A stretch of 64,000 nucleotides of DNA from Desulfitibacter sp. BRH_c19 (GCA_001515945.1 LOER01000003.1:1-64000), one strand, 5' to 3'. Positions 1 through 64,000 are shown, numbered from the stretch's first letter. Notes: generated by a model not told the origin, from the letters alone. Numbers and translations: made by a program.

Positions 1-2
1 GG

Positions 3-431
3 ATTGAAGAGAATGATTTTAGACAAGCAGAATTAATCTTTAATAAGTGGATTGATGATGACGCTTCTATTTTAGAAAAAAGAGCAATTATAGCGGCCCT
101 AGCACACCCTCCTGTTTTGAATGAAAAAGATAATGTACTATTCTGCTTTAAAATTACGGAAAGAATTTTGAAAGACATAATTAACTTGGGGAGAGAAATT
201 CGAAAGACTGAAGAATTTCGTGTATTAAGGAAAGGACTTGAGTACGCAATAAGTGTATTTGTTGCAAAACTACCTACTGAAGGTTTTGATCTTATGAAGG
301 AGTGGGCTCAGAAAAATGATCCTGATATAAAGAAAATAATAAAGTCTAATCTAGGCAAGTCTAGATTGACAAAAAAATTCGGGCACCAGGTGAATGAAGT
401 ATTTGTTGTACTGAACGGCAACTCTGCCTAA
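3..431 (+). CDS. HEAT-repeat-like protein, 3' part only
   Basis: The reading frame is open from the left edge of the window, so this is the C-terminal part (about 142 residues) of a longer protein whose start lies outside. The visible part is helical and charged, with a phrase like RAIIAALAHPP that is typical of HEAT/armadillo-type repeats, and no membrane segment. Its partner is unknown. The stop codon TAA lies inside a heptamer GCCTAAC that opens a large palindrome, an arrangement typical of integron gene cassettes. The last 25 residues look less helical than the rest and may derive from a later fusion. Family assignment is by look only. Confidence 0.6.
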   Translation: MEENDFRQAELIFNKWIDDDASILEKRAIIAALAHPPVLNEKDNVLFCFKITERILKDIINLGREIRKTEEFRVLRKGLEYAISVFVAKLPTEGFDLMKEWAQKNDPDIKKIIKSNLGKSRLTKKFGHQVNEVFVVLNGNSA

Positions 432-562
432 CACGATGATTTGCGGCTCCGGCTTTCGCTTTCGACCTAACTTGGTAATTGTCATGATTTTTGAAGTAGG
501 CGAGACTTTGGGGTCAAAAATCGCGCCAACTACCAAGTTCGCAAATCATGGGAACGTTATGT
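426..562 (+). repeat. attC-like large imperfect palindrome
   Basis: About 137 bases that fold back on themselves. The outer boxes are GCCTAAC (426-432) and GTTATGT (556-562). The inner arms are ATGATTTGCG (436-445) with CGCAAATCAT (540-549), AACTTGGTA (469-477) with TACCAAGTT (531-539), and ATTTTTGA (487-494) with TCAAAAAT (514-521). Size, the RYYYAAC/GTT outer boxes and the position directly over the stop codon of the upstream gene match integron attC recombination sites. The right box is not fully canonical, and no integron integrase gene is in the window. It could instead be an unrelated folded repeat. Confidence 0.5.
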
Positions 563-1358
563 GTAATGCCTGACTTACTAGAGTTAAATATAACAGAACA
601 GGAGATGAGAGATGGAATTGAAACATAAAGGCCATAATTTAATGACAACTGATGAAAAAGTCTTGAAACTGGTATTCCTTTCAAGCTATGGATTAGCGTT
701 AATTACTTTTATAACTTTTGTATTTGCAATGATTGCTGTTCCTATATCAGGTGCAAATGCCCCTAATGGAGGCATTTTATATCCTTATCTAGAGACTATA
801 GAACGGTATCCAAGAGATTATATTTGGCAGTACTTGGCGATGTTTATGATTTGCATCTATTTGATAAACATCATTATTATTAAGACTATTATTAATAAAG
901 AAAAACAAATTTATATTCAGATAGCGAGCTCCTTTGCAATAATTGCAACTGCTACTTTACTCATAAATTATTACGTTCAAGTAAATGTTGTACCTATAAG
1001 TTTGATGAATCAAGAATATGAAGGGATTGCCTTAATTACTCAATATAATCCACATGGAATTTTTATCGCCCTGGAGGAACTCGGGTATATAATGATGGCT
1101 ATTTCTTTTGGGTTTTTAATACCAGTTTTTAGAGGAAAACATACAAACATTATAGCGGTAATTTATTTATTGGCAGTTATAATCGCAATAGTGAGCTTTA
1201 TTTTTATCAGTATCCAATATGGTTTAGATAAGCTGGACAGATATGAAGTAATCATTATCTCCACAACATGGCTAGTCTTGATAATAAATGGAATACTAAC
1301 AGGAAATAAAGTTAGGAAATTGTGGAAGTGTAGTAAGTAGCTGGGCACTACACATAAC
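556..1358 (+). mobile_element. Candidate gene cassette bounded by 15-bp inverted ends
   Basis: The left end GTTATGTGTAATGCC (556-570) is the reverse complement, with one mismatch, of the sequence at 1344-1358 just after the stop codon of the single gene inside. In integrons the first bases of a cassette pair with the start of its own attC site, which is what is seen here. The right-hand attC is less good: it has an 8-bp stem CAGTTCCC (1362-1369) with GGGAACTG (1405-1412) but no clear GTT core after it. A small element with terminal inverted repeats is the alternative. Confidence 0.4.
612..1340 (+). CDS. Multi-pass membrane protein, possibly DUF4386-like
   Basis: A 242-residue integral membrane protein with about six or seven hydrophobic segments (roughly residues 22-48, 72-92, 102-125, 155-172, 178-202 and 213-232) and short basic ends. 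The layout recalls DUF4386 proteins, of unknown function; no catalytic motif is visible. The start is set by GGAG at 601-604, seven bases upstream. It is the only gene of a segment bounded by inverted 15-bp ends and preceded by an attC-like palindrome, so it may be a cassette-borne gene. Family name is tentative; that it is a real membrane protein is fairly sure. Confidence 0.7.
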   Translation: MELKHKGHNLMTTDEKVLKLVFLSSYGLALITFITFVFAMIAVPISGANAPNGGILYPYLETIERYPRDYIWQYLAMFMICIYLINIIIIKTIINKEKQIYIQIASSFAIIATATLLINYYVQVNVVPISLMNQEYEGIALITQYNPHGIFIALEELGYIMMAISFGFLIPVFRGKHTNIIAVIYLLAVIIAIVSFIFISIQYGLDKLDRYEVIIISTTWLVLIINGILTGNKVRKLWKCSK

Positions 1359-1361
1359 AGG

Positions 1362-1412
1362 CAGTTCCCAAAACTTAGAATATATGACTGTAATATGACG
1401 CTTCGGGAACTG
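1362..1412 (+). repeat. Inverted repeat after the cassette gene
   Basis: Stem CAGTTCCC (1362-1369) with GGGAACTG (1405-1412) around a 35-base AT-rich loop. There is no T run after it, so it is not a normal terminator. It directly follows the ACATAAC box (1352-1358) and may be the stem of a decayed second attC-like site. Confidence 0.45.
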
Positions 1413-1601
1413 TATATGCTCCGCTATCTCGACAAGAAAAAGGGGTAGATTTGTTAATTACAAAGAGATTGGATAATGTTTCAGCGTCATTACTATACAG
1501 GTGAAATCTTCACGAACATATACCCCTGCTCCTCCAAAGAAAGGAGTAGAGGATAATATAATTCGCCATCCATGGCGTAAGATTTATAGGAGGGGAATTA
1601 A

Positions 1602-2051
1602 GTGGGCATTAAATTTGTGCATACAAACCTTGTTGCTACAGACTGGAGAAATCTATCTAGATTTTATGTTGACGTTTTTGATTGTAAACCCCAATATCCG
1701 GAAAGAGACCTTTCAGGCGAATGGATAGATAAGTTAACAAATATTAATAACGTTAGGATAAAAGGAATACATCTGATTTTGCCAGGTTATGATAATGGGC
1801 CAACCCTTGAAATCTTTGAATATGATCCGGAATGTCCTAAGAATAGGTTTATGATTAATGAGCAGGGCTTTGGACATATTGCTTTTCATGTTGATGATGT
1901 AGAAAACGTTGCTGAAAAACTAATTACACATGGTGGCAAATTACTGGGTGAAATAATAAATAAGGATTATGGGGAGATCGGATTTTTAACAGCAACTTAT
2001 GCTCAAGATCCCGAGGGGAATTTCATAGAAATTCAGAACTGGAGTAAATAA
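1602..2051 (+). CDS. VOC (glyoxalase/bleomycin resistance) family protein
   Basis: A 149-residue vicinal-oxygen-chelate protein with the two beta-alpha-beta-beta-beta modules of the family. Likely metal ligands are His7, Glu70, His92 (in GHIAFH) and Glu143 (in GNFIEI), the usual H/E/H/E set. Such proteins act as glyoxalases, dioxygenases, epimerases or antibiotic-binding proteins; the substrate cannot be told. The start is GTG with a strong AGGAGGGG upstream; an overlapping frame beginning at 1501 is not real. It stands alone, with a terminator downstream at 2123-2167. Confidence 0.88.
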   Translation: MGIKFVHTNLVATDWRNLSRFYVDVFDCKPQYPERDLSGEWIDKLTNINNVRIKGIHLILPGYDNGPTLEIFEYDPECPKNRFMINEQGFGHIAFHVDDVENVAEKLITHGGKLLGEIINKDYGEIGFLTATYAQDPEGNFIEIQNWSK

Positions 2052-2122
2052 CCTTAGAACTGTTTCATATTTTTTGATACAAAGTATTATTTTGCTTATT
2101 GTTTGCCTAGTCATATGCACAG

Positions 2123-2167
2123 CCATCCATTGACGATGGTCGTACCGTCCACGGATGGATTTTTTTG
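2123..2167 (+). terminator. Rho-independent terminator after the VOC gene
   Basis: Stem CCATCC (2123-2128) with GGATGG (2153-2158), a further inner stem in the 24-base loop, then ATTTTTTTG. It is on the + strand, 70 bases after the VOC stop codon. Confidence 0.75.
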
Positions 2168-2199
2168 TGGTAAAAACTTCTAAACATTTGATATAAATA

Positions 2200-2742
2200 A
2201 TGGGGTTACCTAAGGTGACTAGAGAAAGGATGAACAGATTGATTGATACCAAGATAAGCGATTTTAAATTAAGGTTTGCCGAAATAAGCGATGTTTCATT
2301 AATATTGGAATTCATAAAGGAATTAGCTGAGTATGAAAAACTGCTGGATCAGGTAATAGCAACTGAAGATGTTTTAAGAGAGTCTTTATTTGAAAGAAAG
2401 ACAGCTGAGGTTATAATTGGAGAATTTCAGGATAAACCTGTAAGTTTTGCGTTGTTCTTTTACAATTTCTCAACATTTCTAGGGAGACCAGGTATTTACT
2501 TGGAAGATTTATTTGTGAAACCTGAAATGAGAGGGAAAGGTATTGGTAAGATAATGCTTTCATTTTTAGCAAAAGAAGCTATTGAAAGAAAGTGTGGCAG
2601 ATTGGAATGGTGGTGTTTAGACTGGAATGAACCTTCGATTGATTTTTACAAGCATTTAGGAGCAGTTTCAATGGATGACTGGACTGTATATAGATTATGT
2701 AATGAGGAACTAAATGCGTTGGCAAGTTGTTTTGTTGATTAG
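2200..2742 (+). CDS. GNAT N-acetyltransferase, SSAT-like
   Basis: An acetyl-CoA-dependent N-acetyltransferase resembling the diamine (spermidine/spermine) acetyltransferase branch. Visible motifs are the acetyl-CoA loop RGKGIGK near residue 111, the LEDLFVKPE strand just before it, and LEWWCLDWN followed by the FYKHLGA helix, all typical of SSAT-like proteins. The start is uncertain: the ATG at 2200 lacks a clear ribosome binding site, and the conserved part begins near the ATG at 2230. The true substrate could be a polyamine, an amino acid or a small amine. Polyamine genes (speD, arginine decarboxylase) lie 20 kb away, not in the same unit. Confidence 0.9.
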   Translation: MGLPKVTRERMNRLIDTKISDFKLRFAEISDVSLILEFIKELAEYEKLLDQVIATEDVLRESLFERKTAEVIIGEFQDKPVSFALFFYNFSTFLGRPGIYLEDLFVKPEMRGKGIGKIMLSFLAKEAIERKCGRLEWWCLDWNEPSIDFYKHLGAVSMDDWTVYRLCNEELNALASCFVD

Positions 2743-2920
2743 AACTTTGTCTTTTTGGCATAAAGAGGCCATAGTCTGAAAGTGGGATGAAAAACTTTAA
2801 GGGTTGTTAGCGTTCTGATACTGAACACTTGTAATCTTTGTGTTTTTTATTTTGCAGGAATTGCAGGAATAATATATAAATTATAACTTCAAACGATTAG
2901 TTATACCAAGGAGTGTTTGC

Positions 2921-3341
2921 ATGAAAAAAAGTAAAATTGCTGAGTCCATAAAGCTGAAAAATCACCCAGTTGCCGTATTACGTTCAAATATTAAACCAGG
3001 GGCGGTATGCAGTTTCATGAAGGGAAATGGGGTTGGCGTTATTTCAATGTTAAATGCTGCAGCCAAAGGGCGTGTGGCGATATTTGATGATAAGACCACT
3101 ACTTGTCAGGGTGGTAAAGTTGGACTGGGGTTCAACCGTTTTCAACTAGGTTTTATTGAATATTTCTTATCAACTGGAGTTGTCGATGGTAAAGAAGGAA
3201 TTTTACAAGAAGAGTCCAGAGTTAGCTGTCAAATTTGTCACTAGTTTACCTGAAGTTATCCCAAAAACTTATATTGTTATAAAAATGCCCCTGCTGCGAA
3301 ACGACATGCAGTCAGGGGATTCTTTAGACGACTTAGATTAA
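2921..3341 (+). pseudogene. Broken DUF169 family gene
   Basis: The first 95 or so residues match the N-terminal part of DUF169 (COG2043) proteins, which are normally about 230-250 residues. The frame then slips near 3205: after TGVVDGKEG the protein continues in another frame as FYKKSPELAVKF, the expected family sequence, and ends at 3341. The second half of the family is missing. A terminator hairpin (3287-3318) lies in the last codons. In the annotated frame the stop is at 3244. Function of DUF169 is unknown. A sequencing error could explain the slip but not the missing C-terminal half. Confidence 0.75.
3280..3318 (-). terminator. Terminator of the LysM gene (minus strand)
   Basis: Stem CCCCTG-CTGC with GCAG-T-CAGGGG (3288-3318, one bulged base), followed on the minus strand by CATTTTTAT. 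It is 57 bases past the stop codon of the LysM gene. It lies inside the 3' end of the broken DUF169 gene. Confidence 0.7.
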
Positions 3342-3374
3342 ATTAAGCAAGCTCGGTTTACCTATAATAATCTT

Positions 3375-4439
3375 CTAATCTAATGGCAGGTTAATGATTT
3401 GACCGACTTGAATAAAATTTGGGTCAACTATTTGTGGGTTAGCAGCAATAATAGCTTCTAGGCTAACCCCGGTGCGTCTGGAAATACTGAGCAGAGTCTC
3501 TCCTACCGAAACATATAATTGTGCAGTATTCATTGGTGATGGCAAAGGTGGCGTTACCACCAGATTGATGACTTGATTGACAGAAAGAACGTTGGGATCT
3601 ACAATTTGGGGATTTTCTGCTGATAACAAAGCTACTGTCAAGCCAAAGCGCCGGGCAATAGTGAAGAAGCTATCTCCAGTTCTTACCAAGTATTGCGCCG
3701 GACTAGGTGCTGGAATAGGTAATACTGGTACTACTAACGGAATAGCGATAATCTGTCCTGGAAAAATAACATTGGGGTTAACGATTCCTGGATTAAGTAC
3801 CATAATCTGCTCTATGGATACACCAAAGGTGCGGGCCAGAGAAAAGAGGGTATCTGTCGGCAGGGCGACGATGTTAAAACGATGCGTTGGATCTTGTGGT
3901 CGTGCACATTCACTGAGATCTCCTGTTAGCACCGGACTACCGACTGTACTGGTTTGAGTATTGACAGGTTGAACTATTACCTGCGCCCCGGCAAATAAAA
4001 GCGGCCTGGGAATGATTACTGTGCCGGCCCAGGTAGAAGGGCTTTCTTGCGGTAGAGGAAAGCCAAAACCTCCAATGCCAACAATATCAATTAGCGCTTC
4101 AAAACCATCAAAATTAGCCAAAGAAGGCAGGCCAAATGCAGTAACGGTAGCCGATTGTTGACCGTCTGGCAGTTGCCTAACTAGTATGGAACCTGTAGCA
4201 TTGGGAGGAGTGTCTATAGTAGGATGCAATACTGCATTACAAGGAAAGTTAATGGGGATAGGTAAACAGAGTACATCACCCGGATTAATTGATGCTGGGT
4301 CGGGAAGAGGGTTGTTGGCGATAATAAGACCCTCATCTACCCCTAATTGATCGGCTAATTGAAAAATAGTATCTCCCGAAATCACCACATAGCGAAAAAA
4401 ACCTGGCGGGCATTGATTTGGAACTAGTGTATTGGCCAT
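3375..4439 (-). CDS. Four-LysM-domain protein, probably spore or cell surface
   Basis: A 354-residue protein with four LysM peptidoglycan-binding modules: one at about residues 16-62, then three in the C-terminal half (about 187-236, 250-298 and 306-354), each with the family pattern of an xGDT/S start and an NPxIVDPN loop. Residues 65-180 form a separate beta-rich domain of unknown function. There is no signal peptide, as in LysM proteins of clostridial spore coats that are deposited from the mother cell. GGAAGG stands eight bases before the ATG. It has its own terminator and is monocistronic. Spore location is inference; the LysM call is firm. Confidence 0.88.
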   Translation of the reverse strand: MANTLVPNQCPPGFFRYVVISGDTIFQLADQLGVDEGLIIANNPLPDPASINPGDVLCLPIPINFPCNAVLHPTIDTPPNATGSILVRQLPDGQQSATVTAFGLPSLANFDGFEALIDIVGIGGFGFPLPQESPSTWAGTVIIPRPLLFAGAQVIVQPVNTQTSTVGSPVLTGDLSECARPQDPTHRFNIVALPTDTLFSLARTFGVSIEQIMVLNPGIVNPNVIFPGQIIAIPLVVPVLPIPAPSPAQYLVRTGDSFFTIARRFGLTVALLSAENPQIVDPNVLSVNQVINLVVTPPLPSPMNTAQLYVSVGETLLSISRRTGVSLEAIIAANPQIVDPNFIQVGQIINLPLD

Positions 4440-4725
4440 AATAACATTCCTTCCTCACTTGTTACTAGCGTATTTAACTTAGTCCTATCATATTATATGA
4501 TTTTATGCATACTTAATTTACACTTTGTAGCTGTTATTTCTATGTTATTCCTAGCCTTCTTTCTCCCTTTGTATGGATTATAAAGTATAACTTTTGGTTT
4601 AATATGTGCTCTAAATAAACACTATTAATAAAAGCAAAAATTGAGATGTAAATCGAAATGGATAAAAACTTATAGAATTGTCAAATATATCAAGCACTAG
4701 GCACCACAATCAAAAAATCTAAATT

Positions 4726-5182
4726 TTGGAAGGAAAATATGAAAATGGGAGTACCTTTTCGATATGGAGCAAAATGGATGTGATTTCCATGAAAGAAAGT
4801 ACCCTGTGTAAGATGTTATTCTTTTTAGGTGTATTATTTGTTTTATTGTTGTTAATTGCTGGTTATAATCAAAAACCAGATATAAACATGAGTGAAATAC
4901 TGGAGAAGTCTGAAGAAGAGTTTAAACAATTAAATAAGGTAGAAACTACTGCGGCTGCATTTGATGGTGAAAGTGATGTTAAGTTTAGACTAATGGTTGA
5001 AAAATACCCAACAGAAGAAGAGACATTTTTTTATTTAATAAAATAGTAGAAAATATTGCTCATTACTCTGATCATTCAGATGTATGGGATTATTATAATG
5101 GTTATTTCGATATAAAGAGTTATGAAAATGGTGTAATATATGAAGCGACTAAACTTATTGGCGAAGATTTGCAAATCCACTA
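4726..5182 (+). pseudogene. Frameshifted gene for a small membrane-anchored protein
   Basis: The first frame (4726-5046) gives a hydrophobic anchor (about 20 residues rich in L, V, F) and an acidic helical part, and stops just after a run of seven T at 5026-5032. One base earlier or later the frame continues as FNKIVENIAHYS and on to a TAA at 5182, giving about 50 further residues of good composition. So this was probably one gene of about 145 codons, broken by a one-base indel in a homopolymer. The start is unclear: TTG 4726 follows no clear site, and ATG 4789 is also possible. The family is not recognised. Confidence 0.55.
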
Positions 5183-5237
5183 AAATACCACACACAAGAG
5201 ATAGTTATACACTTTATTAAAATGAGGTAAATCATAG

Positions 5238-5669
5238 ATGATGCGTAAAACTTTTTTTTTAGTATTGATTGCATATTTTATGTTACTTGGTTATTGGATG
5301 CTCTTTGGTTTCGGCAGAATTGCTGGTTCAATGTATATGTATAACCTGGAGCCATTTTCAACAATCAAGCATTTTCTTAACTTTAACAAATTAAACAAAA
5401 ATGTCTGGGTGATTAATCTTATAGGGAATATTGGTGTGTTTATTCCCTTTGGATTTTTAATTCCATTGGCATTGAAATTATCTTACCTTAAATCACTGGG
5501 TGTTTTTCTAATTGGGCTAACATTATTAGAAGTATCTCAGTTAATTACTAAACGTGGGAGTTTTGATGTAGACGATTTCATTCTAAACTCGTTTGGATTC
5601 ATATTAGGATATGTTGTTTTCAAGTTAATGACTATGTGGGTAAACTCAAGGAGAGGCGGAACCATATAA
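5238..5669 (+). CDS. VanZ-like family membrane protein
   Basis: A 143-residue protein with four membrane segments and the VanZ-family signature: NLIGNIGVFIPFGFL, a following E-x-x-Q motif, and RGSFDVDDFILNSFG near the C-terminus. VanZ gives low-level teicoplanin resistance in enterococci by an unknown route; most clostridial homologues are uncharacterised envelope proteins. The start has GAGG nearby (AATGAGGTAAATC before ATG). The stop codon lies within ATATAAC, directly followed by a GC-rich inverted-repeat segment that has a near-copy at 58 kb. Confidence 0.88.
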   Translation: MMRKTFFLVLIAYFMLLGYWMLFGFGRIAGSMYMYNLEPFSTIKHFLNFNKLNKNVWVINLIGNIGVFIPFGFLIPLALKLSYLKSLGVFLIGLTLLEVSQLITKRGSFDVDDFILNSFGFILGYVVFKLMTMWVNSRRGGTI

Positions 5670-6115
5670 CAATATACTTCCGCAAGGGCGCATGCAGAAT
5701 TGGCAGCGGCCGTCTCGCCAAGCCTTAAGCTTGGCAGCGTCTGGAAAATGCTTCTTTAAACGAAAAACGTTGAAAGGGGGGGGGTTCCTCTATGCTTAGG
5801 ATAGATTAGTGATGAGAAAGGTGAGACACGCATGGTGCTACAAGAAATGAGGAAGTATTTTGACATTCTTACTGACAAAAATTTCATCTATTCTTATCAT
5901 TAGCTGTTGAACCTTGAATTATTCAAGCTTGAGTATAACGGAAAAAACAGGTTAATGTAAATTTTAAAACCCCTAATAATTTCACAAAAATAGTATAATA
6001 ATGGTAGAAAAAGATAATAGGAATAGAAAAGGTATCTAAGGGGTTACTGATAAAGTTTCCTAGTTAACTCGAAGAATAATACGAGCAAACAATTATTATT
6101 GAGGGGCTTCCAATT
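5670..6115. other. Gap with GC-rich repeat copy 1 and no clear gene
   Basis: The first part (5690-5745) is strikingly GC-rich for this genome and holds GGCAGCGGCCG (5702-5712) and an inverted repeat CGCCAAGC/GCTTGGC (5716-5735). The element at 5702-5725 matches 58041-58065 at about 23 of 25 positions. Next comes a run of nine or more G near 5777. A short frame at 5832-5903 (MVLQEMRKYFDILTDKN...) has no ribosome binding site. A possible -10 box TATAAT is at 5994-5999. Nothing else is recognised. Confidence 0.5.
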
Positions 6116-6511
6116 ATGTTAGTTAAGAGGAATAGTTTTACTTATCTTACCATGTTAATTATCGTTATGATACTAGGTTTAGGTACTAGATATTTTTCAG
6201 TGTATTTGCCTAACTGGATTACTCTATATTTAGGAGATACTTTATGGGCACTTATGGTTTTCTTTTTGTTTGGCTTCATATTTAAGACGGCGAAAACGAG
6301 ATGGATTGTTGCGCTAACCCTTTTATTCTCCTTCAGTATTGAAATAAGTCAGTTGTATCATTCACAGTGGATTGATGCTTTGAGACAGACAAGGTTAGGT
6401 GGATTAGTTTTGGGGTACGGTTTTTTGTGGAGTGACTTGGTTTCATATAGTATTGGAATTGTAATGGGAGTGTTTGTTGAGAAATTCATATTCTTTAATA
6501 GCAAACCATAG
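6116..6511 (+). CDS. DUF2809 family membrane protein
   Basis: A 131-residue integral membrane protein with four hydrophobic segments. It shows the DUF2809 pattern: LGDTLWALMVFF, an E-x-SQLYH motif in the middle (about residues 77-82), then TRLGGLVLGYGFLWSDL. The family is widespread and of unknown function. The ribosome binding site GAGGGG is nine bases before the ATG. It stands alone between two long non-coding gaps. Confidence 0.88.
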   Translation: MLVKRNSFTYLTMLIIVMILGLGTRYFSVYLPNWITLYLGDTLWALMVFFLFGFIFKTAKTRWIVALTLLFSFSIEISQLYHSQWIDALRQTRLGGLVLGYGFLWSDLVSYSIGIVMGVFVEKFIFFNSKP

Positions 6512-7036
6512 TGAATAATATTAAATTTCTGTAGACAGAACGATACAACGTGAATAAGATTTTTTATCAAAGAGAAATAGGCACTAATATTATTATTGAA
6601 AGAGATCGTAAATAACCGATCCGAGGTGATATTTGATGGGTGAGGGGAAATAGAGTTTGCATATATCATAATACCGGGCGTTTTATTCATACTGGCTTCT
6701 TATATGACAAAAGGATATTTCCTGAACCATTCGGCAAATGCATAGGCTAATTCCAAGTTAGCCCTCGGTTATGGTAAATTAGAATTAGAAATTAACACAT
6801 CGTGGTGTTAAGTGTGGCATAAAATGTTGTAGTGAACACAATAAATCGGTATTTATATATTGCTTTGAATGCCAGAAGTTCCCTTGCTCAAGGATGAAAA
6901 TATGCGTTCATCGAAATTTTTGTCTTTAGTGCAAAAAAGAGTATAAAGAATAAGTTTTAACTGGTGTTCATACCGTGACTCGGAAAGATGACGCAAAGGC
7001 TGCATAACATAATACAAACTGAATTGAGGCTAGATT
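6512..7036. other. Long gap, mostly without signal
   Basis: About 525 bases between DUF2809 and a GNAT gene. It contains the cysteine-rich coding remnant listed separately (6795-6929) and otherwise only short AT-rich frames. No promoter or terminator of good quality was found. The stretch looks like eroded former coding DNA. Confidence 0.4.
6795..6929 (+). pseudogene. Cysteine-rich remnant, DUF3795-like
   Basis: A short open frame without a start codon translates to a cysteine-rich stretch with CGIKCC, CFECQKFPC and a final C, about 44 residues, ending in TAG. The spacing of the cysteines resembles the C-terminal part of DUF3795 proteins. There is a stop codon just upstream in frame and no ribosome binding site, so it is probably a decayed fragment. 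The identification rests on the cysteine pattern only. Confidence 0.35.
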
Positions 7037-7543
7037 ATGGAAGTAAAAATTAGACGAGCAGTAGAAAGTGATAAAGATATTTTTGTTGGATTCACAGTAA
7101 AATTAGGCAAATTCAATCGGAGCAATCTTAATAATGAATGTAAGTATGATGATTTCGAATCAGTTCTTAATTCAATACAAAGGAAGGCTGAAGAGATTTT
7201 TAATAATAGAAATGAAGATACATTAATCTTAATAGCTGAATTGAAAAATATACCTGTAGGATACGCTTTGGGAAGAATACTTAAACAGGATGAAACTGCG
7301 GATAATGGAACAGGTACTATGGGACTTTTTGATGAAGTATTTGTTGATGATACAGCAAGAGGCCTTGGATTAGGACAAAAATTACTGGATGAGACAATGA
7401 AGTGGATGAAAGAAAGAGGAATTGATAGAGTCAAATTACATGCATATTCTTGGAATAATAATGCAAAGGAACTATATCAGCGTAATGGCTTTAAAGAATA
7501 TGCTGTATCATATGAAATGTTTATTGGGCGAGGACCCAAATAA
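7037..7543 (+). CDS. GNAT N-acetyltransferase
   Basis: A 168-residue acetyltransferase of the GNAT fold. The acetyl-CoA loop is RGLGLGQ near residue 110, preceded by the strand LFDEVFVDD, and the C-terminal NNNAKELYQRNGF helix is the usual family motif. GAGG lies ten bases before the ATG. It is followed 34 to 54 bases later by a second GNAT gene, with no terminator between them, so they may be co-transcribed. The amine acceptor is unknown. Confidence 0.92.
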   Translation: MEVKIRRAVESDKDIFVGFTVKLGKFNRSNLNNECKYDDFESVLNSIQRKAEEIFNNRNEDTLILIAELKNIPVGYALGRILKQDETADNGTGTMGLFDEVFVDDTARGLGLGQKLLDETMKWMKERGIDRVKLHAYSWNNNAKELYQRNGFKEYAVSYEMFIGRGPK

Positions 7544-7597
7544 TCGTATATCTTTTTTATAAGTGAGGCTACAGAGTTGACCATTGGAGAGGATTTC

Positions 7598-8077
7598 ATG
7601 AATAATTCATTATTAAGATACCAGTTATTTGAGGTTGGACAGGAGAATATTGTTTCAGATATGGTGTGGGAGGTTTTTAGTGAATTTGAAGCTCCTTATT
7701 ATTCTGCTGAAGGGGTTAATACATTTAAAGAGTTTATTCATCCCCAAAGACTTGTTAGTCAGATAATTAGTAATGATTTTAAGATTTACTGCTGTTTTGA
7801 AGGAAATGATCTTGTCGGTGTCTTGGCATTTAGGAATACATCTCATATTTCACTATTGTTTGTTAAAAAGAGCCACCAAAGGATTGGAATTGCAAAGGAA
7901 CTTTTAAGAATAGCTACAATGGAATTATTAAAAATTGATCCTGATTTACAAGAATTAACGGTAAATTCTTCACCATATGCTGTGATAATATATGAAAAAC
8001 TTGGCTTCAATGCTACTAATACAATGCAGGAAAAACATGGTCTCAAGTACAAACCTATGAAGAAGTGTTTACGTTAG
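7598..8077 (+). CDS. GNAT N-acetyltransferase
   Basis: A second, unrelated GNAT protein of 159 residues. The acetyl-CoA loop is QRIGIAK (near residue 95) after the strand ISLLFVKKS, and the C-terminal YEKLGF motif is present. The start is placed at ATG 7598 because GGAGAGG at 7586-7592 gives good spacing; a TTG at 7577 in the same frame has no site. Substrate unknown. Confidence 0.9.
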   Translation: MNNSLLRYQLFEVGQENIVSDMVWEVFSEFEAPYYSAEGVNTFKEFIHPQRLVSQIISNDFKIYCCFEGNDLVGVLAFRNTSHISLLFVKKSHQRIGIAKELLRIATMELLKIDPDLQELTVNSSPYAVIIYEKLGFNATNTMQEKHGLKYKPMKKCLR

Positions 8078-8263
8078 TTATTATTGGCTCTTTTTAGGGT
8101 GTTACGGTGTATATTAAGAGCTGAGGATTATGGGCTATAAAGCAAGTAGATCGATCAAGGTATGAAATTGCAGAGTCTCTTAATGTAGATTTTCGAGTAT
8201 ATTACCACTACTCAATTAACTATGCCTTAGAATTTTTATTATTAACTAGGTAGGAGGAGGAAG

Positions 8264-8755
8264 ATGACGAATTTTAAAACCATAATTGGATATACGCCTG
8301 GTGTAATTGGTAGAGTTTCCGAGTTGCATGCCAAGTATTACGCTGAAAACTGGAATTTTGGACATTTTTTTGAAGGAAAAGTTGCTAGTGAGCTTTCGAG
8401 ATTTGTAAATAATTATAACAATTCCCGCGACCGTATTTGGTCATTAGTCTTGGATGGCTCTATCGAAGGATCTATTACCATTGATGGCTCTTCTGAAAAA
8501 GAAAATATTGCTCATCTTAGATGGTTTATTATTTCGGAGAAATTGCGAGGAAAAGGAGCTGGAAACTTTCTTATGGAGCAAGCTCTTTCATTTTGCAAGG
8601 ATGCCGAATTTGAAGGTGTTTATTTATGGACTTTTCAGGGACTTTCCTCATCTGGGCATATTTATGAGAAATTTGAATTTCAATTGACCGAAGAACGACC
8701 TGGAGACCAATGGGGCACAACCGTTATAGAACAACGTTTTGATCTTGTAGTATAA
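8264..8755 (+). CDS. GNAT N-acetyltransferase
   Basis: A 163-residue GNAT protein similar to the acetyltransferase halves of MarR-GNAT fusion regulators: LRWFIISEKLRGKGAG (about 86-101) carries the acetyl-CoA loop, and GHIYEKFEF is the usual C-terminal helix. The ribosome binding site AGGAGGAGG is very strong. Between 8078 and 8263 a frame without start (8124-8253) could be a gene remnant. The acceptor is unknown. Confidence 0.92.
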   Translation: MTNFKTIIGYTPGVIGRVSELHAKYYAENWNFGHFFEGKVASELSRFVNNYNNSRDRIWSLVLDGSIEGSITIDGSSEKENIAHLRWFIISEKLRGKGAGNFLMEQALSFCKDAEFEGVYLWTFQGLSSSGHIYEKFEFQLTEERPGDQWGTTVIEQRFDLVV

Positions 8756-8805
8756 TTGAAGGGATGGTTAACTAAAATTTATAACTTATGGAGGATGATA
8801 GACTA

Positions 8806-9702
8806 ATGAGTTTAAAAAATAGGATTGAAGAAACCGCTTTTACGGAAGGGTTGGATATAATTCGGTTTACCAATCCAGGATATTTCAATTATGCATTGCC
8901 GGAGTCGCCAAGGAGTGACCCGCGTATTTCCCTTCCATCCTCTCAAACACTTATTATTTGTGGAATTTATATAGGTGGTTTTGAAATACCTGATACGAAA
9001 GACCCTAATATAGGACAATTAAGTAGACTAATATTGTCAAGCTTCTATTTTGATGTGGTAAAACCGCTTGATTCTATAAAATCTATTCTAAACAAAGAAG
9101 GATATACAGCCATTCAATGTGACGGCTATTCTGATAAATCTATATTACCTCTAAAGCTTGCAGCGGTTCGTGCAGGTATTGGTTGGCAAGGAAAAAATTC
9201 CTTGTTGATCTCAAAAGAGTATGGCAGTTTTATTGCTTTAGGGGGTATTATTACAGATGCATTATTAGAATACGACAGGGTTGCACCTCAAAAAAATCTT
9301 TGTGGAGATTGTGATGCTTGTAGAACTGCGTGTCCATTAAATGCATTAGAAGAACCTTATAAACTTAATGTATCTAGATGCTTGTCAAGTTTACTAGAAG
9401 GTGAAGAACTGTCTGAAGAGATAAAGAATGTGATGGGAAACAAAATTTTAGAATGTGATTTGTGCCAGCTGGCTTGTCCCTGGAATAAAAAACTTGATAA
9501 TAAAGGGGTTAAATCTAACTATAGATGGAGCCTAAATGAACAATTTGGAAACTTAAATAAATTTTTTAATATGAATAATTTAATCAAGCTGACTGAAGAG
9601 GATTTTAATAAATACTTGGGATACGCTTTAGTCGGTGTAAATTACAATATGTTTCGCAGAAATCTCATGGCTGCCATGGAGAATTCAGTAAATAAATGCT
9701 AA
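8806..9702 (+). CDS. queG: Epoxyqueuosine reductase QueG
   Basis: Reduces epoxyqueuosine to queuosine in tRNA with a cobalamin cofactor and two 4Fe-4S clusters; a cytosolic tRNA modification enzyme. The cluster ligands are CGDCDACRTACP (about 166-177) and CDLCQLACPWN (about 217-227), and AGIGWQGKNS (about 123-132) is the conserved active-site segment. The 298 residues lack the HEAT-like C-terminal extension of longer forms. The start is placed at ATG 8806, served by GGAGG at 8790-8794; the ATG at 8788 has none. A second, more distant paralogue is at 23986. Its cobalamin need fits the B12-related genes at 42-56 kb. Confidence 0.88.
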   Translation: MSLKNRIEETAFTEGLDIIRFTNPGYFNYALPESPRSDPRISLPSSQTLIICGIYIGGFEIPDTKDPNIGQLSRLILSSFYFDVVKPLDSIKSILNKEGYTAIQCDGYSDKSILPLKLAAVRAGIGWQGKNSLLISKEYGSFIALGGIITDALLEYDRVAPQKNLCGDCDACRTACPLNALEEPYKLNVSRCLSSLLEGEELSEEIKNVMGNKILECDLCQLACPWNKKLDNKGVKSNYRWSLNEQFGNLNKFFNMNNLIKLTEEDFNKYLGYALVGVNYNMFRRNLMAAMENSVNKC

Positions 9703-9727
9703 TATAAACAAAGAAGATGCTATTTTA

Positions 9728-10462
9728 ATGGTGGTAATTAAAACGAAAACATATGAAGAAATTATATTAAAAGAACTTATTATGTGGCAAATAAAGATGG
9801 TTAAGAAGCCATCCTTATCAAACCGCTTAACTAAGGGTGTGCAAAATAGAGTTAATAACATAGTCCCGGATAAGGTCCACGAAGTAATTACAGGTACAAT
9901 AAAGAACATGGTAAAAGCGGTCTTGTTCGGATCAGGGTTCATCACAAAAAAACCTTTAGTAGGGGTATCGCTAGAAGACCGTGAAAAGTTAGTAAAAGAA
10001 AGCATTGCTTTTTATAAGAGAACTGCTGCAATTAGCGGTGCTGGAACTGGTTACGGGGGCATCCTCCTAGGACTTGCGGATTTGCCTGTATTACTAAGCC
10101 TAAAAATAAAGTTTCTTTTTAATGTAGCTAGTCTTTATGGTTTTAACGTAAGCGACTATAAAGAAAGAATATATATTCTATATATTTTTCAATTAGCTTT
10201 TTCAAGCCAAGAAAAGAGAAATAAGGTATATAAACAAATATCAGACTGGGAAAATAAAAAGCAAGAATTGCCAAAGGACATGAACCTATTTCAGTGGAAG
10301 GAATTTCAGCAGGAATATAGGGATTATATTGATATAGCTAAAATGCTTCAGTTAGTTCCCATAATAGGAGCACCTATTGGAGCATTTGCTAATTATAGAT
10401 TGTTGGATAACCTGGGAAAAACGGCTATGAATGCTTACAGATTAAGATTAATTAAGAGTTGA
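9728..10462 (+). CDS. EcsC family protein
   Basis: A 244-residue protein with the EcsC family pattern: a glycine-rich hydrophobic segment around residues 98-120 (GTGYGGILLGLADLP), a second one near 215-230 (VPIIGAPIGAFANY), and charged helices between. EcsC of Bacillus is linked to the Ecs ABC transporter, but no such transporter is here and the role of stand-alone members is unknown. The ribosome binding site is weak (AAGAAG), and the first 20 residues are poorly defined, so the start may be a little later. It follows queG by 25 bases. Confidence 0.85.
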   Translation: MVVIKTKTYEEIILKELIMWQIKMVKKPSLSNRLTKGVQNRVNNIVPDKVHEVITGTIKNMVKAVLFGSGFITKKPLVGVSLEDREKLVKESIAFYKRTAAISGAGTGYGGILLGLADLPVLLSLKIKFLFNVASLYGFNVSDYKERIYILYIFQLAFSSQEKRNKVYKQISDWENKKQELPKDMNLFQWKEFQQEYRDYIDIAKMLQLVPIIGAPIGAFANYRLLDNLGKTAMNAYRLRLIKS

Positions 10463-10513
10463 AAAGAATAGGAAAAAATAGTTACGTCACTAATAAGAGA
10501 GTAGGGTTAAATA

Positions 10514-10975
10514 ATGAGAAAGGCAGAAAAGGAAATCAAGGATAATGCAGATATTGAGCAAGTGTTACACCGAGCTGAAGTTTGCAGAATTGGTTTATGC
10601 AGAGGAAATGAACCTTATGTAGTTCCAATGAATTTTGGATATCAAGATAGATGCTTATATCTTCATTCAGCTAAAGAAGGTAAAAAAATTGAATTCATAA
10701 AAGCAAATAACAAGATCTGCTTTGAAGTTGGTGTAGATTATGAAGTTAAAGAATCAGAAAATCCTTGTAACTGGAGTATGAACTTTTCTAGTGTTATAGG
10801 TTTGGGAAAAGCATATATAATTGAAGATTTGGAAGAGAAGAAAAAAGCCTTAGATGTAATTATGGGAAAGTATTCATGCAATAACTCATTCAGCTACTTG
10901 GATAAGGCAGTTGAACAAATAGCAATTATTAAAGTAAAAATAGAAGAAATAACAGGTAAAAGGTCTGGAATATAA
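10514..10975 (+). CDS. NimA-like flavin-binding split-barrel protein
   Basis: A 153-residue member of the pyridoxamine 5'-phosphate oxidase superfamily, close to the 5-nitroimidazole-resistance protein NimA. Family features seen are RIGLCRGNEPYVVPMNFGY (about 25-43), YLHSAKEGKKIE, and the CFEV strand, followed by SVIGLGKAYI. Such proteins bind FMN, haem or a pyruvoyl-type cofactor and reduce small molecules. The C-terminal KVKIEEITGKR is also typical. It converges with the MFS gene on the other strand, 4 bases away. Drug resistance is not implied by family alone. Confidence 0.88.
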   Translation: MRKAEKEIKDNADIEQVLHRAEVCRIGLCRGNEPYVVPMNFGYQDRCLYLHSAKEGKKIEFIKANNKICFEVGVDYEVKESENPCNWSMNFSSVIGLGKAYIIEDLEEKKKALDVIMGKYSCNNSFSYLDKAVEQIAIIKVKIEEITGKRSGI

Positions 10976-10979
10976 TAGA

Positions 10980-12137
10980 TTATTTTCGTACCTTACTAAA
11001 ATAAATGAGCATACCTAATACTTCTAGCAATACAGCAGCAGTAAATAAATAGAAACCAGTCTTATAGCTATATACTGTACTTGCCCTACCTACTATCAGG
11101 GGTGCAAAGAACATGCCTATTCCCCAAAAAAGATAATATGCTCCTGAAATGGTGCCTTTTAAAGAATTCGGAACAGCCTCATTAAGAAAGGCCATGGATG
11201 AGAGATAGAACACACCAAGTCCAAGACTTGCAACGAATAGTACTATACTTATCCAAGGAAGAACTAGAATGGGGAATATTATAATTCCACATAAAGCTAA
11301 TACTAATCCTCCTAACATAAAGATTTTTCGTCCCATTCTATCTGATAATGGACCAGTTATTATTTGGGAAATACTTATTGCAGCATAAAAAAGAGAAAAG
11401 AAAATTCCTATATGTATCTCATTGAAATTCTTTAAGGTAATTAAAAACGCGGGGATGACAGTAAGGAATATTCCATATCCCGCACCATATACTGTAATTC
11501 CTAGTAAAGTAACAAGAATTTCTCGGTTAGCAGCTATCTTGACTATCTTATTGAAACTTATTGGCTCTATTGTGCCTCTCTCATCTGAATTAACATCATC
11601 CACCATAAAATAAATAACTAATGATCCAAGAAAGCAGACGATTGCATAAAAGAGAAAGACTTCATTTCCGGACAAAAGAGTAGCAAACACAATCCCAAGG
11701 ATAGGGCCAATTGTGAGGCCAATATGGATGGACGCATTATATAGTCCCATAATTTGTCCTTTTATGAGTGGATACTTTATTGATAAAAGTGCTGGGGCAA
11801 GTGCCCAAATAGGTGCCTCTCCAATACCTTGCATAAGTCTACCTAGGAAAATAATATTAACGTTTTTAGTAAAATAAAAAAGCAATCCAGTCATTGTACA
11901 TAGAATATAGCCAAAGATTAAGAATTGTTTAAATCCGAACTTATCTGATAGATTCCCTATAGGCAACTGAAAGAGTATGTAGGAAAGTGCGAAAGCGGAA
12001 GCTAAAATACCTACCAACTCTCCTGATCCGGTTAGGACAATAACCTTTTGTGGAAGTATGGCGACTATCATTCCCACTCCCAGCATCATAAGAAATACAG
12101 CAAGGTTTAAGCCTATTAGTGTTTTATTTCTAAACAT
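10980..12137 (-). CDS. MFS transporter
   Basis: A 385-residue major facilitator with twelve hydrophobic segments. The loop after segment 2 has GNLSDKFG and the loop after segment 8 has GPLSDRMGRK, the two half-repeat signatures. It is of the drug-efflux type (similar to Bmr/multidrug exporters), but the substrate cannot be read. A strong AGGAGG is ten bases before the ATG. It is transcribed alone from an upstream gap of 290 bases. Confidence 0.9.
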   Translation of the reverse strand: MFRNKTLIGLNLAVFLMMLGVGMIVAILPQKVIVLTGSGELVGILASAFALSYILFQLPIGNLSDKFGFKQFLIFGYILCTMTGLLFYFTKNVNIIFLGRLMQGIGEAPIWALAPALLSIKYPLIKGQIMGLYNASIHIGLTIGPILGIVFATLLSGNEVFLFYAIVCFLGSLVIYFMVDDVNSDERGTIEPISFNKIVKIAANREILVTLLGITVYGAGYGIFLTVIPAFLITLKNFNEIHIGIFFSLFYAAISISQIITGPLSDRMGRKIFMLGGLVLALCGIIIFPILVLPWISIVLFVASLGLGVFYLSSMAFLNEAVPNSLKGTISGAYYLFWGIGMFFAPLIVGRASTVYSYKTGFYLFTAAVLLEVLGMLIYFSKVRK

Positions 12138-12430
12138 GAGGAAAAACCTCCTAACAAGTTAAATTTAGGCACAAAAAAACCATGCATTTTAAAGATACAC
12201 GGCGTAAAGTTTTTTATAAAATTTTACTTCAACATAAATCATGAATTACCGTTGCTCTTAAAATATTTCAACACTATTTAATTTGTAGAAATAAGAGCAA
12301 CTCTTAGCATATTAAGTAACCATCCTTTTATTTGACTTATACCTTCTATGGTGCAATTATACTATATAGTTCTGTTCTACTTCTACAACTTTTTTAAAAC
12401 ATCATTCTAAGTTTATTTGGAAGGAGTTGA

Positions 12431-12634
12431 ATGTGTAAAACAATGTATGAATATAGGTTTATTAAAATAAAGCTTAAGTCAGGATTTAAAGGAAGAAAGC
12501 CTGAGGAAGACTATCATGAAATCATTGAACAGTACGCAAGGGAAGGTTGGAGGTTAGTTCAAATTTTTGCACCAGCTATAAGCGGATATGGTGCAGCAGA
12601 GTTTTATGAACTAATATTCGAAAGGAATAAGTAA
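12431..12634 (+). CDS. DUF4177 protein
   Basis: A 67-residue protein matching DUF4177: a beta strand at the start (YEYRFIKIKL), a helix with EIIEQYAREGWRLVQ, and a closing strand FYELIFER. Function is unknown; members are small cytosolic proteins. The ribosome binding site GGAAGGAG is well placed for the ATG at 12431. Confidence 0.85.
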   Translation: MCKTMYEYRFIKIKLKSGFKGRKPEEDYHEIIEQYAREGWRLVQIFAPAISGYGAAEFYELIFERNK

Positions 12635-12670
12635 AACAGATAAAAACTGGATAAAGAGTGAGAAAATTAA

Positions 12671-13402
12671 TTAAGAGCCTTTTTTAAGGGGTGTATCTTT
12701 ACCTTCTCCTACAAAAAATGCTTTAATTGAATTGATGGGGGGTTGTTCGGCTATATAGAGACTACCATCAGTATCGAGCAGGGCTAATAGTACTTTATGT
12801 GGCTCTTTTAACCCCCTTTTAGAGAGTTCGCTTTCAAGCCACTTGTTATTTAAACCTAAATTATGCAAGTTAGCCTTAAAAATTTTACCATCAACTATTA
12901 GAGGTGTAGGTATACCTTCATAACCTGAGTCTATTTTAAGATCTGTAAGTTTGACAGGGCGGGCTTGAGACTTTGGAATAACCGATAGTTGGCCATTGGC
13001 TTCTAGAGTAGCAAATTCAATATCTTGTATTCGGTGATAACCCTTTATTCTAAGTCCAGCCATGAGTTGATTCATATTAATTTGGTTCTTAATTAGATTA
13101 GCTTTAACTATACGACCGTTGCGTATTAGTAGGTCTGGTTGTCCACCTAAAATATCCTTTAAATAGTTATTTAAAGTACCAACACTTATGAGTGTGTGCA
13201 TTAAAGCTAGGACACCTAAGGCTACGAGCGCATTTAGAAGAGGAACATCTCGGTTGACTATTAGTGCTGCTGAAGCTGAACCTATCAACATCATCACTAC
13301 AAAATCATATGGTTTTTGTTGGAACGTTAGTCCTTTACCTAACAAACGAAGAAGAATCAAGGACCAGATATACACTATAACTGCTCTAGTCACAACTTCC
13401 AT
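12671..13402 (-). CDS. DUF421 (YetF family) membrane protein
   Basis: A 243-residue protein of COG2323: three membrane helices at the start (about residues 4-22, 33-50 and 56-75) and a soluble C-terminal region with the duplicated small domain typical of YetF/YkjA/YrbG. NGxIVKANLIKNQINMNQLM and GYHRIQDIEFATLE are conserved family segments. YetF-like proteins are found in spore-formers and have been linked to germination receptors, but the general role is unknown. The start is ATG 13402, which has AAAGGAG upstream; the frame extends 24 codons further without a site. Confidence 0.88.
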   Translation of the reverse strand: MEVVTRAVIVYIWSLILLRLLGKGLTFQQKPYDFVVMMLIGSASAALIVNRDVPLLNALVALGVLALMHTLISVGTLNNYLKDILGGQPDLLIRNGRIVKANLIKNQINMNQLMAGLRIKGYHRIQDIEFATLEANGQLSVIPKSQARPVKLTDLKIDSGYEGIPTPLIVDGKIFKANLHNLGLNNKWLESELSKRGLKEPHKVLLALLDTDGSLYIAEQPPINSIKAFFVGEGKDTPLKKGS

Positions 13403-13537
13403 AACACAAACTCCTTTCTTGATAAAAGCACCTTTTGATGGAGTTGAAAGATAGTCTCTAATATTGTTCTCCATTATATATAATTAATACCAAGAAATAG
13501 CAAATGTCTGATTGTATAGCATATTAGCACCGCATAA

Positions 13538-14104
13538 TTAATTTGACAATTCTAGAGTAGAGTTGGGTATACCGTAGCTTCCCGAATTATTATCAATAAA
13601 TATTGGTATTGAGGCAGGCTTAAATGTAAATGTTGAAAAGGAGATTACGAGGATAATGCCTAATACTATTGCCATAGATCCATAATATCGACCTAAAGGT
13701 TTGGCGACAAGTAATTTATAACTTGCATATTGTCCTAAAATAACAGCAATGAAAAATATACTAATATCTATGGGGAATAGATTGAAGCCTATTATTCCAG
13801 TATAGGTATAAAATATTACAATTATTGTAGCAGGGATGATAAAAAGCGAAGTAGCTTTTGCTAGAACATAATTATTTGCTTTGTTCTTTATAAAATAGTA
13901 TTCTGCTAGAAAGAAAAGTAAAGCAGGCCAAAAACCTATCTTACAGTGCTCCCAAACACTTTCATTTACGGCAAAGAATAAAGCTAAGGGCTTCCATTGG
14001 TTGAACCAAAAGAATGCAAAATGAAAGACAAACCCAAGTATAATTATTACTATTGCACCGTAAAACTCCCAATAAAGAACACCTTTTTCATTACTAATTC
14101 CCAT
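13538..14104 (-). CDS. DUF6512 family membrane protein
   Basis: A 188-residue integral membrane protein with five or six hydrophobic segments. The motif FAVNESVWEHCKIGFWPALLF (about 44-63) is the hallmark of DUF6512 proteins. Function is unknown. GGGGAGG stands ten bases before the ATG. The C-terminal 25 residues are hydrophilic. It is separate from the DUF421 gene by 136 bases. Confidence 0.82.
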   Translation of the reverse strand: MGISNEKGVLYWEFYGAIVIIILGFVFHFAFFWFNQWKPLALFFAVNESVWEHCKIGFWPALLFFLAEYYFIKNKANNYVLAKATSLFIIPATIIVIFYTYTGIIGFNLFPIDISIFFIAVILGQYASYKLLVAKPLGRYYGSMAIVLGIILVISFSTFTFKPASIPIFIDNNSGSYGIPNSTLELSN

Positions 14105-14224
14105 ATGAGTATTACACCTCCCCTAAATAATATTATGCTGGAAGCAAGTATTATAGAGCGAAGAAAGTGTCAAAGAATGCAAATTGTAATGATGCAGATC
14201 TAAGAACAGTTTTAATTAGCATAA

Positions 14225-14251
14225 AGAAAAACAACGGATATTACCCGTTGT
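14225..14251 (-). terminator. Terminator of the broken lipoprotein gene
   Basis: Stem CCGTTGT/ACAACGG (14231-14251) followed on the minus strand by TTTTTCTTTAT. It lies ten bases past the stop codon of the frameshifted gene at 14261-14549. Confidence 0.7.
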
Positions 14252-14260
14252 CCACATTTC

Positions 14261-14549
14261 TTATTTATTTAACCGATCAAAGTATGGTTGAATTTTAGCT
14301 ACTAATTCATTATATTCCTCTTGTTGATCAGGTGTTAGCTTTGTAACATCCACTTGCCCCAATTTTTCTCTTTCCGAAGTAGACATATCTCCGTGCTTTA
14401 CCATAAAGAAAACTAGATCCTTGGCTAAGACAGCAAATTCCCCAAATTCTTTTGGGCTTAAAATTTTGGATGCTTTGTTTAGCTTATTATCAAAGTAGCC
14501 AAAACAAGAAAGTAAAATTAAATATCGAAAAAAAGAATGATTCTGTCAT
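14261..14549 (-). pseudogene. Frameshifted small lipoprotein gene
   Basis: The minus strand carries an open frame of about 90 codons without a start codon. Its translation has LILLSCFG near the beginning, a good lipobox, then a charged soluble part ending in KIQPYFDRLNK. An ATG at 14549 would start the protein if one A were dropped from the run of seven A at 14528-14534. So it looks like a lipoprotein of about 95 residues broken by a homopolymer indel. No ribosome binding site is visible before that ATG. A terminator follows. The family is not recognised. Confidence 0.5.
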
Positions 14550-14636
14550 GATTAAAAATTTAATAATTGGTATAATGTTACTAGTAAGTCTTAATTAATT
14601 TTAATCTAGAAAACTGTTTTGAGATGATGAAAAAAT

Positions 14637-14785
14637 ATCTGGAGGAGTACTTTATGAGGTTTTTATTAGGGGAAGATGTATTTGATACATTAGAGGATGT
14701 GTGTTTCTGTGTAGTTGTAGCCAGAGGAATCGATAATGCAACAAAAACAATAAAATTGATGCTTCTATTACAGATGGGCGCCTAA
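14637..14785 (+). pseudogene. Truncated copy of the B3/B4 domain gene
   Basis: ATG 14654 begins a 43-codon frame whose first 30 residues (MRFLLGEDVFDTLEDVC...) match the start of the intact gene at 17014, including the upstream ATATCTGGAGG leader with its ribosome binding site. After NATK the similarity ends and the frame closes at 14785. It is therefore a 5' remnant of a duplication whose rest was lost or replaced. It lies just before the FAD oxidoreductase gene, 2.3 kb upstream of the intact copy. Confidence 0.75.
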
Positions 14786-14832
14786 GAGATGGGACATAAA
14801 TAAGCATAGCTCTTGAGCTTGGAGGAGATAAA

Positions 14833-15903
14833 ATGTATGATGTGGTAATCGTAGGAGCAGGGCCCTCAGGGGCTACTTTAGCTAGACTGATTGGGAATAG
14901 ATTTAGGGTGTTATTAATTGATAAGAGACAGCTTTTAGATGAAAAGAATGGAACTGATGAAAAGTGTTGTGGGGGTCTTATTGCCCCTGATGCTCAATAT
15001 ATGCTGGGAAAATTAGGACTTGGAGTTCCTAAAAGGGTATTAGTAGGCCCCCAATTATTTACGGTAAGAACTATGGACTTACAAAGTAATATTGAAAGAT
15101 ACTACCAAAGACACTATATTAATATAGATCGAGGAAAATTTGACTCGTGGTTAGTATCATTAATTCCACCATCTGTTGACATAAGATGTGGTTCTCAGTT
15201 TAAAACTTTTGAACGTACAGGGGGAAACTTCAATATTAAGCTTATCTATGATGGAAAAGAGTACATTGAGAGGGCAAGAATACTGGTAGGTGCAGATGGG
15301 GCTTTTTCAACCGTACGCAGGCAACTGGCCCCCTTACTGTTTCAAAAAAAATATGTAGCAATACAAGAGTGGTATAAGGTACAAGATACTTTACCTTATT
15401 TTTCAGCAATTTTCGATAGTGAAATTACAGATTTCTACTCATGGACTATTCCAAAGGAAGATTATCTGCTGGTCGGAGCAGCTGTACCAGTAAAAGAGAA
15501 TGTTGGCTACAAATATAACTTATTAAAAAAGAAACTGTCAACTTGTGGATTTGAATTAAAAACATTAGTAAAGAAACATGGTTGTTATATAATTCGACCC
15601 GAAACTGGAGCTCAAATCTATTTAGGTGAAAGCAATGTAATGTTTATCGGGGAAGCAGCTGGCTGGATTAGTCCAACATCTGCTGAAGGCTTAAGCTATT
15701 CATTTAGAAGTGCATTGGCTTTAGCTAAAAGCTTAAAGAGCAAATCAGAAAACTATCTATCAGACTATATCCAAAACACCAAAGGTTTAAAATTTAATAT
15801 ATTTACCAAAAACTTAAAAGCACCTTTTATGTATAACCCCTTGATAAGAGGACTTGTTATGAAAACAGGAATATCCAGCATGAATATGATTGATAGTGAT
15901 TAG
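14833..15903 (+). CDS. FAD-dependent oxidoreductase, geranylgeranyl reductase family
   Basis: A 356-residue flavoprotein. The N-terminal dinucleotide fold has DVVIVGAGPSGATLARL (about 3-19), a CCGG segment near 49-52 sits where this family has its conserved cysteine, GADGAFSTVRR (about 155-165) is the second FAD motif, and GEAAGWISPTSAEG (about 274-287) is the third. Relatives reduce isoprenoid double bonds of lipids or quinones, or hydroxylate aromatic rings. Without neighbours of a lipid pathway the substrate is unknown. A strong GGAGGAG precedes the ATG. Confidence 0.88.
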   Translation: MYDVVIVGAGPSGATLARLIGNRFRVLLIDKRQLLDEKNGTDEKCCGGLIAPDAQYMLGKLGLGVPKRVLVGPQLFTVRTMDLQSNIERYYQRHYINIDRGKFDSWLVSLIPPSVDIRCGSQFKTFERTGGNFNIKLIYDGKEYIERARILVGADGAFSTVRRQLAPLLFQKKYVAIQEWYKVQDTLPYFSAIFDSEITDFYSWTIPKEDYLLVGAAVPVKENVGYKYNLLKKKLSTCGFELKTLVKKHGCYIIRPETGAQIYLGESNVMFIGEAAGWISPTSAEGLSYSFRSALALAKSLKSKSENYLSDYIQNTKGLKFNIFTKNLKAPFMYNPLIRGLVMKTGISSMNMIDSD

Positions 15904-16200
15904 TAAAAACCACAAATCAAATTCTTTGAGGAGATAGATCATTTAAATGCTAATAAATAGAAATAGTTTTGTATACTTTATTCTTATATTAACCTCGATG
16001 TCTTTGGGTTTTAACTACTAGATTTTTTTTCAAGTACCTACCAAGTTGGAGTTTATTATATTACCGCGTTAGTCGAACCAAAGATACCCCTCCGTTATGT
16101 GCAAATACAGCATCTCCATTAGCTGCAGGCGGAGCTAGTTTTCGACCAGTAGGTGCTGTTAATTTAACCTTTAAAATAAATATTAGAAAGGAAAGTAGAT
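15904..16200. other. Gap without a clear gene
   Basis: About 300 bases with only short frames. A frame across 16078-16165 reads KDTPPLCANTASPLAAGGASF and has no start codon or ribosome binding site. A GTTATGT heptamer occurs near 16096, the same as the box at 556-562, but with no palindrome around it. Nothing else was seen. Confidence 0.4.
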
Positions 16201-16938
16201 ATGTGGACAAGAAAAGAACTTAAAGAAAGAGCAAAGGCGGTTTTGAAAAACATCTATTGGAAGGCATTCTTAATAAGTATGGTTATTCTATTAGTAGGAG
16301 GTAAAGATAGTGGAATAGGCGGGGGAAGCAGCAGAAGTAGTGACTCAACAAACAACATGGCTTTTGATTTTACTGATCCGAATGTCTTATATTCCATAAT
16401 ATTTATTATAATTGCAGCAATAGGAGTTATAATGCTTGCTGTCACATTACGTATTTTTTTAGGGTACCCTTTAGAGGTTGGGGGCAGAAAGTACTTTGTG
16501 CAATCCGCTCAATACAAGGATAATAAAAAATGCTTTAGGTTTGCCTTTAATGGGCAAAATTATTTTGGAATAGTCTTTACCATGCTGCTGAAAGGAGTTC
16601 AAAACTTTTTGTGGTTTTTACTTTTGATTATTCCTGGCATTATTAAACTATATGCATATAGAATGGTACCATATATTTTGGCGGATAATCCCAATATAGG
16701 AGCCAAAAAAGCAATTAAACTTAGTGACAAAATGACGAAGGGGCATAAATTTAAGATGTTTGTATTGGATCTATCTTTTCTTGGATGGTACTTGCTTGGA
16801 ATTTTGGCTCTGGGAATTGGTGCGCTGTTTGTAATGCCTTATGAAAATGCAACTAAAGCAGAGCTATATTTAGTGTTCCGTAAAACTGCTCTAGAAACAA
16901 ATATGTGCAGTTATGAAGATTTATTGCTAAATAACTGA
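16201..16938 (+). CDS. DUF975 family membrane protein
   Basis: A 245-residue integral membrane protein with the DUF975 layout: a basic start MWTRKELKERAK, then five or six membrane segments, the LGYPLEVGGRKYF motif after segment 2 (about 88-100), and the IPGIIKLYAYRMVPYILAD segment (about 147-165). A low-complexity glycine/serine loop (about 36-50) replaces part of the first periplasmic loop. Function unknown. AGAAAGGAAAG before the ATG is an acceptable ribosome binding site. Confidence 0.88.
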   Translation: MWTRKELKERAKAVLKNIYWKAFLISMVILLVGGKDSGIGGGSSRSSDSTNNMAFDFTDPNVLYSIIFIIIAAIGVIMLAVTLRIFLGYPLEVGGRKYFVQSAQYKDNKKCFRFAFNGQNYFGIVFTMLLKGVQNFLWFLLLIIPGIIKLYAYRMVPYILADNPNIGAKKAIKLSDKMTKGHKFKMFVLDLSFLGWYLLGILALGIGALFVMPYENATKAELYLVFRKTALETNMCSYEDLLLNN

Positions 16939-17013
16939 GCTATTTCTTTTGGGTGAAATCATTTTGAAACTGCTTATGATAATAATGAAAGAAAATATCT
17001 GGAGGTATACTTT

Positions 17014-17721
17014 ATGAGATTTACGGTAGAAGAGAATGTATTTAAAACATTGGAGGATGTATGTTTTGGTGTAGTTGTAGCAAGAGGAGTAGATAATGCA
17101 ACAAAAAACAATGAGATTAAAGATATGTTAGAAAATAGTATACGAGAAATTAGCGAACAACTAAAAGGTGAAAATATCAAAGAACATCCTAAAATAATTC
17201 CATACAGAAATGCCTTTGGAAAGTTAGGGTTTAACCCAAATAAATTTGCACCTTCTGTAGAAGCACTAGTAACCAGGATTCTAAAAGGGAACCAAATTCC
17301 AAATATAAATAATGTTGTGGATTTAGCTAATTCTATATCCATTAAACACATACTACCAATTGGTGCACATGACATTGACTTGGTACAGGATGATATCACA
17401 GTCAGGTTTTCTGCGACTGGTGATAGTTTCATCCCCTTTGGAGCATCAGAGCCCGAATTATTAGAAACTGGAGAATTAGTGTATGCAAGTGGGAGTAATA
17501 TTAAAACAAGAAGATGGATATGGAGACAAAGTGAACAAGGGAAAATTACTGAAAGAAGCACAAATATCTTCTTTCCAATAGATGGTTTTATAAATGATAA
17601 TTATGGATCTGTAATCTTAGCTCGAGATGAATTAGCCTTAATGTTACAACAATTATTTGGTTGTGAAGTGAAAGTTGGCATTATTTATAAGAACAATCAA
17701 GGGCTAGATTTACAAAGCTGA
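17014..17721 (+). CDS. B3/B4 tRNA-binding domain protein
   Basis: A 235-residue stand-alone B3_4 domain, homologous to the editing region of the beta subunit of phenylalanyl-tRNA synthetase. Conserved segments are NAFGKLGFNPNKFAPSVEAL (about 68-87), VVDLANSISI, and HDIDLVQDDI (about 121-130). Stand-alone copies may hydrolyse mischarged tRNA or damaged aminoacyl compounds. The start has TGGAGG upstream. A truncated 5' copy of the same gene lies at 14637-14785. Confidence 0.88.
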   Translation: MRFTVEENVFKTLEDVCFGVVVARGVDNATKNNEIKDMLENSIREISEQLKGENIKEHPKIIPYRNAFGKLGFNPNKFAPSVEALVTRILKGNQIPNINNVVDLANSISIKHILPIGAHDIDLVQDDITVRFSATGDSFIPFGASEPELLETGELVYASGSNIKTRRWIWRQSEQGKITERSTNIFFPIDGFINDNYGSVILARDELALMLQQLFGCEVKVGIIYKNNQGLDLQS

Positions 17722-17767
17722 GTTAAAGTACAATAATATATAAAAACAATGAAAAATAAGGAGAAGT

Positions 17768-17962
17768 ATGATTATGAAAAAACCCATCATTATTGGAACT
17801 TTTGCTCTGCTATATATATTAGTTACTTTTTTTGGAATAGGCCCAGTATTACTTGCAGACGGTTCAATGCAAGAAAGAGTTATTACGCTGGTAATTATAA
17901 TTATCATATATGTATTACTAACCTTTGGTTTAAAAAAATTACTTAAGTCTATAAAGGATTAA
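17768..17962 (+). CDS. Small two-helix membrane protein
   Basis: A 64-residue protein with two membrane helices (about 4-24 and 38-56) joined by a short loop with DGSMQER, and a basic tail KKLLKSIKD. AAGGAG lies five bases before ATG 17768. Comparable small proteins are frequent in Firmicutes (a DUF6954-like pattern), with no known role. It is 46 bases after the B3/B4 gene and could be in the same transcript. Confidence 0.72.
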   Translation: MIMKKPIIIGTFALLYILVTFFGIGPVLLADGSMQERVITLVIIIIIYVLLTFGLKKLLKSIKD

Positions 17963-18059
17963 GGGTAATATAAACCACTTAGTGTAGAGATGCTTTAATT
18001 TTAAATTAAAAGCCGCGAGGAAGAATGCCTATGAAAGTTTATAGGAACGGGGGATGATT

Positions 18060-18233
18060 ATGTTTCAATTTTTTAAAAGGATATTTCTAGGGGATAAATG
18101 CTATTTCTGTAATAAGCCAACTCAGGATAAAAGATACTATTTGGATAAGGAAGGAAATAAAATAGCAGTTTGTGGATTATGTGCGGAGTATGCTGAAAGA
18201 AGGGCTTATAGAAAGCATAAACAGGATTCTTGA
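18060..18233 (+). CDS. Small four-cysteine zinc-finger-like protein
   Basis: A 57-residue protein, MFQFFKRIFLGD then CYFC and, 27 residues later, CGLC, ending in a basic tail. The two CxxC pairs would bind one zinc ion. There is a purine-rich GGGGG sequence just before the ATG, and a strong terminator follows at once (18234-18266), which supports a real gene. The amphipathic start may touch the membrane. Function unknown. Confidence 0.7.
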   Translation: MFQFFKRIFLGDKCYFCNKPTQDKRYYLDKEGNKIAVCGLCAEYAERRAYRKHKQDS

Positions 18234-18266
18234 ACTCAGGTGGAGTTTTGACTCCATCTGAGTTTT
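18234..18266 (+). terminator. Terminator of the zinc-finger microprotein gene
   Basis: Stem ACTCAGGTGGAG (18234-18245) with CTCCATCTGAGT (18252-18263), one mismatch, and a TTTT tail. Confidence 0.85.
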
Positions 18267-18274
18267 AGAAACCG

Positions 18275-18349
18275 TTATCCAGGGACGTAGCGCCACTTAT
18301 CTCCTACTTGTAGAAGATAGGAGTCTTAGTGGCGATAGTCATCGGATAA
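18275..18349. repeat. Multi-step palindrome between two accessory genes
   Basis: Three nested arms: TTATCC (18275-18280) with GGATAA (18344-18349), CGCCACT (18291-18297) with AGTGGCG (18328-18334), and CTCCTA (18301-18306) with TAGGAG (18318-18323). There is no T tail. GTTAG follows at 18355. The nested, interrupted arms resemble the attC-like site at 426-562, though the outer boxes are less typical. Confidence 0.5.
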
Positions 18350-18378
18350 ATAATTGTTAGTTAGGTGGGATTTATAAA

Positions 18379-18813
18379 ATGATTATTCGAAAAATGATTG
18401 CAAGTGATATCCCTCAATTAGCGAAGTTATACAAACAATTTTGGAATGAAGACTCATGTATTGATAAAATGAACAATCAGTTTAATAAAATATGCCAAGC
18501 AGATACACATGTATTACTTAGTGCAGTTGAAAACAATAGACTACTTGGTTCTGTAATGGGAGTAATCTGTGAAGAACTATATGGTTCTTGTGAACCTTTC
18601 ATGGTGCTGGAAAATATGATAGTGGATAAAGAATCTAGAAACAAGGGTATTGGTAAGGCATTAATATCTAAACTTGAAGAAATTGCTGCTGAAAGAAACT
18701 GTACCCAAATAATTCTTATAACAGATAATAATAGGATTGATGCTTGCAAGTTTTATGAAACTGTAGGATATAATCCTGATACACACCAGGGATTCAAAAA
18801 GAAATTGAAATGA
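18379..18813 (+). CDS. GNAT N-acetyltransferase
   Basis: A 144-residue GNAT protein. The acetyl-CoA loop is RNKGIGK (about 91-97) after LENMIVDKE, and the closing part has ACKFYETVGY, the usual family helix. The ribosome binding site is GGTGGG. It is the fifth GNAT of the accessory zone. Acceptor unknown. Confidence 0.92.
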   Translation: MIIRKMIASDIPQLAKLYKQFWNEDSCIDKMNNQFNKICQADTHVLLSAVENNRLLGSVMGVICEELYGSCEPFMVLENMIVDKESRNKGIGKALISKLEEIAAERNCTQIILITDNNRIDACKFYETVGYNPDTHQGFKKKLK

Positions 18814-18865
18814 GGATAATGACATGATATTGTAGTTGTATAGAGTTAAAATAGGGGTAGATTAA

Positions 18866-19348
18866 ATGAATGAAAACCAATCTGAAAAAAGGATGCTAGA
18901 AAAAGCTGCTATTGAATTGTTTATATGTTCATTCAAAGAGATTTTTGGTGTTGAATATAAGGTTGTTTGCTATCAAGAACGTCCTGATGCCATCCTTGAA
19001 GATCCAGAAGGAAATAGGCTGGGTATGGAGGTTACTCATCTTTTTTATGATGAATTAAAAGCAAAAATTCTTTTGGGTAAGTCTAATAGTACTGGACATA
19101 AAACTGAAAGTTTTTATAAATATTTAGATGTTTTGAATGACTTGTTAGATAAGAAAGCTAAGACTGGATTAAATTATCCAATTGGATATCCGTGTTCATT
19201 ATTGATTAGGGATACCTCTCCAGTATGGACAAAGGAGGATTTTGAAGAAGCTAACTCCTTGATCAAACTACCCCAAAAAGTCTATAAAGATATATGGTTA
19301 CTTACTCAAGATAAAATTTCTATTTGGTCACTATTTAAAATTGACTAG
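18866..19348 (+). CDS. Uncharacterised protein, possibly nuclease-like fold
   Basis: A 160-residue soluble protein. The segment RPDAILEDPEGNRLGMEVTH (about 40-59) places an Asp and a Glu about 15 residues apart, as in PD-(D/E)xK nucleases, but the expected lysine is replaced by threonine, so activity is doubtful. The rest is helical with a C-terminal ISIWSLF strand. Upstream GGGG is a modest ribosome binding site. Proteins of this kind are common in accessory and cassette regions. Function not known. Confidence 0.6.
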   Translation: MNENQSEKRMLEKAAIELFICSFKEIFGVEYKVVCYQERPDAILEDPEGNRLGMEVTHLFYDELKAKILLGKSNSTGHKTESFYKYLDVLNDLLDKKAKTGLNYPIGYPCSLLIRDTSPVWTKEDFEEANSLIKLPQKVYKDIWLLTQDKISIWSLFKID

Positions 19349-19538
19349 AATTTTTTCGTGATATCATACCAATTGCAATAGTAATATTATTAATGGGCAA
19401 TGAGATGATAGAGTACAATCTGGAGAGGAATGATCTAATGAAGAACCCATGTGGTACTGCTTGAGCAAATAAATATATCAATTGCAAAGCACATTTTCAG
19501 AAGGAAAAATATAACTAAATTAGAGAGAGGTCTTATTA

Positions 19539-19781
19539 TTGTATTATGTTTATATTATTGAATGTAAAGACGGAACATTATACACGGGTTCCACCATTAA
19601 TATTGAGAAAAGGTTAGAAAAACATAATCAAGGAAAGGGCTGTAAATATACACGTGCTAGATACCCTGTTATATTAAAACATTTTGAAGAATTCACAACC
19701 AAGAGAGAAGCTTTACAAAGAGAATACTTCATAAAGCAATTACCAAAAGAAGAAAAATTAAGCCTAATAGGCTACGATTAA
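19539..19781 (+). CDS. GIY-YIG domain protein (UvrC N-terminal type)
   Basis: An 80-residue single-domain GIY-YIG protein of the YhbQ/YazA group. YYVYIIECKDGTLYTGST (2-19) carries the GIY-YIG motif, Arg25 is the catalytic arginine, and the EYFIKQLPKEEK segment (about 63-74) holds the metal-binding glutamate at its start. These proteins cut or bind branched or damaged DNA. Start is TTG with AGAGAGG upstream. It shares a bidirectional terminator with the cold shock gene on the other strand. Confidence 0.9.
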   Translation: MYYVYIIECKDGTLYTGSTINIEKRLEKHNQGKGCKYTRARYPVILKHFEEFTTKREALQREYFIKQLPKEEKLSLIGYD

Positions 19782-19799
19782 TGTTATTCTATCAGAATT

Positions 19800-19830
19800 A
19801 AAAAAACTGCCCATGAAGGGCAGTATTTTT
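19800..19830. terminator. Bidirectional terminator
   Basis: Stem ACTGCCC (19806-19812) with GGGCAGT (19818-19824), with ATTTTTAT on the + side and TTTTTTTAAT on the minus side. It serves the GIY-YIG gene and the cold shock gene. Confidence 0.88.
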
Positions 19831-20029
19831 ATGCTTTAACTACGTTTTCAGCTTGCAGTCCGCGATTTCCTTGAACAACGTTGAACTCTACACGCTGTCC
19901 TTCATCTAGCGTTTTAAAACCGTCACCTGTAATTGCAGAAAAGTGAACGAAAACATCGTCTCCACCTTCTACTTCAATAAAACCAAAACCTTTTTCTGCA
20001 TTAAACCATTTTACTGTACCTGTTTGCAT
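19829..20029 (-). CDS. Cold shock protein (CspA/CspB family)
   Basis: A 66-residue OB-fold RNA and single-strand DNA chaperone. The RNP1 motif KGFGFIEV (about 13-20) and RNP2 motif VFVHFSAI (about 26-33) are present, and the protein starts [14 protein letters not shown]. The start is ATG 20029 with GGAGG upstream; the frame extends 26 codons further but those are leader. The long leader (to about 20150) is typical of csp mRNAs, which fold to control translation at low temperature. Confidence 0.95.
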
Positions 20030-20255
20030 TTTAGAACCTCCAAATATTTGTTGATTTGTTTTGATGGATAGTGAAGAAAAGACTTCACACATTATAGGGA
20101 GTATCATTCACCAAAAAATGTTACCCTTTATAATATGTGAAAAAGAAACTTCACATATACAACATTTAATAGATTACCATTATTTTTTATATTTGTCAAG
20201 AAACATACTCAAAAGGATAAAGTGTCTATAGCCGTGATCAATTACCAAAAGAATA

Positions 20256-20288
20256 AAACCTTTTTCAGAATGTTACTGAAAAAGGTTT
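20256..20288. terminator. Long palindromic terminator after the zinc-ribbon gene
   Basis: Perfect 13-base arms AAACCTTTTTCAG (20256-20268) and CTGAAAAAGGTTT (20276-20288). It is symmetric and lies just past the stop of the minus-strand zinc-ribbon gene; it ends in T runs in both directions. Confidence 0.75.
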
Positions 20289-20295
20289 GTAATAT

Positions 20296-20607
20296 CTACC
20301 AATTATTTTTACGTGGTTGATAACAATCTTTGCAGTATACTGGTTTATCTCCACTTGGTCTGAAAGGTACAGTAGTAGATTTGCCACAAGTAGCACAGGT
20401 AGCAGGATGCATTTCTCGCTCTTGTGATGAACGACCGTATCCTCCTCCACCCCTATTTGATCTCATTTGTGCTTTTTTAGCAGATCGGCACTCAGGGCAA
20501 CGACCGGGCTCATTAGTAAAACCTTTCTGTGCATAGAATTCCTGTTCTGAAGCAGAAAACACAAATTCCTTTCCACAATCCTTACAACTCAAATTTTTAT
20601 CTTCCAT
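20296..20607 (-). CDS. Double zinc-ribbon protein
   Basis: A 103-residue protein with two zinc ribbons: CKDC (8-11) with CPEC (37-40), and CATC (about 71-74) with CKDC (about 92-95). A glycine/arginine-rich linker (GGGGYGR) lies between. The same type is frequent in clostridia, often described as a zinc-ribbon or cxxc_20-like protein, and may bind RNA or DNA. GGAGG lies upstream. It sits next to the cold shock gene, both with nucleic acid binding features. Confidence 0.85.
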   Translation of the reverse strand: MEDKNLSCKDCGKEFVFSASEQEFYAQKGFTNEPGRCPECRSAKKAQMRSNRGGGGYGRSSQEREMHPATCATCGKSTTVPFRPSGDKPVYCKDCYQPRKNNW

Positions 20608-20921
20608 GAAAAAACCTCCAAAAATTTATTGCCCGGTGCAAAGCTAATCCAATAAACTTCCCTGACCATAGGAATCGAGGAGGTTAAAGTGTATACCTTA
20701 GCATTTTCTAGGCAAATCTAGTATAACCAATACTTAGCAAAATTAAAAGAGAAAAATAACTTTTAGTGCATAAAATTACTTTTTTTAAATTATGATACCT
20801 ATAAAATTAGGTGCTTAGACTTAAATGAAATCTAATAATCTAGTTTTATGGTATAATTATTTCTAGTAGATTAATGCTGGGATTACATTTAAAATATGCT
20901 TTACAGATGGAGGTAATAGTA
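20608..20921. other. Divergent intergenic region
   Basis: About 310 bases between the zinc-ribbon gene (minus) and the signal peptidase gene (+). A -10 box TATAAT near 20851 probably belongs to the signal peptidase promoter, but the -35 box is poor. No riboswitch or gene was recognised. Confidence 0.4.
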
Positions 20922-21491
20922 ATGTTGATGCTAAAACAACTTGTAAGCTGGATAGGACATATATTTATTGCCATTACTCTAGCATTAATAATTAGTATAT
21001 TTATTTTGCAACCTACCCTGGTTATCGGGGAATCAATGGAATCTACCCTACACAATGAAGATAAGATTATTATTAACAAGCTAGTTCGAACACTTAAATA
21101 TGAACTTAATTATGGAGATATTGTTGTTATTGATAGTAGGGTCAATAGGAAACGTACAATTATTGATGATATAACTGATAATCTTAAGAATAATTCATTA
21201 GCAAACAAATTATTTAATAGAGAAAATGAAAGTATATACTGGATAAAAAGGGTAATAGCTAAATCTGGTGATACAATTCAGTTTAAAGAAGGAAATGTAT
21301 ATATTAATGGAGAGATTTTGAAAGAGTCATATATAAAAGAGCCTGCATTTTATCCCACAGATGAGGTAATAGTGGTACCTCAAGATTATATTTATGTAAT
21401 GGGAGATAATCGGAATTATAGCAAGGATAGCAGGCAAATTGGCGCGGTGCCAATTGATAACGTTATAGGGACGTTAATCTTAAGGTTTTAG
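20922..21491 (+). CDS. lepB: Signal peptidase I
   Basis: A 189-residue type I signal peptidase that removes signal peptides of exported proteins on the outer face of the membrane. One N-terminal membrane helix (about 8-30) is followed by the catalytic serine motif GESMES (Ser38) and the catalytic lysine in WIKRVIAKSGD (Lys109); VMGDNRNYSKDSR is the conserved box E. The start is ATG 20922 with TGGAGG eight bases upstream; earlier in-frame starts at 20874 have none. Confidence 0.93.
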   Translation: MLMLKQLVSWIGHIFIAITLALIISIFILQPTLVIGESMESTLHNEDKIIINKLVRTLKYELNYGDIVVIDSRVNRKRTIIDDITDNLKNNSLANKLFNRENESIYWIKRVIAKSGDTIQFKEGNVYINGEILKESYIKEPAFYPTDEVIVVPQDYIYVMGDNRNYSKDSRQIGAVPIDNVIGTLILRF

Positions 21492-21503
21492 ATATTGATA
21501 GTT

Positions 21504-22190
21504 CTACAATGCTAGATTGAATAAAATACCTAAGTAATGAATTATTGTTCCTCCCAAAACAAATATATGCCAAATTCCATGATTAAATGGTATTTTTTTG
21601 CATATATAAAATACTATGCCTAATGTATAGGTTAATCCACCAATTAGCAACCACAAAAATAATCCTGGAGGTACCGTATTTAGCATAGGCTTGATAGCGA
21701 TTACTATTAACCATCCCATAAGTATATAAAGAAAACTTGAAAAATATTTTGATTTATTCATAGTAAAGATTTTTAATACAATTCCCAGAGCAGCTAAAGA
21801 CCATATTAGAACAAAAATTATCCATCCCCATGTACCTTTCATAGCTACTAGTGCAATTGGAGTATAGCTTCCAGCAATGACCAAATAAATTGATACGTGG
21901 TCAAGTACTCTGAATACATGTTTGCTTTTTTCATGGAAAATACTATGATAAAGAGTGGAAGATGTGAAAAGAAAAAATAAAGTAAAACCATATATACTGA
22001 AGCTTATAATTTGCATGGCATCTCCGTTAATGCTGGCGAATGCAACAAGAATTACCAGAGCTGCTATACTTAACAAAGCTCCAATACCATGAGTTATACT
22101 GCTAAAGATCTCTTCCTTTATTGTATACCTATTTACCAATTTATTAGAATCCTTAGGATCTATTAATGAATCGTAGGTCATACTAGTCAC
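21504..22190 (-). CDS. Hemolysin III / YqfA family membrane protein
   Basis: A 228-residue protein with seven membrane helices of the PAQR/hemolysin III family. Conserved features are the SSITHGIGA start of helix 1 (with its histidine), SSTLYHSIF in helix 3, DHVSIYLVIAGSYTP, and a final IWHIFVLGG. The conserved histidines and the aspartate form a metal-linked site in the family. Despite the name, haemolysis is not established for most members. The gene is convergent with the signal peptidase gene. Confidence 0.92.
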   Translation of the reverse strand: MTSMTYDSLIDPKDSNKLVNRYTIKEEIFSSITHGIGALLSIAALVILVAFASINGDAMQIISFSIYGFTLFFLFTSSTLYHSIFHEKSKHVFRVLDHVSIYLVIAGSYTPIALVAMKGTWGWIIFVLIWSLAALGIVLKIFTMNKSKYFSSFLYILMGWLIVIAIKPMLNTVPPGLFLWLLIGGLTYTLGIVFYICKKIPFNHGIWHIFVLGGTIIHYLGILFNLAL

Positions 22191-22527
22191 CCCTTAAAGA
22201 ATTACTATTTATCATATTAGTTTTTGTCTATTATTTATTATAGATAACTTTTTACCAAATTATACAATACTTGATAAGGAAAATCCAGCAACACCCATCA
22301 TGGTTTGCAGATTTCTCTGTGTGTAGATAGCTCCACACAGAGAAAGACTATAATTCTCTTTTATTAGAGATCTATTTGTTGTATATTTATATAGAACAAT
22401 CACCTTTTGTATTGATAGATGTTGAATTATGACTAAACATCTGCAATACCATAATGCATATTTTTTAGTCTAAACCACACAATATTTTTAGAGATAAAAG
22501 GGATCTTCTTCTTGGAAAGGGGAAAAA
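22191..22527. other. Divergent region with a strong hairpin ahead of speD
   Basis: A perfect 12-base hairpin TTTCTCTGTGTG (22312-22323) with CACACAGAGAAA (22334-22345) sits 180 bases before speD. It is followed by an AT-rich stretch and not by a T run, so it may be part of a leader or a leftover terminator of a lost gene. No known riboswitch was recognised. The rest is AT-rich and holds the promoters of the divergent genes. Confidence 0.5.
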
Positions 22528-23355
22528 ATGAAAATAAAGCCCATCAATAGGAAATTAAAGTTATATGGTTTTAATAACTTAACAAAGACTCTAAGTTTCA
22601 ATTTTTATGATATATGTTATGCATTAAATCCAGCCCATCGTCAGGAGTATATTGAATACATTGATGAAGAATATAATGCTGATCGCTTAGTACACATACT
22701 AAATAATGTGGCGAAAATAATTGGTGCCAATGTCCTTAATGTTGCTAATCAAGATTATGATCCTCAGGGCGCAAGCGTTACAATGCTTGTGGCAGAAAAT
22801 GAAATAAATAAAGAAGATCATATGAATATAAACGATAATGAATCACCAGGACCTGGGTCAGAAGCTGTTGTGGGTCACTTAGATAAGAGTCATATTACTG
22901 TTCATACATATCCAGAGAGTCATCCAGATAGGGGCATCAGTACTTTTCGAGCGGATATAGATGTCTCCACCTGTGGAGAAATATCACCTTTAAAAACATT
23001 AAACTATCTAATAACAAGTTTTGAACCAGACATTGCAATAATTGATTACAGAGTTAGAGGATTTACTCGAGATGTCAATGGGAAAAAATATTTTTTGGAT
23101 CATAAGATTAATTCTATTCAAAACTTTATGGCTAGTAAAACTAGACAAACTTATCAAATGGTAGATGTGAATGTTTATCAGGAGAATATTTTCCATACTA
23201 AAATGATTTTGAGAGAATATGACTTGGATCACTATCTATTTGGTGTTGCCAAAAAGGACCTACAAGCATCAGAAAAGAAAAAAATAAAACATAGAATAAA
23301 AAAAGAGATGTTAGAAATATACTATGGAAGAAATATTGCAAAGTTCAATGGATAG
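22528..23355 (+). CDS. speD: S-adenosylmethionine decarboxylase proenzyme
   Basis: Decarboxylates S-adenosylmethionine to give the aminopropyl donor for spermidine. It is of the long bacterial (E. coli) type, 275 residues. Self-cleavage at Lys120-Ser121 in [13 protein letters not shown] makes the pyruvoyl cofactor; Cys149 in STCGE is the conserved proton donor. GGAAAGG stands before the ATG. It is followed by the arginine decarboxylase gene, 38 bases on, under a common terminator; spermidine synthase is not in the window. Confidence 0.95.
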
Positions 23356-23393
23356 AACGTGTGTAAATATTTACATTGAAAAGGAGAAAAATC

Positions 23394-23852
23394 ATGTTGC
23401 CGATTCCAAAAAAGTTTTTTCTAACAAGTGGAAGTTCAGAAGGTGAAACAGAGTTAACTGCTTTTGATGGAGCTCTTTTAAATGCAGACATAGGAAATAT
23501 AAATCTTTTAAAGGTCAGTAGTATTCTTCCACCAGGTGCTGAGTATTCTGCCGAATTGGAGTTGCCTCTGGGTGGGCTAGTACCAACAGCATACGGTACA
23601 ATTATTTCCAAAGAACCAGGTGTTACTATATCTGCTGCAGTTGCAGTTGGAAGATCTAAAGATTCCTTTGGAATAATTATGGAACTTGTTGGCAAAATGA
23701 AAAAGGAAGAAGCAGAAGAAAAAATCATTAACATGGTCAAGGAATCTTTTGAAATGCGGGAAATGGAAGTAAAAGATATATCAGTATCATGTGCGGAACA
23801 TACTGTAAAAACTATTGGTTGTGCTGTTGCAGCTGTTCCCATGTGGTATTAA
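23394..23852 (+). CDS. pdaD: Pyruvoyl-dependent arginine decarboxylase
   Basis: Converts arginine to agmatine, the first step to putrescine. The 152-residue proenzyme cleaves itself at Ser42-Ser43 in LLKVSSILPPG to form the pyruvoyl group. LPLGGLVPTAYG and the CAEHTVKTIGCAVAAV segment are typical of the family known from archaea, chlamydiae and clostridia. Start is ATG 23394 with AAGGAG; the frame opens 18 bases earlier without one. With speD it gives two pyruvoyl enzymes of polyamine synthesis in one operon. Agmatinase and spermidine synthase must lie elsewhere. Confidence 0.93.
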   Translation: MLPIPKKFFLTSGSSEGETELTAFDGALLNADIGNINLLKVSSILPPGAEYSAELELPLGGLVPTAYGTIISKEPGVTISAAVAVGRSKDSFGIIMELVGKMKKEEAEEKIINMVKESFEMREMEVKDISVSCAEHTVKTIGCAVAAVPMWY

Positions 23853-23873
23853 GTGCATATTTATATATATATA

Positions 23874-23906
23874 AAACTGACCTTTATTAAAACAAGGTCA
23901 GTTTTT
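23874..23906 (+). terminator. Terminator of the speD-pdaD operon
   Basis: Arms AAACTGACCTT (23874-23884) and AAGGTCAGTTT (23894-23904), then TTTATAAT. Confidence 0.9.
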
Positions 23907-23985
23907 ATAATATTAGGCTTTGTGAAAAGCAAGAATAACTGTTTCAGTTTAGGAAGCAAGTAAATATTAGAGGGGGAATACGATC

Positions 23986-24762
23986 TTGCAAAGTGTAGAA
24001 AATATTAGAGAAAAGGTTGCAGATTTCATTTTTTGTAGTCCTATGAACTGTGTAAATGAATTGGGTGAAATGCAAATATTCGAAACACCACTTGTTGGGG
24101 TTGCCCATGCTGAGGATCAGATTTTTCAGAAATTGAAGAAAGAAGAAATTATTGGGCCCCATCATATGGAACCAGTAGAATGGTTACATGGTGCTCAGGT
24201 GGTAATATCATACTTTCTGCCCTTTAGCCATCGTGTAATAGCATCTAACAGACTGTTGAAAGAAATCCCATCTACTGAATGGTTATATGGCAGAATAGAA
24301 GGACAAGCATTAAATAATGCTTTAGCCAGCTATCTAATAAAAGAATTGGAAGGTTTAGGTGGAAAGGCTATCGCCCCTGCATTAGACACACGTTTTAGTG
24401 TAGTCAACCGAAAAAGTAATTGGTCTGAGAGGCATGTTGCATTCATTGCAGGATTAGGTACTTTCAATCTTAGCAAGTCTCTGATTACGAAGAAGGGTTG
24501 TGCAGGCAGGTATGGTAGTGTTATTACAAATATTAAATTTCCTATTACTGAGCGGCCATATAAGGATATATATGAGTATTGTAATAATTGTGGTGCTTGT
24601 ATAAAAAGGTGCCCAGCCTTGGCCATTTCAGAGGAAGGTAAGGACCATGGTTTATGTTCAAATTTTATAGATGAGAATATAGTACCTCGTTTTAAACCTA
24701 GATACGGTTGTGGCAAATGCCAAACAGGAGTACCCTGTGAAGCCTCAATTCCAAACAAATAA
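23986..24762 (+). CDS. QueG-like 4Fe-4S protein (COG1600 type)
   Basis: A 258-residue iron-sulfur protein distantly related to epoxyqueuosine reductase. The first cluster motif is CNNCGACIKRCPALAI (about 200-215); CSNFID and CGKCQTGVPCE near the end supply a second set of cysteines with unusual spacing. The N-terminal part lacks the classic QueG active-site text. TTG start with GAGGGGG upstream. Relatives have been proposed to reduce cobalamin or corrinoid proteins, which would fit the corrinoid genes of this window, but this is inference. Confidence 0.8.
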   Translation: MQSVENIREKVADFIFCSPMNCVNELGEMQIFETPLVGVAHAEDQIFQKLKKEEIIGPHHMEPVEWLHGAQVVISYFLPFSHRVIASNRLLKEIPSTEWLYGRIEGQALNNALASYLIKELEGLGGKAIAPALDTRFSVVNRKSNWSERHVAFIAGLGTFNLSKSLITKKGCAGRYGSVITNIKFPITERPYKDIYEYCNNCGACIKRCPALAISEEGKDHGLCSNFIDENIVPRFKPRYGCGKCQTGVPCEASIPNK

Positions 24763-24779
24763 CTCTAGGAGAAGATTTC

Positions 24780-25169
24780 ATGAAGCAGGTTACTGCAGCC
24801 CTCATAGTAAAAAATAATAAAATACTTATTGCAAAAAGAAGAGCAAGTGATAAACTGGCAAATAAATGGGAATTTCCCGGTGGCAAAATCGAAGAAGGAG
24901 AAACATCGGAGCAATGCTTAATAAGAGAGATTAAGGAAGAATTTCAAATTGAGATAGTTGTGGAAGGTTATTTTGGCAGTAGTAAATATTCCTATGAACA
25001 TGGAGCTATTGAGTTGCTAGGCTATTGGGCTAAATATAATGGTGAAGACATACTTAAACCAACAGTACACGATGATTATAGGTGGGTAAGTATTAGTGAA
25101 TTGGTTAACTATGATTTTTCGCCAGCCGATATTCCATTTGTAGAAAAACTTAAATCCATGAAGCTATAG
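24780..25169 (+). CDS. NUDIX hydrolase, MutT type
   Basis: A 129-residue NUDIX pyrophosphatase. The Nudix box runs from GGKIEEGE (about 35-42) to REIKEEF (49-55), with the metal-binding glutamates in place. The N-terminal VTAALIVKNNKILIAKR and C-terminal YRWVSISEL are typical of 8-oxo-dGTP diphosphatase/CTP pyrophosphohydrolase proteins, which clean the nucleotide pool. GGAGAAG precedes the ATG. It follows the Fe-S gene by 17 bases and is probably co-transcribed. Confidence 0.9.
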   Translation: MKQVTAALIVKNNKILIAKRRASDKLANKWEFPGGKIEEGETSEQCLIREIKEEFQIEIVVEGYFGSSKYSYEHGAIELLGYWAKYNGEDILKPTVHDDYRWVSISELVNYDFSPADIPFVEKLKSMKL

Positions 25170-25357
25170 CCAGTATATTAAGACTAGGCATTGAAAACAT
25201 TCTGGGTGATTCTGGACAAACTCCTAAGTTTGAATTAAACTATTAATGAAAATATTTAACTTAATTTGTATATATTTGGTGATTAATGTGGGTATTTTAC
25301 AGGCGAAATAATTTTCATTGATTATTAAGTCCAATTACACAAGATGGAGGGGTATAA

Positions 25358-26665
25358 ATGAGTATAGTAAAGCCATCCATATTGCCAGGCTTTATGGAAC
25401 TATTACCAGCCGATCAATTGTTATTTAATAAAATGCTTGATAAAATTAGAAATAATTTTGAGACATATGGTTATATTCCTATAGATACACCTGTTATAGA
25501 GAAGTCAGAAATACTTTTGGCTAAAGGGGGAGGAGAAACAGAGAAACAAATTTATCGTTTTATGAAGGGTGATACTGACCTTTCATTGAGATTTGACCTT
25601 ACTGTTCCATTAGCCCGCTATGTAGCTCAGCATTTTTCTTCCCTAACTTTCCCCTTTCGTAGATATCATATTGGCAAGGTCTACAGGGGAGAGAGAAATC
25701 AAAAAGGGAGATTTAGAGAATTTTATCAATGTGATATAGATATTGTGGGAAAAAATGGTAAACTAAGTGTTTTTAATGATGCAGAAATTCCTAGTGTTAT
25801 CTATTCAACATTTAAGGATCTAGGTTTTGATTCCTTTACAATTCGTATTAACAATAGAAAGGTTCTTAATGGCTTTTTTGAAGAACTCGAGATTAATGAT
25901 AAGGCCGAAGTTTTAAGAGCAATAGATAAATTAGAAAAGATTGGCCAAGAAGCTGTAGTTAAGGAATTGAAAAATCTAGGAATTAGTGAAAGATCTATTG
26001 AAAGGCTAATCGAATTTATTGCAATTAAAGGAAGCAATTCTGAAATCATAGTGGCCTTGAAATCTTTAAACATCTCTAATGAAGTATACAAAAAAGGGTT
26101 AGAGGAACTTGAACAGGTTGTTCATTACATAAAAGCATTTAGTGTTCCTGAAGGAAACTATGCAATTGATTTAAAGATTGCCAGAGGATTGGACTATTAT
26201 ACTGGTACTGTATATGAAACCATACTTAATGACTATCCACAAATAGGTAGTGTATGTTCAGGTGGCAGATATGACAATCTTGCTGAATATTATACAAATC
26301 AAAAACTACCTGGAGTTGGTATTTCCATCGGCTTGACACGACTTTTTTATCAGTTGCGAGAAGCAAATATAATTCAGCCAGAATCAGCAACCTTGTCACA
26401 GGTTTTGGTTATACCCGTTGATGATGATTTTAAGTATTGCATAAATATTGCTAATGAATTAAGAAGAAATGGAATTGTTTCAGAGGTATATGTTGAAGAA
26501 ACCAAAATAGCTAAAAAGCTAGGCTATGCTAACAAGCTTGGTATACCCTATGTAATTCTAATAGGTAGTGAAGAAGTAAAAAGTAATCTGTTAACCTTTA
26601 AAAATATGAAAAATGGAGAACAGAAGGCTTTAGCTATTTCAGAAATAATCGCAAGAATTAGGTAG
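25358..26665 (+). CDS. hisS: Histidyl-tRNA synthetase
   Basis: A class II synthetase of 435 residues that charges tRNA-His. Motif 2 is RGERNQKGRFREFYQCD (about 110-126), the histidine-binding ARGLDYYTG is at about 279-287, and GGRYDNL follows near 305. The C-terminal anticodon-binding domain starts near residue 345 (SQVLVIPVDD). GGAGGGG is upstream of the ATG. It lies 8.8 kb before hisZ, a paralogue that lost synthetase activity; the full motif 2 and the anticodon domain show that this one is the enzyme. No T-box was seen in the 188-base leader. Confidence 0.94.
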   Translation: MSIVKPSILPGFMELLPADQLLFNKMLDKIRNNFETYGYIPIDTPVIEKSEILLAKGGGETEKQIYRFMKGDTDLSLRFDLTVPLARYVAQHFSSLTFPFRRYHIGKVYRGERNQKGRFREFYQCDIDIVGKNGKLSVFNDAEIPSVIYSTFKDLGFDSFTIRINNRKVLNGFFEELEINDKAEVLRAIDKLEKIGQEAVVKELKNLGISERSIERLIEFIAIKGSNSEIIVALKSLNISNEVYKKGLEELEQVVHYIKAFSVPEGNYAIDLKIARGLDYYTGTVYETILNDYPQIGSVCSGGRYDNLAEYYTNQKLPGVGISIGLTRLFYQLREANIIQPESATLSQVLVIPVDDDFKYCINIANELRRNGIVSEVYVEETKIAKKLGYANKLGIPYVILIGSEEVKSNLLTFKNMKNGEQKALAISEIIARIR

Positions 26666-26712
26666 AAAATTAAGGTTAGGAGCTGAACAAATGGTTTTAT
26701 GTAGGGTAGGTA

Positions 26713-26741
26713 AAGCAGCATAGCATATTGCTGCTTTTTTC
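26713..26741 (+). terminator. Terminator of hisS
   Basis: Stem AAGCAGCA (26713-26720) with TGCTGCTT (26729-26736) and a T run to 26740. Confidence 0.88.
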
Positions 26742-26794
26742 AAAAACATATAAAAGTTGATTTTTATTGAAAAATCATTATCTAGGAGGCAAGT

Positions 26795-27601
26795 ATGAAT
26801 TATCCCGTTAAAAAGTGGTATAATGCGATTTTCACAAGAAAATCCAGAAGAAAGTTTTTAAATAAGAAGATTTCACTAGAATTCATGTCTCAGTTAAAAA
26901 AGGTCAGTACGGAGCTAAATCACACTATGAGCGGTGCAAGGGTTGTTATTGTTGAGGAAAACCCTGATGAAGTCTTTAAAGGTATTGTGGGTTCTTACGG
27001 GAAAATTACAGGTGCACCTGCCTATGTTGCATTTGTAGGTGACATGAATGACCAAAATGTGCAAGAAAAAGTCGGATACCTTGGGGAAGCACTCATCTTA
27101 GAAGCAACCTCATTAAACTTGGCAACCTGTTGGGTGGGAGGTTTTTTTAAACCAGAAGCAGTTGCTAGTCATATTAAAATAGATAATCACGAAAAAGTAT
27201 TGGCGGTGACCCCAATTGGCCATGTACAACAAGAATATACAATGCAGGAAAAATTAATGTCTGGAATGTCTTCTAGTCGTAAAAGAAAAGATCTAAATAT
27301 CTTGTTACCAAAATCTTCTCCTGAGAACCTTGAAGAGTGGGAAAAAACTGCCATAGAGGCAGCGAGGCTAGCACCATCTGCAGTAAACAGGCAGCCCTGG
27401 AGATTTGCTTTGGAGAATAATGCTATTAAAGTTTCAATGGACAATTTTAAAGGTACATATAATATCTCTAAAAGACTTGATTGCGGGATTGCTATGCTCC
27501 ATTTAGAGTTAGGAGCCATGTATTCGGGTGTTAAAGGTACCTGGGATTATCTACCAGACCCTGACGTTGCCATTTTTAAAGTGGAAGGGATTGTGACATA
27601 A
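26795..27601 (+). CDS. Nitroreductase family protein (TM1586-like)
   Basis: A 268-residue FMN-binding nitroreductase-fold protein of the fused type with two half-domains. AIFTRKSRRKF (about 11-21) is the FMN phosphate-binding segment, GEALILEATSLNLATCWVGG (about 97-116) is the core helix, and AARLAPSAVNRQPWRF (about 189-204) is the second FMN motif. The substrate is not known. AGGAGG precedes the ATG. The stop codon overlaps the start of dppA (TAATG), so the two are translationally coupled. Confidence 0.88.
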   Translation: MNYPVKKWYNAIFTRKSRRKFLNKKISLEFMSQLKKVSTELNHTMSGARVVIVEENPDEVFKGIVGSYGKITGAPAYVAFVGDMNDQNVQEKVGYLGEALILEATSLNLATCWVGGFFKPEAVASHIKIDNHEKVLAVTPIGHVQQEYTMQEKLMSGMSSSRKRKDLNILLPKSSPENLEEWEKTAIEAARLAPSAVNRQPWRFALENNAIKVSMDNFKGTYNISKRLDCGIAMLHLELGAMYSGVKGTWDYLPDPDVAIFKVEGIVT

Positions 27602-28398
27602 TGAAAATATATATAAGTGCAGATATGGAAGGTGTTACTGGAGCATCTCATTGGGATGAGGTGAATAAGGAGAAGGAAGTCTATCAAAAGCTTGTTGAAC
27701 AGATGACTAGTGAAGTAAAAGCAGTTTGTGACGGAGCTAACAATGCTGGTGCATTAGAAGTATGGGTAAAGGATGCTCACGATACTGGGAGAAACATTGA
27801 TGTTAGTAAATTACCAAGGAATGTTAAGTATTCTAGGGTTTTTAGTGGTCACCCATTTTTAATGATGCAGGACCTCGACAGCTCATTTGATGCTATTGCC
27901 ATGATCGGCTATCATTCCTTTGCTGGTTCTAATGGTAGCCCTTTGGCTCATACTCTGGACACAACAGTTAATTACATAATAATTAATGATCAATATGCAA
28001 GTGAGTTTCTAGTAAATGCTTATACGGCTTCTTTGGTAAATGTTCCAGTCATATTAGTAAGTGGTGATGAACAGCTTTGTAATCACGTATTGGAGTTTAA
28101 CAATCAGATTAAGACAATTGCTGTGAACAAGGGTATAGGTAAATCTACCATAAGTATTCATCCAGCATTAGCAGTAGATGTGATAAAGGAAGGTATTGAA
28201 TCAGCATTAAAAAATGATCTTAGCAAATATCATATTGAATTACCAGATTATTTTGTGGTTGAGATTTCATTTTTTCATCCATATATGGCCTATAAAGCAT
28301 CATTCTATCCAGGAGCAGAACAGATTTCACCAAACAGTATTCTATTTAAGTCGGAGAACTACTTTGATGTTCTAAGAATGTTTTCTTTTGTAATATAG
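27601..28398 (+). CDS. dppA: M55 family D-aminopeptidase
   Basis: A 265-residue zinc peptidase of family M55 (DppA), which releases D-amino acids such as D-Ala from short peptides. The metal site begins with SADMEGVTG (Asp8, Glu10); further ligands are in KDAHDTGRN (about 58-66) and GYHSFAG (about 102-108), and ASEFLVNA holds the conserved glutamate. It forms decamers in Bacillus. The start overlaps the previous stop. The following PhzF-like gene is 37 bases downstream. Confidence 0.93.
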   Translation: MKIYISADMEGVTGASHWDEVNKEKEVYQKLVEQMTSEVKAVCDGANNAGALEVWVKDAHDTGRNIDVSKLPRNVKYSRVFSGHPFLMMQDLDSSFDAIAMIGYHSFAGSNGSPLAHTLDTTVNYIIINDQYASEFLVNAYTASLVNVPVILVSGDEQLCNHVLEFNNQIKTIAVNKGIGKSTISIHPALAVDVIKEGIESALKNDLSKYHIELPDYFVVEISFFHPYMAYKASFYPGAEQISPNSILFKSENYFDVLRMFSFVI

Positions 28399-28435
28399 GA
28401 AGCTATCAAATATGTGGAAAAAGGAGAGGGTGTAA

Positions 28436-29224
28436 ATGAAAATATACCAGGTAGATGCATTTACCCATGAACCATTTAAAGGCAATCCTGCTGCTGTATG
28501 TATATTGGATGAGACAATGGATAAGCATTGGATGCAATCAGTTGCCCTGGAGATGAACTTATCAGAAACTGCTTTTCTATACCCCCAAAAAGACGGTTTT
28601 AATTTATCTTGGTTTACTCCTACTGCAGAGGTTGATTTATGTGGACATGCTACATTAGCAAGTGCTCACACACTCTGGGAAAATGGGTATTTAAAGGTGG
28701 AGGAGCAGGGTAAGTTTTATACCAAAAGCGGACTTTTGACAGCAGTCAAAAAAGGCGACTGGATAGAGCTTAATTTTCCAGCAGAACCTGAAAATCAAAC
28801 AAAGGCGCCTATTGAACTTATAGAAGCTGTTGGAGTAGAACCTATCTATTCCGGTAGGAATCGTTTGGATTATATATTTGAATATGATACAGAAGAGGTA
28901 ATTCGAGGTTTACAACCAGATTATATATCAATGGGAAAAGTATTAGGCCATAGAGGTGTTATAGTTACAAGTAAAGCTAACCAAGGTGATCATGATTTTG
29001 TATCAAGATACTTTGCACCAGGTGTAGGTATTGACGAAGATCCCGTTACCGGCTCAGCTCATTGCTGCTTAGGCCCTTATTGGAAAGACAGGTTAAACAA
29101 AAATCCATTGGTTGGGAAACAAGTTTCCAAAAGAAGTGGTGTGGTTAAGGTTACCATAGATGGACAGCGGGTTTTATTAAAGGGACAAGCTGTGACAGTT
29201 CTTAAAGGAGAGCTTATAACTTAG
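28436..29224 (+). CDS. PhzF family isomerase
   Basis: A 262-residue protein of the PhzF/YddE family with the diaminopimelate-epimerase fold. The catalytic glutamate is Glu44 in NLSETAF; KGNPAAVC (about 15-22), DLCGHATLASAH (about 67-78) and EDPVTGSAHCCLGPYW (about 198-213) are the conserved blocks. Phenazine genes are absent, so the substrate is unknown; the reaction is likely an isomerisation or epimerisation. AAGGAGAGGG is upstream. The nitroreductase-dppA-phzF run ends at a terminator (29281-29315). Confidence 0.93.
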   Translation: MKIYQVDAFTHEPFKGNPAAVCILDETMDKHWMQSVALEMNLSETAFLYPQKDGFNLSWFTPTAEVDLCGHATLASAHTLWENGYLKVEEQGKFYTKSGLLTAVKKGDWIELNFPAEPENQTKAPIELIEAVGVEPIYSGRNRLDYIFEYDTEEVIRGLQPDYISMGKVLGHRGVIVTSKANQGDHDFVSRYFAPGVGIDEDPVTGSAHCCLGPYWKDRLNKNPLVGKQVSKRSGVVKVTIDGQRVLLKGQAVTVLKGELIT

Positions 29225-29280
29225 CTGGATATTTAATATAGCCGCAGAAAGACTACGTAACAAATTTTGAAGATGTTTTG

Positions 29281-29315
29281 ATAGCGTCAACCGTCAAAGG
29301 GGACGCTATTTTAGA
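29281..29315 (+). terminator. Terminator of the dppA-phzF run
   Basis: Stem ATAGCGTC (29281-29288) with GACGCTAT (29302-29309), then TTTAGATTT. Confidence 0.8.
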
Positions 29316-29335
29316 TTTCTTACTACCAGTTGTGT

Positions 29336-29365
29336 TTGACTAAACAACAAAATACGTTGTATAAT
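29336..29365 (+). promoter_or_regulatory. Sigma-A-type promoter of the aconitase operon
   Basis: TTGACT (29336-29341) and TATAAT (29360-29365) with an 18-base spacer, 85 bases before the aconitase start codon. Confidence 0.72.
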
Positions 29366-29449
29366 TGTATGCAGAAATACATGAGTGGTAGAAAAATAAC
29401 TCCACATATTAATGAAAGAATTTTAATAAGAACACAGGAGGTAGATTAT

Positions 29450-31375
29450 ATGGCTTTAAACATAGTTGAAAAGATTGTCAAATCTCATCTAGGTAATGAG
29501 GGTGACATATGTACTGGAAATGAAGTGGCCCTTAGAATAGATCAAACATTGACACAGGATTCTACAGGAACCATGGCTTATTTACAACTAGAAGCTATGG
29601 GGGTGACTAGAGTGAAAACAAAAAGATCAGTTGCATACATTGATCATAATACTTTACAAACTGGCTTTGAGAATGCAGATGATCACAAATATATTCAGAC
29701 TGTTGCTGCAAAATATGGAATTAACTTTTCTAAACCTGGAAATGGAATCTGCCACCAGGTGAATTTAGAGCGATTTGCTATACCTGGTAGTACACTACTA
29801 GGGTCTGATAGTCATACTCCTACTGCAGGTGGCATGGGAATGCTTGCTATAGGAGCTGGAGGATTGGATGTTGCTGTTGCAATGGCTGGTGGTCCTTATT
29901 ACTTAAACATGCCAAAAGTGGTGAAAGTTGAGTTGACAGGAAAACTACCATCATGGGTTTCAGCCAAGGATGTAATTCTTTATCTGCTTAAACAGCTTGG
30001 CGTAAAAGGTGGAGTTGGAAAGGTTTTTGAATATGGAGGAGATGGAGTTCAGAGCCTTTCTGTTCCAGAAAGATCCACTATTACAAACATGGGTGCAGAG
30101 CTTGGTGCCACTACTTCTATTTTTCCTAGTGATGAAGAAACTCTAAAATTTCTGAAAGCTCAGGGAAGAGAAGCAGAATGGGCGCCTCTAGAAGCAGATG
30201 AGAATGCAAACTATCATGAAATTATAACCATTAATCTGTCTGAACTTCAGCCTCTAGTTGCACAACCGCATAGTCCAGATGCAGTAATTCCTGTAATAGA
30301 AATAAAGAACCTAAAAGTAGACCAAGTAGCTATTGGTAGTTGTACCAACTCATCTTATACAGACTTAATGAAAGTTGCCGCTATTTTAAGGGGCAAAAGA
30401 GTTCATTCAGAAGTTAGCCTGGTTATTTCACCTGGCTCAAAACAAGTTTTACAGATGCTTGCTGATAATGGTGCTTTGGGAGATTTAATTAGTGCCGGGG
30501 CAAGGATATTAGAGTGTACCTGTGGACCTTGCATTGGTATGGGGCAAGCCCCTGCGAGTAATGCAGTATCCGTTAGGACCTTTAATCGTAATTTTGAAGG
30601 CAGAAGTGGGACCAAAAGTGCTGAGGTTTACCTTGCGAGTCCAGAAGTAGCAGCTGCCACAGCAGTTACAGGTTTTTTAACTGATCCTAGAAGCTTAGGT
30701 GAAATAGTTGACATTGACTACCCTGAAAATTTTACAATTGATGATAGTATGATAATCAGTCCACTAGATGATACTTCTAAGGTTGAAGTTGTTAGGGGTC
30801 CTAATATTAAACCGGTACCAACGGCAAAACCATTACCCAAGGGCTTAGAAGGAAAAGTTTTACTGATAGTTGGAGATAATATTACGACAGATCATATTAT
30901 GCCATCTAATGCAAAGCTTCTTCCATTTAGGTCAAACATACCAAAGCTAGCAGAATATTGCCTTACTCCAGTTGATGAAAATTTTCCAAAAAGAGCGATA
31001 GATAATGAGGGTGGATTTATCATAGGTGGTGAAAACTATGGACAAGGTTCTAGTAGAGAGCACGCTGCCTTGGCTCCATTGTATCTTGGAATTAAAGGAG
31101 TAATAGTAAAATCTTTTGCTAGGATACACAAATCTAATTTGATTAACTTTGGAATACTGCCACTAACTTTTGAAAGACTAGAAGATATAGACAAAGTAGC
31201 AGAGAATGATATCTTATCTGCTAAAGACGTCCATTCCTTGGTAATGGAAGGCAAAGGTTCATTGTTTAATGAAACTTCGGGTGTTGCAATTCCTGTTATT
31301 TTAGATATTACACCGAGACAAAAAGAGATATTACTAGCTGGTGGATTATTAAATTTTACAACTCAAGGTAAATAG
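29450..31375 (+). CDS. acn: Aconitate hydratase
   Basis: Interconverts citrate and isocitrate through aconitate with a 4Fe-4S cluster. The 641-residue form is the shorter type found in clostridia. Cluster cysteines are in GSCTNSS (about 296-302) and in CTCGPCIGMG (about 355-364); GSDSHTPTAGG and the C-terminal swivel-domain block GQGSSREHAAL are conserved. The start is ATG 29450 with AGGAGG, since the frame extends 40 codons upstream over the promoter. It is followed by isocitrate dehydrogenase and a regulator. Together they make 2-oxoglutarate for glutamate; citrate synthase is not nearby. Confidence 0.95.
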   Translation: MALNIVEKIVKSHLGNEGDICTGNEVALRIDQTLTQDSTGTMAYLQLEAMGVTRVKTKRSVAYIDHNTLQTGFENADDHKYIQTVAAKYGINFSKPGNGICHQVNLERFAIPGSTLLGSDSHTPTAGGMGMLAIGAGGLDVAVAMAGGPYYLNMPKVVKVELTGKLPSWVSAKDVILYLLKQLGVKGGVGKVFEYGGDGVQSLSVPERSTITNMGAELGATTSIFPSDEETLKFLKAQGREAEWAPLEADENANYHEIITINLSELQPLVAQPHSPDAVIPVIEIKNLKVDQVAIGSCTNSSYTDLMKVAAILRGKRVHSEVSLVISPGSKQVLQMLADNGALGDLISAGARILECTCGPCIGMGQAPASNAVSVRTFNRNFEGRSGTKSAEVYLASPEVAAATAVTGFLTDPRSLGEIVDIDYPENFTIDDSMIISPLDDTSKVEVVRGPNIKPVPTAKPLPKGLEGKVLLIVGDNITTDHIMPSNAKLLPFRSNIPKLAEYCLTPVDENFPKRAIDNEGGFIIGGENYGQGSSREHAALAPLYLGIKGVIVKSFARIHKSNLINFGILPLTFERLEDIDKVAENDILSAKDVHSLVMEGKGSLFNETSGVAIPVILDITPRQKEILLAGGLLNFTTQGK

Positions 31376-31436
31376 AATTAAGCATTAACCATTAAGAATA
31401 CAGGAAATAAATGTATAAAAGGATAGGTGGATGATT

Positions 31437-32432
31437 ATGCAAAAGATTACCATTATACCAGGGGATGGTATAGGCCCAGAAGTAATGGAGGCAACATTAA
31501 AAATATTAGAGGCAGCTGCTTCTCCCTTTGAGTGGGAACAAGTAGAAGCAGGAGAAAAGACAATTGAAACCGAAGGAACTCCATTACCTGCTAAAGTACT
31601 CGATTCTATAAGAAAAAATAAAGTTGCTTTAAAAGGCCCCATTACAACACCAGTAGGGAAAGGCTTTAAGAGTGTGAATGTGATTTTACGAAAAGAATTG
31701 AATCTTTTCGCTAATTTAAGACCTATAAAAAACCTACCTAATGTAAAAACTAGGTTTGAAAATGTTGATTTAATTGTAGTTAGAGAAAATACTGAAGATA
31801 TCTATGTAGGAATTGAAAGGCAGATCGATGAGGGTAGGGCAGAAGCAGTTAAAGTTATTACTGCTAAAGCCTCAAAAAAAATAGCACATTTTGCATTTGA
31901 GTATGCTAAAATGTATTATAGAAACAAGGTAACTGCTGTACACAAAGCAAACATCCTCAAGCTAACAGATGGCTTATTCTTGAAATCTTGCAAGGAAATA
32001 GCCCAGGATTATCCTGATATTGAATTTAATGAAAAAATAGTTGACAATATGTGTATGCAGTTGGTACAATTTCCAGAGCGCTTTGATATTCTCGTGTTAC
32101 CTAACTTATATGGAGATATATTATCTGATCTTGCAGCAGGACTTGTTGGCGGGTTAGGATTAGTTCCTGGAGCTAATCTTGGTGAAGATGTGGCTGTATT
32201 TGAGGCTGTTCATGGAAGTGCACCTGATATAGCCGGAATGAACAAAGCCAATCCCATTGCCCTTTTACTGTCAGCATGTATGATGTTGGATTATCTAGGC
32301 TATCAAAATATAGGTCAGAGAATAAGAATTGCTATAGACCAGGTTTTAATGGAAGGAAAATTCCTTACCGGTGACTTGGGAGGGAGCAGTTCAACAACAG
32401 AGATTACTGAAGCAATTAAGTCAAAACTATAA
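31437..32432 (+). CDS. icd: Isocitrate dehydrogenase, NAD type
   Basis: A 331-residue beta-decarboxylating dehydrogenase that converts isocitrate to 2-oxoglutarate. IPGDGIGPEVM (about 6-16), RENTEDIYVGIE (about 118-129) and HGSAPDIAGMNKANP (about 259-273) are the substrate and cofactor motifs; the short form and the last motif fit NAD-dependent isocitrate dehydrogenases. Homoisocitrate or isopropylmalate dehydrogenase are relatives, but the aconitase next door supports isocitrate. Start at ATG 31437 has better spacing to AGGTGG than ATG 31431. Confidence 0.9.
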   Translation: MQKITIIPGDGIGPEVMEATLKILEAAASPFEWEQVEAGEKTIETEGTPLPAKVLDSIRKNKVALKGPITTPVGKGFKSVNVILRKELNLFANLRPIKNLPNVKTRFENVDLIVVRENTEDIYVGIERQIDEGRAEAVKVITAKASKKIAHFAFEYAKMYYRNKVTAVHKANILKLTDGLFLKSCKEIAQDYPDIEFNEKIVDNMCMQLVQFPERFDILVLPNLYGDILSDLAAGLVGGLGLVPGANLGEDVAVFEAVHGSAPDIAGMNKANPIALLLSACMMLDYLGYQNIGQRIRIAIDQVLMEGKFLTGDLGGSSSTTEITEAIKSKL

Positions 32433-32461
32433 GGGTCATATCAACCAAGGAGGCTAGTGTA

Positions 32462-33133
32462 ATGGAATATACTGGCGGCGGTGACCAGAACTCACTGCGC
32501 GGTATGGTATTTAATCGGTTACTAGACGACATTTTAAATGGGGTTTATATTCCGGGTGAAACTCTTGTTGAATCTAAATTGGCAGAAAAGCTTGGAGTCA
32601 GCAGGACGCCAATTAGGGAAGCCATCAAACAACTAGAACTAGAAGGTTTAGTCACTCCGCTACCGAATAGGAGAGTTATTGTCCAAGGTGTTACAGACAA
32701 AGATATTGATGACATTTATATTATCCGTAAAAGACTTGAGGGTTTAGCAGCCCGCTGGGCAGTTGTAAACATTACTGATGACGAGTTTCAAGAGTTAAAG
32801 AAGACTTTGGATTTAATGGATTTTTATACTGAAAGAGGAAATTTGGATCAGGTTCAGGTGTTAGATGCAGAATTTCATAGTATTATTTTTCAGGCGTCCA
32901 AAAGCAAACCACTAAGGTTTGTACTGGCGAATTTTCATCAGTTTCTTAGAAAAGCTAGAGGAGATTCATTAATGGTACCTGGAAGATTACCAAAGGCTTT
33001 ACGGGAACACAGAGCTATATTAGACGCTATTGCATCCAATGACCCTAATGCTGCTGAACAAGCAATGCAGAGGCATATTTTAGGTGCTAAAGACAACCTG
33101 TCATCACATAGAAAAGAAGTGGTTGAAAAATAG
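32462..33133 (+). CDS. GntR family regulator with FCD domain
   Basis: A 223-residue transcription factor. The winged helix is at about 14-78 (LAEKLGVSRTPIREAIKQLE is the recognition region), and the C-terminal FCD domain (about 85-215) has the metal-binding Asp and His residues in LDAEFHSIIFQAS and in LREHRAILDAI. FCD domains bind organic acids such as citrate, pyruvate or lactate. Its place as third gene after aconitase and isocitrate dehydrogenase suggests that it senses a tricarboxylic acid intermediate and controls this operon. A terminator follows. Confidence 0.92.
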   Translation: MEYTGGGDQNSLRGMVFNRLLDDILNGVYIPGETLVESKLAEKLGVSRTPIREAIKQLELEGLVTPLPNRRVIVQGVTDKDIDDIYIIRKRLEGLAARWAVVNITDDEFQELKKTLDLMDFYTERGNLDQVQVLDAEFHSIIFQASKSKPLRFVLANFHQFLRKARGDSLMVPGRLPKALREHRAILDAIASNDPNAAEQAMQRHILGAKDNLSSHRKEVVEK

Positions 33134-33201
33134 GAATTACTAAGAAGACAAACTTTTATTGAATTGCTACCTGTCAAGTAGACAGTAGAAATAAACTAAT
33201 C

Positions 33202-33240
33202 AGGCTACAGCTCGATACTCTATTGGGCTGTAGCCTTTTA
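33202..33240 (+). terminator. Terminator of the aconitase operon
   Basis: Perfect stem AGGCTACAGC (33202-33211) with GCTGTAGCCT (33227-33236) and a TTTT tail. Confidence 0.92.
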
Positions 33241-33367
33241 ATATTATTACGCAACACCGTGCTTTTTTGCATAAACTAGCTCCTGATTTGTTCATCTAAC
33301 GATTAGAATGCCACTAATTGAAGTGTTATAGATTACGGGTTGACCAACCCATCAAATCATAAATTAG

Positions 33368-33541
33368 TCAATAGCCAATAGTGCCTTCAATGATTTGTGA
33401 GATCCCAATAATTGCAATAATCCAATTTGTAAGCACAGGCAAGTCTAGATTGACTGTTGCTAATATTATCAAAAATGCTCCTATCCCAAATCTTAGTGCC
33501 CTGTCCCAAGCGGATAAATTATTTTTTACCTTTATATCCAT
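33368..33541 (-). CDS. DUF2892 (YgaP-like) membrane protein
   Basis: A 57-residue protein with two short membrane helices and the DUF2892 pattern: N-terminal DIKVKNNLSAWDRALRFGIG and final GISQIIEGTIGY. In other proteins this domain is fused to rhodanese (YgaP). The stand-alone form has no known role. The start is ATG 33541 with AAAGGA upstream; a longer frame begins eight codons earlier. Confidence 0.85.
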   Translation of the reverse strand: MDIKVKNNLSAWDRALRFGIGAFLIILATVNLDLPVLTNWIIAIIGISQIIEGTIGY

Positions 33542-33648
33542 TAATAAATCCTTTCTTTCTTTCACTCACTATTATTATTTTCTCCAAAAACCATTGTACT
33601 ATGCAGAGGTGTTATCTGGCACTCTTGAACACTTTAACATATAGAAAT

Positions 33649-33677
33649 TTTACAGTAGTGATACATACTATTGTAAA
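33649..33677. promoter_or_regulatory. Operator-like palindrome before yerC and the his operon
   Basis: TTTACAGTAGT (33649-33659) and ACTATTGTAAA (33667-33677) form an inverted repeat with one mismatch around a seven-base centre. It is 68 bases before the yerC start and not followed by T residues. TAGT/ACTA half sites recall TrpR-type operators. A role as binding site of YerC is inference. Confidence 0.5.
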
Positions 33678-33695
33678 CTATGAAGGAGATTATAG

Positions 33696-33731
33696 ATGAA
33701 ATGTAGAAAAATATACAACAATAAATACTAG
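33696..33731 (+). CDS. Possible 11-codon leader peptide before yerC
   Basis: ATG with a very good ribosome binding site (GAAGGAGA, seven bases upstream) opens an 11-codon frame, MKCRKIYNNKY, that stops at the edge of the yerC ribosome binding site. It has no histidine codons, so it is not a classical his attenuator; it may couple translation or be fortuitous. Confidence 0.35.
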   Translation: MKCRKIYNNKY

Positions 33732-33744
33732 GGGGATGGAATAT

Positions 33745-34041
33745 ATGTCATATAATCCACGATTAAAGGACCAATTTACTGATTCTCTTTTTGAGGCTAT
33801 CTTACTGTTAAAAAGTGAAGAAGAATGCTATCGTTTTTTTGAAGATATATGTACGGTAAGTGAGATAAAATCTATGTCTCAACGATTGGAGGTAGCTAAG
33901 ATGTTGGAGACGGATGCTACCTATTCAGATATAGCTGGGGTTACTGGGGCTAGTACCGCAACAATTAGCAGGGTTAAGAAATGCCTACATTACGGTGCAG
34001 ATGGCTATCGTCTGATTTTAGACAGATTAGAGGACAAATAA
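33745..34041 (+). CDS. yerC: TrpR-related regulator YerC
   Basis: A 98-residue helix-turn-helix protein of the TrpR-like YerC/YecD family. The recognition part is YSDIAGVTGASTATISRVKKCL (two helices, about 61-82). The start at ATG 33745 gives proper spacing to GGGGG. It is the first gene of the his operon, with 96 bases to hisZ. In several Firmicutes YerC-like genes are linked to his or trp genes, so a role as repressor of this operon, perhaps with histidine as co-repressor, is likely but not proven. Confidence 0.88.
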   Translation: MSYNPRLKDQFTDSLFEAILLLKSEEECYRFFEDICTVSEIKSMSQRLEVAKMLETDATYSDIAGVTGASTATISRVKKCLHYGADGYRLILDRLEDK

Positions 34042-34137
34042 AGAAGGCTTCTGCTGAAAAAGTTATTGACACTCTTCAGTAGGTCATGTTAATATTACGT
34101 TAATGCTTTATCACGTTAAACAACAGAAGGTGATTAT

Positions 34138-35316
34138 GTGGATAGTTATAGTAATAGACTTCAAGTTCCAGAAGGGTTTAAAGATTTTTTGCCTGCAGAG
34201 GCATATAAAAAAAGATATTTGGAAGAAAAATGGATACATCTATTTAAAAGTTGGGCCTATCGAGAAATAGTCTCCTCAAGCTTTGAGTATTATGATACTT
34301 TAACAATGAATGTTGGAGTAGATACGCTAAGCTTATTAAAAACTGTTGATAGAGGAGGACACATTTTAGCCTTAAGGCCTGATATGACATCCCCCATAGC
34401 ACGTCTGGTGGCAACCCGAATGAAGGATCAAAAGTTACCCCAGCGGCTTTTTTATTTAGCTAATGTGTTTCGTTATGAAAGTGAAATACAAAAAGGACGC
34501 CACAGAGAGTTTTATCAAGCTGGTGTTGAATTTATTGGGCCCAAGGGGCCAAAGGCAGATGGTGAAATAATTGCACTAGCTGTTAAAGCTTTGCAGACAG
34601 TTGGTTTGAAGAACTTCCAGATTGGATTAGGCCACATGGAAATAACAAAAGGGCTTTTAAGACAGCTAAATGGTACTGATGACAATGTGCGATCAATGAA
34701 AATAAGGCAAGCCCTAAGTCGTAAGAATTATGTGCAATTAGCTAACCTATTAAGTTTTAAAAAACAATCAATGGAAGAAAGTATTTTCAAATTAATAACA
34801 ACTCAGAATAACTTAGATGAAGTTGTTGGTAGCCTTAAAAAGCTAATCACAAACCCGGAACTTGAAAAACCGATTAAGGATTTAGAAGAACTAACCAATT
34901 CCTTAAAGGCATATGGAGTAACACAAAGGGTTTTTGTTGATTTTAGCATATTAAGGGATTTTAACTACTATACGGGAATAGTGTTTGAAGGATATAGTGA
35001 AAATCTAGGATACCCAATTTGTGGTGGGGGTAGGTATGATAATTTACTAGGAAACTTTGGCTATCCTAATCCAGCAACTGGTTTTGCTATAGGTGTTGAA
35101 AGGGTTCTTGAGGCTTTAAGCCGAGAGACAAATCTACAAGAGCCTGAAATAGACTATCTAGTATGTGGAAATCAAGAGGATGAAGTCATTAAAGAAGCAA
35201 ATCTTTTACGGTCTAAAGGATATGTGGTTGAAGTAGATCTGATGAACCTCTCAGAAAAGGATGCAGAAGAATATGCTGCTAAAAGAGGGATAAATAACAT
35301 TCTTAGATTATTGTAA
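34138..35316 (+). CDS. hisZ: ATP phosphoribosyltransferase regulatory subunit
   Basis: A 392-residue paralogue of histidyl-tRNA synthetase that forms the regulatory subunit of the short-form HisG and carries histidine feedback. The class II core is recognisable (FRYESEIQKGRHREFYQAGVE as motif 2, about 116-136, and YYTGIVFEGY with GGRYDNLLG later), but the C-terminal anticodon domain is replaced by a short stretch. Start is GTG with GAAGGTG upstream. It is directly followed by hisG, its partner. Confidence 0.94.
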   Translation: MDSYSNRLQVPEGFKDFLPAEAYKKRYLEEKWIHLFKSWAYREIVSSSFEYYDTLTMNVGVDTLSLLKTVDRGGHILALRPDMTSPIARLVATRMKDQKLPQRLFYLANVFRYESEIQKGRHREFYQAGVEFIGPKGPKADGEIIALAVKALQTVGLKNFQIGLGHMEITKGLLRQLNGTDDNVRSMKIRQALSRKNYVQLANLLSFKKQSMEESIFKLITTQNNLDEVVGSLKKLITNPELEKPIKDLEELTNSLKAYGVTQRVFVDFSILRDFNYYTGIVFEGYSENLGYPICGGGRYDNLLGNFGYPNPATGFAIGVERVLEALSRETNLQEPEIDYLVCGNQEDEVIKEANLLRSKGYVVEVDLMNLSEKDAEEYAAKRGINNILRLL

Positions 35317-35368
35317 AGATGGTACTTGATGCAAGCTAATATTAGATATAAAAAAAGGTGTGAAGCAT

Positions 35369-36049
35369 ATGAATATACATTCAGATAAATTAATTATAGC
35401 ATTACCAAAGGGTAAACTTGGCGAAGGAGCATTAGAAATATTCTCTAAAATTGGATTACCAACAGAAGGGGTTAAAACAGAGTCAAGGAAACTACTTCAT
35501 GAATTTTCAAATGAAAATATTAAATATCTTATATGTCGTCCAACTGATATACCTACATACGTGGAATATGGAGCAGCTGATATAGGAATTGTAGGTAAGG
35601 ATTCTCTAGAGGAATCTGGAGCAGATGTGTTTGAATTAGTTGATTTAGGTTTTGGATACTGCAGGTTTGTGATTGCTTTTCCCCAAGATGTAGTTGCAAA
35701 GGCTAAAGAAACCAAGGGTAATTTTGATTTAAAATATTTCAACAATGCTAGAGTAGCCACAAAATTTCCTCAGATTACAAAAAAGTATTTTAAGGACAGG
35801 GGAGTTCAGGTTGAAGTTATTAAACTTCATGGAAACATAGAACTTGCTCCCACAGTAGGTCTTGCAGATATGATTGTGGATATTGTATCAACAGGCAGAA
35901 CATTAAAGGAAAACAATCTTCTAGAAGTAGAAGAAATGTTTGAAGCTACAGCAAGATTAATAGCAAATAGGGTTAGTTATCGTATTAAGAATCTAATAAT
36001 CCAAGATCTTGCTAGTAAATGTTATGAACAAGTCAATAAAAGGAGCTAA
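35369..36049 (+). CDS. hisG: ATP phosphoribosyltransferase, short form
   Basis: Catalyses the first step of histidine synthesis, joining ATP and PRPP. With 226 residues it lacks the C-terminal regulatory domain of long HisG and needs HisZ, encoded just upstream. IALPKGKLGEGAL (near 11-23) and DIVSTGRTLKENNL (about 169-182, PRPP loop) are visible. ATG 35369 has better spacing to AAGGTG than the GTG at 35360. Five bases separate it from hisD. Confidence 0.96.
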   Translation: MNIHSDKLIIALPKGKLGEGALEIFSKIGLPTEGVKTESRKLLHEFSNENIKYLICRPTDIPTYVEYGAADIGIVGKDSLEESGADVFELVDLGFGYCRFVIAFPQDVVAKAKETKGNFDLKYFNNARVATKFPQITKKYFKDRGVQVEVIKLHGNIELAPTVGLADMIVDIVSTGRTLKENNLLEVEEMFEATARLIANRVSYRIKNLIIQDLASKCYEQVNKRS

Positions 36050-36054
36050 ACAAA

Positions 36055-37329
36055 ATGTTACAGGTATTAACTCTTGAAGAATTGCAATCACTAATGAATC
36101 AAAAAAGAAACGATGAAGAAAAATTCACTTCTTATGTGGAAGCTATTCTTCGCGAAATAAGGAGTAGTGGCATAGAAGCAGTTCTTAGGTATACAGAACG
36201 GTTTGATGGGATTAAGCTAACAAAAGAACAATTAAAGGTTTCAGAAAAAGAATTTGCCGCTGCCTATCAGCAAGTTGATCAGGATTATATAGAAACCATA
36301 AATATGGCTGCAGATAGAATTCGTGAGTTTCATGAAAAGCAGAAAAGGGTTTCATGGCTTGAAAAAGATAAGGATGGAAATATGTTAGGGCAGATGTATA
36401 AGCCAATTGAAAGGGTTGGAATCTATGTTCCTGGAGGAACTGCTGCTTACCCATCATCAGTTTTAATGAATGCTATACCAGCTTTAGTGGCAGGTGTACA
36501 AGATATCATTATGGTAACGCCACCTGCAAAGGATGGAACGGTTAACCCTTATACATTGGTAGCTGCTAAAGAAATTGGAGTTACTGCTGTTTATAAAGTA
36601 GGAGGAGCACAGGCTATTGGTTTTCTTGCTTATGGGGACAAAGATATTGCTCCTGTACACAAGATAACAGGACCAGGTAATATTTTTGTAACACTTGCTA
36701 AGAAGCTTGTATATGGGGTTGTTGACATTGATATGTTGGCAGGGCCAAGTGAAATATTAATTATTGCTGACGAAAATGCAAATCCGCGATATGTTGCCGC
36801 TGACCTTTTGTCTCAGGCAGAGCATGATACATTGGCATCATCAATCCTTGTTACGTCAAGTGAAATATTAGTACAAAAAGTTCAAGATGAGTTAGCAACT
36901 CAGCTACAAAAACTATCTCGTAGGGAAATAGCTAAAAGATCATTAAAGGACTATGGAGCTGTAATTCTTACTAAAGATATAAATGAAGCCATTTATATTT
37001 CTAATTCTTATGCTCCTGAACACCTGGAATTATTAGTTGATAACCCCTTGGATTTACTGCCTAAAATAAAAAATGCTGGAGCAATATTTTTAGGGGCAAA
37101 TAGTCCTGAACCTGTTGGAGATTATTTCGCTGGGCCAAACCATATACTTCCTACAGGTGGTACTGCAAGGTTTTACTCACCTGTTTCGGTAGATACATTT
37201 ATGAAAAAAAGTAGTATCATCTACTATACTGAAGATAATCTAAAAAAATGGGGCCCAAAAATAATTGATCTGGCGCAAATTGAAGGATTAGATGCTCATG
37301 CCAATTCAGTCAAAGTTAGATTAGAATAG
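36055..37329 (+). CDS. hisD: Histidinol dehydrogenase
   Basis: Oxidises histidinol to histidine in two NAD-dependent steps; the last enzyme of the pathway. 424 residues, the usual length. [19 protein letters not shown] (about 123-141), [12 protein letters not shown] and [14 protein letters not shown] (about 226-239), SQAEHDTLA with the zinc ligands (about 253-261) and the NSYAPEHLE block are all present. Tight spacing to hisG and hisB marks it as part of the operon. Confidence 0.96.
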
Positions 37330-37341
37330 AGGTGAAGCGTG

Positions 37342-37929
37342 ATGCGAAAAGGCTGTATAGAAAGGGTAACCGGAGAAACAAATATTAAAATCAAAACTTG
37401 TATAGAAGGCAATGGAATATTTACAGGAACTTCAGGTATAGGTTTTTTTGACCACATGTTAGAGCTTTTTGCAAAACATAGTGGGTGTGACCTTGATGTA
37501 GAAGCTAGTGGCGATATTCATGTTGACTATCACCACTTGGTAGAAGATTTAGGAATATGTATAGGTAAGAGCATCAAAGAGGCATTAGCAGACAAAAAAG
37601 GAATAAAAAGATACGGAATGAGCTATGTTCCAATGGATGAAGCTCTGATAAGAGTTGTTGTTGACTTTAGTGGAAGACCTTATCTAGCTTATCGTGTACA
37701 TGACATAAAAGATAGGGTGGGTGTATTTGATACAGAGCTGGTTGAAGAATTCCTACGTGCCCTTACATTAAATGGTGGCATAACTATTCATGTGGATAAA
37801 ATATCTGGACATAATACACATCACATCATTGAAGGAATATTCAAGGCGTTAGCCCGTAGTATGTCTGCAGGCTGGCAGTTAGATGCAAATCCCGATTCTG
37901 TTTTATCAACTAAGGGAATTCTAGAGTAG
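37342..37929 (+). CDS. hisB: Imidazoleglycerol-phosphate dehydratase
   Basis: Manganese enzyme of step 6 of histidine synthesis. 195 residues with the paired histidine motifs GFFDHMLELFAKHSG (about 32-46), DYHHLVEDLG (about 62-71), and SGHNTHHIIEGIFKALARS (about 155-173). It is the monofunctional form without histidinol phosphatase. ATG 37342 lies six bases after GAGGTGA. Confidence 0.96.
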   Translation: MRKGCIERVTGETNIKIKTCIEGNGIFTGTSGIGFFDHMLELFAKHSGCDLDVEASGDIHVDYHHLVEDLGICIGKSIKEALADKKGIKRYGMSYVPMDEALIRVVVDFSGRPYLAYRVHDIKDRVGVFDTELVEEFLRALTLNGGITIHVDKISGHNTHHIIEGIFKALARSMSAGWQLDANPDSVLSTKGILE

Positions 37930-37939
37930 GTGGGTAAAT

Positions 37940-38542
37940 ATGATTGAGATAATAGATTACGGTATGGGTAACTTAAGAAGTGTACAAAAAAGCTTGGAAG
38001 GCATCGGCTACAAAGCCGCAATTACCTCTAATCCTGAAAGGATAGCAAGAGCTAATGGTGTTATCCTACCTGGAGTTGGAGCTTTTGCTGATGCTATAGA
38101 TAATCTTAAAACTAGTGGAATGATTGAAGCAATTCGAGAAGTAGTTAAAAATGGCAAACCACTTTTGGGCATCTGCCTTGGAATGCAGTTACTAATGTCA
38201 AGTAGTGAGGAGAATGGTTTATATCAGGGTTTGGATTTGATAGATGGAGAGGTTTTGAAAATTCCTTCAACAGTAAAAGTTCCCCACATGGGTTGGAACT
38301 CTCTTGCTATCAATAAAAACCATAGACTGTTATCAGGTATTGAGGAAAACAGTTATTTTTACTTTGTCCATTCCTACTATGTGAATCCTAAAAATAAAGG
38401 ATATATTGTTGCATCCACCCAATATGGAATTGACTACTGCTCTGTAATAGCCAAAGATAATATAATGGGGGTTCAATTTCACCCTGAAAAGAGCAGTTCG
38501 CTAGGACAAATTATTCTTAAAAGTTTTGGGGAGATGATTTAA
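37940..38542 (+). CDS. hisH: Imidazole glycerol phosphate synthase, glutaminase subunit
   Basis: Glutamine amidotransferase that feeds ammonia to HisF. 200 residues, class I type: the nucleophile is in GICLGMQLL (Cys near 79), and the catalytic His and Glu are in VQFHPEKSS (about 181-189). IDYGMGNLRSV starts the protein. Spacing to hisB is ten bases, to hisA one base. Confidence 0.96.
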   Translation: MIEIIDYGMGNLRSVQKSLEGIGYKAAITSNPERIARANGVILPGVGAFADAIDNLKTSGMIEAIREVVKNGKPLLGICLGMQLLMSSSEENGLYQGLDLIDGEVLKIPSTVKVPHMGWNSLAINKNHRLLSGIEENSYFYFVHSYYVNPKNKGYIVASTQYGIDYCSVIAKDNIMGVQFHPEKSSSLGQIILKSFGEMI

Positions 38543-38543
38543 A

Positions 38544-39278
38544 TTGTTAATATTACCAGCTATAGATTTAAAGGATGGACAATGCGTCCGTTTATATAAA
38601 GGAAATATGAATGAGGCGACTGTCTATTCAAAGGAACCAGCAGAAGTAGCTCTAAGGTGGGAGAAAATGGGTGCAAGGTATCTTCACCTTGTTGACCTAG
38701 ATGGAGCTATTTCAGGATCTCCAAAAAATCTAGAAGCAATTAAAAAGATAATCTCTAATGTTAATATTCCCGTCCAATTAGGGGGAGGAATACGCAGCAT
38801 TGAAACTATGGAGCATTATTTTAAATTAGGCATTTCTAGACTTATTATCGGAACCGCGGCCTTAAAGAATCCTCAGTTAGTAGAAGCAGCTGTAGACAGA
38901 TTTGGTGCTGGTGCCATTGTTTTGGGACTAGACAGCAAACTGGGCAATGTGGCAGTAGATGGTTGGGAGACTGTTAGTGAAAAATCTGCAATAGAGTTTG
39001 CCTTACAAATGGCAAAACTAGGTATAGAAAGAATTGTCTACACAGATACATTAAGGGACGGTACCCTTGAGGGATTAAACATTGAAGGTATCACAGAAAT
39101 GGCTGTTAAGACTGGTATCAAGATAATTGCTTCCGGTGGCGTGGCAGGTATTGAAGACGTGACCAAAGTTAAAGAGCTCCAGTCTATAGGAGTGGAAGGA
39201 TTAATTATTGGAAAAGCTTTGTATACAGGTGACATTAATTTAGAAGAAGCAATAAGTATAGCTGGAGGTCAAAGCTGA
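38544..39278 (+). CDS. hisA: ProFAR isomerase
   Basis: Phosphoribosylformimino-AICAR-phosphate isomerase, a (beta-alpha)8 barrel of 244 residues. The catalytic aspartates are Asp8 (LPAIDLKDG) and the one in [13 protein letters not shown] (about 166-178); IASGGV is the phosphate-binding end. Start is TTG with GGGGAG well placed in the hisH end. Its last base overlaps the hisF start (TGATG). Confidence 0.96.
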
Positions 39279-40033
39279 TGCTGGCAAAAAGAATAATACC
39301 CTGTCTTGATGTGAATAAAGGTAGGGTTGTAAAAGGGGTTAACTTTGTTAATTTACAGGATGCTGGGGACCCGGTAGAGTTAGCTGCCCGCTATGATAAA
39401 GAGGGGGCGGATGAACTTATATTCTTAGATATTACCGCTTCTAATGAAGAAAGGAATATCATATACGATATAGTCAAAAGGACATCTGAAGAAGTGTTCA
39501 TTCCATTTACTGTAGGTGGTGGAATTAGGACAATAGAAGATATTAGAAAGCTACTAGCGGCTGGTGCAGATAAGGTTTCTTTAAATACAGCTGCAATAAA
39601 AGATGAAAAGCTTGTGGAAACAGCAGCAAAACGCTTTGGAACCCAGTGTGTTGTTGTGGCAGTAGATGCTAGATCTACCGGAAACGGTGACTGGGAGGTC
39701 TTTATAAATGGAGGACGCACATCTACTGGTATTAAGGTGTTGGAGTGGGTGAAAAGAGTAGAAAATTTAGGTGCAGGCGAGATACTATTAACAAGTATGG
39801 ATAGAGATGGTACAAAGGATGGATACGATATTGAACTGACTAGTAAGGTTAGTGATACAGTTAACATTCCTGTCATTGCATCAGGAGGTGCCGGTATCCT
39901 AGAACACTTTAGTGAGGCTTTGACAAAGGGAAAAGCTGATGCAGTATTGGCTGCATCCACATTTCATTATGGTACTTATACTATCAATCAAGTAAAGGAA
40001 TACTTAAAAAGCCAGGGAGTGATAGTCAGGTGA
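39278..40033 (+). CDS. hisF: Imidazole glycerol phosphate synthase, cyclase subunit
   Basis: Forms imidazole glycerol phosphate and AICAR with ammonia from HisH. 251 residues; catalytic aspartates are Asp11 ([14 protein letters not shown]) and Asp130 (VVAVDARS). [14 protein letters not shown] and VIASGGAG are the phosphate sites. Overlaps hisIE by four bases (GTGA). Confidence 0.96.
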
Positions 40034-40677
40034 AAAACAATGAGGTGAAAGATATCATAGAGAATCTAAAATTTGATAATAATGGACTTATACCTGCTAT
40101 TATTAGAGACAAAGTTTCGGGTGAAGTTCTAATGATGGCATATATGAATAAAGAGTCTTTTGCGAAAACCATAGAGACAGGATATACATGGTTTTATAGC
40201 AGAAGCAGGAAGGAACTTTGGAACAAGGGGGCCACTTCAGGCAATATACAAAAAATACTAGATATATCCTATGATTGTGATGGGGATTGCTTATTAGTTC
40301 AAGTTGAGCAGACAGGCTCAGCATGTCATACAGGAGAGAGAAGCTGTTTCTATAATCATATTATAACCTCAGATCAGAATTTAAATAGCAATCAAGAATT
40401 GGGAACTATATTAGAAGCAGTTTATAAGGTTATTCTTGACAGACAACAAAAGAGGCCTGAAAAGTCATATACCACATACCTTTTCACTGAAGGTCAGGAT
40501 AAAATTTTAAAGAAAATCGGTGAAGAAGCAGCTGAGATAATAATTGCATCAAAAAACAGCAATAATCTGGAAGTTATTTATGAATGCGGCGATTTTATAT
40601 ACCATATGTTAGTACTGCTTGCCTATCATGGAATAACCTTGGATGATTTGGCAGCTGAATTAAATAAAAGACGATAA
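40030..40677 (+). CDS. hisI: Phosphoribosyl-AMP cyclohydrolase / phosphoribosyl-ATP pyrophosphatase
   Basis: Bifunctional HisIE of 215 residues for steps 2 and 3. The cyclohydrolase half has [16 protein letters not shown] (about 56-71) and the zinc motif [20 protein letters not shown] (about 83-102); the pyrophosphatase half (about 120-215) has [16 protein letters not shown] (about 157-172). GTG start overlapping hisF. It ends the operon; a strong terminator follows. hisC and a histidinol phosphatase are missing here. Confidence 0.95.
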
Positions 40678-40681
40678 TTGT

Positions 40682-40711
40682 AAAGCGGCTTCAAGATGAA
40701 GTCGCTTTTTT
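40682..40711 (+). terminator. Terminator of the his operon
   Basis: Stem AAAGCGGCTTC (40682-40692) with GAAGTCGCTTT (40698-40708), one mismatch, and a T run. Confidence 0.9.
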
Positions 40712-40795
40712 ATACATAAATTTGACATTATATAGCTGAATAATGTTTTAGTTACTAATTGAAACTAACAATATAGAAGAAAGGAGGTGAAATTA

Positions 40796-40981
40796 TTGAT
40801 AAAAGAACATCATTCAATTAGTTCATGTGTGTCCCATTGTAAAGGTACCCTTAGTGATATCAAAGAAATATCAGAAGTAGCATTTGATCCAAGAGCTAAG
40901 GATGAACTTAATAAAGCACTCTATTCTATGGATACATGTATTAAACAGTGCCAGGCAGCTTTATCAAATTCAAGATCATAA
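40796..40981 (+). CDS. Cysteine-patterned helical microprotein A
   Basis: A 61-residue protein made of two predicted helices, each with a CxxxC pair: SCVSHC near residue 10 and TCIKQC near 48. Between them is DPRAKDELNKAL. Four cysteines on paired helices could bind a metal or form disulfides; some similarity to small four-helix copper-binding or DUF1657-like proteins is possible but not convincing. Start is TTG with AAAGGAGG; GTG 40787 lies inside the site. It is paralogous to the next gene. Confidence 0.72.
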   Translation: MIKEHHSISSCVSHCKGTLSDIKEISEVAFDPRAKDELNKALYSMDTCIKQCQAALSNSRS

Positions 40982-41010
40982 TACAATGATACAAGAAAGG
41001 AGTTAATAAT

Positions 41011-41196
41011 ATGCCATTAAGTCAAACACAAGCTATTCGATCATGTATAGATATGTGTCAAGGTACACAGAACTCTATACGGATATTAGCTGATACTGCA
41101 CAAAATCAAAGTGTTAGAGATGAGTTAAACAAGGCATTTTTGACTATAGATGACTGTATAAAACAATGTCAAAGTGCTAGCTCATATCTTTCGTAA
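41011..41196 (+). CDS. Cysteine-patterned helical microprotein B
   Basis: A 61-residue tandem paralogue of microprotein A, with the same arrangement: SCIDMC (about 11-16), RDELNKAFLTIDD, then DCIKQC (about 49-54). About half of the residues in the second helix are identical. AAAGGAG precedes the ATG and the two genes are 29 bases apart, so they form a small operon, ended by the terminator at 41216-41247. The conserved CxxxC pairs suggest a shared metal-binding or redox role. The family is not recognised. Confidence 0.72.
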   Translation: MPLSQTQAIRSCIDMCQGTQNSIRILADTAQNQSVRDELNKAFLTIDDCIKQCQSASSYLS

Positions 41197-41215
41197 TTTA
41201 TCCTCTTGATTCATT

Positions 41216-41247
41216 AAAACCAGGGGTTTCCCTTGGTTTTACTTTTT
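41216..41247 (+). terminator. Terminator after the microprotein pair
   Basis: AAAACCAGGG (41216-41225) with CCCTTGGTTTT (41230-41240), then ACTTTTT. Confidence 0.82.
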
Positions 41248-41342
41248 CCATTAAACCTCAAATATTTCATTTACCACTATCTCTAGCCTTCAAAAGAATA
41301 AGAAAAATATAAGGTGTAAGACTTCCGGCTTTTTTGCTGTTT

Positions 41343-41903
41343 TTATAGACCTTTCCAGCGGTATAGCGTGTCTATCTCTATATTAAAATTATCCAATATC
41401 CGTCCTATAGTTTGATTTACTAAATCATCCAATGAATTAGGATTTGTATAGAAAGCTGGTACAGGTGGGGCAATTGTTACCCCTATTTTGCATAGCTTTA
41501 ACATATTTTCCAAATGGACTGCATTTAGTGGGGTCTCACGTACCATCAATATAAGATTTCTCTTTTCTTTTATTGCTACATCTGCTGCACGGATTATTAA
41601 ATCATCTGTATACCCATTAGCTATTCCAGCTAGAGTTTTCATGCTACAGGGCGCTACTATCATTCCATCACATTTAAAAGAACCACTAGATATGGCAGCA
41701 GCCAAGTTATCTTCATGGTAATGAAAATCAGCCATGGCTATTAAGTCATCTATTGTAAACTCCGTTTCAGTTTCTATAGTTACTCTACCCCACTTACTTA
41801 TAACAAGGTGGGTTTCAACATCTGCCTTTTCCATTAAAGCCTGTAAAATCCTTATTCCATAAATTGCTCCTGTTGCACCAGTTATTCCTATAATTAATTT
41901 CAT
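41343..41903 (-). CDS. ubiX: Flavin prenyltransferase UbiX
   Basis: Joins dimethylallyl phosphate to FMN to make prenylated FMN, the cofactor of UbiD-type decarboxylases. 186 residues; IIGITGATGAIYGIRIL (about 4-20) is the FMN-binding start, MIVAPCSMKTLAGIANGYTDDL (about 86-107) and VRETPLNAVHLENML (about 122-136) are the conserved blocks. Start is ATG 41903 with AGGAG; the frame runs 11 codons further up. It is in one unit with the LpdD-like gene, divergent from the riboswitch operon that encodes a UbiD protein. Confidence 0.95.
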   Translation of the reverse strand: MKLIIGITGATGAIYGIRILQALMEKADVETHLVISKWGRVTIETETEFTIDDLIAMADFHYHEDNLAAAISSGSFKCDGMIVAPCSMKTLAGIANGYTDDLIIRAADVAIKEKRNLILMVRETPLNAVHLENMLKLCKIGVTIAPPVPAFYTNPNSLDDLVNQTIGRILDNFNIEIDTLYRWKGL

Positions 41904-41922
41904 GATTAATGTCTCCTCACAT

Positions 41923-42309
41923 TTACTTTTTCCCATTTAATTGTTCTATGATTAGGGGAATAATTTGAGTTCCATACCATTTAAACTTTTCTATAACTTG
42001 TGTGGTAGCCTTATCTATATGTATTCCAGCAGTTACTACTGTTGTCTCCTTAAAGTGCTTACATATTTCTTCTGCTATCGGTAGGGCAATTTCATCGTCT
42101 TTGTGACCTAGGATGTTTAGCACAGAGGTAGTGCAGCTTGTACTACCATCCCCTGTTAAACTAGATCGAGGTTGACTTATGACCGTAGTACCTATGTGTG
42201 TTTTTTTGCCTCCCCCAATATAAATATTAATCCCATCTTGAGTTTTTACAATAGTACCTTTTAAACACAGAGTTCCTTCACCAATACTAACATGAAATGT
42301 TGAATACAT
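41923..42309 (-). CDS. LpdD-like prenylated-flavin chaperone family protein
   Basis: A 128-residue protein resembling LpdD, the small partner of gallate decarboxylase thought to help place prenyl-FMN in UbiD enzymes. Family features are GGKKTHIGTTVIS (about 33-45), the GHKDDEIALPIAEEI helix (about 68-82), and VVTAGIHIDKAT (about 90-101). GGAGG stands before the ATG. It precedes ubiX by 19 bases. The functional link to prFMN rests on the family and on the ubiX/ubiD neighbours. Confidence 0.8.
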   Translation of the reverse strand: MYSTFHVSIGEGTLCLKGTIVKTQDGINIYIGGGKKTHIGTTVISQPRSSLTGDGSTSCTTSVLNILGHKDDEIALPIAEEICKHFKETTVVTAGIHIDKATTQVIEKFKWYGTQIIPLIIEQLNGKK

Positions 42310-42441
42310 TCAATAATCCTCCAATAAAAGTGAAATTTCTAGGTTTACTGCAATATTATTATAGCTTAAGACTTTGACTTTGTGTCAATCTATGGGTAAT
42401 TATTTAAAAACATAATTTATATCATATTTTTAATATTATAC

Positions 42442-42470
42442 TTGATTTTTTTGCCGTATCCAATTAAAAT
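42442..42470 (+). promoter_or_regulatory. Likely promoter of the riboswitch operon
   Basis: TTGATT (42442-42447) and TAAAAT (42465-42470) with a 17-base spacer, ending just before the riboswitch fold. Confidence 0.5.
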
Positions 42471-42484
42471 CTACTTAAGTGAAT

Positions 42485-42670
42485 ATTTCCAATAAGTGCC
42501 TCATCTTTTTGAGGATAATAGGGAATCAGGTGAAAATCCTGTACGGTCCCGCCACTGTTAGCGAGGAGCGACTTATCATATAACCACTGTTTTCTGGTCC
42601 AATGGATTAGGGAAATGGGAAGGAGATAGGGAGCATTGATTTGCGAGTCAGGAAACCTGCTTGTTGGTAC
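42485..42670 (+). promoter_or_regulatory. Cobalamin riboswitch
   Basis: The B12 box AGTCAGGAAACCTGC is at 42646-42660. Upstream are the other conserved parts: GGGAATCAGGTGAAAATCC (42530-42548), GTACGGTCCCGCCACTGT (about 42541-42558), and GCGAGGAGC. The element is followed by a long-stem terminator at 42718-42755, so adenosylcobalamin or another cobalamin should stop transcription. The genes below are hyuA, hyuB, ECF transporter genes and a UbiD decarboxylase, not cobalamin synthesis genes. Confidence 0.95.
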
Positions 42671-42717
42671 TGATTGTTTACTCTCTAGGAAAGAGTGATA
42701 ATTTGAGAATGATGGTA

Positions 42718-42755
42718 AAGTTCTCAGTCTTGTTTAAGGCTGAGAACTTTTTTTT
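42718..42755 (+). terminator. Riboswitch-controlled terminator
   Basis: Perfect stem AAGTTCTCAG (42718-42727) with CTGAGAACTT (42740-42749) and eight T. It lies between the cobalamin riboswitch and hyuA, 26 bases before its GTG start. Confidence 0.9.
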
Positions 42756-42781
42756 AATGTGTTCTAGGAAGGAGTGGTGGT

Positions 42782-44854
42782 GTGTTTCAGATAGGGATAG
42801 ATATGGGCGGTACGTTTACAGATTTTATGGTTATAAATGAAGGAGACGTTAGAATAGTCAAAGTTGCATCAAACAAAGATAATCCCATTGCTACAGTTAT
42901 CAATGGTTTGGAATTGATAGCAGAAGGCTATTATCTTACCTTGGAGGAGTTTTTGCCAAGGATTAACCGTTTTGTACATGGTAATACAGTAGCTATTAAC
43001 GCTCTTATTCAAAGAAAAGGGGTAAAAACTGCACTAATTGCTACTGCTGGATTTAATGATGCTTTAGAGATGAGGCGTTCTAAGTTAAATAATCAATGGG
43101 ATTTCTTTGCCCCAATTCCGCCAGTTCTAGTTCCTCGCTATTTGCGTTTTAATCTGAAGGAAAGAATTGATTATAGTGGCAAGGTTATTCAAGCGCTGGA
43201 CAAAGAGAATTTAGAGCAAATAGTAGATAAAATAAATGCTGAAAAAGTAGAAGCGGTAGCTGTTTGCCTGTTGTTTTCTTTTTTAAATTCTTCCCATGAA
43301 GTATTTGTAAAAGCATACCTGGAAAAAGTGCTGCCTGAAGTATTTGTATCCATTTCCAGCGAAGTGGCACCAAAGCTTGGAGAATATGAGAGGACTTCTA
43401 CTACGGTGCTGAATGCTTATCTTACACCACTAGTGTCCAATTATTTGAATGAGTTGACATCGATACTTCAAACTAAGGGGTTAATGTGCGATATTCATTT
43501 GGTACAGAATAATGGAGGCTTAACTGATATATCTCTTGCCAAACAGTTCGGAGTAAAAGGACTTTTTTCAGGGCCAGCGGCAGGGAGTAGTGGTGCCAGG
43601 GCACTGGCTAAAGAATTAAAAGAACCTAATTTAGTTTTAGTAGATATGGGAGGAACCAGCTTTGACGTAAGCTTGATTAAAGACCATTCAATCAAAGTTA
43701 ATCCTGAAGCTGAGGTGGCAGGCTACCCAATCAATCTACCTCTGATAGACATCAACTCAGTAGGTATTGGTGGCGGCAGTATTGCTTCTGTGGATACTAG
43801 CATGAGGCTTAGTGTGGGACCTGACTCAGCTGAGGCATTTCCAGGACCAGCCTGCTATGATCGGGGAGGAAAAGAACCAACCATTACTGATGCAGCTCTG
43901 CTGCTGGGGTTTATTAAACCTAATAGCTTCGGTGGGGGAAGCATGGAAATAAAAAAACAATTAGCTATCCAGGCAATAAAGGAGAAAGTGGCTAATCCTC
44001 TCGGCATTAGTGTTGAAGGGGCGGCTTTTGCCATTTATCAAATTGCTGAGGCTAAAATGGTAGATGCAGTACATTTAATGACTGTACAAAAGGGATATGA
44101 CCCTAGAGAATTTATCCTCGGAGCAGTTGGAGGTGCGTCACCTCTCTTTGCAGCTAAAATAGCTCAAGATCTAGGTGTGAAGAAAATTGTTATTCCTGCT
44201 TTTGGTGAAGTATTTTGCGCTCAGGGAATGCTGCAATCTCATCTTAAACTGGATATAATGCAAACTTATATACGAAGTCTAGCTAAAATCAATGCATGTG
44301 AAATTAATGAGGTTTTAAAAGAATTGAAATCTAAAGCTCAAGGACAGTTGGTTAAACAGGGGGTGGCTCTAGAAAATATTGATTACAGGTTCTTCTTTGA
44401 AATGAGGTATACCGATCAGCATCATCAACTGTCAGTTCCCTTTATAGGAGGAAAACTTGATGCTAAAATCATTGATCATTTAATAAGTGAGTTTCATCTG
44501 CTTCATGAAAAGTACTATGGATATGCTGAACCAAGTCAAGAATGTTCACTAATAAATATACGCATGGAAGTCTGGGAGAAGGAAGTTGATTACCCCTTTT
44601 CGCTTAACAATAACTCTACACTTGATCAGGCACCTGCTCCGATAGAATGCCGTTTAATCTGTTGGAATAATGATTTAACATTTAATAAAATTCCTGTTTA
44701 CCAATCATTAAGCTTAAAAGCAGGAGTTGAGATTATAGGACCGGCATTAATTGAAAAAACGTACACCACAATCTTTGTCAGTCCTAATTTAAAGGCTCAT
44801 GCAGACAATAGCTTTAATATTATACTGACGGCAAAGGAGGTGAATTTTAATTGA
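42782..44854 (+). CDS. hyuA: HyuA: hydantoinase/oxoprolinase family subunit A
   Basis: A 690-residue ATP-dependent subunit of the N-methylhydantoinase/5-oxoprolinase/acetone carboxylase superfamily. IDMGGTFTDF (5-14) is the first phosphate loop of the actin-like ATPase fold, FVHGNTVAINALIQRKG (about 62-78) and GPAAGSSGARAL and VDMGGTSFDVSL (about 285-296) are conserved, as is GGGSIASVD. Such enzymes open a cyclic amide or activate a carbonyl, with subunit B. Start is GTG with GGAAGGAG. HyuA and HyuB overlap at TTGA. The substrate is unknown; cobalamin control is unusual for the family. Confidence 0.93.
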   Translation: MFQIGIDMGGTFTDFMVINEGDVRIVKVASNKDNPIATVINGLELIAEGYYLTLEEFLPRINRFVHGNTVAINALIQRKGVKTALIATAGFNDALEMRRSKLNNQWDFFAPIPPVLVPRYLRFNLKERIDYSGKVIQALDKENLEQIVDKINAEKVEAVAVCLLFSFLNSSHEVFVKAYLEKVLPEVFVSISSEVAPKLGEYERTSTTVLNAYLTPLVSNYLNELTSILQTKGLMCDIHLVQNNGGLTDISLAKQFGVKGLFSGPAAGSSGARALAKELKEPNLVLVDMGGTSFDVSLIKDHSIKVNPEAEVAGYPINLPLIDINSVGIGGGSIASVDTSMRLSVGPDSAEAFPGPACYDRGGKEPTITDAALLLGFIKPNSFGGGSMEIKKQLAIQAIKEKVANPLGISVEGAAFAIYQIAEAKMVDAVHLMTVQKGYDPREFILGAVGGASPLFAAKIAQDLGVKKIVIPAFGEVFCAQGMLQSHLKLDIMQTYIRSLAKINACEINEVLKELKSKAQGQLVKQGVALENIDYRFFFEMRYTDQHHQLSVPFIGGKLDAKIIDHLISEFHLLHEKYYGYAEPSQECSLINIRMEVWEKEVDYPFSLNNNSTLDQAPAPIECRLICWNNDLTFNKIPVYQSLSLKAGVEIIGPALIEKTYTTIFVSPNLKAHADNSFNIILTAKEVNFN

Positions 44855-46563
44855 ATGTAGACCAGATTATTCTTCAGTCTGTGATTGCACATCGCTTAGA
44901 TACAATTTCCCAGGAGATGGGGGTTGCACTTGAGAGGTCATCTCGCTCACCTATCTTTGCTGAAGCCTGTGATTTTGCTTGTGGAGTCTGCAATTATAAG
45001 GGTGAGCTTGTTTCCCAGTTAAATGGCATTCCCATTCTAGCTGCTGCTGGCTCATTTAGTGTGCAGGCAGTATTAGAGAAGTACAAGGATAATATATACG
45101 AAGGTGATGTCTTCATCGTCAATGACCCTTATTGGGGTGGAAATCATCTGCCTGACATTGGTATTATAACTCCTGTTTTCTACCAGGATGAACTAATATT
45201 TTTTACGGTAAGCCGTGCGCACCACGGTGATATAGGTGGATCCGTGGCGGGTAGCTACAACACAAGAGCTACAGAAATATTTCAGGAGGGAATTAGAATC
45301 CCTCCCATAAAGCTAGTTAGCCAAAACAGCATAATCCATGAAGTGCTCAATTTAATAAGCTATAACACCAGAAATCCAGAAATGCTAAAAAGTGATCTCT
45401 TTGCTCAAATAGGAGCCAATAAAATTGGTCATGACAGATTAAAAGTATTACTTGCTAAATATGGGTTAAAAGATGTAAAGGAATCAGTAAACCAGCTTCT
45501 TCAAAAAGCAGAAGATTTGACAAAAGTCGAAATATCTAAATTTCCAACAGGCACCTATATAGGTGAAGAGTGGCTCGATGATGATGGATTTCAGGAAACA
45601 CCGGTGAAGATTAAGGCTACAGTCACCTTTAAAAATGGCCAGGTTACTATTGATTTTACAGGAACTGACAAACAGGTAACAGGCTTTATCAATAGCTCCC
45701 TTGTTACTACTAAAAGTGCAGCATACATAGCACTATTATGGGCACTATCACCGGAGATACCTAGAAACAGCGGGGCATTTCGACCCATTGAAATCTTAGC
45801 TCCACCGGGAACAGTAGTTAACCCTGCTGAGCCAGCTCCTGTAACCCTGTCTACTCTTCATTGTGCTAGCGAAATTATCTCTGCTATTTTAAAAGCCTGT
45901 GCCAATGCAGTACCTGAGAGAATTCCAGCAGGGTTTGGTCGCTACTGCGGACCTTCTTTCTATGGTGTTGATCCAAGAAATCAAAAGTTTTATGTAGGAT
46001 TTGCTTTCTGTTGTTTAGGTTCAGGTGGGGGGAAAAAAGGACAAGATGGATTTCCTTATATGGCTCCTATCTCAAATTATGGTGGAGTTCGTGCCCCAAA
46101 CAATGAAGCTAATGAGGTGCAATATCCCCTGTTAACATTATGCCATCACTTCGAAATGGATACAGCAGGGGCAGGTAAATACAGGGGAGCTCCGGGAGTA
46201 AAATACAAGATTCAGTTTTACGGTCCTGATCCTAGTATTGTCATGTTTGGTGATGGAATGAAAATAGCGCCTTATGGCATAGAGGGTGGTAAAGCAGGCA
46301 GCCTGAATAGAAATCAATTGTCTACCAAAAAAAATGGGAGTGAATCTCTAGAAAGTAAGTCACCGCCTCGTGCTTTACAGTCAGGAGATACTTTGACTCT
46401 TTTATCGTCAGGTGGAGGTGGGTGGGGAAATCCTCATGAAAGGGACCCGCAAATGGTTTACGATGACTATAAAAATGGTTACATAAGCCTTGAGACTGCT
46501 TTAAAGGAGTACGGGGTGGCTGTTACAACTGAAGGAATTAATTGGAATGAAACAAAAAAATAG
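44851..46563 (+). CDS. hyuB: HyuB: hydantoinase/oxoprolinase family subunit B
   Basis: A 570-residue partner of HyuA. The family features are ALERSSRSPIFAEACDFACGV (about 27-47, shown in part), FIVNDPYWGGNHLPDIG (about 89-105), VSRAHHGDIGGSVAGS with its metal-binding His pair (about 119-134), and SGGGGWGNPHERDP near the C-terminus. TTG start overlaps the hyuA stop. In the superfamily the B subunit carries the hydrolytic or carboxylating metal site. Full length, no missing motif. Confidence 0.93.
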   Translation: MNVDQIILQSVIAHRLDTISQEMGVALERSSRSPIFAEACDFACGVCNYKGELVSQLNGIPILAAAGSFSVQAVLEKYKDNIYEGDVFIVNDPYWGGNHLPDIGIITPVFYQDELIFFTVSRAHHGDIGGSVAGSYNTRATEIFQEGIRIPPIKLVSQNSIIHEVLNLISYNTRNPEMLKSDLFAQIGANKIGHDRLKVLLAKYGLKDVKESVNQLLQKAEDLTKVEISKFPTGTYIGEEWLDDDGFQETPVKIKATVTFKNGQVTIDFTGTDKQVTGFINSSLVTTKSAAYIALLWALSPEIPRNSGAFRPIEILAPPGTVVNPAEPAPVTLSTLHCASEIISAILKACANAVPERIPAGFGRYCGPSFYGVDPRNQKFYVGFAFCCLGSGGGKKGQDGFPYMAPISNYGGVRAPNNEANEVQYPLLTLCHHFEMDTAGAGKYRGAPGVKYKIQFYGPDPSIVMFGDGMKIAPYGIEGGKAGSLNRNQLSTKKNGSESLESKSPPRALQSGDTLTLLSSGGGGWGNPHERDPQMVYDDYKNGYISLETALKEYGVAVTTEGINWNETKK

Positions 46564-46581
46564 ATGAATGGAGTGTTTATT

Positions 46582-47151
46582 ATGAGTCAAGTTATAGCTA
46601 ATCAAGAAGCAAGAGTAGTCACTAAAAAGTTTAGTAGATTTGATACAAAAGCATTGGTTGGTGCGGTTTTTTTAGGGGTTGTTTTTGTCCTAGTACAACA
46701 AATAGCTCACCGGATAGATGCAGTAGTTAACCCAGCTTCTGTAATTATCGGTGGAATAACCTGGGCCACCTTTACCGGGCTAGTAGTCCTTCTTTTCAGA
46801 CAGCCTGCAGGAGTTATTACTGGTGAAGTTCAGGCTTTTATAGCTGTAGCTACAGGCCTGTCACCATTAGCTCTATTCTTTATACCAGCTAACGGCTTAG
46901 GTTCTTTAGCGTATTCCCTAGTTTCTTGGAAATTATCAATGGATAAATGGTCACATCACCTACTAGCTCAGACAGTAACAAATATAGTTGGCAACATCTG
47001 TGTAGCAATTGGGCTGCATGTGATTCTTAAACTGCCTATAGCGATAATTCTGGTGTCTTTTAGCATTACTACAATAGCAGGTATTATTGGTGGAACTATC
47101 CTTACTAAAATAATTTATGACAATGTGGTGAAATCTGGAGTATTAAACTAA
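46582..47151 (+). CDS. ECF transporter substrate-binding component, YkoE-like
   Basis: A 189-residue membrane protein with five or six helices. FRQPAGVITGEVQAFIA (about 73-89) and the ending TKIIYDNVVKSGVL match YkoE, the substrate component of the YkoEDC transporter of Bacillus for hydroxymethylpyrimidine/thiamine. ATG 46582 has GGAG nine bases upstream; an ATG at 46564 has none. The T component and double ATPase are encoded downstream, after an intervening ubiD-like gene. Cobalamin control in place of thiamine control suggests another substrate. Confidence 0.8.
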   Translation: MSQVIANQEARVVTKKFSRFDTKALVGAVFLGVVFVLVQQIAHRIDAVVNPASVIIGGITWATFTGLVVLLFRQPAGVITGEVQAFIAVATGLSPLALFFIPANGLGSLAYSLVSWKLSMDKWSHHLLAQTVTNIVGNICVAIGLHVILKLPIAIILVSFSITTIAGIIGGTILTKIIYDNVVKSGVLN

Positions 47152-47164
47152 GGAGTGACATTTT

Positions 47165-48538
47165 ATGAATCAAGACTGGAGAGCTTTTTTAGATAGCTTT
47201 GAGGTGCAGTTTCCAAGAGAAGTTTTGCGGATTAAGGAGGAACTAAACAGGAAGTATGAGCCAACTGCAATTATTATGGAACTAGAGCGGCAAAAGCGAT
47301 ACCCTCTAGTTCGCTTTGAGAAAGTGTCTGGATCAGAGTTTGGCGTTGTGGCTAATACGATTGCTACTCGCCAGCGGATGGCCATGGCTATAGGAGTTGA
47401 TGAAAAAGAATTGCCTACAGCTTATGCTGAGCGCATTAAGAGAGCAATTGAGCCTGAGATTATTGAAAACCCAGCATTTAAAGAAAATTGTTTGACTGGC
47501 CCTGATTTAGATCTGACCAAGCTGCCGATTTTGACCCATTTTCCAATTGATGCAGGTCCATATATTACAGCGGGATTAGTAACTGCCAAGGATCCGGCTT
47601 CCGGTGCTGACACTTGTGGCTACCATAGGATGCAGCTCAAAGGACCTGGCAAGCTAGGGGTAAGCCTACACTCACGGCAACGACTGTGGGAATACCATCG
47701 AAGGGCAGAGAAAATGGGGAAAAACCTAGAAGCAGCTGTTGTATTAGGAGTTCATCCAGCGGTTTCTTTAGGTTCAATGGCACTAATTCCCTATGATCAG
47801 GGTAAGTTTGCTCGAATGGGAGGCTTGTTGGATGAGCCGTTACAAATTGCTCATTGTACTACTATAGACGTAGAAGTTCCAGCATGGGCAGAAATTGTTA
47901 TTGAAGGTGAGATTTTAGCAGGAGAACGGGAGCCAGAAGGACCCTTTGCTGAATTTACTAATTACGCATGCTATAGGAGTACTGAGAATATCTTCATACC
48001 AAAGGCTATCTATTATCGTACCAACGCTTTATATCAATGCATTACACCGGGAATGTGTGCTGAACACAACACAATTGTAGCTGTCCAGCGAGAGGGAGAT
48101 GTGCTGAAGGCACTAAAAGAAAATCTACCTAATATCGTCAATGTTCATGCACCTTTATCTGCATGCGGACTATTTCACTGTTATATTTCCATGAAAAAAA
48201 TTGCTGAGGGGCAACCTATGCAAGCCATTATGACAGCCCTTTCAGTAGATCATAATCTAAAACATGTAGTAGTTGTGGACGAAGATGTAGATGTCTTTAA
48301 CGAAAGTCAGGTATTATGGGCTATTGCCACTAGAGTCCAGGCAGACCGGGATGTTCATATTATTCCACAACATATGGGAATGGGATGTACCTTAGATCCA
48401 TCTACTGACGATTTAAGCAGAAGTGCCAAAATGGGAATTAATGCCACTAAACCCCTTGCCAATTTTGCGAGTAGTATTGAGTTCCATCCTGAGGCTAAGA
48501 AAAAGGCTCAAGAAATTTTAGGCAACATTGGATATTAG
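47165..48538 (+). CDS. UbiD family prFMN-dependent decarboxylase
   Basis: A 457-residue reversible decarboxylase of aromatic or alpha,beta-unsaturated acids. The catalytic triad region is EREPEGPFAEF (about 254-264), and SLHSRQRLWEYHRRAE (about 167-182) holds the conserved arginine. MQLKGPGKLGVSLH and CGYHRMQ form the prFMN/metal site with Glu. AGGAG precedes the ATG. It sits between the S component and ATPase genes of an ECF transporter; UbiX and the chaperone are divergent, 5 kb upstream. The substrate may be what the transporter brings in, or what HyuAB makes. Confidence 0.93.
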   Translation: MNQDWRAFLDSFEVQFPREVLRIKEELNRKYEPTAIIMELERQKRYPLVRFEKVSGSEFGVVANTIATRQRMAMAIGVDEKELPTAYAERIKRAIEPEIIENPAFKENCLTGPDLDLTKLPILTHFPIDAGPYITAGLVTAKDPASGADTCGYHRMQLKGPGKLGVSLHSRQRLWEYHRRAEKMGKNLEAAVVLGVHPAVSLGSMALIPYDQGKFARMGGLLDEPLQIAHCTTIDVEVPAWAEIVIEGEILAGEREPEGPFAEFTNYACYRSTENIFIPKAIYYRTNALYQCITPGMCAEHNTIVAVQREGDVLKALKENLPNIVNVHAPLSACGLFHCYISMKKIAEGQPMQAIMTALSVDHNLKHVVVVDEDVDVFNESQVLWAIATRVQADRDVHIIPQHMGMGCTLDPSTDDLSRSAKMGINATKPLANFASSIEFHPEAKKKAQEILGNIGY

Positions 48539-48555
48539 AAAAGGGAGGAAACGCC

Positions 48556-50088
48556 ATGAATCAGCTTAGTGCAAGAATTAAGAGCCTTAACTATCCTGAA
48601 CACGCTGATCCAGTACTTAAGGATATTTGTATTGACTTTAAGCCTGGTGAATTTGTCTTCTTAGTAGGCTCACCCCGTTCTGGCAAATCCTCCTTGTGCC
48701 AAGCCTTAGCTGGTGTCATCCCCTCCTTTAAAGCAGGCACCTTAATTGGTGAAATTACCTTCGTTGGGGAAAATATTATAACTAAACGGCTGCCTGAAAT
48801 GGCAGGAACAATCGGCCTTGTTAGAGATGAGCCACAAAATCAGTTATTCTGTACAACTGTTGAGGAAGATCTGGCCTTTGGTCCATGTAATCTCATGCTA
48901 GAGCCGGAAGAGGTAATAGCTAGAATCAAAAAAACCTTGCAGTTAGTAGGGTTACCAGGGTATGAGAAGCGAAAACCTGAGACCCTTTCTGGAGGGGAAT
49001 CTCAACGGATTGCCCTTGCCTCTACGCTGACTCTGGAGCCTAACATCATTATTCTAGATGGTGCTGTGACTCAACTGGATCCTCAAGGAAGAAAGGAAAT
49101 ATACGAAAAACTACACACCCTTGCTTCACAGGAAAAGAGGATAGTTATTGTGGTAGAGGAAAGAGTAGACCACTACCTGCATTTAGCTAATCGCTTAATC
49201 AGGCTAGACAAGGGGACTGTGATCTATGATGGCTATCCTAAAAAAGAAGCACTTTACACTACGGAAAAGATCTGGAATCTTCCTAAAAAGATTATTTCAG
49301 ATAATGTTATCAATGCCCGAAAACCAATTGTATCTGTTAATAGCCTGACTTTTCAGTACCCCAATGGTGACTTTGCCTTAGAAAATATCTCTTTAGATAT
49401 TTATCCAGGAGAATTTATTGCTCTCATGGGTAAAAACGGAGCAGGTAAAACAACTCTGGCCAAGCACTTTAACGGTCTACATAAGCCTGCAAGTGGTGAT
49501 GTGGTCATTGATCATATGAATACTAAAAATTACTCAACTGCCCAATTGGCAAGTCAAGTGGGCTATCTATTTCAAAATCCTCAATTGCAGATTTGTACTA
49601 ATTCAGTTCAAGCAGAAGCAGCATTTGCTTTAAAGGTAAAAAAGCTGCCTGAAAAAGAGATTGAAGCTAGGGTCTCGCTACTTTTGGCTAAAATGGGATT
49701 AACTCAGTTTGCTCAGAACCATCCGTACAAGCTGGCTAAAGGCGATCTACAAAAGCTGGCCCTAGCTTCTAGCCTGGTAAATGAGCCTCAGATATTGATA
49801 ATTGATGAGCCTACCTCGCAAATGAGTGCTTCCCAGAGCTGGGAGACAATGAAGTTAATTTCTGAATATAATCGAAATGGTGTTACAGTAATAATGATAT
49901 CCCATGATTTAAATCTAGCTCTTAATTTCGCTAGCAGAATGGTAATTATGGATCAAGGTGAAATTGTAGTGGATATTCCAACTGCTCATTGCTTAAATCA
50001 TGAAGAAAACTTGCGAGAGCTAGGAATAGATGTAAGGGAAATATATGATGAAGGAGAAATGAGACATGAAGCTATTGCTGGGGTATAG
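48556..50088 (+). CDS. Fused ECF transporter ATPase (YkoD-like)
   Basis: A 510-residue protein with two ABC ATPase domains. Domain 1: Walker A GSPRSGKS (38-45), signature LSGGES (144-149), Walker B IIILDG (164-169). Domain 2: Walker A GKNGAGKT (292-299), signature LAKGDLQ (393-399), Walker B ILIIDE (413-418), switch His450. Domain 1 lacks the catalytic glutamate (Gly169) and the switch histidine (Glu202); domain 2 lacks a normal signature. One composite site should thus be inactive and the other intact. It powers uptake with the T and S components. Overlaps the T gene by 23 bases. Confidence 0.93.
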   Translation: MNQLSARIKSLNYPEHADPVLKDICIDFKPGEFVFLVGSPRSGKSSLCQALAGVIPSFKAGTLIGEITFVGENIITKRLPEMAGTIGLVRDEPQNQLFCTTVEEDLAFGPCNLMLEPEEVIARIKKTLQLVGLPGYEKRKPETLSGGESQRIALASTLTLEPNIIILDGAVTQLDPQGRKEIYEKLHTLASQEKRIVIVVEERVDHYLHLANRLIRLDKGTVIYDGYPKKEALYTTEKIWNLPKKIISDNVINARKPIVSVNSLTFQYPNGDFALENISLDIYPGEFIALMGKNGAGKTTLAKHFNGLHKPASGDVVIDHMNTKNYSTAQLASQVGYLFQNPQLQICTNSVQAEAAFALKVKKLPEKEIEARVSLLLAKMGLTQFAQNHPYKLAKGDLQKLALASSLVNEPQILIIDEPTSQMSASQSWETMKLISEYNRNGVTVIMISHDLNLALNFASRMVIMDQGEIVVDIPTAHCLNHEENLRELGIDVREIYDEGEMRHEAIAGV

Positions 50089-50827
50089 TGAAAACAGCTC
50101 CTTTATCCACAAATTAGATCCTCGAGTTAAGCTGCTATGGCTGTTAGGCAATTTATTCTTAATACTCTTTTTTCAAGACCTAACAGTATTAGTCCTCAGT
50201 TTTGGATTAGTTTTAACAACTACTATCTTAGCTGGTATATCCTTAGTAGTTTTTTTGCCACTTATAAAAATAATGACCATCCTTGGAGTACAGTTTATTA
50301 TATTTCAGGGATTATTGCGGGCAGAAGGTGCAGTTTTATTTCAACTGGGGAGCTTAAATTTCTACCTTGGTGGAGTTTTAGTAGGAATAAAGGGTATTAC
50401 TCTCCTAATAACTTTAGCTTTCGTATTTCTTCAGTTTGTGATGTGTACCTCTCCAAATGAGCTTACATTATTATTGGTAAAGTTGAAATTGCCCCAAAAA
50501 TACGCTGTCTTGCTTGGGTTAGCCCTTCACTTTCTCCCCATTATGGAAAAGGATTTGCGGACAATCTATGATAGCCAGCAAGCCAGAGGTCTGGAACTGA
50601 CAACTGCCTGGCAAAAGGCCAAGGGTTTGGTGCCAATAATACTTCCTTTAATCCTGCGAGCATTAAAAAGGGCTCAAGAAGTAGCCCTATCTATGGAGCT
50701 AAAAGGATATACTCGTTTTCCGGCTCGCACCTTTCTAGACCGCATTGTCTTTACTTCGACAGACTACCTTGCTTTTTGCTCATTGGTTGTTTATTTTAGC
50801 GGATTAATACTTCTGCAAATTATTTAA
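50066..50827 (+). CDS. ECF transporter T component (YkoC/EcfT-like)
   Basis: A 253-residue membrane protein that couples the ATPases to the S component. LDPRVKLLWLLGNL (about 17-30) begins the first helix; the two coupling helices carry SQQARGLEL (about 169-177) and ALSMELKGYTRFPART (about 210-225), close to the usual A-R-G motifs, the second having Lys in place of Arg. It starts inside the end of the ATPase gene (GAGAC ATG, with GAAGGAG upstream). It is the last gene of the riboswitch operon. Confidence 0.92.
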   Translation: MKLLLGYSENSSFIHKLDPRVKLLWLLGNLFLILFFQDLTVLVLSFGLVLTTTILAGISLVVFLPLIKIMTILGVQFIIFQGLLRAEGAVLFQLGSLNFYLGGVLVGIKGITLLITLAFVFLQFVMCTSPNELTLLLVKLKLPQKYAVLLGLALHFLPIMEKDLRTIYDSQQARGLELTTAWQKAKGLVPIILPLILRALKRAQEVALSMELKGYTRFPARTFLDRIVFTSTDYLAFCSLVVYFSGLILLQII

Positions 50828-51160
50828 ACAAGTTAAATAGCGAGTTTCTATCATCTTTTTGCCTTTATTAGATTTTTCAATAGTGTCTTCACCCTCTAAT
50901 GACAAACTTCAGCTAGCATCTGTGACATTCAATAGATTACTAAAATTAGAGACTAATAATCAAAATCGGATTAAAAAGTGAATAATTAAGCACGAATGTA
51001 TAGGTAACCGAACTACCGACTTTAAATGAACACACTCTTCGCATTATCCCTATATAATTAGAAGCTCCCTATTATTAGTAGGACAAGAATGAGAGATCCT
51101 GGGGGACAGACTGTGTCTATGAAGCTGCATTTTTTTCCAAAATTTAATTTTCAGAAAGTA
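50828..51160. other. Gap between the ECF and corrinoid operons
   Basis: About 330 bases with no open frame of interest and no clear terminator for the ECF operon. A CTGGGGGACAGACTGTGTCTATG stretch (51099-51121, shown as it includes the pair GACAGA/TGTGTC) has weak inverted symmetry. The corrinoid promoter starts at 51161. Confidence 0.3.
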
Positions 51161-51189
51161 TTGACAATATTGAAATTTCTACATATAAT
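51161..51189 (+). promoter_or_regulatory. Consensus sigma-A promoter of the corrinoid operon
   Basis: TTGACA (51161-51166) and TATAAT (51184-51189) with the ideal 17-base spacer. This is the best promoter in the window. The GntR-type operator begins six bases after the -10 box. Confidence 0.88.
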
Positions 51190-51194
51190 CTAGA

Positions 51195-51204
51195 TGTCTA
51201 GACA
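51195..51204. promoter_or_regulatory. GntR-type operator at the transcription start
   Basis: Perfect palindrome TGTCTAGACA. It matches the GT-N-TA-N-AC core typical of GntR regulators of the HutC/UTRA group. It covers the expected +1 of the promoter at 51161-51189. The UTRA-type regulator gene lies 2 kb downstream in the same operon, which suggests autoregulation with repression released by a ligand. Confidence 0.72.
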
Positions 51205-51310
51205 AGTTATATTGATCGGGTAAACATATACTAAAAATGAGGTATTACCAAGCTTATGTACGTAAGGTAATGGTTAGAACAACTAATTATAATTCATTGG
51301 GGGGATTATC

Positions 51311-51937
51311 GTGGTCAGTTCTTTAAGCTTAAATATGGCAGATCTTAAGGAGGATTTAGTATTCGCTGAGATTACAGAACAACTGAATAAAAATGTTCCT
51401 GCAGAAGAGATTTTTAAAGAACTTCAACTTGGTATGGAGATAATAGGTGAACGTTACCAATCTCAACAATACTATTTATCCGAACTAATTATGGCAGCAG
51501 ATATTTTTAAAAATGCCGCAAAGAATTTACAGGACAAATTTCAATCTACTGACAAGAAAATAGCTACCATTGTTCTTGGCACAGTATCAGGTGATATCCA
51601 TGATATAGGAAAAGATATTGTATCATTAATATTTACTACTAACGGATTTGAAGTTATTGATTTAGGGGTAGATGTTCCGATCCAAAAGTTCATAGATGCC
51701 ATTCGTGAACACAAACCAGAGTTTGTTGGCATTTCTTGTTTATTAACGACTGCCTTTGATAATATGAAAAAGACTATTGAGACAATCAAAGAAGAAGGCC
51801 TAGGAAGTAATGTGAAAATTTTAATAGGTGGGGGACCTGTTGACAAGGGAACAAGTAATTATGTAGGTGCTGATGAAGTGTGTGAAGATGCGCCATCAGG
51901 TGTGGAAATTGCAAAAAAATTGTTGGAGGTGAAATAA
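51311..51937 (+). CDS. Corrinoid protein of a methyltransferase system (1)
   Basis: A 208-residue methyl-carrying cobalamin protein like MtaC/MtbC. A helical cap (about 10-85) precedes the Rossmann B12 domain; the axial ligand is His97 in GDIHDIGKD, and ILIGGGPV (about 171-178) binds the lower part of the cofactor. It accepts a methyl group from a substrate and passes it on. GTG start with GGGGGG. The gene is directly followed by the UroD-type methyltransferase. Confidence 0.95.
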   Translation: MVSSLSLNMADLKEDLVFAEITEQLNKNVPAEEIFKELQLGMEIIGERYQSQQYYLSELIMAADIFKNAAKNLQDKFQSTDKKIATIVLGTVSGDIHDIGKDIVSLIFTTNGFEVIDLGVDVPIQKFIDAIREHKPEFVGISCLLTTAFDNMKKTIETIKEEGLGSNVKILIGGGPVDKGTSNYVGADEVCEDAPSGVEIAKKLLEVK

Positions 51938-51941
51938 TACT

Positions 51942-53048
51942 ATGACATCTACAACGGATCTTTTTAATGAGCGATTGAATCGTATTCGTACTGCAGTAGA
52001 ATTAAGAAAACCTGATAGAGTCCCTATTGTTCCTTTAGGTGACTCATTTTGTGCCAATCATCTGGGTGAAAAAGTATCAGATTTTTGTACTATTCCTAAA
52101 CTATCTAATGAAATAATGTTAAAATCCTTTACTAGTCTAGGAGAAGTTGACGGATTACAACATGTTTCATTTTATGTTCATATGCTTAGCTCTATATGGT
52201 TATCAAAGCTAAAAATTCCTGGTCGCGATTTGCCAGATGACGAATTGTGGCAGGTGGATGAAGTTGAATTAATGAAAATAGAAGACTATGATTTTATAAT
52301 AGAAAAGGGATACAATACATTTCTTGGTGAATATTATATGACCCGACTAGATAATCTTGGTGAAAAGCTTAATCCTTTTTTAGAATCATTTCCTGGAGCA
52401 ATTAAGGCAACTATTGATTTAGGAATTGTACCATTTTCGCCTGCAATTGTCACCATCCCATATGAGAACTTTTGTGGTGGGAGGTCTATGGTAGCATTTA
52501 TGAGAGATTTATATCGTATACCTGATAAAGTTCAAGCAGCCATGGATGTAGCCATTGAAGATATAGTTAATAATACAAGGCAGCTTTTACAAACAGTGAA
52601 ACCAATTGCTATATGGGTTGGAGGCTGGCGAGCAGCCAGTGAGTTTTTGGCACCTCATCTATGGCAACGTTTTGTATGGCCCTACTATAAAAGAATAATA
52701 GAGGTTGTTGTGGAGGAAGGGGTTATTCCTGTTCTGCATTTTGACTCCGATTGGACTAGAGATCTAGAATATTTACGAGAGTTACCCAAAGCAAAGTGCA
52801 TATTTTCCCCTGATGGTATGACGGATATTTTTAAAGCAAAGGAAATTTTGGATGGGCATATGTGCATAATGGGCGATGTTCCTGCTGCCATGCTTACGCT
52901 AGGAAGCCCAGAGGAAGTTTCTGAATACTCAAAACGTCTCATAAATGAAATTGGACCATCTGGTTTTATTCTTGCTCAAGGTTGTGATATTCCACCCAAT
53001 GCAAAGCCAGAAAATGTTAAAGCAATGATTGATGCTGTCAAACTTTAA
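51942..53048 (+). CDS. UroD-type corrinoid methyltransferase
   Basis: A 368-residue protein of the uroporphyrinogen decarboxylase superfamily, as MtaA, MtbA and CmuA. Blocks seen are RKPDRVPIVP (about 22-31), IPVLHFDSDW (about 262-271), FSPDGMTDI, IMGDVPAAML (about 309-318) and GCDIPPNAKPENVKA (347-361). MtaA binds zinc with H-x-C and a later C; here His266 and Cys348 are kept but the middle position is Asp (HFDSD), so metal binding or substrate may differ. It probably moves methyl groups between substrate, corrinoid protein 1 and an acceptor. Confidence 0.88.
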   Translation: MTSTTDLFNERLNRIRTAVELRKPDRVPIVPLGDSFCANHLGEKVSDFCTIPKLSNEIMLKSFTSLGEVDGLQHVSFYVHMLSSIWLSKLKIPGRDLPDDELWQVDEVELMKIEDYDFIIEKGYNTFLGEYYMTRLDNLGEKLNPFLESFPGAIKATIDLGIVPFSPAIVTIPYENFCGGRSMVAFMRDLYRIPDKVQAAMDVAIEDIVNNTRQLLQTVKPIAIWVGGWRAASEFLAPHLWQRFVWPYYKRIIEVVVEEGVIPVLHFDSDWTRDLEYLRELPKAKCIFSPDGMTDIFKAKEILDGHMCIMGDVPAAMLTLGSPEEVSEYSKRLINEIGPSGFILAQGCDIPPNAKPENVKAMIDAVKL

Positions 53049-53062
53049 AAATTTCAGTATTT

Positions 53063-53091
53063 AGGTACCCCTTTCTGCAAAAGGGGTACCT
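53063..53091. promoter_or_regulatory. Perfect 12-bp inverted repeat before the GntR gene
   Basis: AGGTACCCCTTT (53063-53074) and AAAGGGGTACCT (53080-53091) with a five-base loop CTGCA. It lies 15 bases after the methyltransferase stop and just before the ribosome binding site of the regulator gene. No T run follows, so it is more an mRNA processing/stability hairpin or an operator than a terminator. It may lower expression of the downstream half of the operon. Confidence 0.6.
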
Positions 53092-53112
53092 ATTAGGAGG
53101 TCATATTTTTCT

Positions 53113-53832
53113 ATGAAGCCTATGTCATCTTTTACTCCTGCTTATTATCGATTAGCAGAAGACATTAAAAATAAAATAGAAAGTGGAGAATTGCGGCCTG
53201 GTGATATAATACCCTCAGAGGTCCAACTCGCAAAAAAGCATCAGGTAAGTAGAATGACCATTCGTCAAGGAATATCACTATTGGTTAAAGAAGGATTTAT
53301 TAAATCAATACAGGGCAAAGGAAGTTTTATAACCGCTCCACCTATGGATACCTTAATGCTAAAGTTTTCAGATAACAAATTGCTAGGTGAAAATAAAAAC
53401 GCAAAGGTTGACCTTTTAAGTGTTAACGTAATTCCTGCTGATAAAACAATATCCTATAAGTTAAATGTAGTTTTAGGCACAAAAGTATTAAAGTTAATTC
53501 AATTACTATCTGATCCTGATCCAGTAGCGATTGATACTCGTTTTTTACCTTACTTAAAAGGTGTACCAATTTTAGAAAATGAGCTTAAATATGCAGCTTT
53601 CCCTGACCTTGTTTCGCAATTTACACAACTAATTTCTGTTCAAAACACATTAGAAATATCAGCAAGTGTATTATCTGATGAAGAAGCAAAACTACTTGAA
53701 GCAATGACTGGGCAGCCTGCCTTGTGTATCGAACAAATTATATGTGCAGCGGATGATGTGCCAATGGGGTGGTCAAAAATGATTTGTAGGAATGATCGAT
53801 TTACAATAAAGGCAATTTCTCAAACTATATAG
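53113..53832 (+). CDS. GntR family regulator with UTRA domain
   Basis: A 239-residue repressor of the HutC subfamily. The winged helix is at about 8-75 (SEVQLAKKHQVSRMTIRQGI, about 35-54), and residues 85-239 form a UTRA ligand-binding domain (TRFLPYLKGVPILEN, QPALCIEQIICAADDVP). Its neighbours suggest that it senses the methylated substrate or product of the corrinoid system; the palindrome TGTCTAGACA at 51195 is a likely binding site. AGGAGG is 12 bases before the ATG. Confidence 0.92.
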   Translation: MKPMSSFTPAYYRLAEDIKNKIESGELRPGDIIPSEVQLAKKHQVSRMTIRQGISLLVKEGFIKSIQGKGSFITAPPMDTLMLKFSDNKLLGENKNAKVDLLSVNVIPADKTISYKLNVVLGTKVLKLIQLLSDPDPVAIDTRFLPYLKGVPILENELKYAAFPDLVSQFTQLISVQNTLEISASVLSDEEAKLLEAMTGQPALCIEQIICAADDVPMGWSKMICRNDRFTIKAISQTI

Positions 53833-53848
53833 AGAGGTTGTGATTGAA

Positions 53849-54496
53849 ATGCCTGTAGTTCATAATCTGTTAGTAACGGCAGTTGTTGGCATCAGGGAAG
53901 AAAAGGTGTTGTTTTTAGTTCGTCAGGGACTATCAAAGGGTATTGACCCATTTTTGCTTCTAGAGGACATTAGGGTGGGGTTAAAGATAGTTGGAGATAT
54001 GTATACTCAAGGAAAATACTTTTTAGCAGACTTAATTGTTGCCGCAGAAATTTATAAAGAAGTTCAAAAACTAGTATTAATAGATACTGACCAGAACTGT
54101 GTACAAAACCCAGAGATTATATTTGGAACAGTCCAGAAGGATATCCACGATATAGGTAAAAACATTACCATTTCCACAATGCAGCACTATGGTTTAAAAG
54201 TCTTAGATTTAGGCGTAAACGTATCCCCAGAAGATTTTTTAAAAAGTCTTGTTGATACTGGAGTACCGATACTTTGTTTATCAGGATTAATCTCAGATTC
54301 CTATGATTCTATGAAGACCACAGTATCTTTAATCAAAAACAATGAGAAGCTAAATCAAACCACGGTTATTATAGGTGGATTAGTTAATCAAGCTGTATGT
54401 AATTATATTGAAGCTGATTATTGGGTTAATGATTGTACTACTGGTGTAGAGATATGTAAGAGGATCATCGAAAAGAAATACCAACTTCAAGCATAG
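53849..54496 (+). CDS. Corrinoid protein of a methyltransferase system (2)
   Basis: A 215-residue second corrinoid protein, distinct from the first. The axial ligand is in KDIHDIGKN (His about 100), with the helical cap before it; the glycine-rich IIGGLV is near 174. The start is uncertain: GTG 53840 is in the same frame but only two bases from GAGG, so ATG 53849 is preferred. Two corrinoid proteins next to one UroD-type enzyme could mean two methyl donors, or that one is for another methyltransferase encoded elsewhere. The sequence after the B12 motif is more divergent than in protein 1. Confidence 0.9.
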   Translation: MPVVHNLLVTAVVGIREEKVLFLVRQGLSKGIDPFLLLEDIRVGLKIVGDMYTQGKYFLADLIVAAEIYKEVQKLVLIDTDQNCVQNPEIIFGTVQKDIHDIGKNITISTMQHYGLKVLDLGVNVSPEDFLKSLVDTGVPILCLSGLISDSYDSMKTTVSLIKNNEKLNQTTVIIGGLVNQAVCNYIEADYWVNDCTTGVEICKRIIEKKYQLQA

Positions 54497-54512
54497 TATA
54501 ATGAGGTGAATC

Positions 54513-55202
54513 ATGAGTTCTGTAATCATAGCATGTGAGACTATACAAGATGAGGTAATGAAGGCTATATTTGAAACAGGGACTAAGTTTCCCGTTATTT
54601 GGATTGAATCAGGCCTTCATAACTATCCAGAAATCCTTCGGGATAAACTACAAGATCAGATTAATAAAATCGCAAATGTAGACGAAATATATTTGGCCTT
54701 TGGGTATTGTGGGAACTCGCTTTTGGGTGTTCACTCTGAAAAAGCAAAATTAATTATTCCAAAAGTAGATGACTGTATTTCCCTTCTTTTAGGATCTTGT
54801 AAGATACGGGAAGACTTAGCTCAAGAAGCAGGAACATATTTCTTAACTAGAGGTTGGATTGAACACGAAAACAATATCATTAAGGAATATAATCGTTGTA
54901 TAGAAAAGTACGGCAAAGAAAAAGCCACCAAAGTTATTAAAATGATGTTAGAGCATTACAAATGCCTGGTTCTTATTGATACTGGAGCGTATTTAACAAA
55001 GGATTATTTACATTATTCCCATTCCTTTGCCTCATCTTTTGGATTGGAACACAAAATTGTGCATGGTTCTATAAGCTTTTTGAAGCGGCTTTTTACAGGT
55101 CCTTGGGACGAGAATTTTATCATTCTCCAACCTGGGGAAGTTATCAATATTGAGTATTTTCGAAATGTAGTTGATCCTGAATCAAAACTATCTCAATTAT
55201 AA
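54513..55202 (+). CDS. DUF1638 protein
   Basis: A 229-residue protein matching DUF1638. Family features are VIIACETIQDEV at the start, an LHNYPEILRDKL segment (about 35-46), FGYCGNSLLGV (about 63-73), and KVDDCISLLLGSC (about 83-95) with conserved cysteines. DUF1638 genes occur again and again beside corrinoid methyltransferases in anaerobes and methanogens, but the role is unknown; maturation or reactivation of the corrinoid protein has been a natural guess. Spacing to the corrinoid gene is 16 bases, to the GTPase gene 24. Confidence 0.87.
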   Translation: MSSVIIACETIQDEVMKAIFETGTKFPVIWIESGLHNYPEILRDKLQDQINKIANVDEIYLAFGYCGNSLLGVHSEKAKLIIPKVDDCISLLLGSCKIREDLAQEAGTYFLTRGWIEHENNIIKEYNRCIEKYGKEKATKVIKMMLEHYKCLVLIDTGAYLTKDYLHYSHSFASSFGLEHKIVHGSISFLKRLFTGPWDENFIILQPGEVINIEYFRNVVDPESKLSQL

Positions 55203-55226
55203 ATCTATCTAAAGGAGAGCTGCTTT

Positions 55227-55835
55227 ATGAAAGTGATATTAATAGGAGGATTTCTTGGATCTGGCAAAACTACATTTATTAGATATTTTGCAAAATACTT
55301 GATTAGTAAATCAGAAAACAAGGTGGTAATTATAGAAAATGAAATAGGAGAAGTCGGTATTGACGACCAATTTTTGTCTAAAGAAGGGTTGTTAGTTAAA
55401 GAATTGTTCGGTGGCTGTATATGTTGCCAACTAACGGGAGATTTAACCCTAACAATAAACAAACTAGCTCAAGAGTATAATCCAGATTGGGTAATAATAG
55501 AAACTACAGGTGTAGCGAAACCAGTTGCGATTATTAACACCTTGAATAAATATGGGAAAGGTATAGAAAACATACACACTTTAATACTTGCAGACGCTAG
55601 TCGTTGGGTTGAATTAGTTGAAATAATGCCAGAATTAATAAAGTCACAGGTAGGTTCAGGAGATGTGATACTTGTTAACAAAACCGATGAAGTGGACAAG
55701 ATAAATTTGAATGAAACACTATCAAGTATTAATAATATAAATAGCGAAGCTAAGGTGTTTACACTTTCTGCTTTACATGGAATTGAAGACACATTACTAA
55801 AGGGGTTGTATGATTATGCATCAGGCCGTAGCTAA
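55227..55835 (+). CDS. Short CobW/COG0523-type GTPase
   Basis: A 202-residue G3E GTPase. P-loop GGFLGSGKT (7-15), the metal-binding GCICC motif (63-67), ETTGVAKP (about 92-99) and NKTDEVDK (about 151-158) are present. The C-terminal CobW_C domain (about 100 residues) of most members is missing. COG0523 proteins are metallochaperones or activators for cobalt, zinc or other metals. Its place in a corrinoid operon suggests metal or cofactor insertion, or energy-dependent reactivation of the corrinoid protein. The next gene overlaps its end by 26 bases. Confidence 0.9.
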   Translation: MKVILIGGFLGSGKTTFIRYFAKYLISKSENKVVIIENEIGEVGIDDQFLSKEGLLVKELFGGCICCQLTGDLTLTINKLAQEYNPDWVIIETTGVAKPVAIINTLNKYGKGIENIHTLILADASRWVELVEIMPELIKSQVGSGDVILVNKTDEVDKINLNETLSSINNINSEAKVFTLSALHGIEDTLLKGLYDYASGRS

Positions 55836-56166
55836 CAAAATAGTGCTAAAACTACAACCTCCATTGAAGTCTGATGATCTAGCTAATGCTATGATAGAAT
55901 TCTTACAAAATCTAGCTGAGAGTTTAAGTATAAAGGGGATAATTGCTGGGCATATAAAAGTACTTATTGCTGAAGATGGCAACTATGCGACCTTTAGCTG
56001 TACAAAGCCTGGAAAGGTTACTAAACAAATTTCACCTTCGTGGGACACAGCAGTATTTTATGAACCAGAATTCTCCTACAATGTTATTGTATATGGGATT
56101 TCAAAGGATGAACTTGCTAATAAAGTTAATAAGAACATAGAACAATTAAGCACAAGTTTGTTGTAG
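55810..56166 (+). CDS. Unknown protein of the corrinoid operon
   Basis: A 118-residue alpha-beta protein of unknown family. A helical N-terminal half (LANAMIEFLQNLAESL, about 24-39) is followed by beta strands (GHIKVLIAEDGNYATFSCT, about 47-65) and a final helix. There are no catalytic signatures. It overlaps the GTPase gene by 26 bases and the two are thus coupled; it might be a partner that stands in for the lost CobW_C domain. AGGGG before the ATG. Confidence 0.65.
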   Translation: MIMHQAVANKIVLKLQPPLKSDDLANAMIEFLQNLAESLSIKGIIAGHIKVLIAEDGNYATFSCTKPGKVTKQISPSWDTAVFYEPEFSYNVIVYGISKDELANKVNKNIEQLSTSLL

Positions 56167-56461
56167 CCAGTAGCCATAACCATGTAGCAGACACTTCAAA
56201 CATCTAATACGCATGAAGTAATAGGTGTTGGCCATAGCACATACCCCATATTCTAGCAATCTAAATATAAACTTATTTACTAAAAAATATTTCCATTTAT
56301 ATGAAAAATTCGAGTGTAGATAGGAATATACTACTCAGGTTAAATTAGGCTTATTATAGCCTGATTTTGTTTTTAATAGCATTGAATATCCTATTTTTCA
56401 TTTTAAATAGGATAATATCAATGTTGCTTGGATATAATTACTTTTTACTAGGGGGAGTTTA
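56167..56461. other. Gap with terminator after the corrinoid operon
   Basis: A terminator AGGCT (56347-56351)/AGCCT (56358-56362) with TTTTGTTTTT ends the preceding operon on the + strand. A second inverted repeat ATCCTATTT (56388-56396) with AAATAGGAT (56405-56413) lies close before the next, frameshifted membrane gene. No other gene was seen. Confidence 0.6.
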
Positions 56462-56903
56462 ATGAATAATAATATTAAAACGTTTTGTAGGATTATTTCT
56501 TTTTACGATTGTTTATATATTAATACTTTTCTTAGGTGAAAAATACAATCTAAAACTTAGCAGAATCGGAAGTGCAACTTATAACATGCATCCAGTTTTT
56601 GTTTATAATGCAATATATCCTGTTTTAGTAGGTATGTTTCTAGCATTGCCAAGATTCGTATCTGAATTAAGAAAAAAAGGACAATACAAATATGATTGGA
56701 TTAAGTTTACTGCTGTAGGACTTCCAGTATTATATATTGCAATTTTCCCAATAGTTTTGGTTATATCTTCTATTAGTGGTGAAAGCCAACTTACTTTGCT
56801 TAAAGCATTATATCCTCCTCCTGTAAGTCTATATATTATGAAAAGCCTTTTCCAAGGTTTAACTGCAGTTGTGTTCGGCTATATATTGTTAACAAGTTTT
56901 TAA
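56462..56903 (+). pseudogene. Frameshifted membrane protein gene
   Basis: ATG 56462, with a strong GGGGGAG upstream, begins MNNNIK but stops early. If one A is dropped from the AAAA at 56476-56479, the frame joins a 146-codon protein: RFVGLFLFTIVYILILFLGE, then the downstream part beginning MHPVFVYNAIYPVLVG (56586) with four membrane segments in total. The in-frame ATG at 56586 has no ribosome binding site, so the frameshift is the better reading. The family is not recognised. It may be a true lesion or a sequencing error. Confidence 0.6.
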
Positions 56904-57079
56904 AAAGTGAATGTCGAGAGTGGGGAAGAAATAGAAGGTAATAGTAAAAAGTATTGATTTACTAAATACTTTATAAAAAGTACTATATAATGCGGCGTAA
57001 TAGATAGTAAGTTCGTTCAATTTTAGTGCGGGAGTGAAGCTTTGTCATTATAATTCTTGATAGAGGATCGTTTGTCAAA

Positions 57080-57357
57080 ATAGTAGTTTTGTACTGGTAA
57101 AAAAATCAGGTGCTTACTTATATAATATTAATGAAGCTAAGGGAATTAATATAGGCTTGGAAATAAACAATTTTATTTTCATTAACCAAAATGAGTTATT
57201 ATATTATAAAGGAGAAGATATAGTTTTATTTAATATTCCCCAAAACACAAATGACGTAATCGGTGAAGGAAGGATAATAGGGGTATCCCCAGAAAAAGAA
57301 AAAGTTTATTATCTTAATAATTATAATAATGTTTACGGTTTTTACTATATGGAATAG
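57080..57357 (+). pseudogene. Remnant of a beta-repeat protein
   Basis: An open frame without a good start, about 90 codons, reads as short beta strands: SSFVLVKKSGAYLYNI, LLYYKGEDIVLFNI, KEKVYYLNNYNNVYGF. Such repeats are seen in beta-propeller or S-layer-like surface proteins. No ribosome binding site is present, and a stop lies upstream, so it is probably the C-terminal remnant of a lost gene. Confidence 0.35.
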
Positions 57358-57387
57358 CAATAGGGCGGACAATAGTTAATAATATAT

Positions 57388-57841
57388 TTACATCATATGT
57401 TCGTTTCCACCTTCTATATCGTTAAAATACGCTATGTGAATACCCACTCCCACAAGCAATATAAGAGAGATGTTAATAAAATTTTTCGTATGTGCTTTAA
57501 CGTGTCCTATTGTAAAACTTAGTAAGGAAAAACCAATTATATATGGGAGTAAGAAAACTTTTCTTACTGGCAAGAAATAAAAGAAAATCATGAAAGCCAA
57601 CATCCAAGTCAAGGGTGTGCATATTGAAAAATAGTCAAAAGCACTAAATACACCCATGTTCTTAAACTTAACTAAGTTTAAATTTGTCAGGAGAACTACT
57701 GTAATAACATCTCCTATTCCACCGAACATAAAGCTATAAAGAAAAAAGTTTTTATAGGCATTCTTAGGAATCAGAACGACAGTAGCTATTCCTGTAAGTG
57801 CAAAAAAATAGAAAGTAAATTATATTTATATCAAACATCAT
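57388..57841 (-). pseudogene. Frameshifted four-helix membrane protein gene
   Basis: The frame of 113 codons ending at 57388 continues upstream without a start and joins, across a run of seven A (57802-57808 on the + strand), to an ATGATG at 57841 with GAGG before it. The joined protein is about 150 residues with four or five membrane segments, including NIIYFLFF and MLAFMIFFYFLPVRK. A single base indel in the homopolymer would restore it. Not recognised as a family. Confidence 0.55.
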
Positions 57842-58177
57842 TGACCTCAACTTATATTTGTAATGTTAACAATATTATACCCAGTTTGTCCCTATCTATG
57901 AGATAGATCCACTATATGAGGGGTTAGCCTCCGTGGCTGACTCTGAGAATCTCGGGGCGTCCAGCTAGCAATGTGTTACCGCCAAGAGCACGCGATGATA
58001 GGGTTTGGGGTTAGCACGCCACATCCCCCAACCTAAACGCGGCAGCGGCCGGCTCGCCCAAGCCTAACATAAGAGCTATGTAAGGCTTGACTTCATCTTA
58101 AGGTTGGTGTACTTTGGAAACAAGTGAGCGTTAAGTAGAATTACTGATATGGCTAGAATAAAAAGGAGGTAACCCAA
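57842..58177. other. GC-rich gap with palindromes and repeat copy 2
   Basis: Between 57900 and 58090 the DNA is GC-rich and full of inverted repeats: GTTAGCC/GGCTGAC near 57923-57943, GGTTTGGGG/CCCCCAACC near 58003-58032, and CAAGCCTAACATA (58059-58071) with TATGTAAGGCTTG (58077-58089, one mismatch). The segment 58041-58065 is a near-copy of 5702-5725. It looks like an imported or mobile-type folded element. A short AT-rich stretch then leads to the GyrI-like gene with AGGAGG. Confidence 0.55.
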
Positions 58178-58813
58178 ATGGGGGATAAACTTGATTATAA
58201 AAAAGAGTATAAGGATCTATACATACCAAAGGCCAAGCCTACTATCATCGATGTTCCAACTATGAATTTTATTATGATCGATGGTAAGGGAGATCCTGTA
58301 CATGAAGAATACCAGTTGGCAGTAAGTACCCTTTATGGTCTGGCATATACCATAAAAATGAGCAAAAAGAATGAGATGCAGCCTCAGGGCTACTTTGAGT
58401 ACGTAGTTCCTCCACTTGAAGGACTATGGTGGATCTCAGGAGGAAGTTTTGACTTTAAAAGGCGGGATAATTGGTTATGGACCTCAATGATTCGGCAGCC
58501 GGAATTTGTAACACCAGATGTTTTTGACTGGGCTTGTAAAGAATGTAGTAGTAAAAAGCCTGAGCTTAACATAGAAAAAGCTAGATTTGAAACTTTTACA
58601 GAAGGACTGTGTGTGCAAATGATGCATATAGGGCCATATGCCAATGAACCAGAATCAATACAACTAATGCGAGACTTTATGGCTGAGCATGACCTAGTGG
58701 ATGGGACTGGTAGCCAAAGAAAACACCATGAGATATATTTCTCCGATCCGAGGAAAACAGCACCACAAAAGTTAAAGACGGTATTAAGGCATCCGGTGGC
58801 TTATCGTAAATAA
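58178..58813 (+). CDS. GyrI-like small-molecule-binding protein
   Basis: A 211-residue stand-alone GyrI-like (SOUL/BmrR effector-binding) domain. IDVPTMNFIMIDGKGDP (about 24-40), GYFEYVVPPLEGLWW (about 71-85) and MMHIGPYANEPESI (about 149-162) are the usual motifs. These proteins bind or hydrolyse small molecules. AGGAGG is nine bases before the ATG. It stands next to two membrane protein genes on the same strand. Confidence 0.9.
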   Translation: MGDKLDYKKEYKDLYIPKAKPTIIDVPTMNFIMIDGKGDPVHEEYQLAVSTLYGLAYTIKMSKKNEMQPQGYFEYVVPPLEGLWWISGGSFDFKRRDNWLWTSMIRQPEFVTPDVFDWACKECSSKKPELNIEKARFETFTEGLCVQMMHIGPYANEPESIQLMRDFMAEHDLVDGTGSQRKHHEIYFSDPRKTAPQKLKTVLRHPVAYRK

Positions 58814-58861
58814 TTCAAAATAATCTTAACTAATACCTTTTTATTGGTAATAGGAGGTAAT

Positions 58862-59443
58862 ATGAGATTAATAAAGGATATCTCTTCATGGTGTTATAAA
58901 ACTGTTTCACCAAAGCTTCTGATTGTATCCATACTGCTTTTTGTAGTATTCATGATGTTTATTCTACCCGAAATGGCGGAACGATCAAAAACCATCACTG
59001 GAATGGAGCAATCCCCGGACACTTCATTTATTTATTCAACTCAGGATCTCTACAGTATGGCTGAAGGTTATGGCGCTGAGGGAAGGTCATACTACATAAA
59101 ATCCAGGTATACATTTGATTTAGCCTGGCCTGTTGTCTATCTGTTTTTTCTTGTTAGTTCCATTACAGCAGTATTTCGTTATTTTTTGCCAGATAGTTCA
59201 TGGCGGCTGGTTAATGTGCTTCCATTTGTTGGCGTAATTTTCGATTTCCTAGAAAACACTACGGCATCCATAGTGATGTACCGTTATCCTCTCCCCTCTC
59301 CTGTTATCGCAGAACTTGCACCTATCTTTACTTTTCTAAAATGGAGTTTTATAGGGGCCAGCATCATAGCTCTATTTGTAGGATTGTCTATTCAAAGTCT
59401 AAGAGTTGCCCTGATAAATGATATAAAGATAAAACAAAAGTAG
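58862..59443 (+). CDS. Four-helix membrane protein
   Basis: A 193-residue protein with four membrane helices (about 20-38, 88-106, 120-140 and 156-178). The extracytoplasmic loop after helix 1 carries DTSFIYSTQDLYSMAEGYG. PFVGVIFDFLENTTASIVM is a conserved-looking segment in helix 3. Function unknown. The start is ATG 58862 with AGGAGG; an earlier in-frame start at 58844 has none. It is 48 bases after the GyrI-like gene, likely the same transcript. Confidence 0.72.
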   Translation: MRLIKDISSWCYKTVSPKLLIVSILLFVVFMMFILPEMAERSKTITGMEQSPDTSFIYSTQDLYSMAEGYGAEGRSYYIKSRYTFDLAWPVVYLFFLVSSITAVFRYFLPDSSWRLVNVLPFVGVIFDFLENTTASIVMYRYPLPSPVIAELAPIFTFLKWSFIGASIIALFVGLSIQSLRVALINDIKIKQK

Positions 59444-59633
59444 TAGTACATCCTGGATTAGTATAATCATTGATATAGAACATGATACACAAAACTTTTT
59501 AATAGAACATAATATAAATAACATTTATGAGCTCCAGGAAATTAGGGTATATGTTTTAAGCTAATCAAAGAATGCTATGATTATAATATTTGGTATAAAA
59601 GGATTATTTATATTTTGTGTAGGAGGTATAAAA

Positions 59634-59849
59634 TTGAAAAACTTTATTTCTACTTTTTTTGCTTGCCTCGTTGTTTGCGGAGTTGCCGCATTCTTCTTTG
59701 CTGGTCTTATTTTTACTAATATCTGGGCTATGATTATTTTTGTCGCATTCCTGTTAGCGGTGTTAATTACAGCTTTTGTGAATCAGGAATCTAGAATCGA
59801 AGAATTAGAAAAGAAAATGGAACAGTTATTAAATAAGAAACAGGACTGA
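59634..59849 (+). CDS. Small membrane protein with C-terminal coiled coil
   Basis: A 71-residue protein: two membrane helices (about 4-27 and 30-48) and a cytosolic coiled-coil end ESRIEELEKKMEQLL. TTG start at 59634 with AGGAGG eight bases upstream; the frame extends to 59577 without a site. Not recognised; similar small proteins are common in clostridia. Confidence 0.65.
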   Translation: MKNFISTFFACLVVCGVAAFFFAGLIFTNIWAMIIFVAFLLAVLITAFVNQESRIEELEKKMEQLLNKKQD

Positions 59850-60541
59850 GAAATATCTCGGCATTTGAATTATGGTGTGTACAATCTTGCGAGGAGATTA
59901 TGTCTATCCTGAAAACTACGCGGTTATGGGAGGTCAAAAAGCCAATGAAAAACTAGGCTCAAGCAAATGATTGAGCTTTGGAATATATAACCTTGAAAAT
60001 TTAATAGATACTTAAGCTGTACTTGCCTTAATCTAAAACCATATTCCCTACTGACGAGCACTTTAATAAAAATGATATATCTTGGTACCATGGATGCTTC
60101 TAAGAAATGGCTGCATCCATTAGGAATGGAAAACTGCCATTAGCTTTAAACCTTAGAGTTTACCACTTTAGTTCTCCAAGAGGTAGAATAAATAAAATAT
60201 GGGGAACAGCCAAAAGCTCCCCATTTTGCCTCTTTACAGAACCCTACCAGGCGCTCCGGTTGCTCTCCAGCATTGCCCTATCCTCCTGGTAGGCAAGAGT
60301 CATGTATAGTTTTGACTAAACTAGCCACTACAATACCAAGTGGTGGAAATTTTACTTAAACCAAGACAATGTGATATTTCCATTTACACAAAAGATGTTA
60401 CACTACCAGAATATTTATTTGAATTTGAATCTGGCCTTTTTCGGAATTATTCTGACCTAATGTGAGATTTCTATAATAACTGAGAGAATGCAGAATTTAA
60501 GTTTGACCACCTAGTTTAAAACTGGTTTCAGTTTTGTTTAA
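59850..60541. other. Long gap with hairpins and a gene remnant
   Basis: A 32-codon frame at 59872-59970 (MVCTILRGDYVYPENYAVMG...) without a ribosome binding site may be a remnant. At 60199-60227 ATGGGGA/TCCCCAT with TTTT is a terminator-like hairpin. At 60243-60293 CCTACCAGG and CCTGGTAGG enclose 33 GC-rich bases, a fold of unknown role. At 60515-60535 AAACTG/CAGTTT could terminate the minus-strand gene. The open frame at 60107-60292 looks spurious. Confidence 0.45.
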
Positions 60542-61093
60542 CTATTCTACCTTTTCAAGCCATTCCTCTCGCCAAAAAATAAAACAGGAACGATCACAGC
60601 GACCAAATTTTGTAGTTCCTTCACACATCACTCCTTCGAGTAAGATTAAGCCTTTACATTTTTTTACCCGAAGGTCCCGCTCATTAACAAATCGTTCCAT
60701 TGGTTTCAATACACGCTGAATGGTCTCACAGTAAGGTGTCATGATGTCAGCCATAAAGCCACATCCTCTCAGCTGTCCTAAATGGTTGAGGGTTGCCTCA
60801 ATTTCTTCTTTAGATTTCACTCGAACCAGGTCACCTGCTTTTAGAAACTCCCTTTGAACAATAGGGACCGACTTAATAGTAGAAATATTTTTTCCTATCA
60901 GTTTATAAAACCAGTCAATTACAGCATTAACTTTCTGATGAATGGCTTTATCTTGATTTGGAGTTAAATGTCTTTTAATTGCCAGTCTTATATGTCTTAT
61001 AAGTGATGCTGGCGGAGCCTTGACATTTCCTTCAGCTATACTTTTAAGAATGGCGAACTGGCATTCATTTGACTTAATGGTTTCTTGTTGCAT
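60542..61093 (-). CDS. Conserved unknown protein, linked to polysaccharide clusters
   Basis: A 183-residue protein. The second half has FLKAGDLVRVKSKEEIEATL (about 83-102), LRGCGFM, and a C-terminal part with cysteines in MCEGTTKFGRCDRSCFIFWR (about 156-175). The VRVKSKEEI part suggests a small SH3/KOW-like barrel, with a possible zinc site near the end. The same kind of protein is known in Firmicutes and actinobacteria near sugar or natural product genes, with unknown function. AAAGGAGG stands before the ATG. A structured leader (61150-61300) lies upstream. Confidence 0.72.
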   Translation of the reverse strand: MQQETIKSNECQFAILKSIAEGNVKAPPASLIRHIRLAIKRHLTPNQDKAIHQKVNAVIDWFYKLIGKNISTIKSVPIVQREFLKAGDLVRVKSKEEIEATLNHLGQLRGCGFMADIMTPYCETIQRVLKPMERFVNERDLRVKKCKGLILLEGVMCEGTTKFGRCDRSCFIFWREEWLEKVE

Positions 61094-61678
61094 ATCCCAA
61101 TCTGCCTCCTTTAATTATTTATCCTTGTGTAATAGTCCTAGCTTTGCACAGGTTCAACTATGCCAATAAATTGGCACGTTTCACTCCGAGACCTCCACTT
61201 CAACACCATAAGTGGGGGATAACGGATGCTAATACCCCGATAGGTTCAACTAACAATCAGTGGGGGATAAAGAAAACCCCCACTGATTGAAGTTTCACTT
61301 TATTGTCAACTGAGTACTATACAAATTATCACATTGTTTACCAAATTTCTAGTTCTTAAGTACAGTCATTGTTTAACTTCCTACATTACATAACTATTTA
61401 CTATTACATTGTTATTCAGCAGTGATATATTAAGTGCAATGAAATTTTATCAAATTAAATAAGGTTACGTTGTGGTATTACTAGAAATTACAAAATAGAA
61501 GGTCATAGTTTGAAAAAATATTATTATTATTTTGTCTGCATCTGTCATACGGTAAAGCCGTTTTTTTTTTACCAATTACATGCACCCTTTTAGTAATCAA
61601 AGCTTAATATATATAAGACCAAATTAAGATGTTGGGATAGCATAAATAATTTCTTAAAGTAAAAGAGGTTAAAAGATT
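61094..61678. other. Structured leader and promoter region
   Basis: Two units of the same design lie ahead of the minus-strand gene. Unit 1: AGGTTCAACTA (61150-61160), hairpin TGCCAA/TTGGCA, GTTTCACT (61178-61185). Unit 2: AGGTTCAACTA (61242-61252), perfect 13-base stem CAATCAGTGGGGG (61254-61266) with CCCCCACTGATTG (61277-61289), GTTTCACT (61292-61299). Seen from the minus strand both start with AGTGAAAC and end with TAGTTGAACCT. Further right is a small terminator ACGG/CCGT with a T run at 61549-61570. No known riboswitch was recognised. Confidence 0.55.
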
Positions 61679-63037
61679 ATGAAAGATATCGAACATAAAT
61701 ATCCATATCAAGGAAACACCCTGGTAGAGTGCTTCAAAAATAGAATTTCAAATAGAACTGCAAAGGTATGTATTATTGGCCTTGGTTATGTTGGTCTTCC
61801 CTTAGCAGTTGAAAAAGGGAAAGTTGGCTTTACTGTGCTTGGTATTGATCAAAATGGAAGTAGAGTAGATAAAATAAACCAAGGATTGAACTATATTAAT
61901 GATGTAAATGATGAGGAACTAAAACAGCTTGTAAATAGGGGAACTATAAAGGCTACTTGCAATTTCTCGGAAGTATCCGAACAGGATATATTAGTTATTT
62001 GTGTACCTACTCCCCTAAATATAAATCGGGATCCTGATATTTCATACGTAAAAAATGTTATAAAAGAATTAATACAATGGTTAAGACCTGGGCAAATGGT
62101 TATCCTTGAAAGCACTACCTATCCAGGTACAACTGAGGAAATAGTACTGCCGCTTTTGGAATCAACTGGATTAAAAGTAGGGAAGGACTTTTTTTTAGTT
62201 TATTCACCGGAAAGGGTTGACCCTGGTAACCAGAGGTATACTACAAAAAATACATCTAAAGTGGTAGGTGGAGTAACACCACTATGTCAGGAAGTTGGCT
62301 GTTTTTTCTATGTTCAGACAATTACCAATGTGGTGCCTGTTTCATCACCTACTGTGGCTGAGATGACAAAGGTTTTTGAAAACACTTATCGGGCAGTAAA
62401 TATTGCACTTGTTAATGAACTGATGATGCTTTGTGACAAAATGAAAATAAATATTTGGGAGATTATTGATGCCGCCAGCACTAAACCTTTTGGTATTCAG
62501 GTCTTCTACCCTGGCCCCGGTGTAGGAGGGCACTGTATCCCCATAGACCCATTTTACTTAAGCTGGAAAGCTCGTCAATATGATTTCTCAACCCGCTTTA
62601 TAGAGTTAGCGGGTGAAATTAATATTCTAGTTTCTCATTACGTTGTCAGTAAGGTTATCCAGGTACTAAATAGCAAGGGTATGTCTTTGAATGGAGCGAG
62701 GATACTTATTTTGGGAGTGGCCTATAAAAAAGACGTAGATGATTACCGTGAGTCTCCTGCTATTAGAATAATTAAGCAATTAACAGATTTCGGTGCCCAG
62801 GTCGTATTTTATGACCCATATATAAGATATATAGAAGGAGATGATAGTTTACTTTTAGATGTTAAATGGGTAAGTCTGACGGACAACGAGATTAAAAAAA
62901 GTGACTGCATACTTATAGTTACAGATCATTCCATTATTAACTATGGAGAAATAGTGGCTCAAGCTAAAGTTGTAATAGATACTAGGAATGCAACAAAAGC
63001 CGTGCTGAATGACCGCGAAAAGATCATTCTTATCTAG
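61679..63037 (+). CDS. wbpA: UDP-N-acetyl-D-glucosamine 6-dehydrogenase, WbpA-like
   Basis: A 452-residue nucleotide sugar dehydrogenase of the UDP-Glc/GDP-Man family. IIGLGYVGLPLAVE (32-45) is the NAD fold, ESTTYPGTTEE (144-154) and the catalytic cysteine Cys286 in GVGGHCIPIDP are the key motifs; GVAYKKDVDDYRESPA is the C-terminal block. The ESTTYPGTT form points to UDP-GlcNAc oxidation to UDP-GlcNAcA, as WbpA, not to UDP-glucose. The oxidoreductase next door fits WbpB. The start has AAAGAGG upstream. Confidence 0.88.
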   Translation: MKDIEHKYPYQGNTLVECFKNRISNRTAKVCIIGLGYVGLPLAVEKGKVGFTVLGIDQNGSRVDKINQGLNYINDVNDEELKQLVNRGTIKATCNFSEVSEQDILVICVPTPLNINRDPDISYVKNVIKELIQWLRPGQMVILESTTYPGTTEEIVLPLLESTGLKVGKDFFLVYSPERVDPGNQRYTTKNTSKVVGGVTPLCQEVGCFFYVQTITNVVPVSSPTVAEMTKVFENTYRAVNIALVNELMMLCDKMKINIWEIIDAASTKPFGIQVFYPGPGVGGHCIPIDPFYLSWKARQYDFSTRFIELAGEINILVSHYVVSKVIQVLNSKGMSLNGARILILGVAYKKDVDDYRESPAIRIIKQLTDFGAQVVFYDPYIRYIEGDDSLLLDVKWVSLTDNEIKKSDCILIVTDHSIINYGEIVAQAKVVIDTRNATKAVLNDREKIILI

Positions 63038-63249
63038 ATAAGGTGGTTATAAGAGAATAATAAGTGCTCTATCAGACGAGATAGTAAACATAGGAATTCA
63101 GCGGGGGAAATCTGTAGTTGTTGGAAGTGGAACTAAATCCTAACTGAAGATGCTCAGGAAAATGTTTAACCGTTTGGAAGGTAGATTTATATTCCGGTAA
63201 AATGCTGTATGAAAAAATTAACCGATAATCTGAGCTTGGAGTGATGGTA

Positions 63250-64000
63250 ATGGTAAACTATGGTATTGTCGGCTGCGGACACATTTCTAATAAACATGCC
63301 CTTGGAATACAAGAAATTGAAGATGCCCGGTTAGTGGCAGTATGTGACAATGATATTACGCGTACTGACCCATTTATAGAAAAATACGAGGTAATCCCCT
63401 ATGAAAGGTATAGTGATTTTCTTGCCGATGCTAGGATTGATGCTGTAATTATCTGTACACCTAGCGGACTTCATGGTTCAATTGGAAAACAGGCGGTTCT
63501 TGCTGGCAAACATGTATTAGTAGAGAAGCCCTTTGTATTAGATATTGCTGAAGGAGAGGAATTAGTTGATCTCTGCCGGGTAAAGGGTCTTAAGCTTGGT
63601 GTAGTTCATCCCAACCGTTTCAAATCAGTAGTTAAAGTGCTAAATAATGCTATAGATGAGGGTTGGTTCGGTAAAGTTACCCATGCTAGTGCAGTACTTA
63701 GGTGGAATAGGAGCAACCGGTACTTTCAGGACGCATCTTGGAGGGGAACGCGGGAGCTTGACGGCGGTATTCTTTTCAATCAGGCTATTCATAATATTGA
63801 TTTATTTAACTGGTTAGTAGGGCCCGTTAAGGAGATATTTGCCTATGGTGCAAAAAGGCTTCACGAAATTGAATATGAGGATGTATGTGTTTCTGTTTTA
63901 AAGCTTTCAAGTGGAGCACTAGGTGTATTAGAAGCAGCTATAACTCTATATCCGGAAAACCTGGAGGAAAGTCTTGCTATCTTTGGAACCCAAGGGACAG
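63250..64000 (+). CDS. Gfo/Idh/MocA oxidoreductase, WbpB-like, 3' end missing
   Basis: The frame is open to the right edge, so about 250 residues are visible of a protein usually near 320-350. NYGIVGCGHISNKHA (about 2-16) is the NAD(P)-binding start; VEKPF (about 95-99) and WRGTRELDGGILFNQAIHNIDL (about 158-179, holding the conserved Asp and His) are hallmarks of the family. After WbpA, the likely step is 3-oxidation of UDP-GlcNAcA, as WbpB, on the way to diacetamido sugars. GGAG is eight bases before ATG 63250; ATG 63244 is in the same frame. Confidence 0.85.
   Translation, partial: MVNYGIVGCGHISNKHALGIQEIEDARLVAVCDNDITRTDPFIEKYEVIPYERYSDFLADARIDAVIICTPSGLHGSIGKQAVLAGKHVLVEKPFVLDIAEGEELVDLCRVKGLKLGVVHPNRFKSVVKVLNNAIDEGWFGKVTHASAVLRWNRSNRYFQDASWRGTRELDGGILFNQAIHNIDLFNWLVGPVKEIFAYGAKRLHEIEYEDVCVSVLKLSSGALGVLEAAITLYPENLEESLAIFGTQGT

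Follow-up and report, generated by a model that had tools for sequence, protein, structure and literature searches.

A B12-sensing RNA switch is predicted to control a widespread uptake system in anaerobes that make their own B12-type cofactors. In Desulfitibacter sp. BRH_c19, the system is encoded within a stretch of 64,000 nucleotides (LOER01000003.1:1-64000; analysed at full length and referred to as the window) by six genes, all on the + strand (42782-50827), for the two HyuAB subunits, a UbiD-family enzyme and an ECF transporter consisting of an S component, its own T component and fused A components (Table 1). We lean, by a narrow preference, towards the view that the operon specifies a cobalamin-repressed system by which a small N-heteroaromatic compound is taken up and processed, most likely as a precursor of the lower ligand of cobamides.

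Table 1. Features of the operon, its leader and the divergent neighbouring genes, with positions counted from the first nucleotide of the window.
Feature	Position	Strand	Basis
Cobalamin riboswitch aptamer, full length	42477..42678	+	RF00174, model positions 1-189; 113.4 bits (gathering score 31.5 bits), E 1.2e-27
Intrinsic terminator of the expression platform	42717..42750	+	15-bp stem and T-run; z -7.05 against shuffles
hyuA, ATP-dependent hydantoinase/oxoprolinase-type subunit A, 690 aa	42782..44854	+	PF01968, PF05378, PF19278
hyuB, hydantoinase B/oxoprolinase-type subunit, 570 aa	44851..46563	+	PF02538, 521 bits
ECF transporter S component, 195 aa, six helices	46564..47151	+	Fold and profile comparison
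ubiD, prFMN-dependent (de)carboxylase	47165..48538	+	TIGR00148 over cut-off; 6H6V E 1.5e-76
ECF double ATPase, two fused A components	48556..50088	+	TIGR04520, 380 bits, two stretches
ECF T component, CbiQ superfamily	50066..50827	+	PF02361, 107 bits
ubiX, flavin prenyltransferase (supplies the UbiD cofactor), divergent	41343..41936	-	TIGR00421, 258 bits (cut-off 109)
lpdD-type gene, probable prFMNH2 chaperone for UbiD	41923..42309	-	PF21758, 108 bits

Gene coordinates and profile matches bear out the one-strand order hyuA-hyuB-S-ubiD-double ATPase-T with overlaps or short gaps that had been proposed in the original prediction; hyuA and hyuB overlap by 4 bp, and the double ATPase and T genes also overlap. 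Similarly, the B12 box and the terminator predicted to lie directly before hyuA were both recovered, the former as the sole Rfam match within the 64-kb window and the latter as a stem followed by a T-run. The segment 42705-42725 is predicted to pair with the 5' arm of the terminator and may thus serve as a competing antiterminator. A terminator together with a possible antiterminator behind the aptamer fits the expected transcriptional off-switch, by which the operon would presumably respond to cobalamin.

Just upstream of the operon, a divergent pair of genes, ubiX and an lpdD-type gene, is located, which was absent from the original prediction. The product of the second belongs to PF21758, which we take to be the LpdD family, an assignment that agrees with the proteasome-chaperone-like fold of LpdD. 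Such a fold has been reported for LpdD of Lactobacillus plantarum, a prFMNH2-binding chaperone that helps the activation of UbiD (PMC10865409).

A search with the S component yielded 11 loci in public genomes, to which more were then added across the phylum and in one order. The resulting set comprises 40 close, non-redundant S loci, including that of the window and counting each genome once, taken from Firmicutes, two Actinomycetota MAGs and one deltaproteobacterial MAG. A cobalamin riboswitch is situated directly upstream and on the same strand in 38 of these 40 loci, as called by Rfam and a profile search, a core regular expression missing true sites in many loci; the riboswitch also precedes the operon in L048 (genome G180). 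Hence, the objection raised along with the original prediction, that homologous operons might lack the riboswitch, was checked and does not apply. The two exceptions, L043 and L146, which look like relics, are devoid of the riboswitch and of the ATPase and T genes, and L043 adjoins a reverse-transcriptase-like ORF. With genes called mechanically as ORFs and named by similarity, the close S loci show at least six different gene orders behind the riboswitch. These are hyuA-hyuB-S-ubiD-A-T in the window, L009, L010 and L012; S-ubiD-A-T-hyuA-hyuB in L011; A-T-S-ubiD-hyuA-hyuB in L013, L018, L044, L047-L050, L143 and others; S-ubiD-hyuA-hyuB-A-T in L014 and L015; S-ubiD-A-T in L019; A-T-S-ubiD in L045; A-T-S with an AOR-type gene in L017 and L041; and A-T-S alone in L046, L140, L144 and others. 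Thus, the riboswitch recurs in these loci, whereas the order of the genes varies. As the riboswitch has been kept through so much rearrangement, its association with the system is not due to chance. The transporter family was detected in 12 genera of a sample from one phylum and, outside this phylum, in scattered MAGs, and it is rare around the deltaproteobacterial carrier, where 1 of 345 genomes of a large group was positive.

The enzyme genes also carry a cobalamin riboswitch where they are located apart from the transporter genes. In the large genus g5, an A-T-S unit and a ubiD-hyuA-hyuB unit are unlinked and located far apart, and both types of unit have a riboswitch; all nine of the latter (L198-L206) are preceded by their own (118-132 bits in the profile search). 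The same holds for ubiD-hyuAB in L141 and L156, giving 11 standalone units in total. An orthologue of UbiD was identified in 13 of 19 S-bearing but only 1 of 14 S-less genomes (p = 0.0009), and the single S-less case (L207) resides in an unrelated setting without HyuAB and without riboswitch. With regard to the partner proteins, a separate riboswitch is associated with ubiX and the lpdD-type gene in L042, and ubiX is part of the operon in L047-L050, L154 and L155. The unlinked co-occurrence and the separate riboswitches tie transporter and enzymes together and each of them to cobalamin. The transporter is the constant part of the system, while the set of enzymes varies between UbiD with HyuAB, UbiD alone, an aldehyde-ferredoxin-oxidoreductase (AOR)-type enzyme, which replaces UbiD-HyuAB beside S in L016, L017 and L041 (PF01314/PF02730 in L016), or none. 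A constant uptake function with variable enzymes would be expected if the organisms meet a needed compound in different chemical forms; it favours the import of a precursor and disfavours a cobalamin-free bypass.

Based on these findings, the system might operate as follows. When coenzyme B12 (adenosylcobalamin) is scarce, the riboswitch leader would be read through and the operon transcribed, and the ECF transporter would mediate high-affinity uptake of a scarce N-heteroaromatic base or precursor. HyuAB may then hydrolyse a cyclic amide or ureide in the imported precursor in an ATP-dependent fashion, and UbiD may act with prFMN that UbiX produces and the LpdD-type chaperone delivers. The two enzymes would turn imported precursors that are not usable as such into the base, which CobT would attach as the lower ligand. 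The ligand of the transporter is probably a lower-ligand base or its precursor, and the reactions probably proceed in this order. ECF uptake would be useful in the picomolar range. Free benzimidazoles occur in nature at picomolar levels (PMC4230183).

A source of the lower ligand has not been recognised in many corrin-ring-producing bacteria, and a transporter for a free lower-ligand base has, to our knowledge, not been described. In a comparative study, the lower ligand was predictable for only 58% of the producers (PMC6461909). The present transporter family, with its riboswitch and its facultative enzymes, is a concrete candidate for the supply of lower ligands, and the system also suggests substrates for UbiD and HyuAB, two families with many orphan members. 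In our literature search, cobalamin riboswitch and UbiD did not occur together in any paper, and no relevant paper linked such a riboswitch to hydantoinase or YkoE, the latter as judged by title and abstract; this agrees with the earlier statement that no described pathway with this gene set was known.

Several observations connect the operon to the lower ligand. In L044, cobT (TIGR03160, 430 bits) is located directly upstream of the operon; one riboswitch precedes cobT and a second separates it from the operon. The operon is longer in five genomes of genus g148, where ubiX, an lpdD-type gene and a third gene follow. The third gene specifies a protein of 425-441 aa that can be aligned over its full length with methyltransferase-DUF2284 proteins from bza (benzimidazole) operons, the 'BzaC-like' label of the latter resting on their position beside bzaA, bzaB and bzaD. 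The N-terminal part and DUF2284 are kept in the g148 protein and, according to Pfam and the alignment, the SAM-binding region is absent, so that it was ruled out as a BzaC methyltransferase. Homologues of ThiC, BzaA or BzaB were not detected in the three g148 genomes tested. CobT was found in all 20 operon genomes compared to 6 of 17 controls (p = 1.4e-5), the controls being an unmatched sample composed of the first genomes of a list, and CbiD is likewise present in 20 of 20 operon genomes tested. Both proteins are markers of cobamide producers in general, and their occurrence is thus not specific evidence for the lower ligand. BzaA/BzaB, which are separated from ThiC in the tree, occur in seven of the 20 operon genomes and in five of the six CobT-bearing controls, a suggestive difference (p = 0.065); two long-branched sequences (G092 and G402) could be BzaF. 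A phenolic lower ligand formed via ArsAB was rejected, since adjacent CobT pairs do not occur in the operon genomes. As one of two possibilities, the original prediction had considered that the imported compound is related to corrinoids, for example a precursor of the lower ligand, and is processed by HyuAB and UbiD. Import is supported by the conserved riboswitch, the transporter-only operons (L046, L140, L144 and others), cobT in L044, the BzaC-related protein in five operons and the general occurrence of CobT and CbiD, while the nature of the compound is proposed here as probable.

Other points weigh against this explanation. The adjacency of cobT is confined to one locus and the BzaC-related operon gene to one genus, and we know of no lower-ligand route in which UbiD or HyuAB takes part. 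Furthermore, the genome from which the window derives possesses a bzaA-bzaB-cobS-purF-bzaC-bzaD-bzaE cluster elsewhere, behind tandem riboswitches; an imported base would thus be a saving and not a necessity, which counts against a strict need. The operon of the window itself does not belong to the bza pathway, as BzaA/BzaB/BzaF and BzaD are lacking. Systems of both types are controlled by cobalamin riboswitches, and the g148 operons share with bzaABCDE a protein related to methyltransferase-DUF2284; however, the operons described here contain neither the ThiC-like BzaA/BzaB nor the radical-SAM proteins BzaD/BzaE, and the related protein has lost its methyltransferase region.

We consider it rather unlikely that the transporter imports a corrinoid or another part of B12 (cobinamide, a tetrapyrrole piece or the aminopropanol part) and not the lower-ligand base. 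The S components BtuM and CbrT, which are of similar size, bind cobalamin, and cobalamin riboswitches classically govern the uptake of corrinoids or cobalt and corrinoid salvage. An example is provided by a corrinoid starvation study on Dehalobacter restrictus, in which five cobalamin riboswitches each precede a corrinoid operon (operons 1-5) and the main text of which makes no mention of UbiD, hydantoinase or the operon described here (PMC4285132). Our system resembles such uptake operons (CbiMNQO, BtuFCD and CblT-type) in that coenzyme B12 would repress uptake genes in organisms that produce cobamides, but it has a different S family and enzymes that are not known in corrinoid metabolism, and a role of UbiD and HyuAB on corrinoids is not evident. 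The ubiquity of CbiD among the operon genomes tested also speaks against corrinoid import, as do the S fold, which is nearest to those of the thiamin-binding proteins YkoE and ThiT, and the position of a distant branch of the S family among allantoin genes (L051).

The enzymes provide further indications as to the compound that may be processed. UbiD of the window matches the three-domain profile of the family (PF01977, PF20695 and PF20696), and a UbiX partner is encoded nearby. The residues of the E-x-E-G-P-F-x-E motif (Glu256, Glu258, Gly259, Pro260, Phe261 and Glu263) and Arg155 are invariant in 23 operon UbiDs, as are His301 and Arg309, which align with chain positions His296 and Arg304 of 6H6V. 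The latter is the nearest solved structure and presumably represents HmfF, a furandicarboxylate decarboxylase. UbiD fold and UbiX and LpdD-type partners are common to both systems; however, UbiD of the window reaches a phmmer score of just 261 bits, and no known 6H6V-type member is under the control of a cobalamin riboswitch. For HyuA and HyuB, the nearest solved structure is in both cases 6YRA (N-methylhydantoinase). The scores of 604 (CapA) and 373 bits (CapB) lie below the equivalog cut-off of 1000 bits for CapAB caprolactamase, and those of 358 and 149 bits for ApcC and ApcD of acetone/acetophenone carboxylase lie below the cut-offs of 1500 bits. HyuAB has the two-subunit architecture of the ATP-dependent cyclic amidases CapAB and N-methylhydantoinase and is nearer to these than to the acetone or acetophenone carboxylases of the superfamily; thus, judging from sequence similarity, the likelier reaction appears to be that the ring of a cyclic amide or ureide is opened at the expense of ATP.

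We put forward, tentatively and with considerable doubt, that there may be a third source of the lower ligand beside BluB and Bza, in which an imported N-heteroaromatic with a cyclic amide (or ureide), a ring carboxylate or both would undergo hydrolysis by HyuAB and decarboxylation by UbiD (or an AOR-type step) to give the base for CobT. Lumichrome or another product of flavin breakdown is one conceivable substrate; the pyrimidinedione ring of lumichrome would suit HyuAB, and the resulting quinoxaline carboxylate would suit UbiD. The same families also function in the anaerobic breakdown of aromatic compounds and heterocycles (HmfF, acetophenone carboxylase and relatives of N-methylhydantoinase), and it might be speculated that the operon serves a degradation of aromatics or N-heterocycles that feeds a cobalamin-dependent process, the riboswitch setting catabolic priorities. 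The AOR-type enzyme of the variant loci would fit such a role. However, the low-capacity, high-affinity uptake by ECF transporters is typical of vitamins and not of carbon sources, repression by cobalamin of a pathway that makes the substrate of a cobalamin enzyme would be backwards, and many loci hold transporter genes only, so that we assign this possibility a minor chance.

Lower-ligand supply is also to be preferred over a cobalamin-free route that replaces a cobalamin-dependent one, which we regard as quite improbable. This was the second possibility of the original prediction, which referred to the corrinoid methyl-transfer cluster downstream of the operon. Cobalamin riboswitches can indeed govern cobalamin-independent isozymes, and mtaC-like and uroD-like genes follow the operon in the window (51311-53048). 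However, in L009, L010 and L012, which are the closest relatives, these genes do not follow the operon, and the same riboswitch precedes transporter-only operons that contain no bypass enzyme. The lack of conservation of the downstream cluster and the riboswitch shared with transporter-only operons thus disfavour a bypass; in addition, we know of no cobalamin-dependent counterpart of HyuAB-UbiD.

The S component, as part of the constant uptake unit, belongs to the ECF transporters in that its gene shares an operon with its own T and ATPase genes (TIGR04520, PF02361). The S component gave no meaningful Pfam match up to E 10, PF09819 (YkoE) included, the relatives checked did not match PF09819 either, and a PDB sequence search with the S profile returned just chance matches to TAL repeats. 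An AlphaFold2 model (mean pLDDT 75, six helices) has YkoE (5EDL) as the top fold match in the PDB (probability 1.00, TM-score 0.62), with S components for biotin and thiamin (ThiT) next in rank, and a comparison of the S profile with PF09819 members by hhalign gave an E-value of 5e-8. Likeness in fold and profile without a match to PF09819 indicates an ECF S component that is far kin of YkoE and outside the described family. The S component, according to the modelled fold, thus probably is a new family distantly related to YkoE; the earlier designation 'YkoE-like' holds for fold and profile, but not in the sense of membership in PF09819, which was ruled out by the absent profile match. With the thiamin/HMP transporter YkoEDC, the system of the window has in common the six-helix S fold, a fused double ATPase, a separate T component and a dedicated operon; it differs in the lack of a PF09819 match of S, in a cobalamin instead of a TPP riboswitch and in the linkage to HyuAB, UbiD, UbiX and LpdD-type genes. 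Despite the likeness to YkoE and the YkoDC-like arrangement of the fused ATPase and T genes, a thiamin-precursor transporter captured by a cobalamin riboswitch is very improbable, given the deviating profile and riboswitch, the absence of a thiamin role of UbiD and HyuAB, and the S family forming a conserved clade of its own. Two distant relatives of the S component are not associated with a cobalamin riboswitch, and one of these (L051) adjoins genes for allantoinase and ureidoglycolate lyase, a setting which hints that the S superfamily accepts small N-heterocycles.

Downstream of the operon in the window lies a corrinoid methyl-transfer cluster, which encodes two MtaC-like corrinoid proteins, a UroD/MtaA-like methyltransferase, a GntR-type regulator and, as assigned by eye, a DUF1638-like protein and a CobW-like GTPase; its position next to the operon is not conserved in relatives. 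In L009, a close relative with the window's gene order, the operon and its lpdD-type gene are closely followed by a yjdF riboswitch, which senses azaaromatics, and then by an ORF; this proximity may be fortuitous.

In L016, the S component gene is grouped with genes for ferredoxin and an aldehyde-ferredoxin-oxidoreductase-type enzyme behind a riboswitch of their own. Immediately ahead of this unit lies another set of genes, in which a second cobalamin riboswitch precedes those for a zinc alcohol dehydrogenase, a TrpD-like glycosyl transferase family 3 protein and a binding-protein ABC transporter. In the window's own genome (G000), a gene for the small subunit of acetolactate synthase also has a cobalamin riboswitch some 210 bp upstream, a pairing for which we know of no rationale.

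The BzaC-related protein has kept DUF2284 and lost the SAM-binding region. Its gene resides inside the riboswitch operon in five genomes, in four of which it adjoins an amino-acid-permease gene. Two bza operons behind cobalamin riboswitches include a PurF-like amidotransferase gene, located between cobS and bzaC in G000 and as the first gene, ahead of bzaA, in L211. Aminoimidazole ribotide is the precursor of 5-hydroxybenzimidazole, and the amidotransferase may increase its availability. In four loci of family f13, a UppS-like gene follows the enzyme genes, often accompanied by two small paralogous genes; this arrangement probably represents shared synteny.

Coordinates of the features (local to each locus, or in the window)
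Feature	Position	Strand	Genome, contig
Corrinoid methyl-transfer cluster	window 51311-55835		
Azaaromatic (yjdF) riboswitch	L009:15143-15244		
ORF 3' of yjdF riboswitch	L009:15260-15673		
Second-riboswitch unit	L016:3117-9641		
Cobalamin riboswitch	L117:12525-12696	-	G000 contig 47
Acetolactate synthase small subunit (ilvN/ilvH type)	L117:11820-12317	-	G000 contig 47
BzaC-related gene	L155:16677-18002		
BzaC-related gene	L154:2348-3643		
BzaC-related gene	L047:676-1953		
BzaC-related gene	L048:2052-3332		
BzaC-related gene	L050:2070-3350		
BzaC-related gene	L209:628-1914		
bza operon	L115:7708-17565		G000 contig 8
bza operon	L211:9764-14116		
Polyprenyl diphosphate synthase (UppS-like) region	L013:16143-17926		
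UppS-like region	L038:15629-17418		
UppS-like region	L017:13256-13936		
UppS-like region	L208:2217-3984
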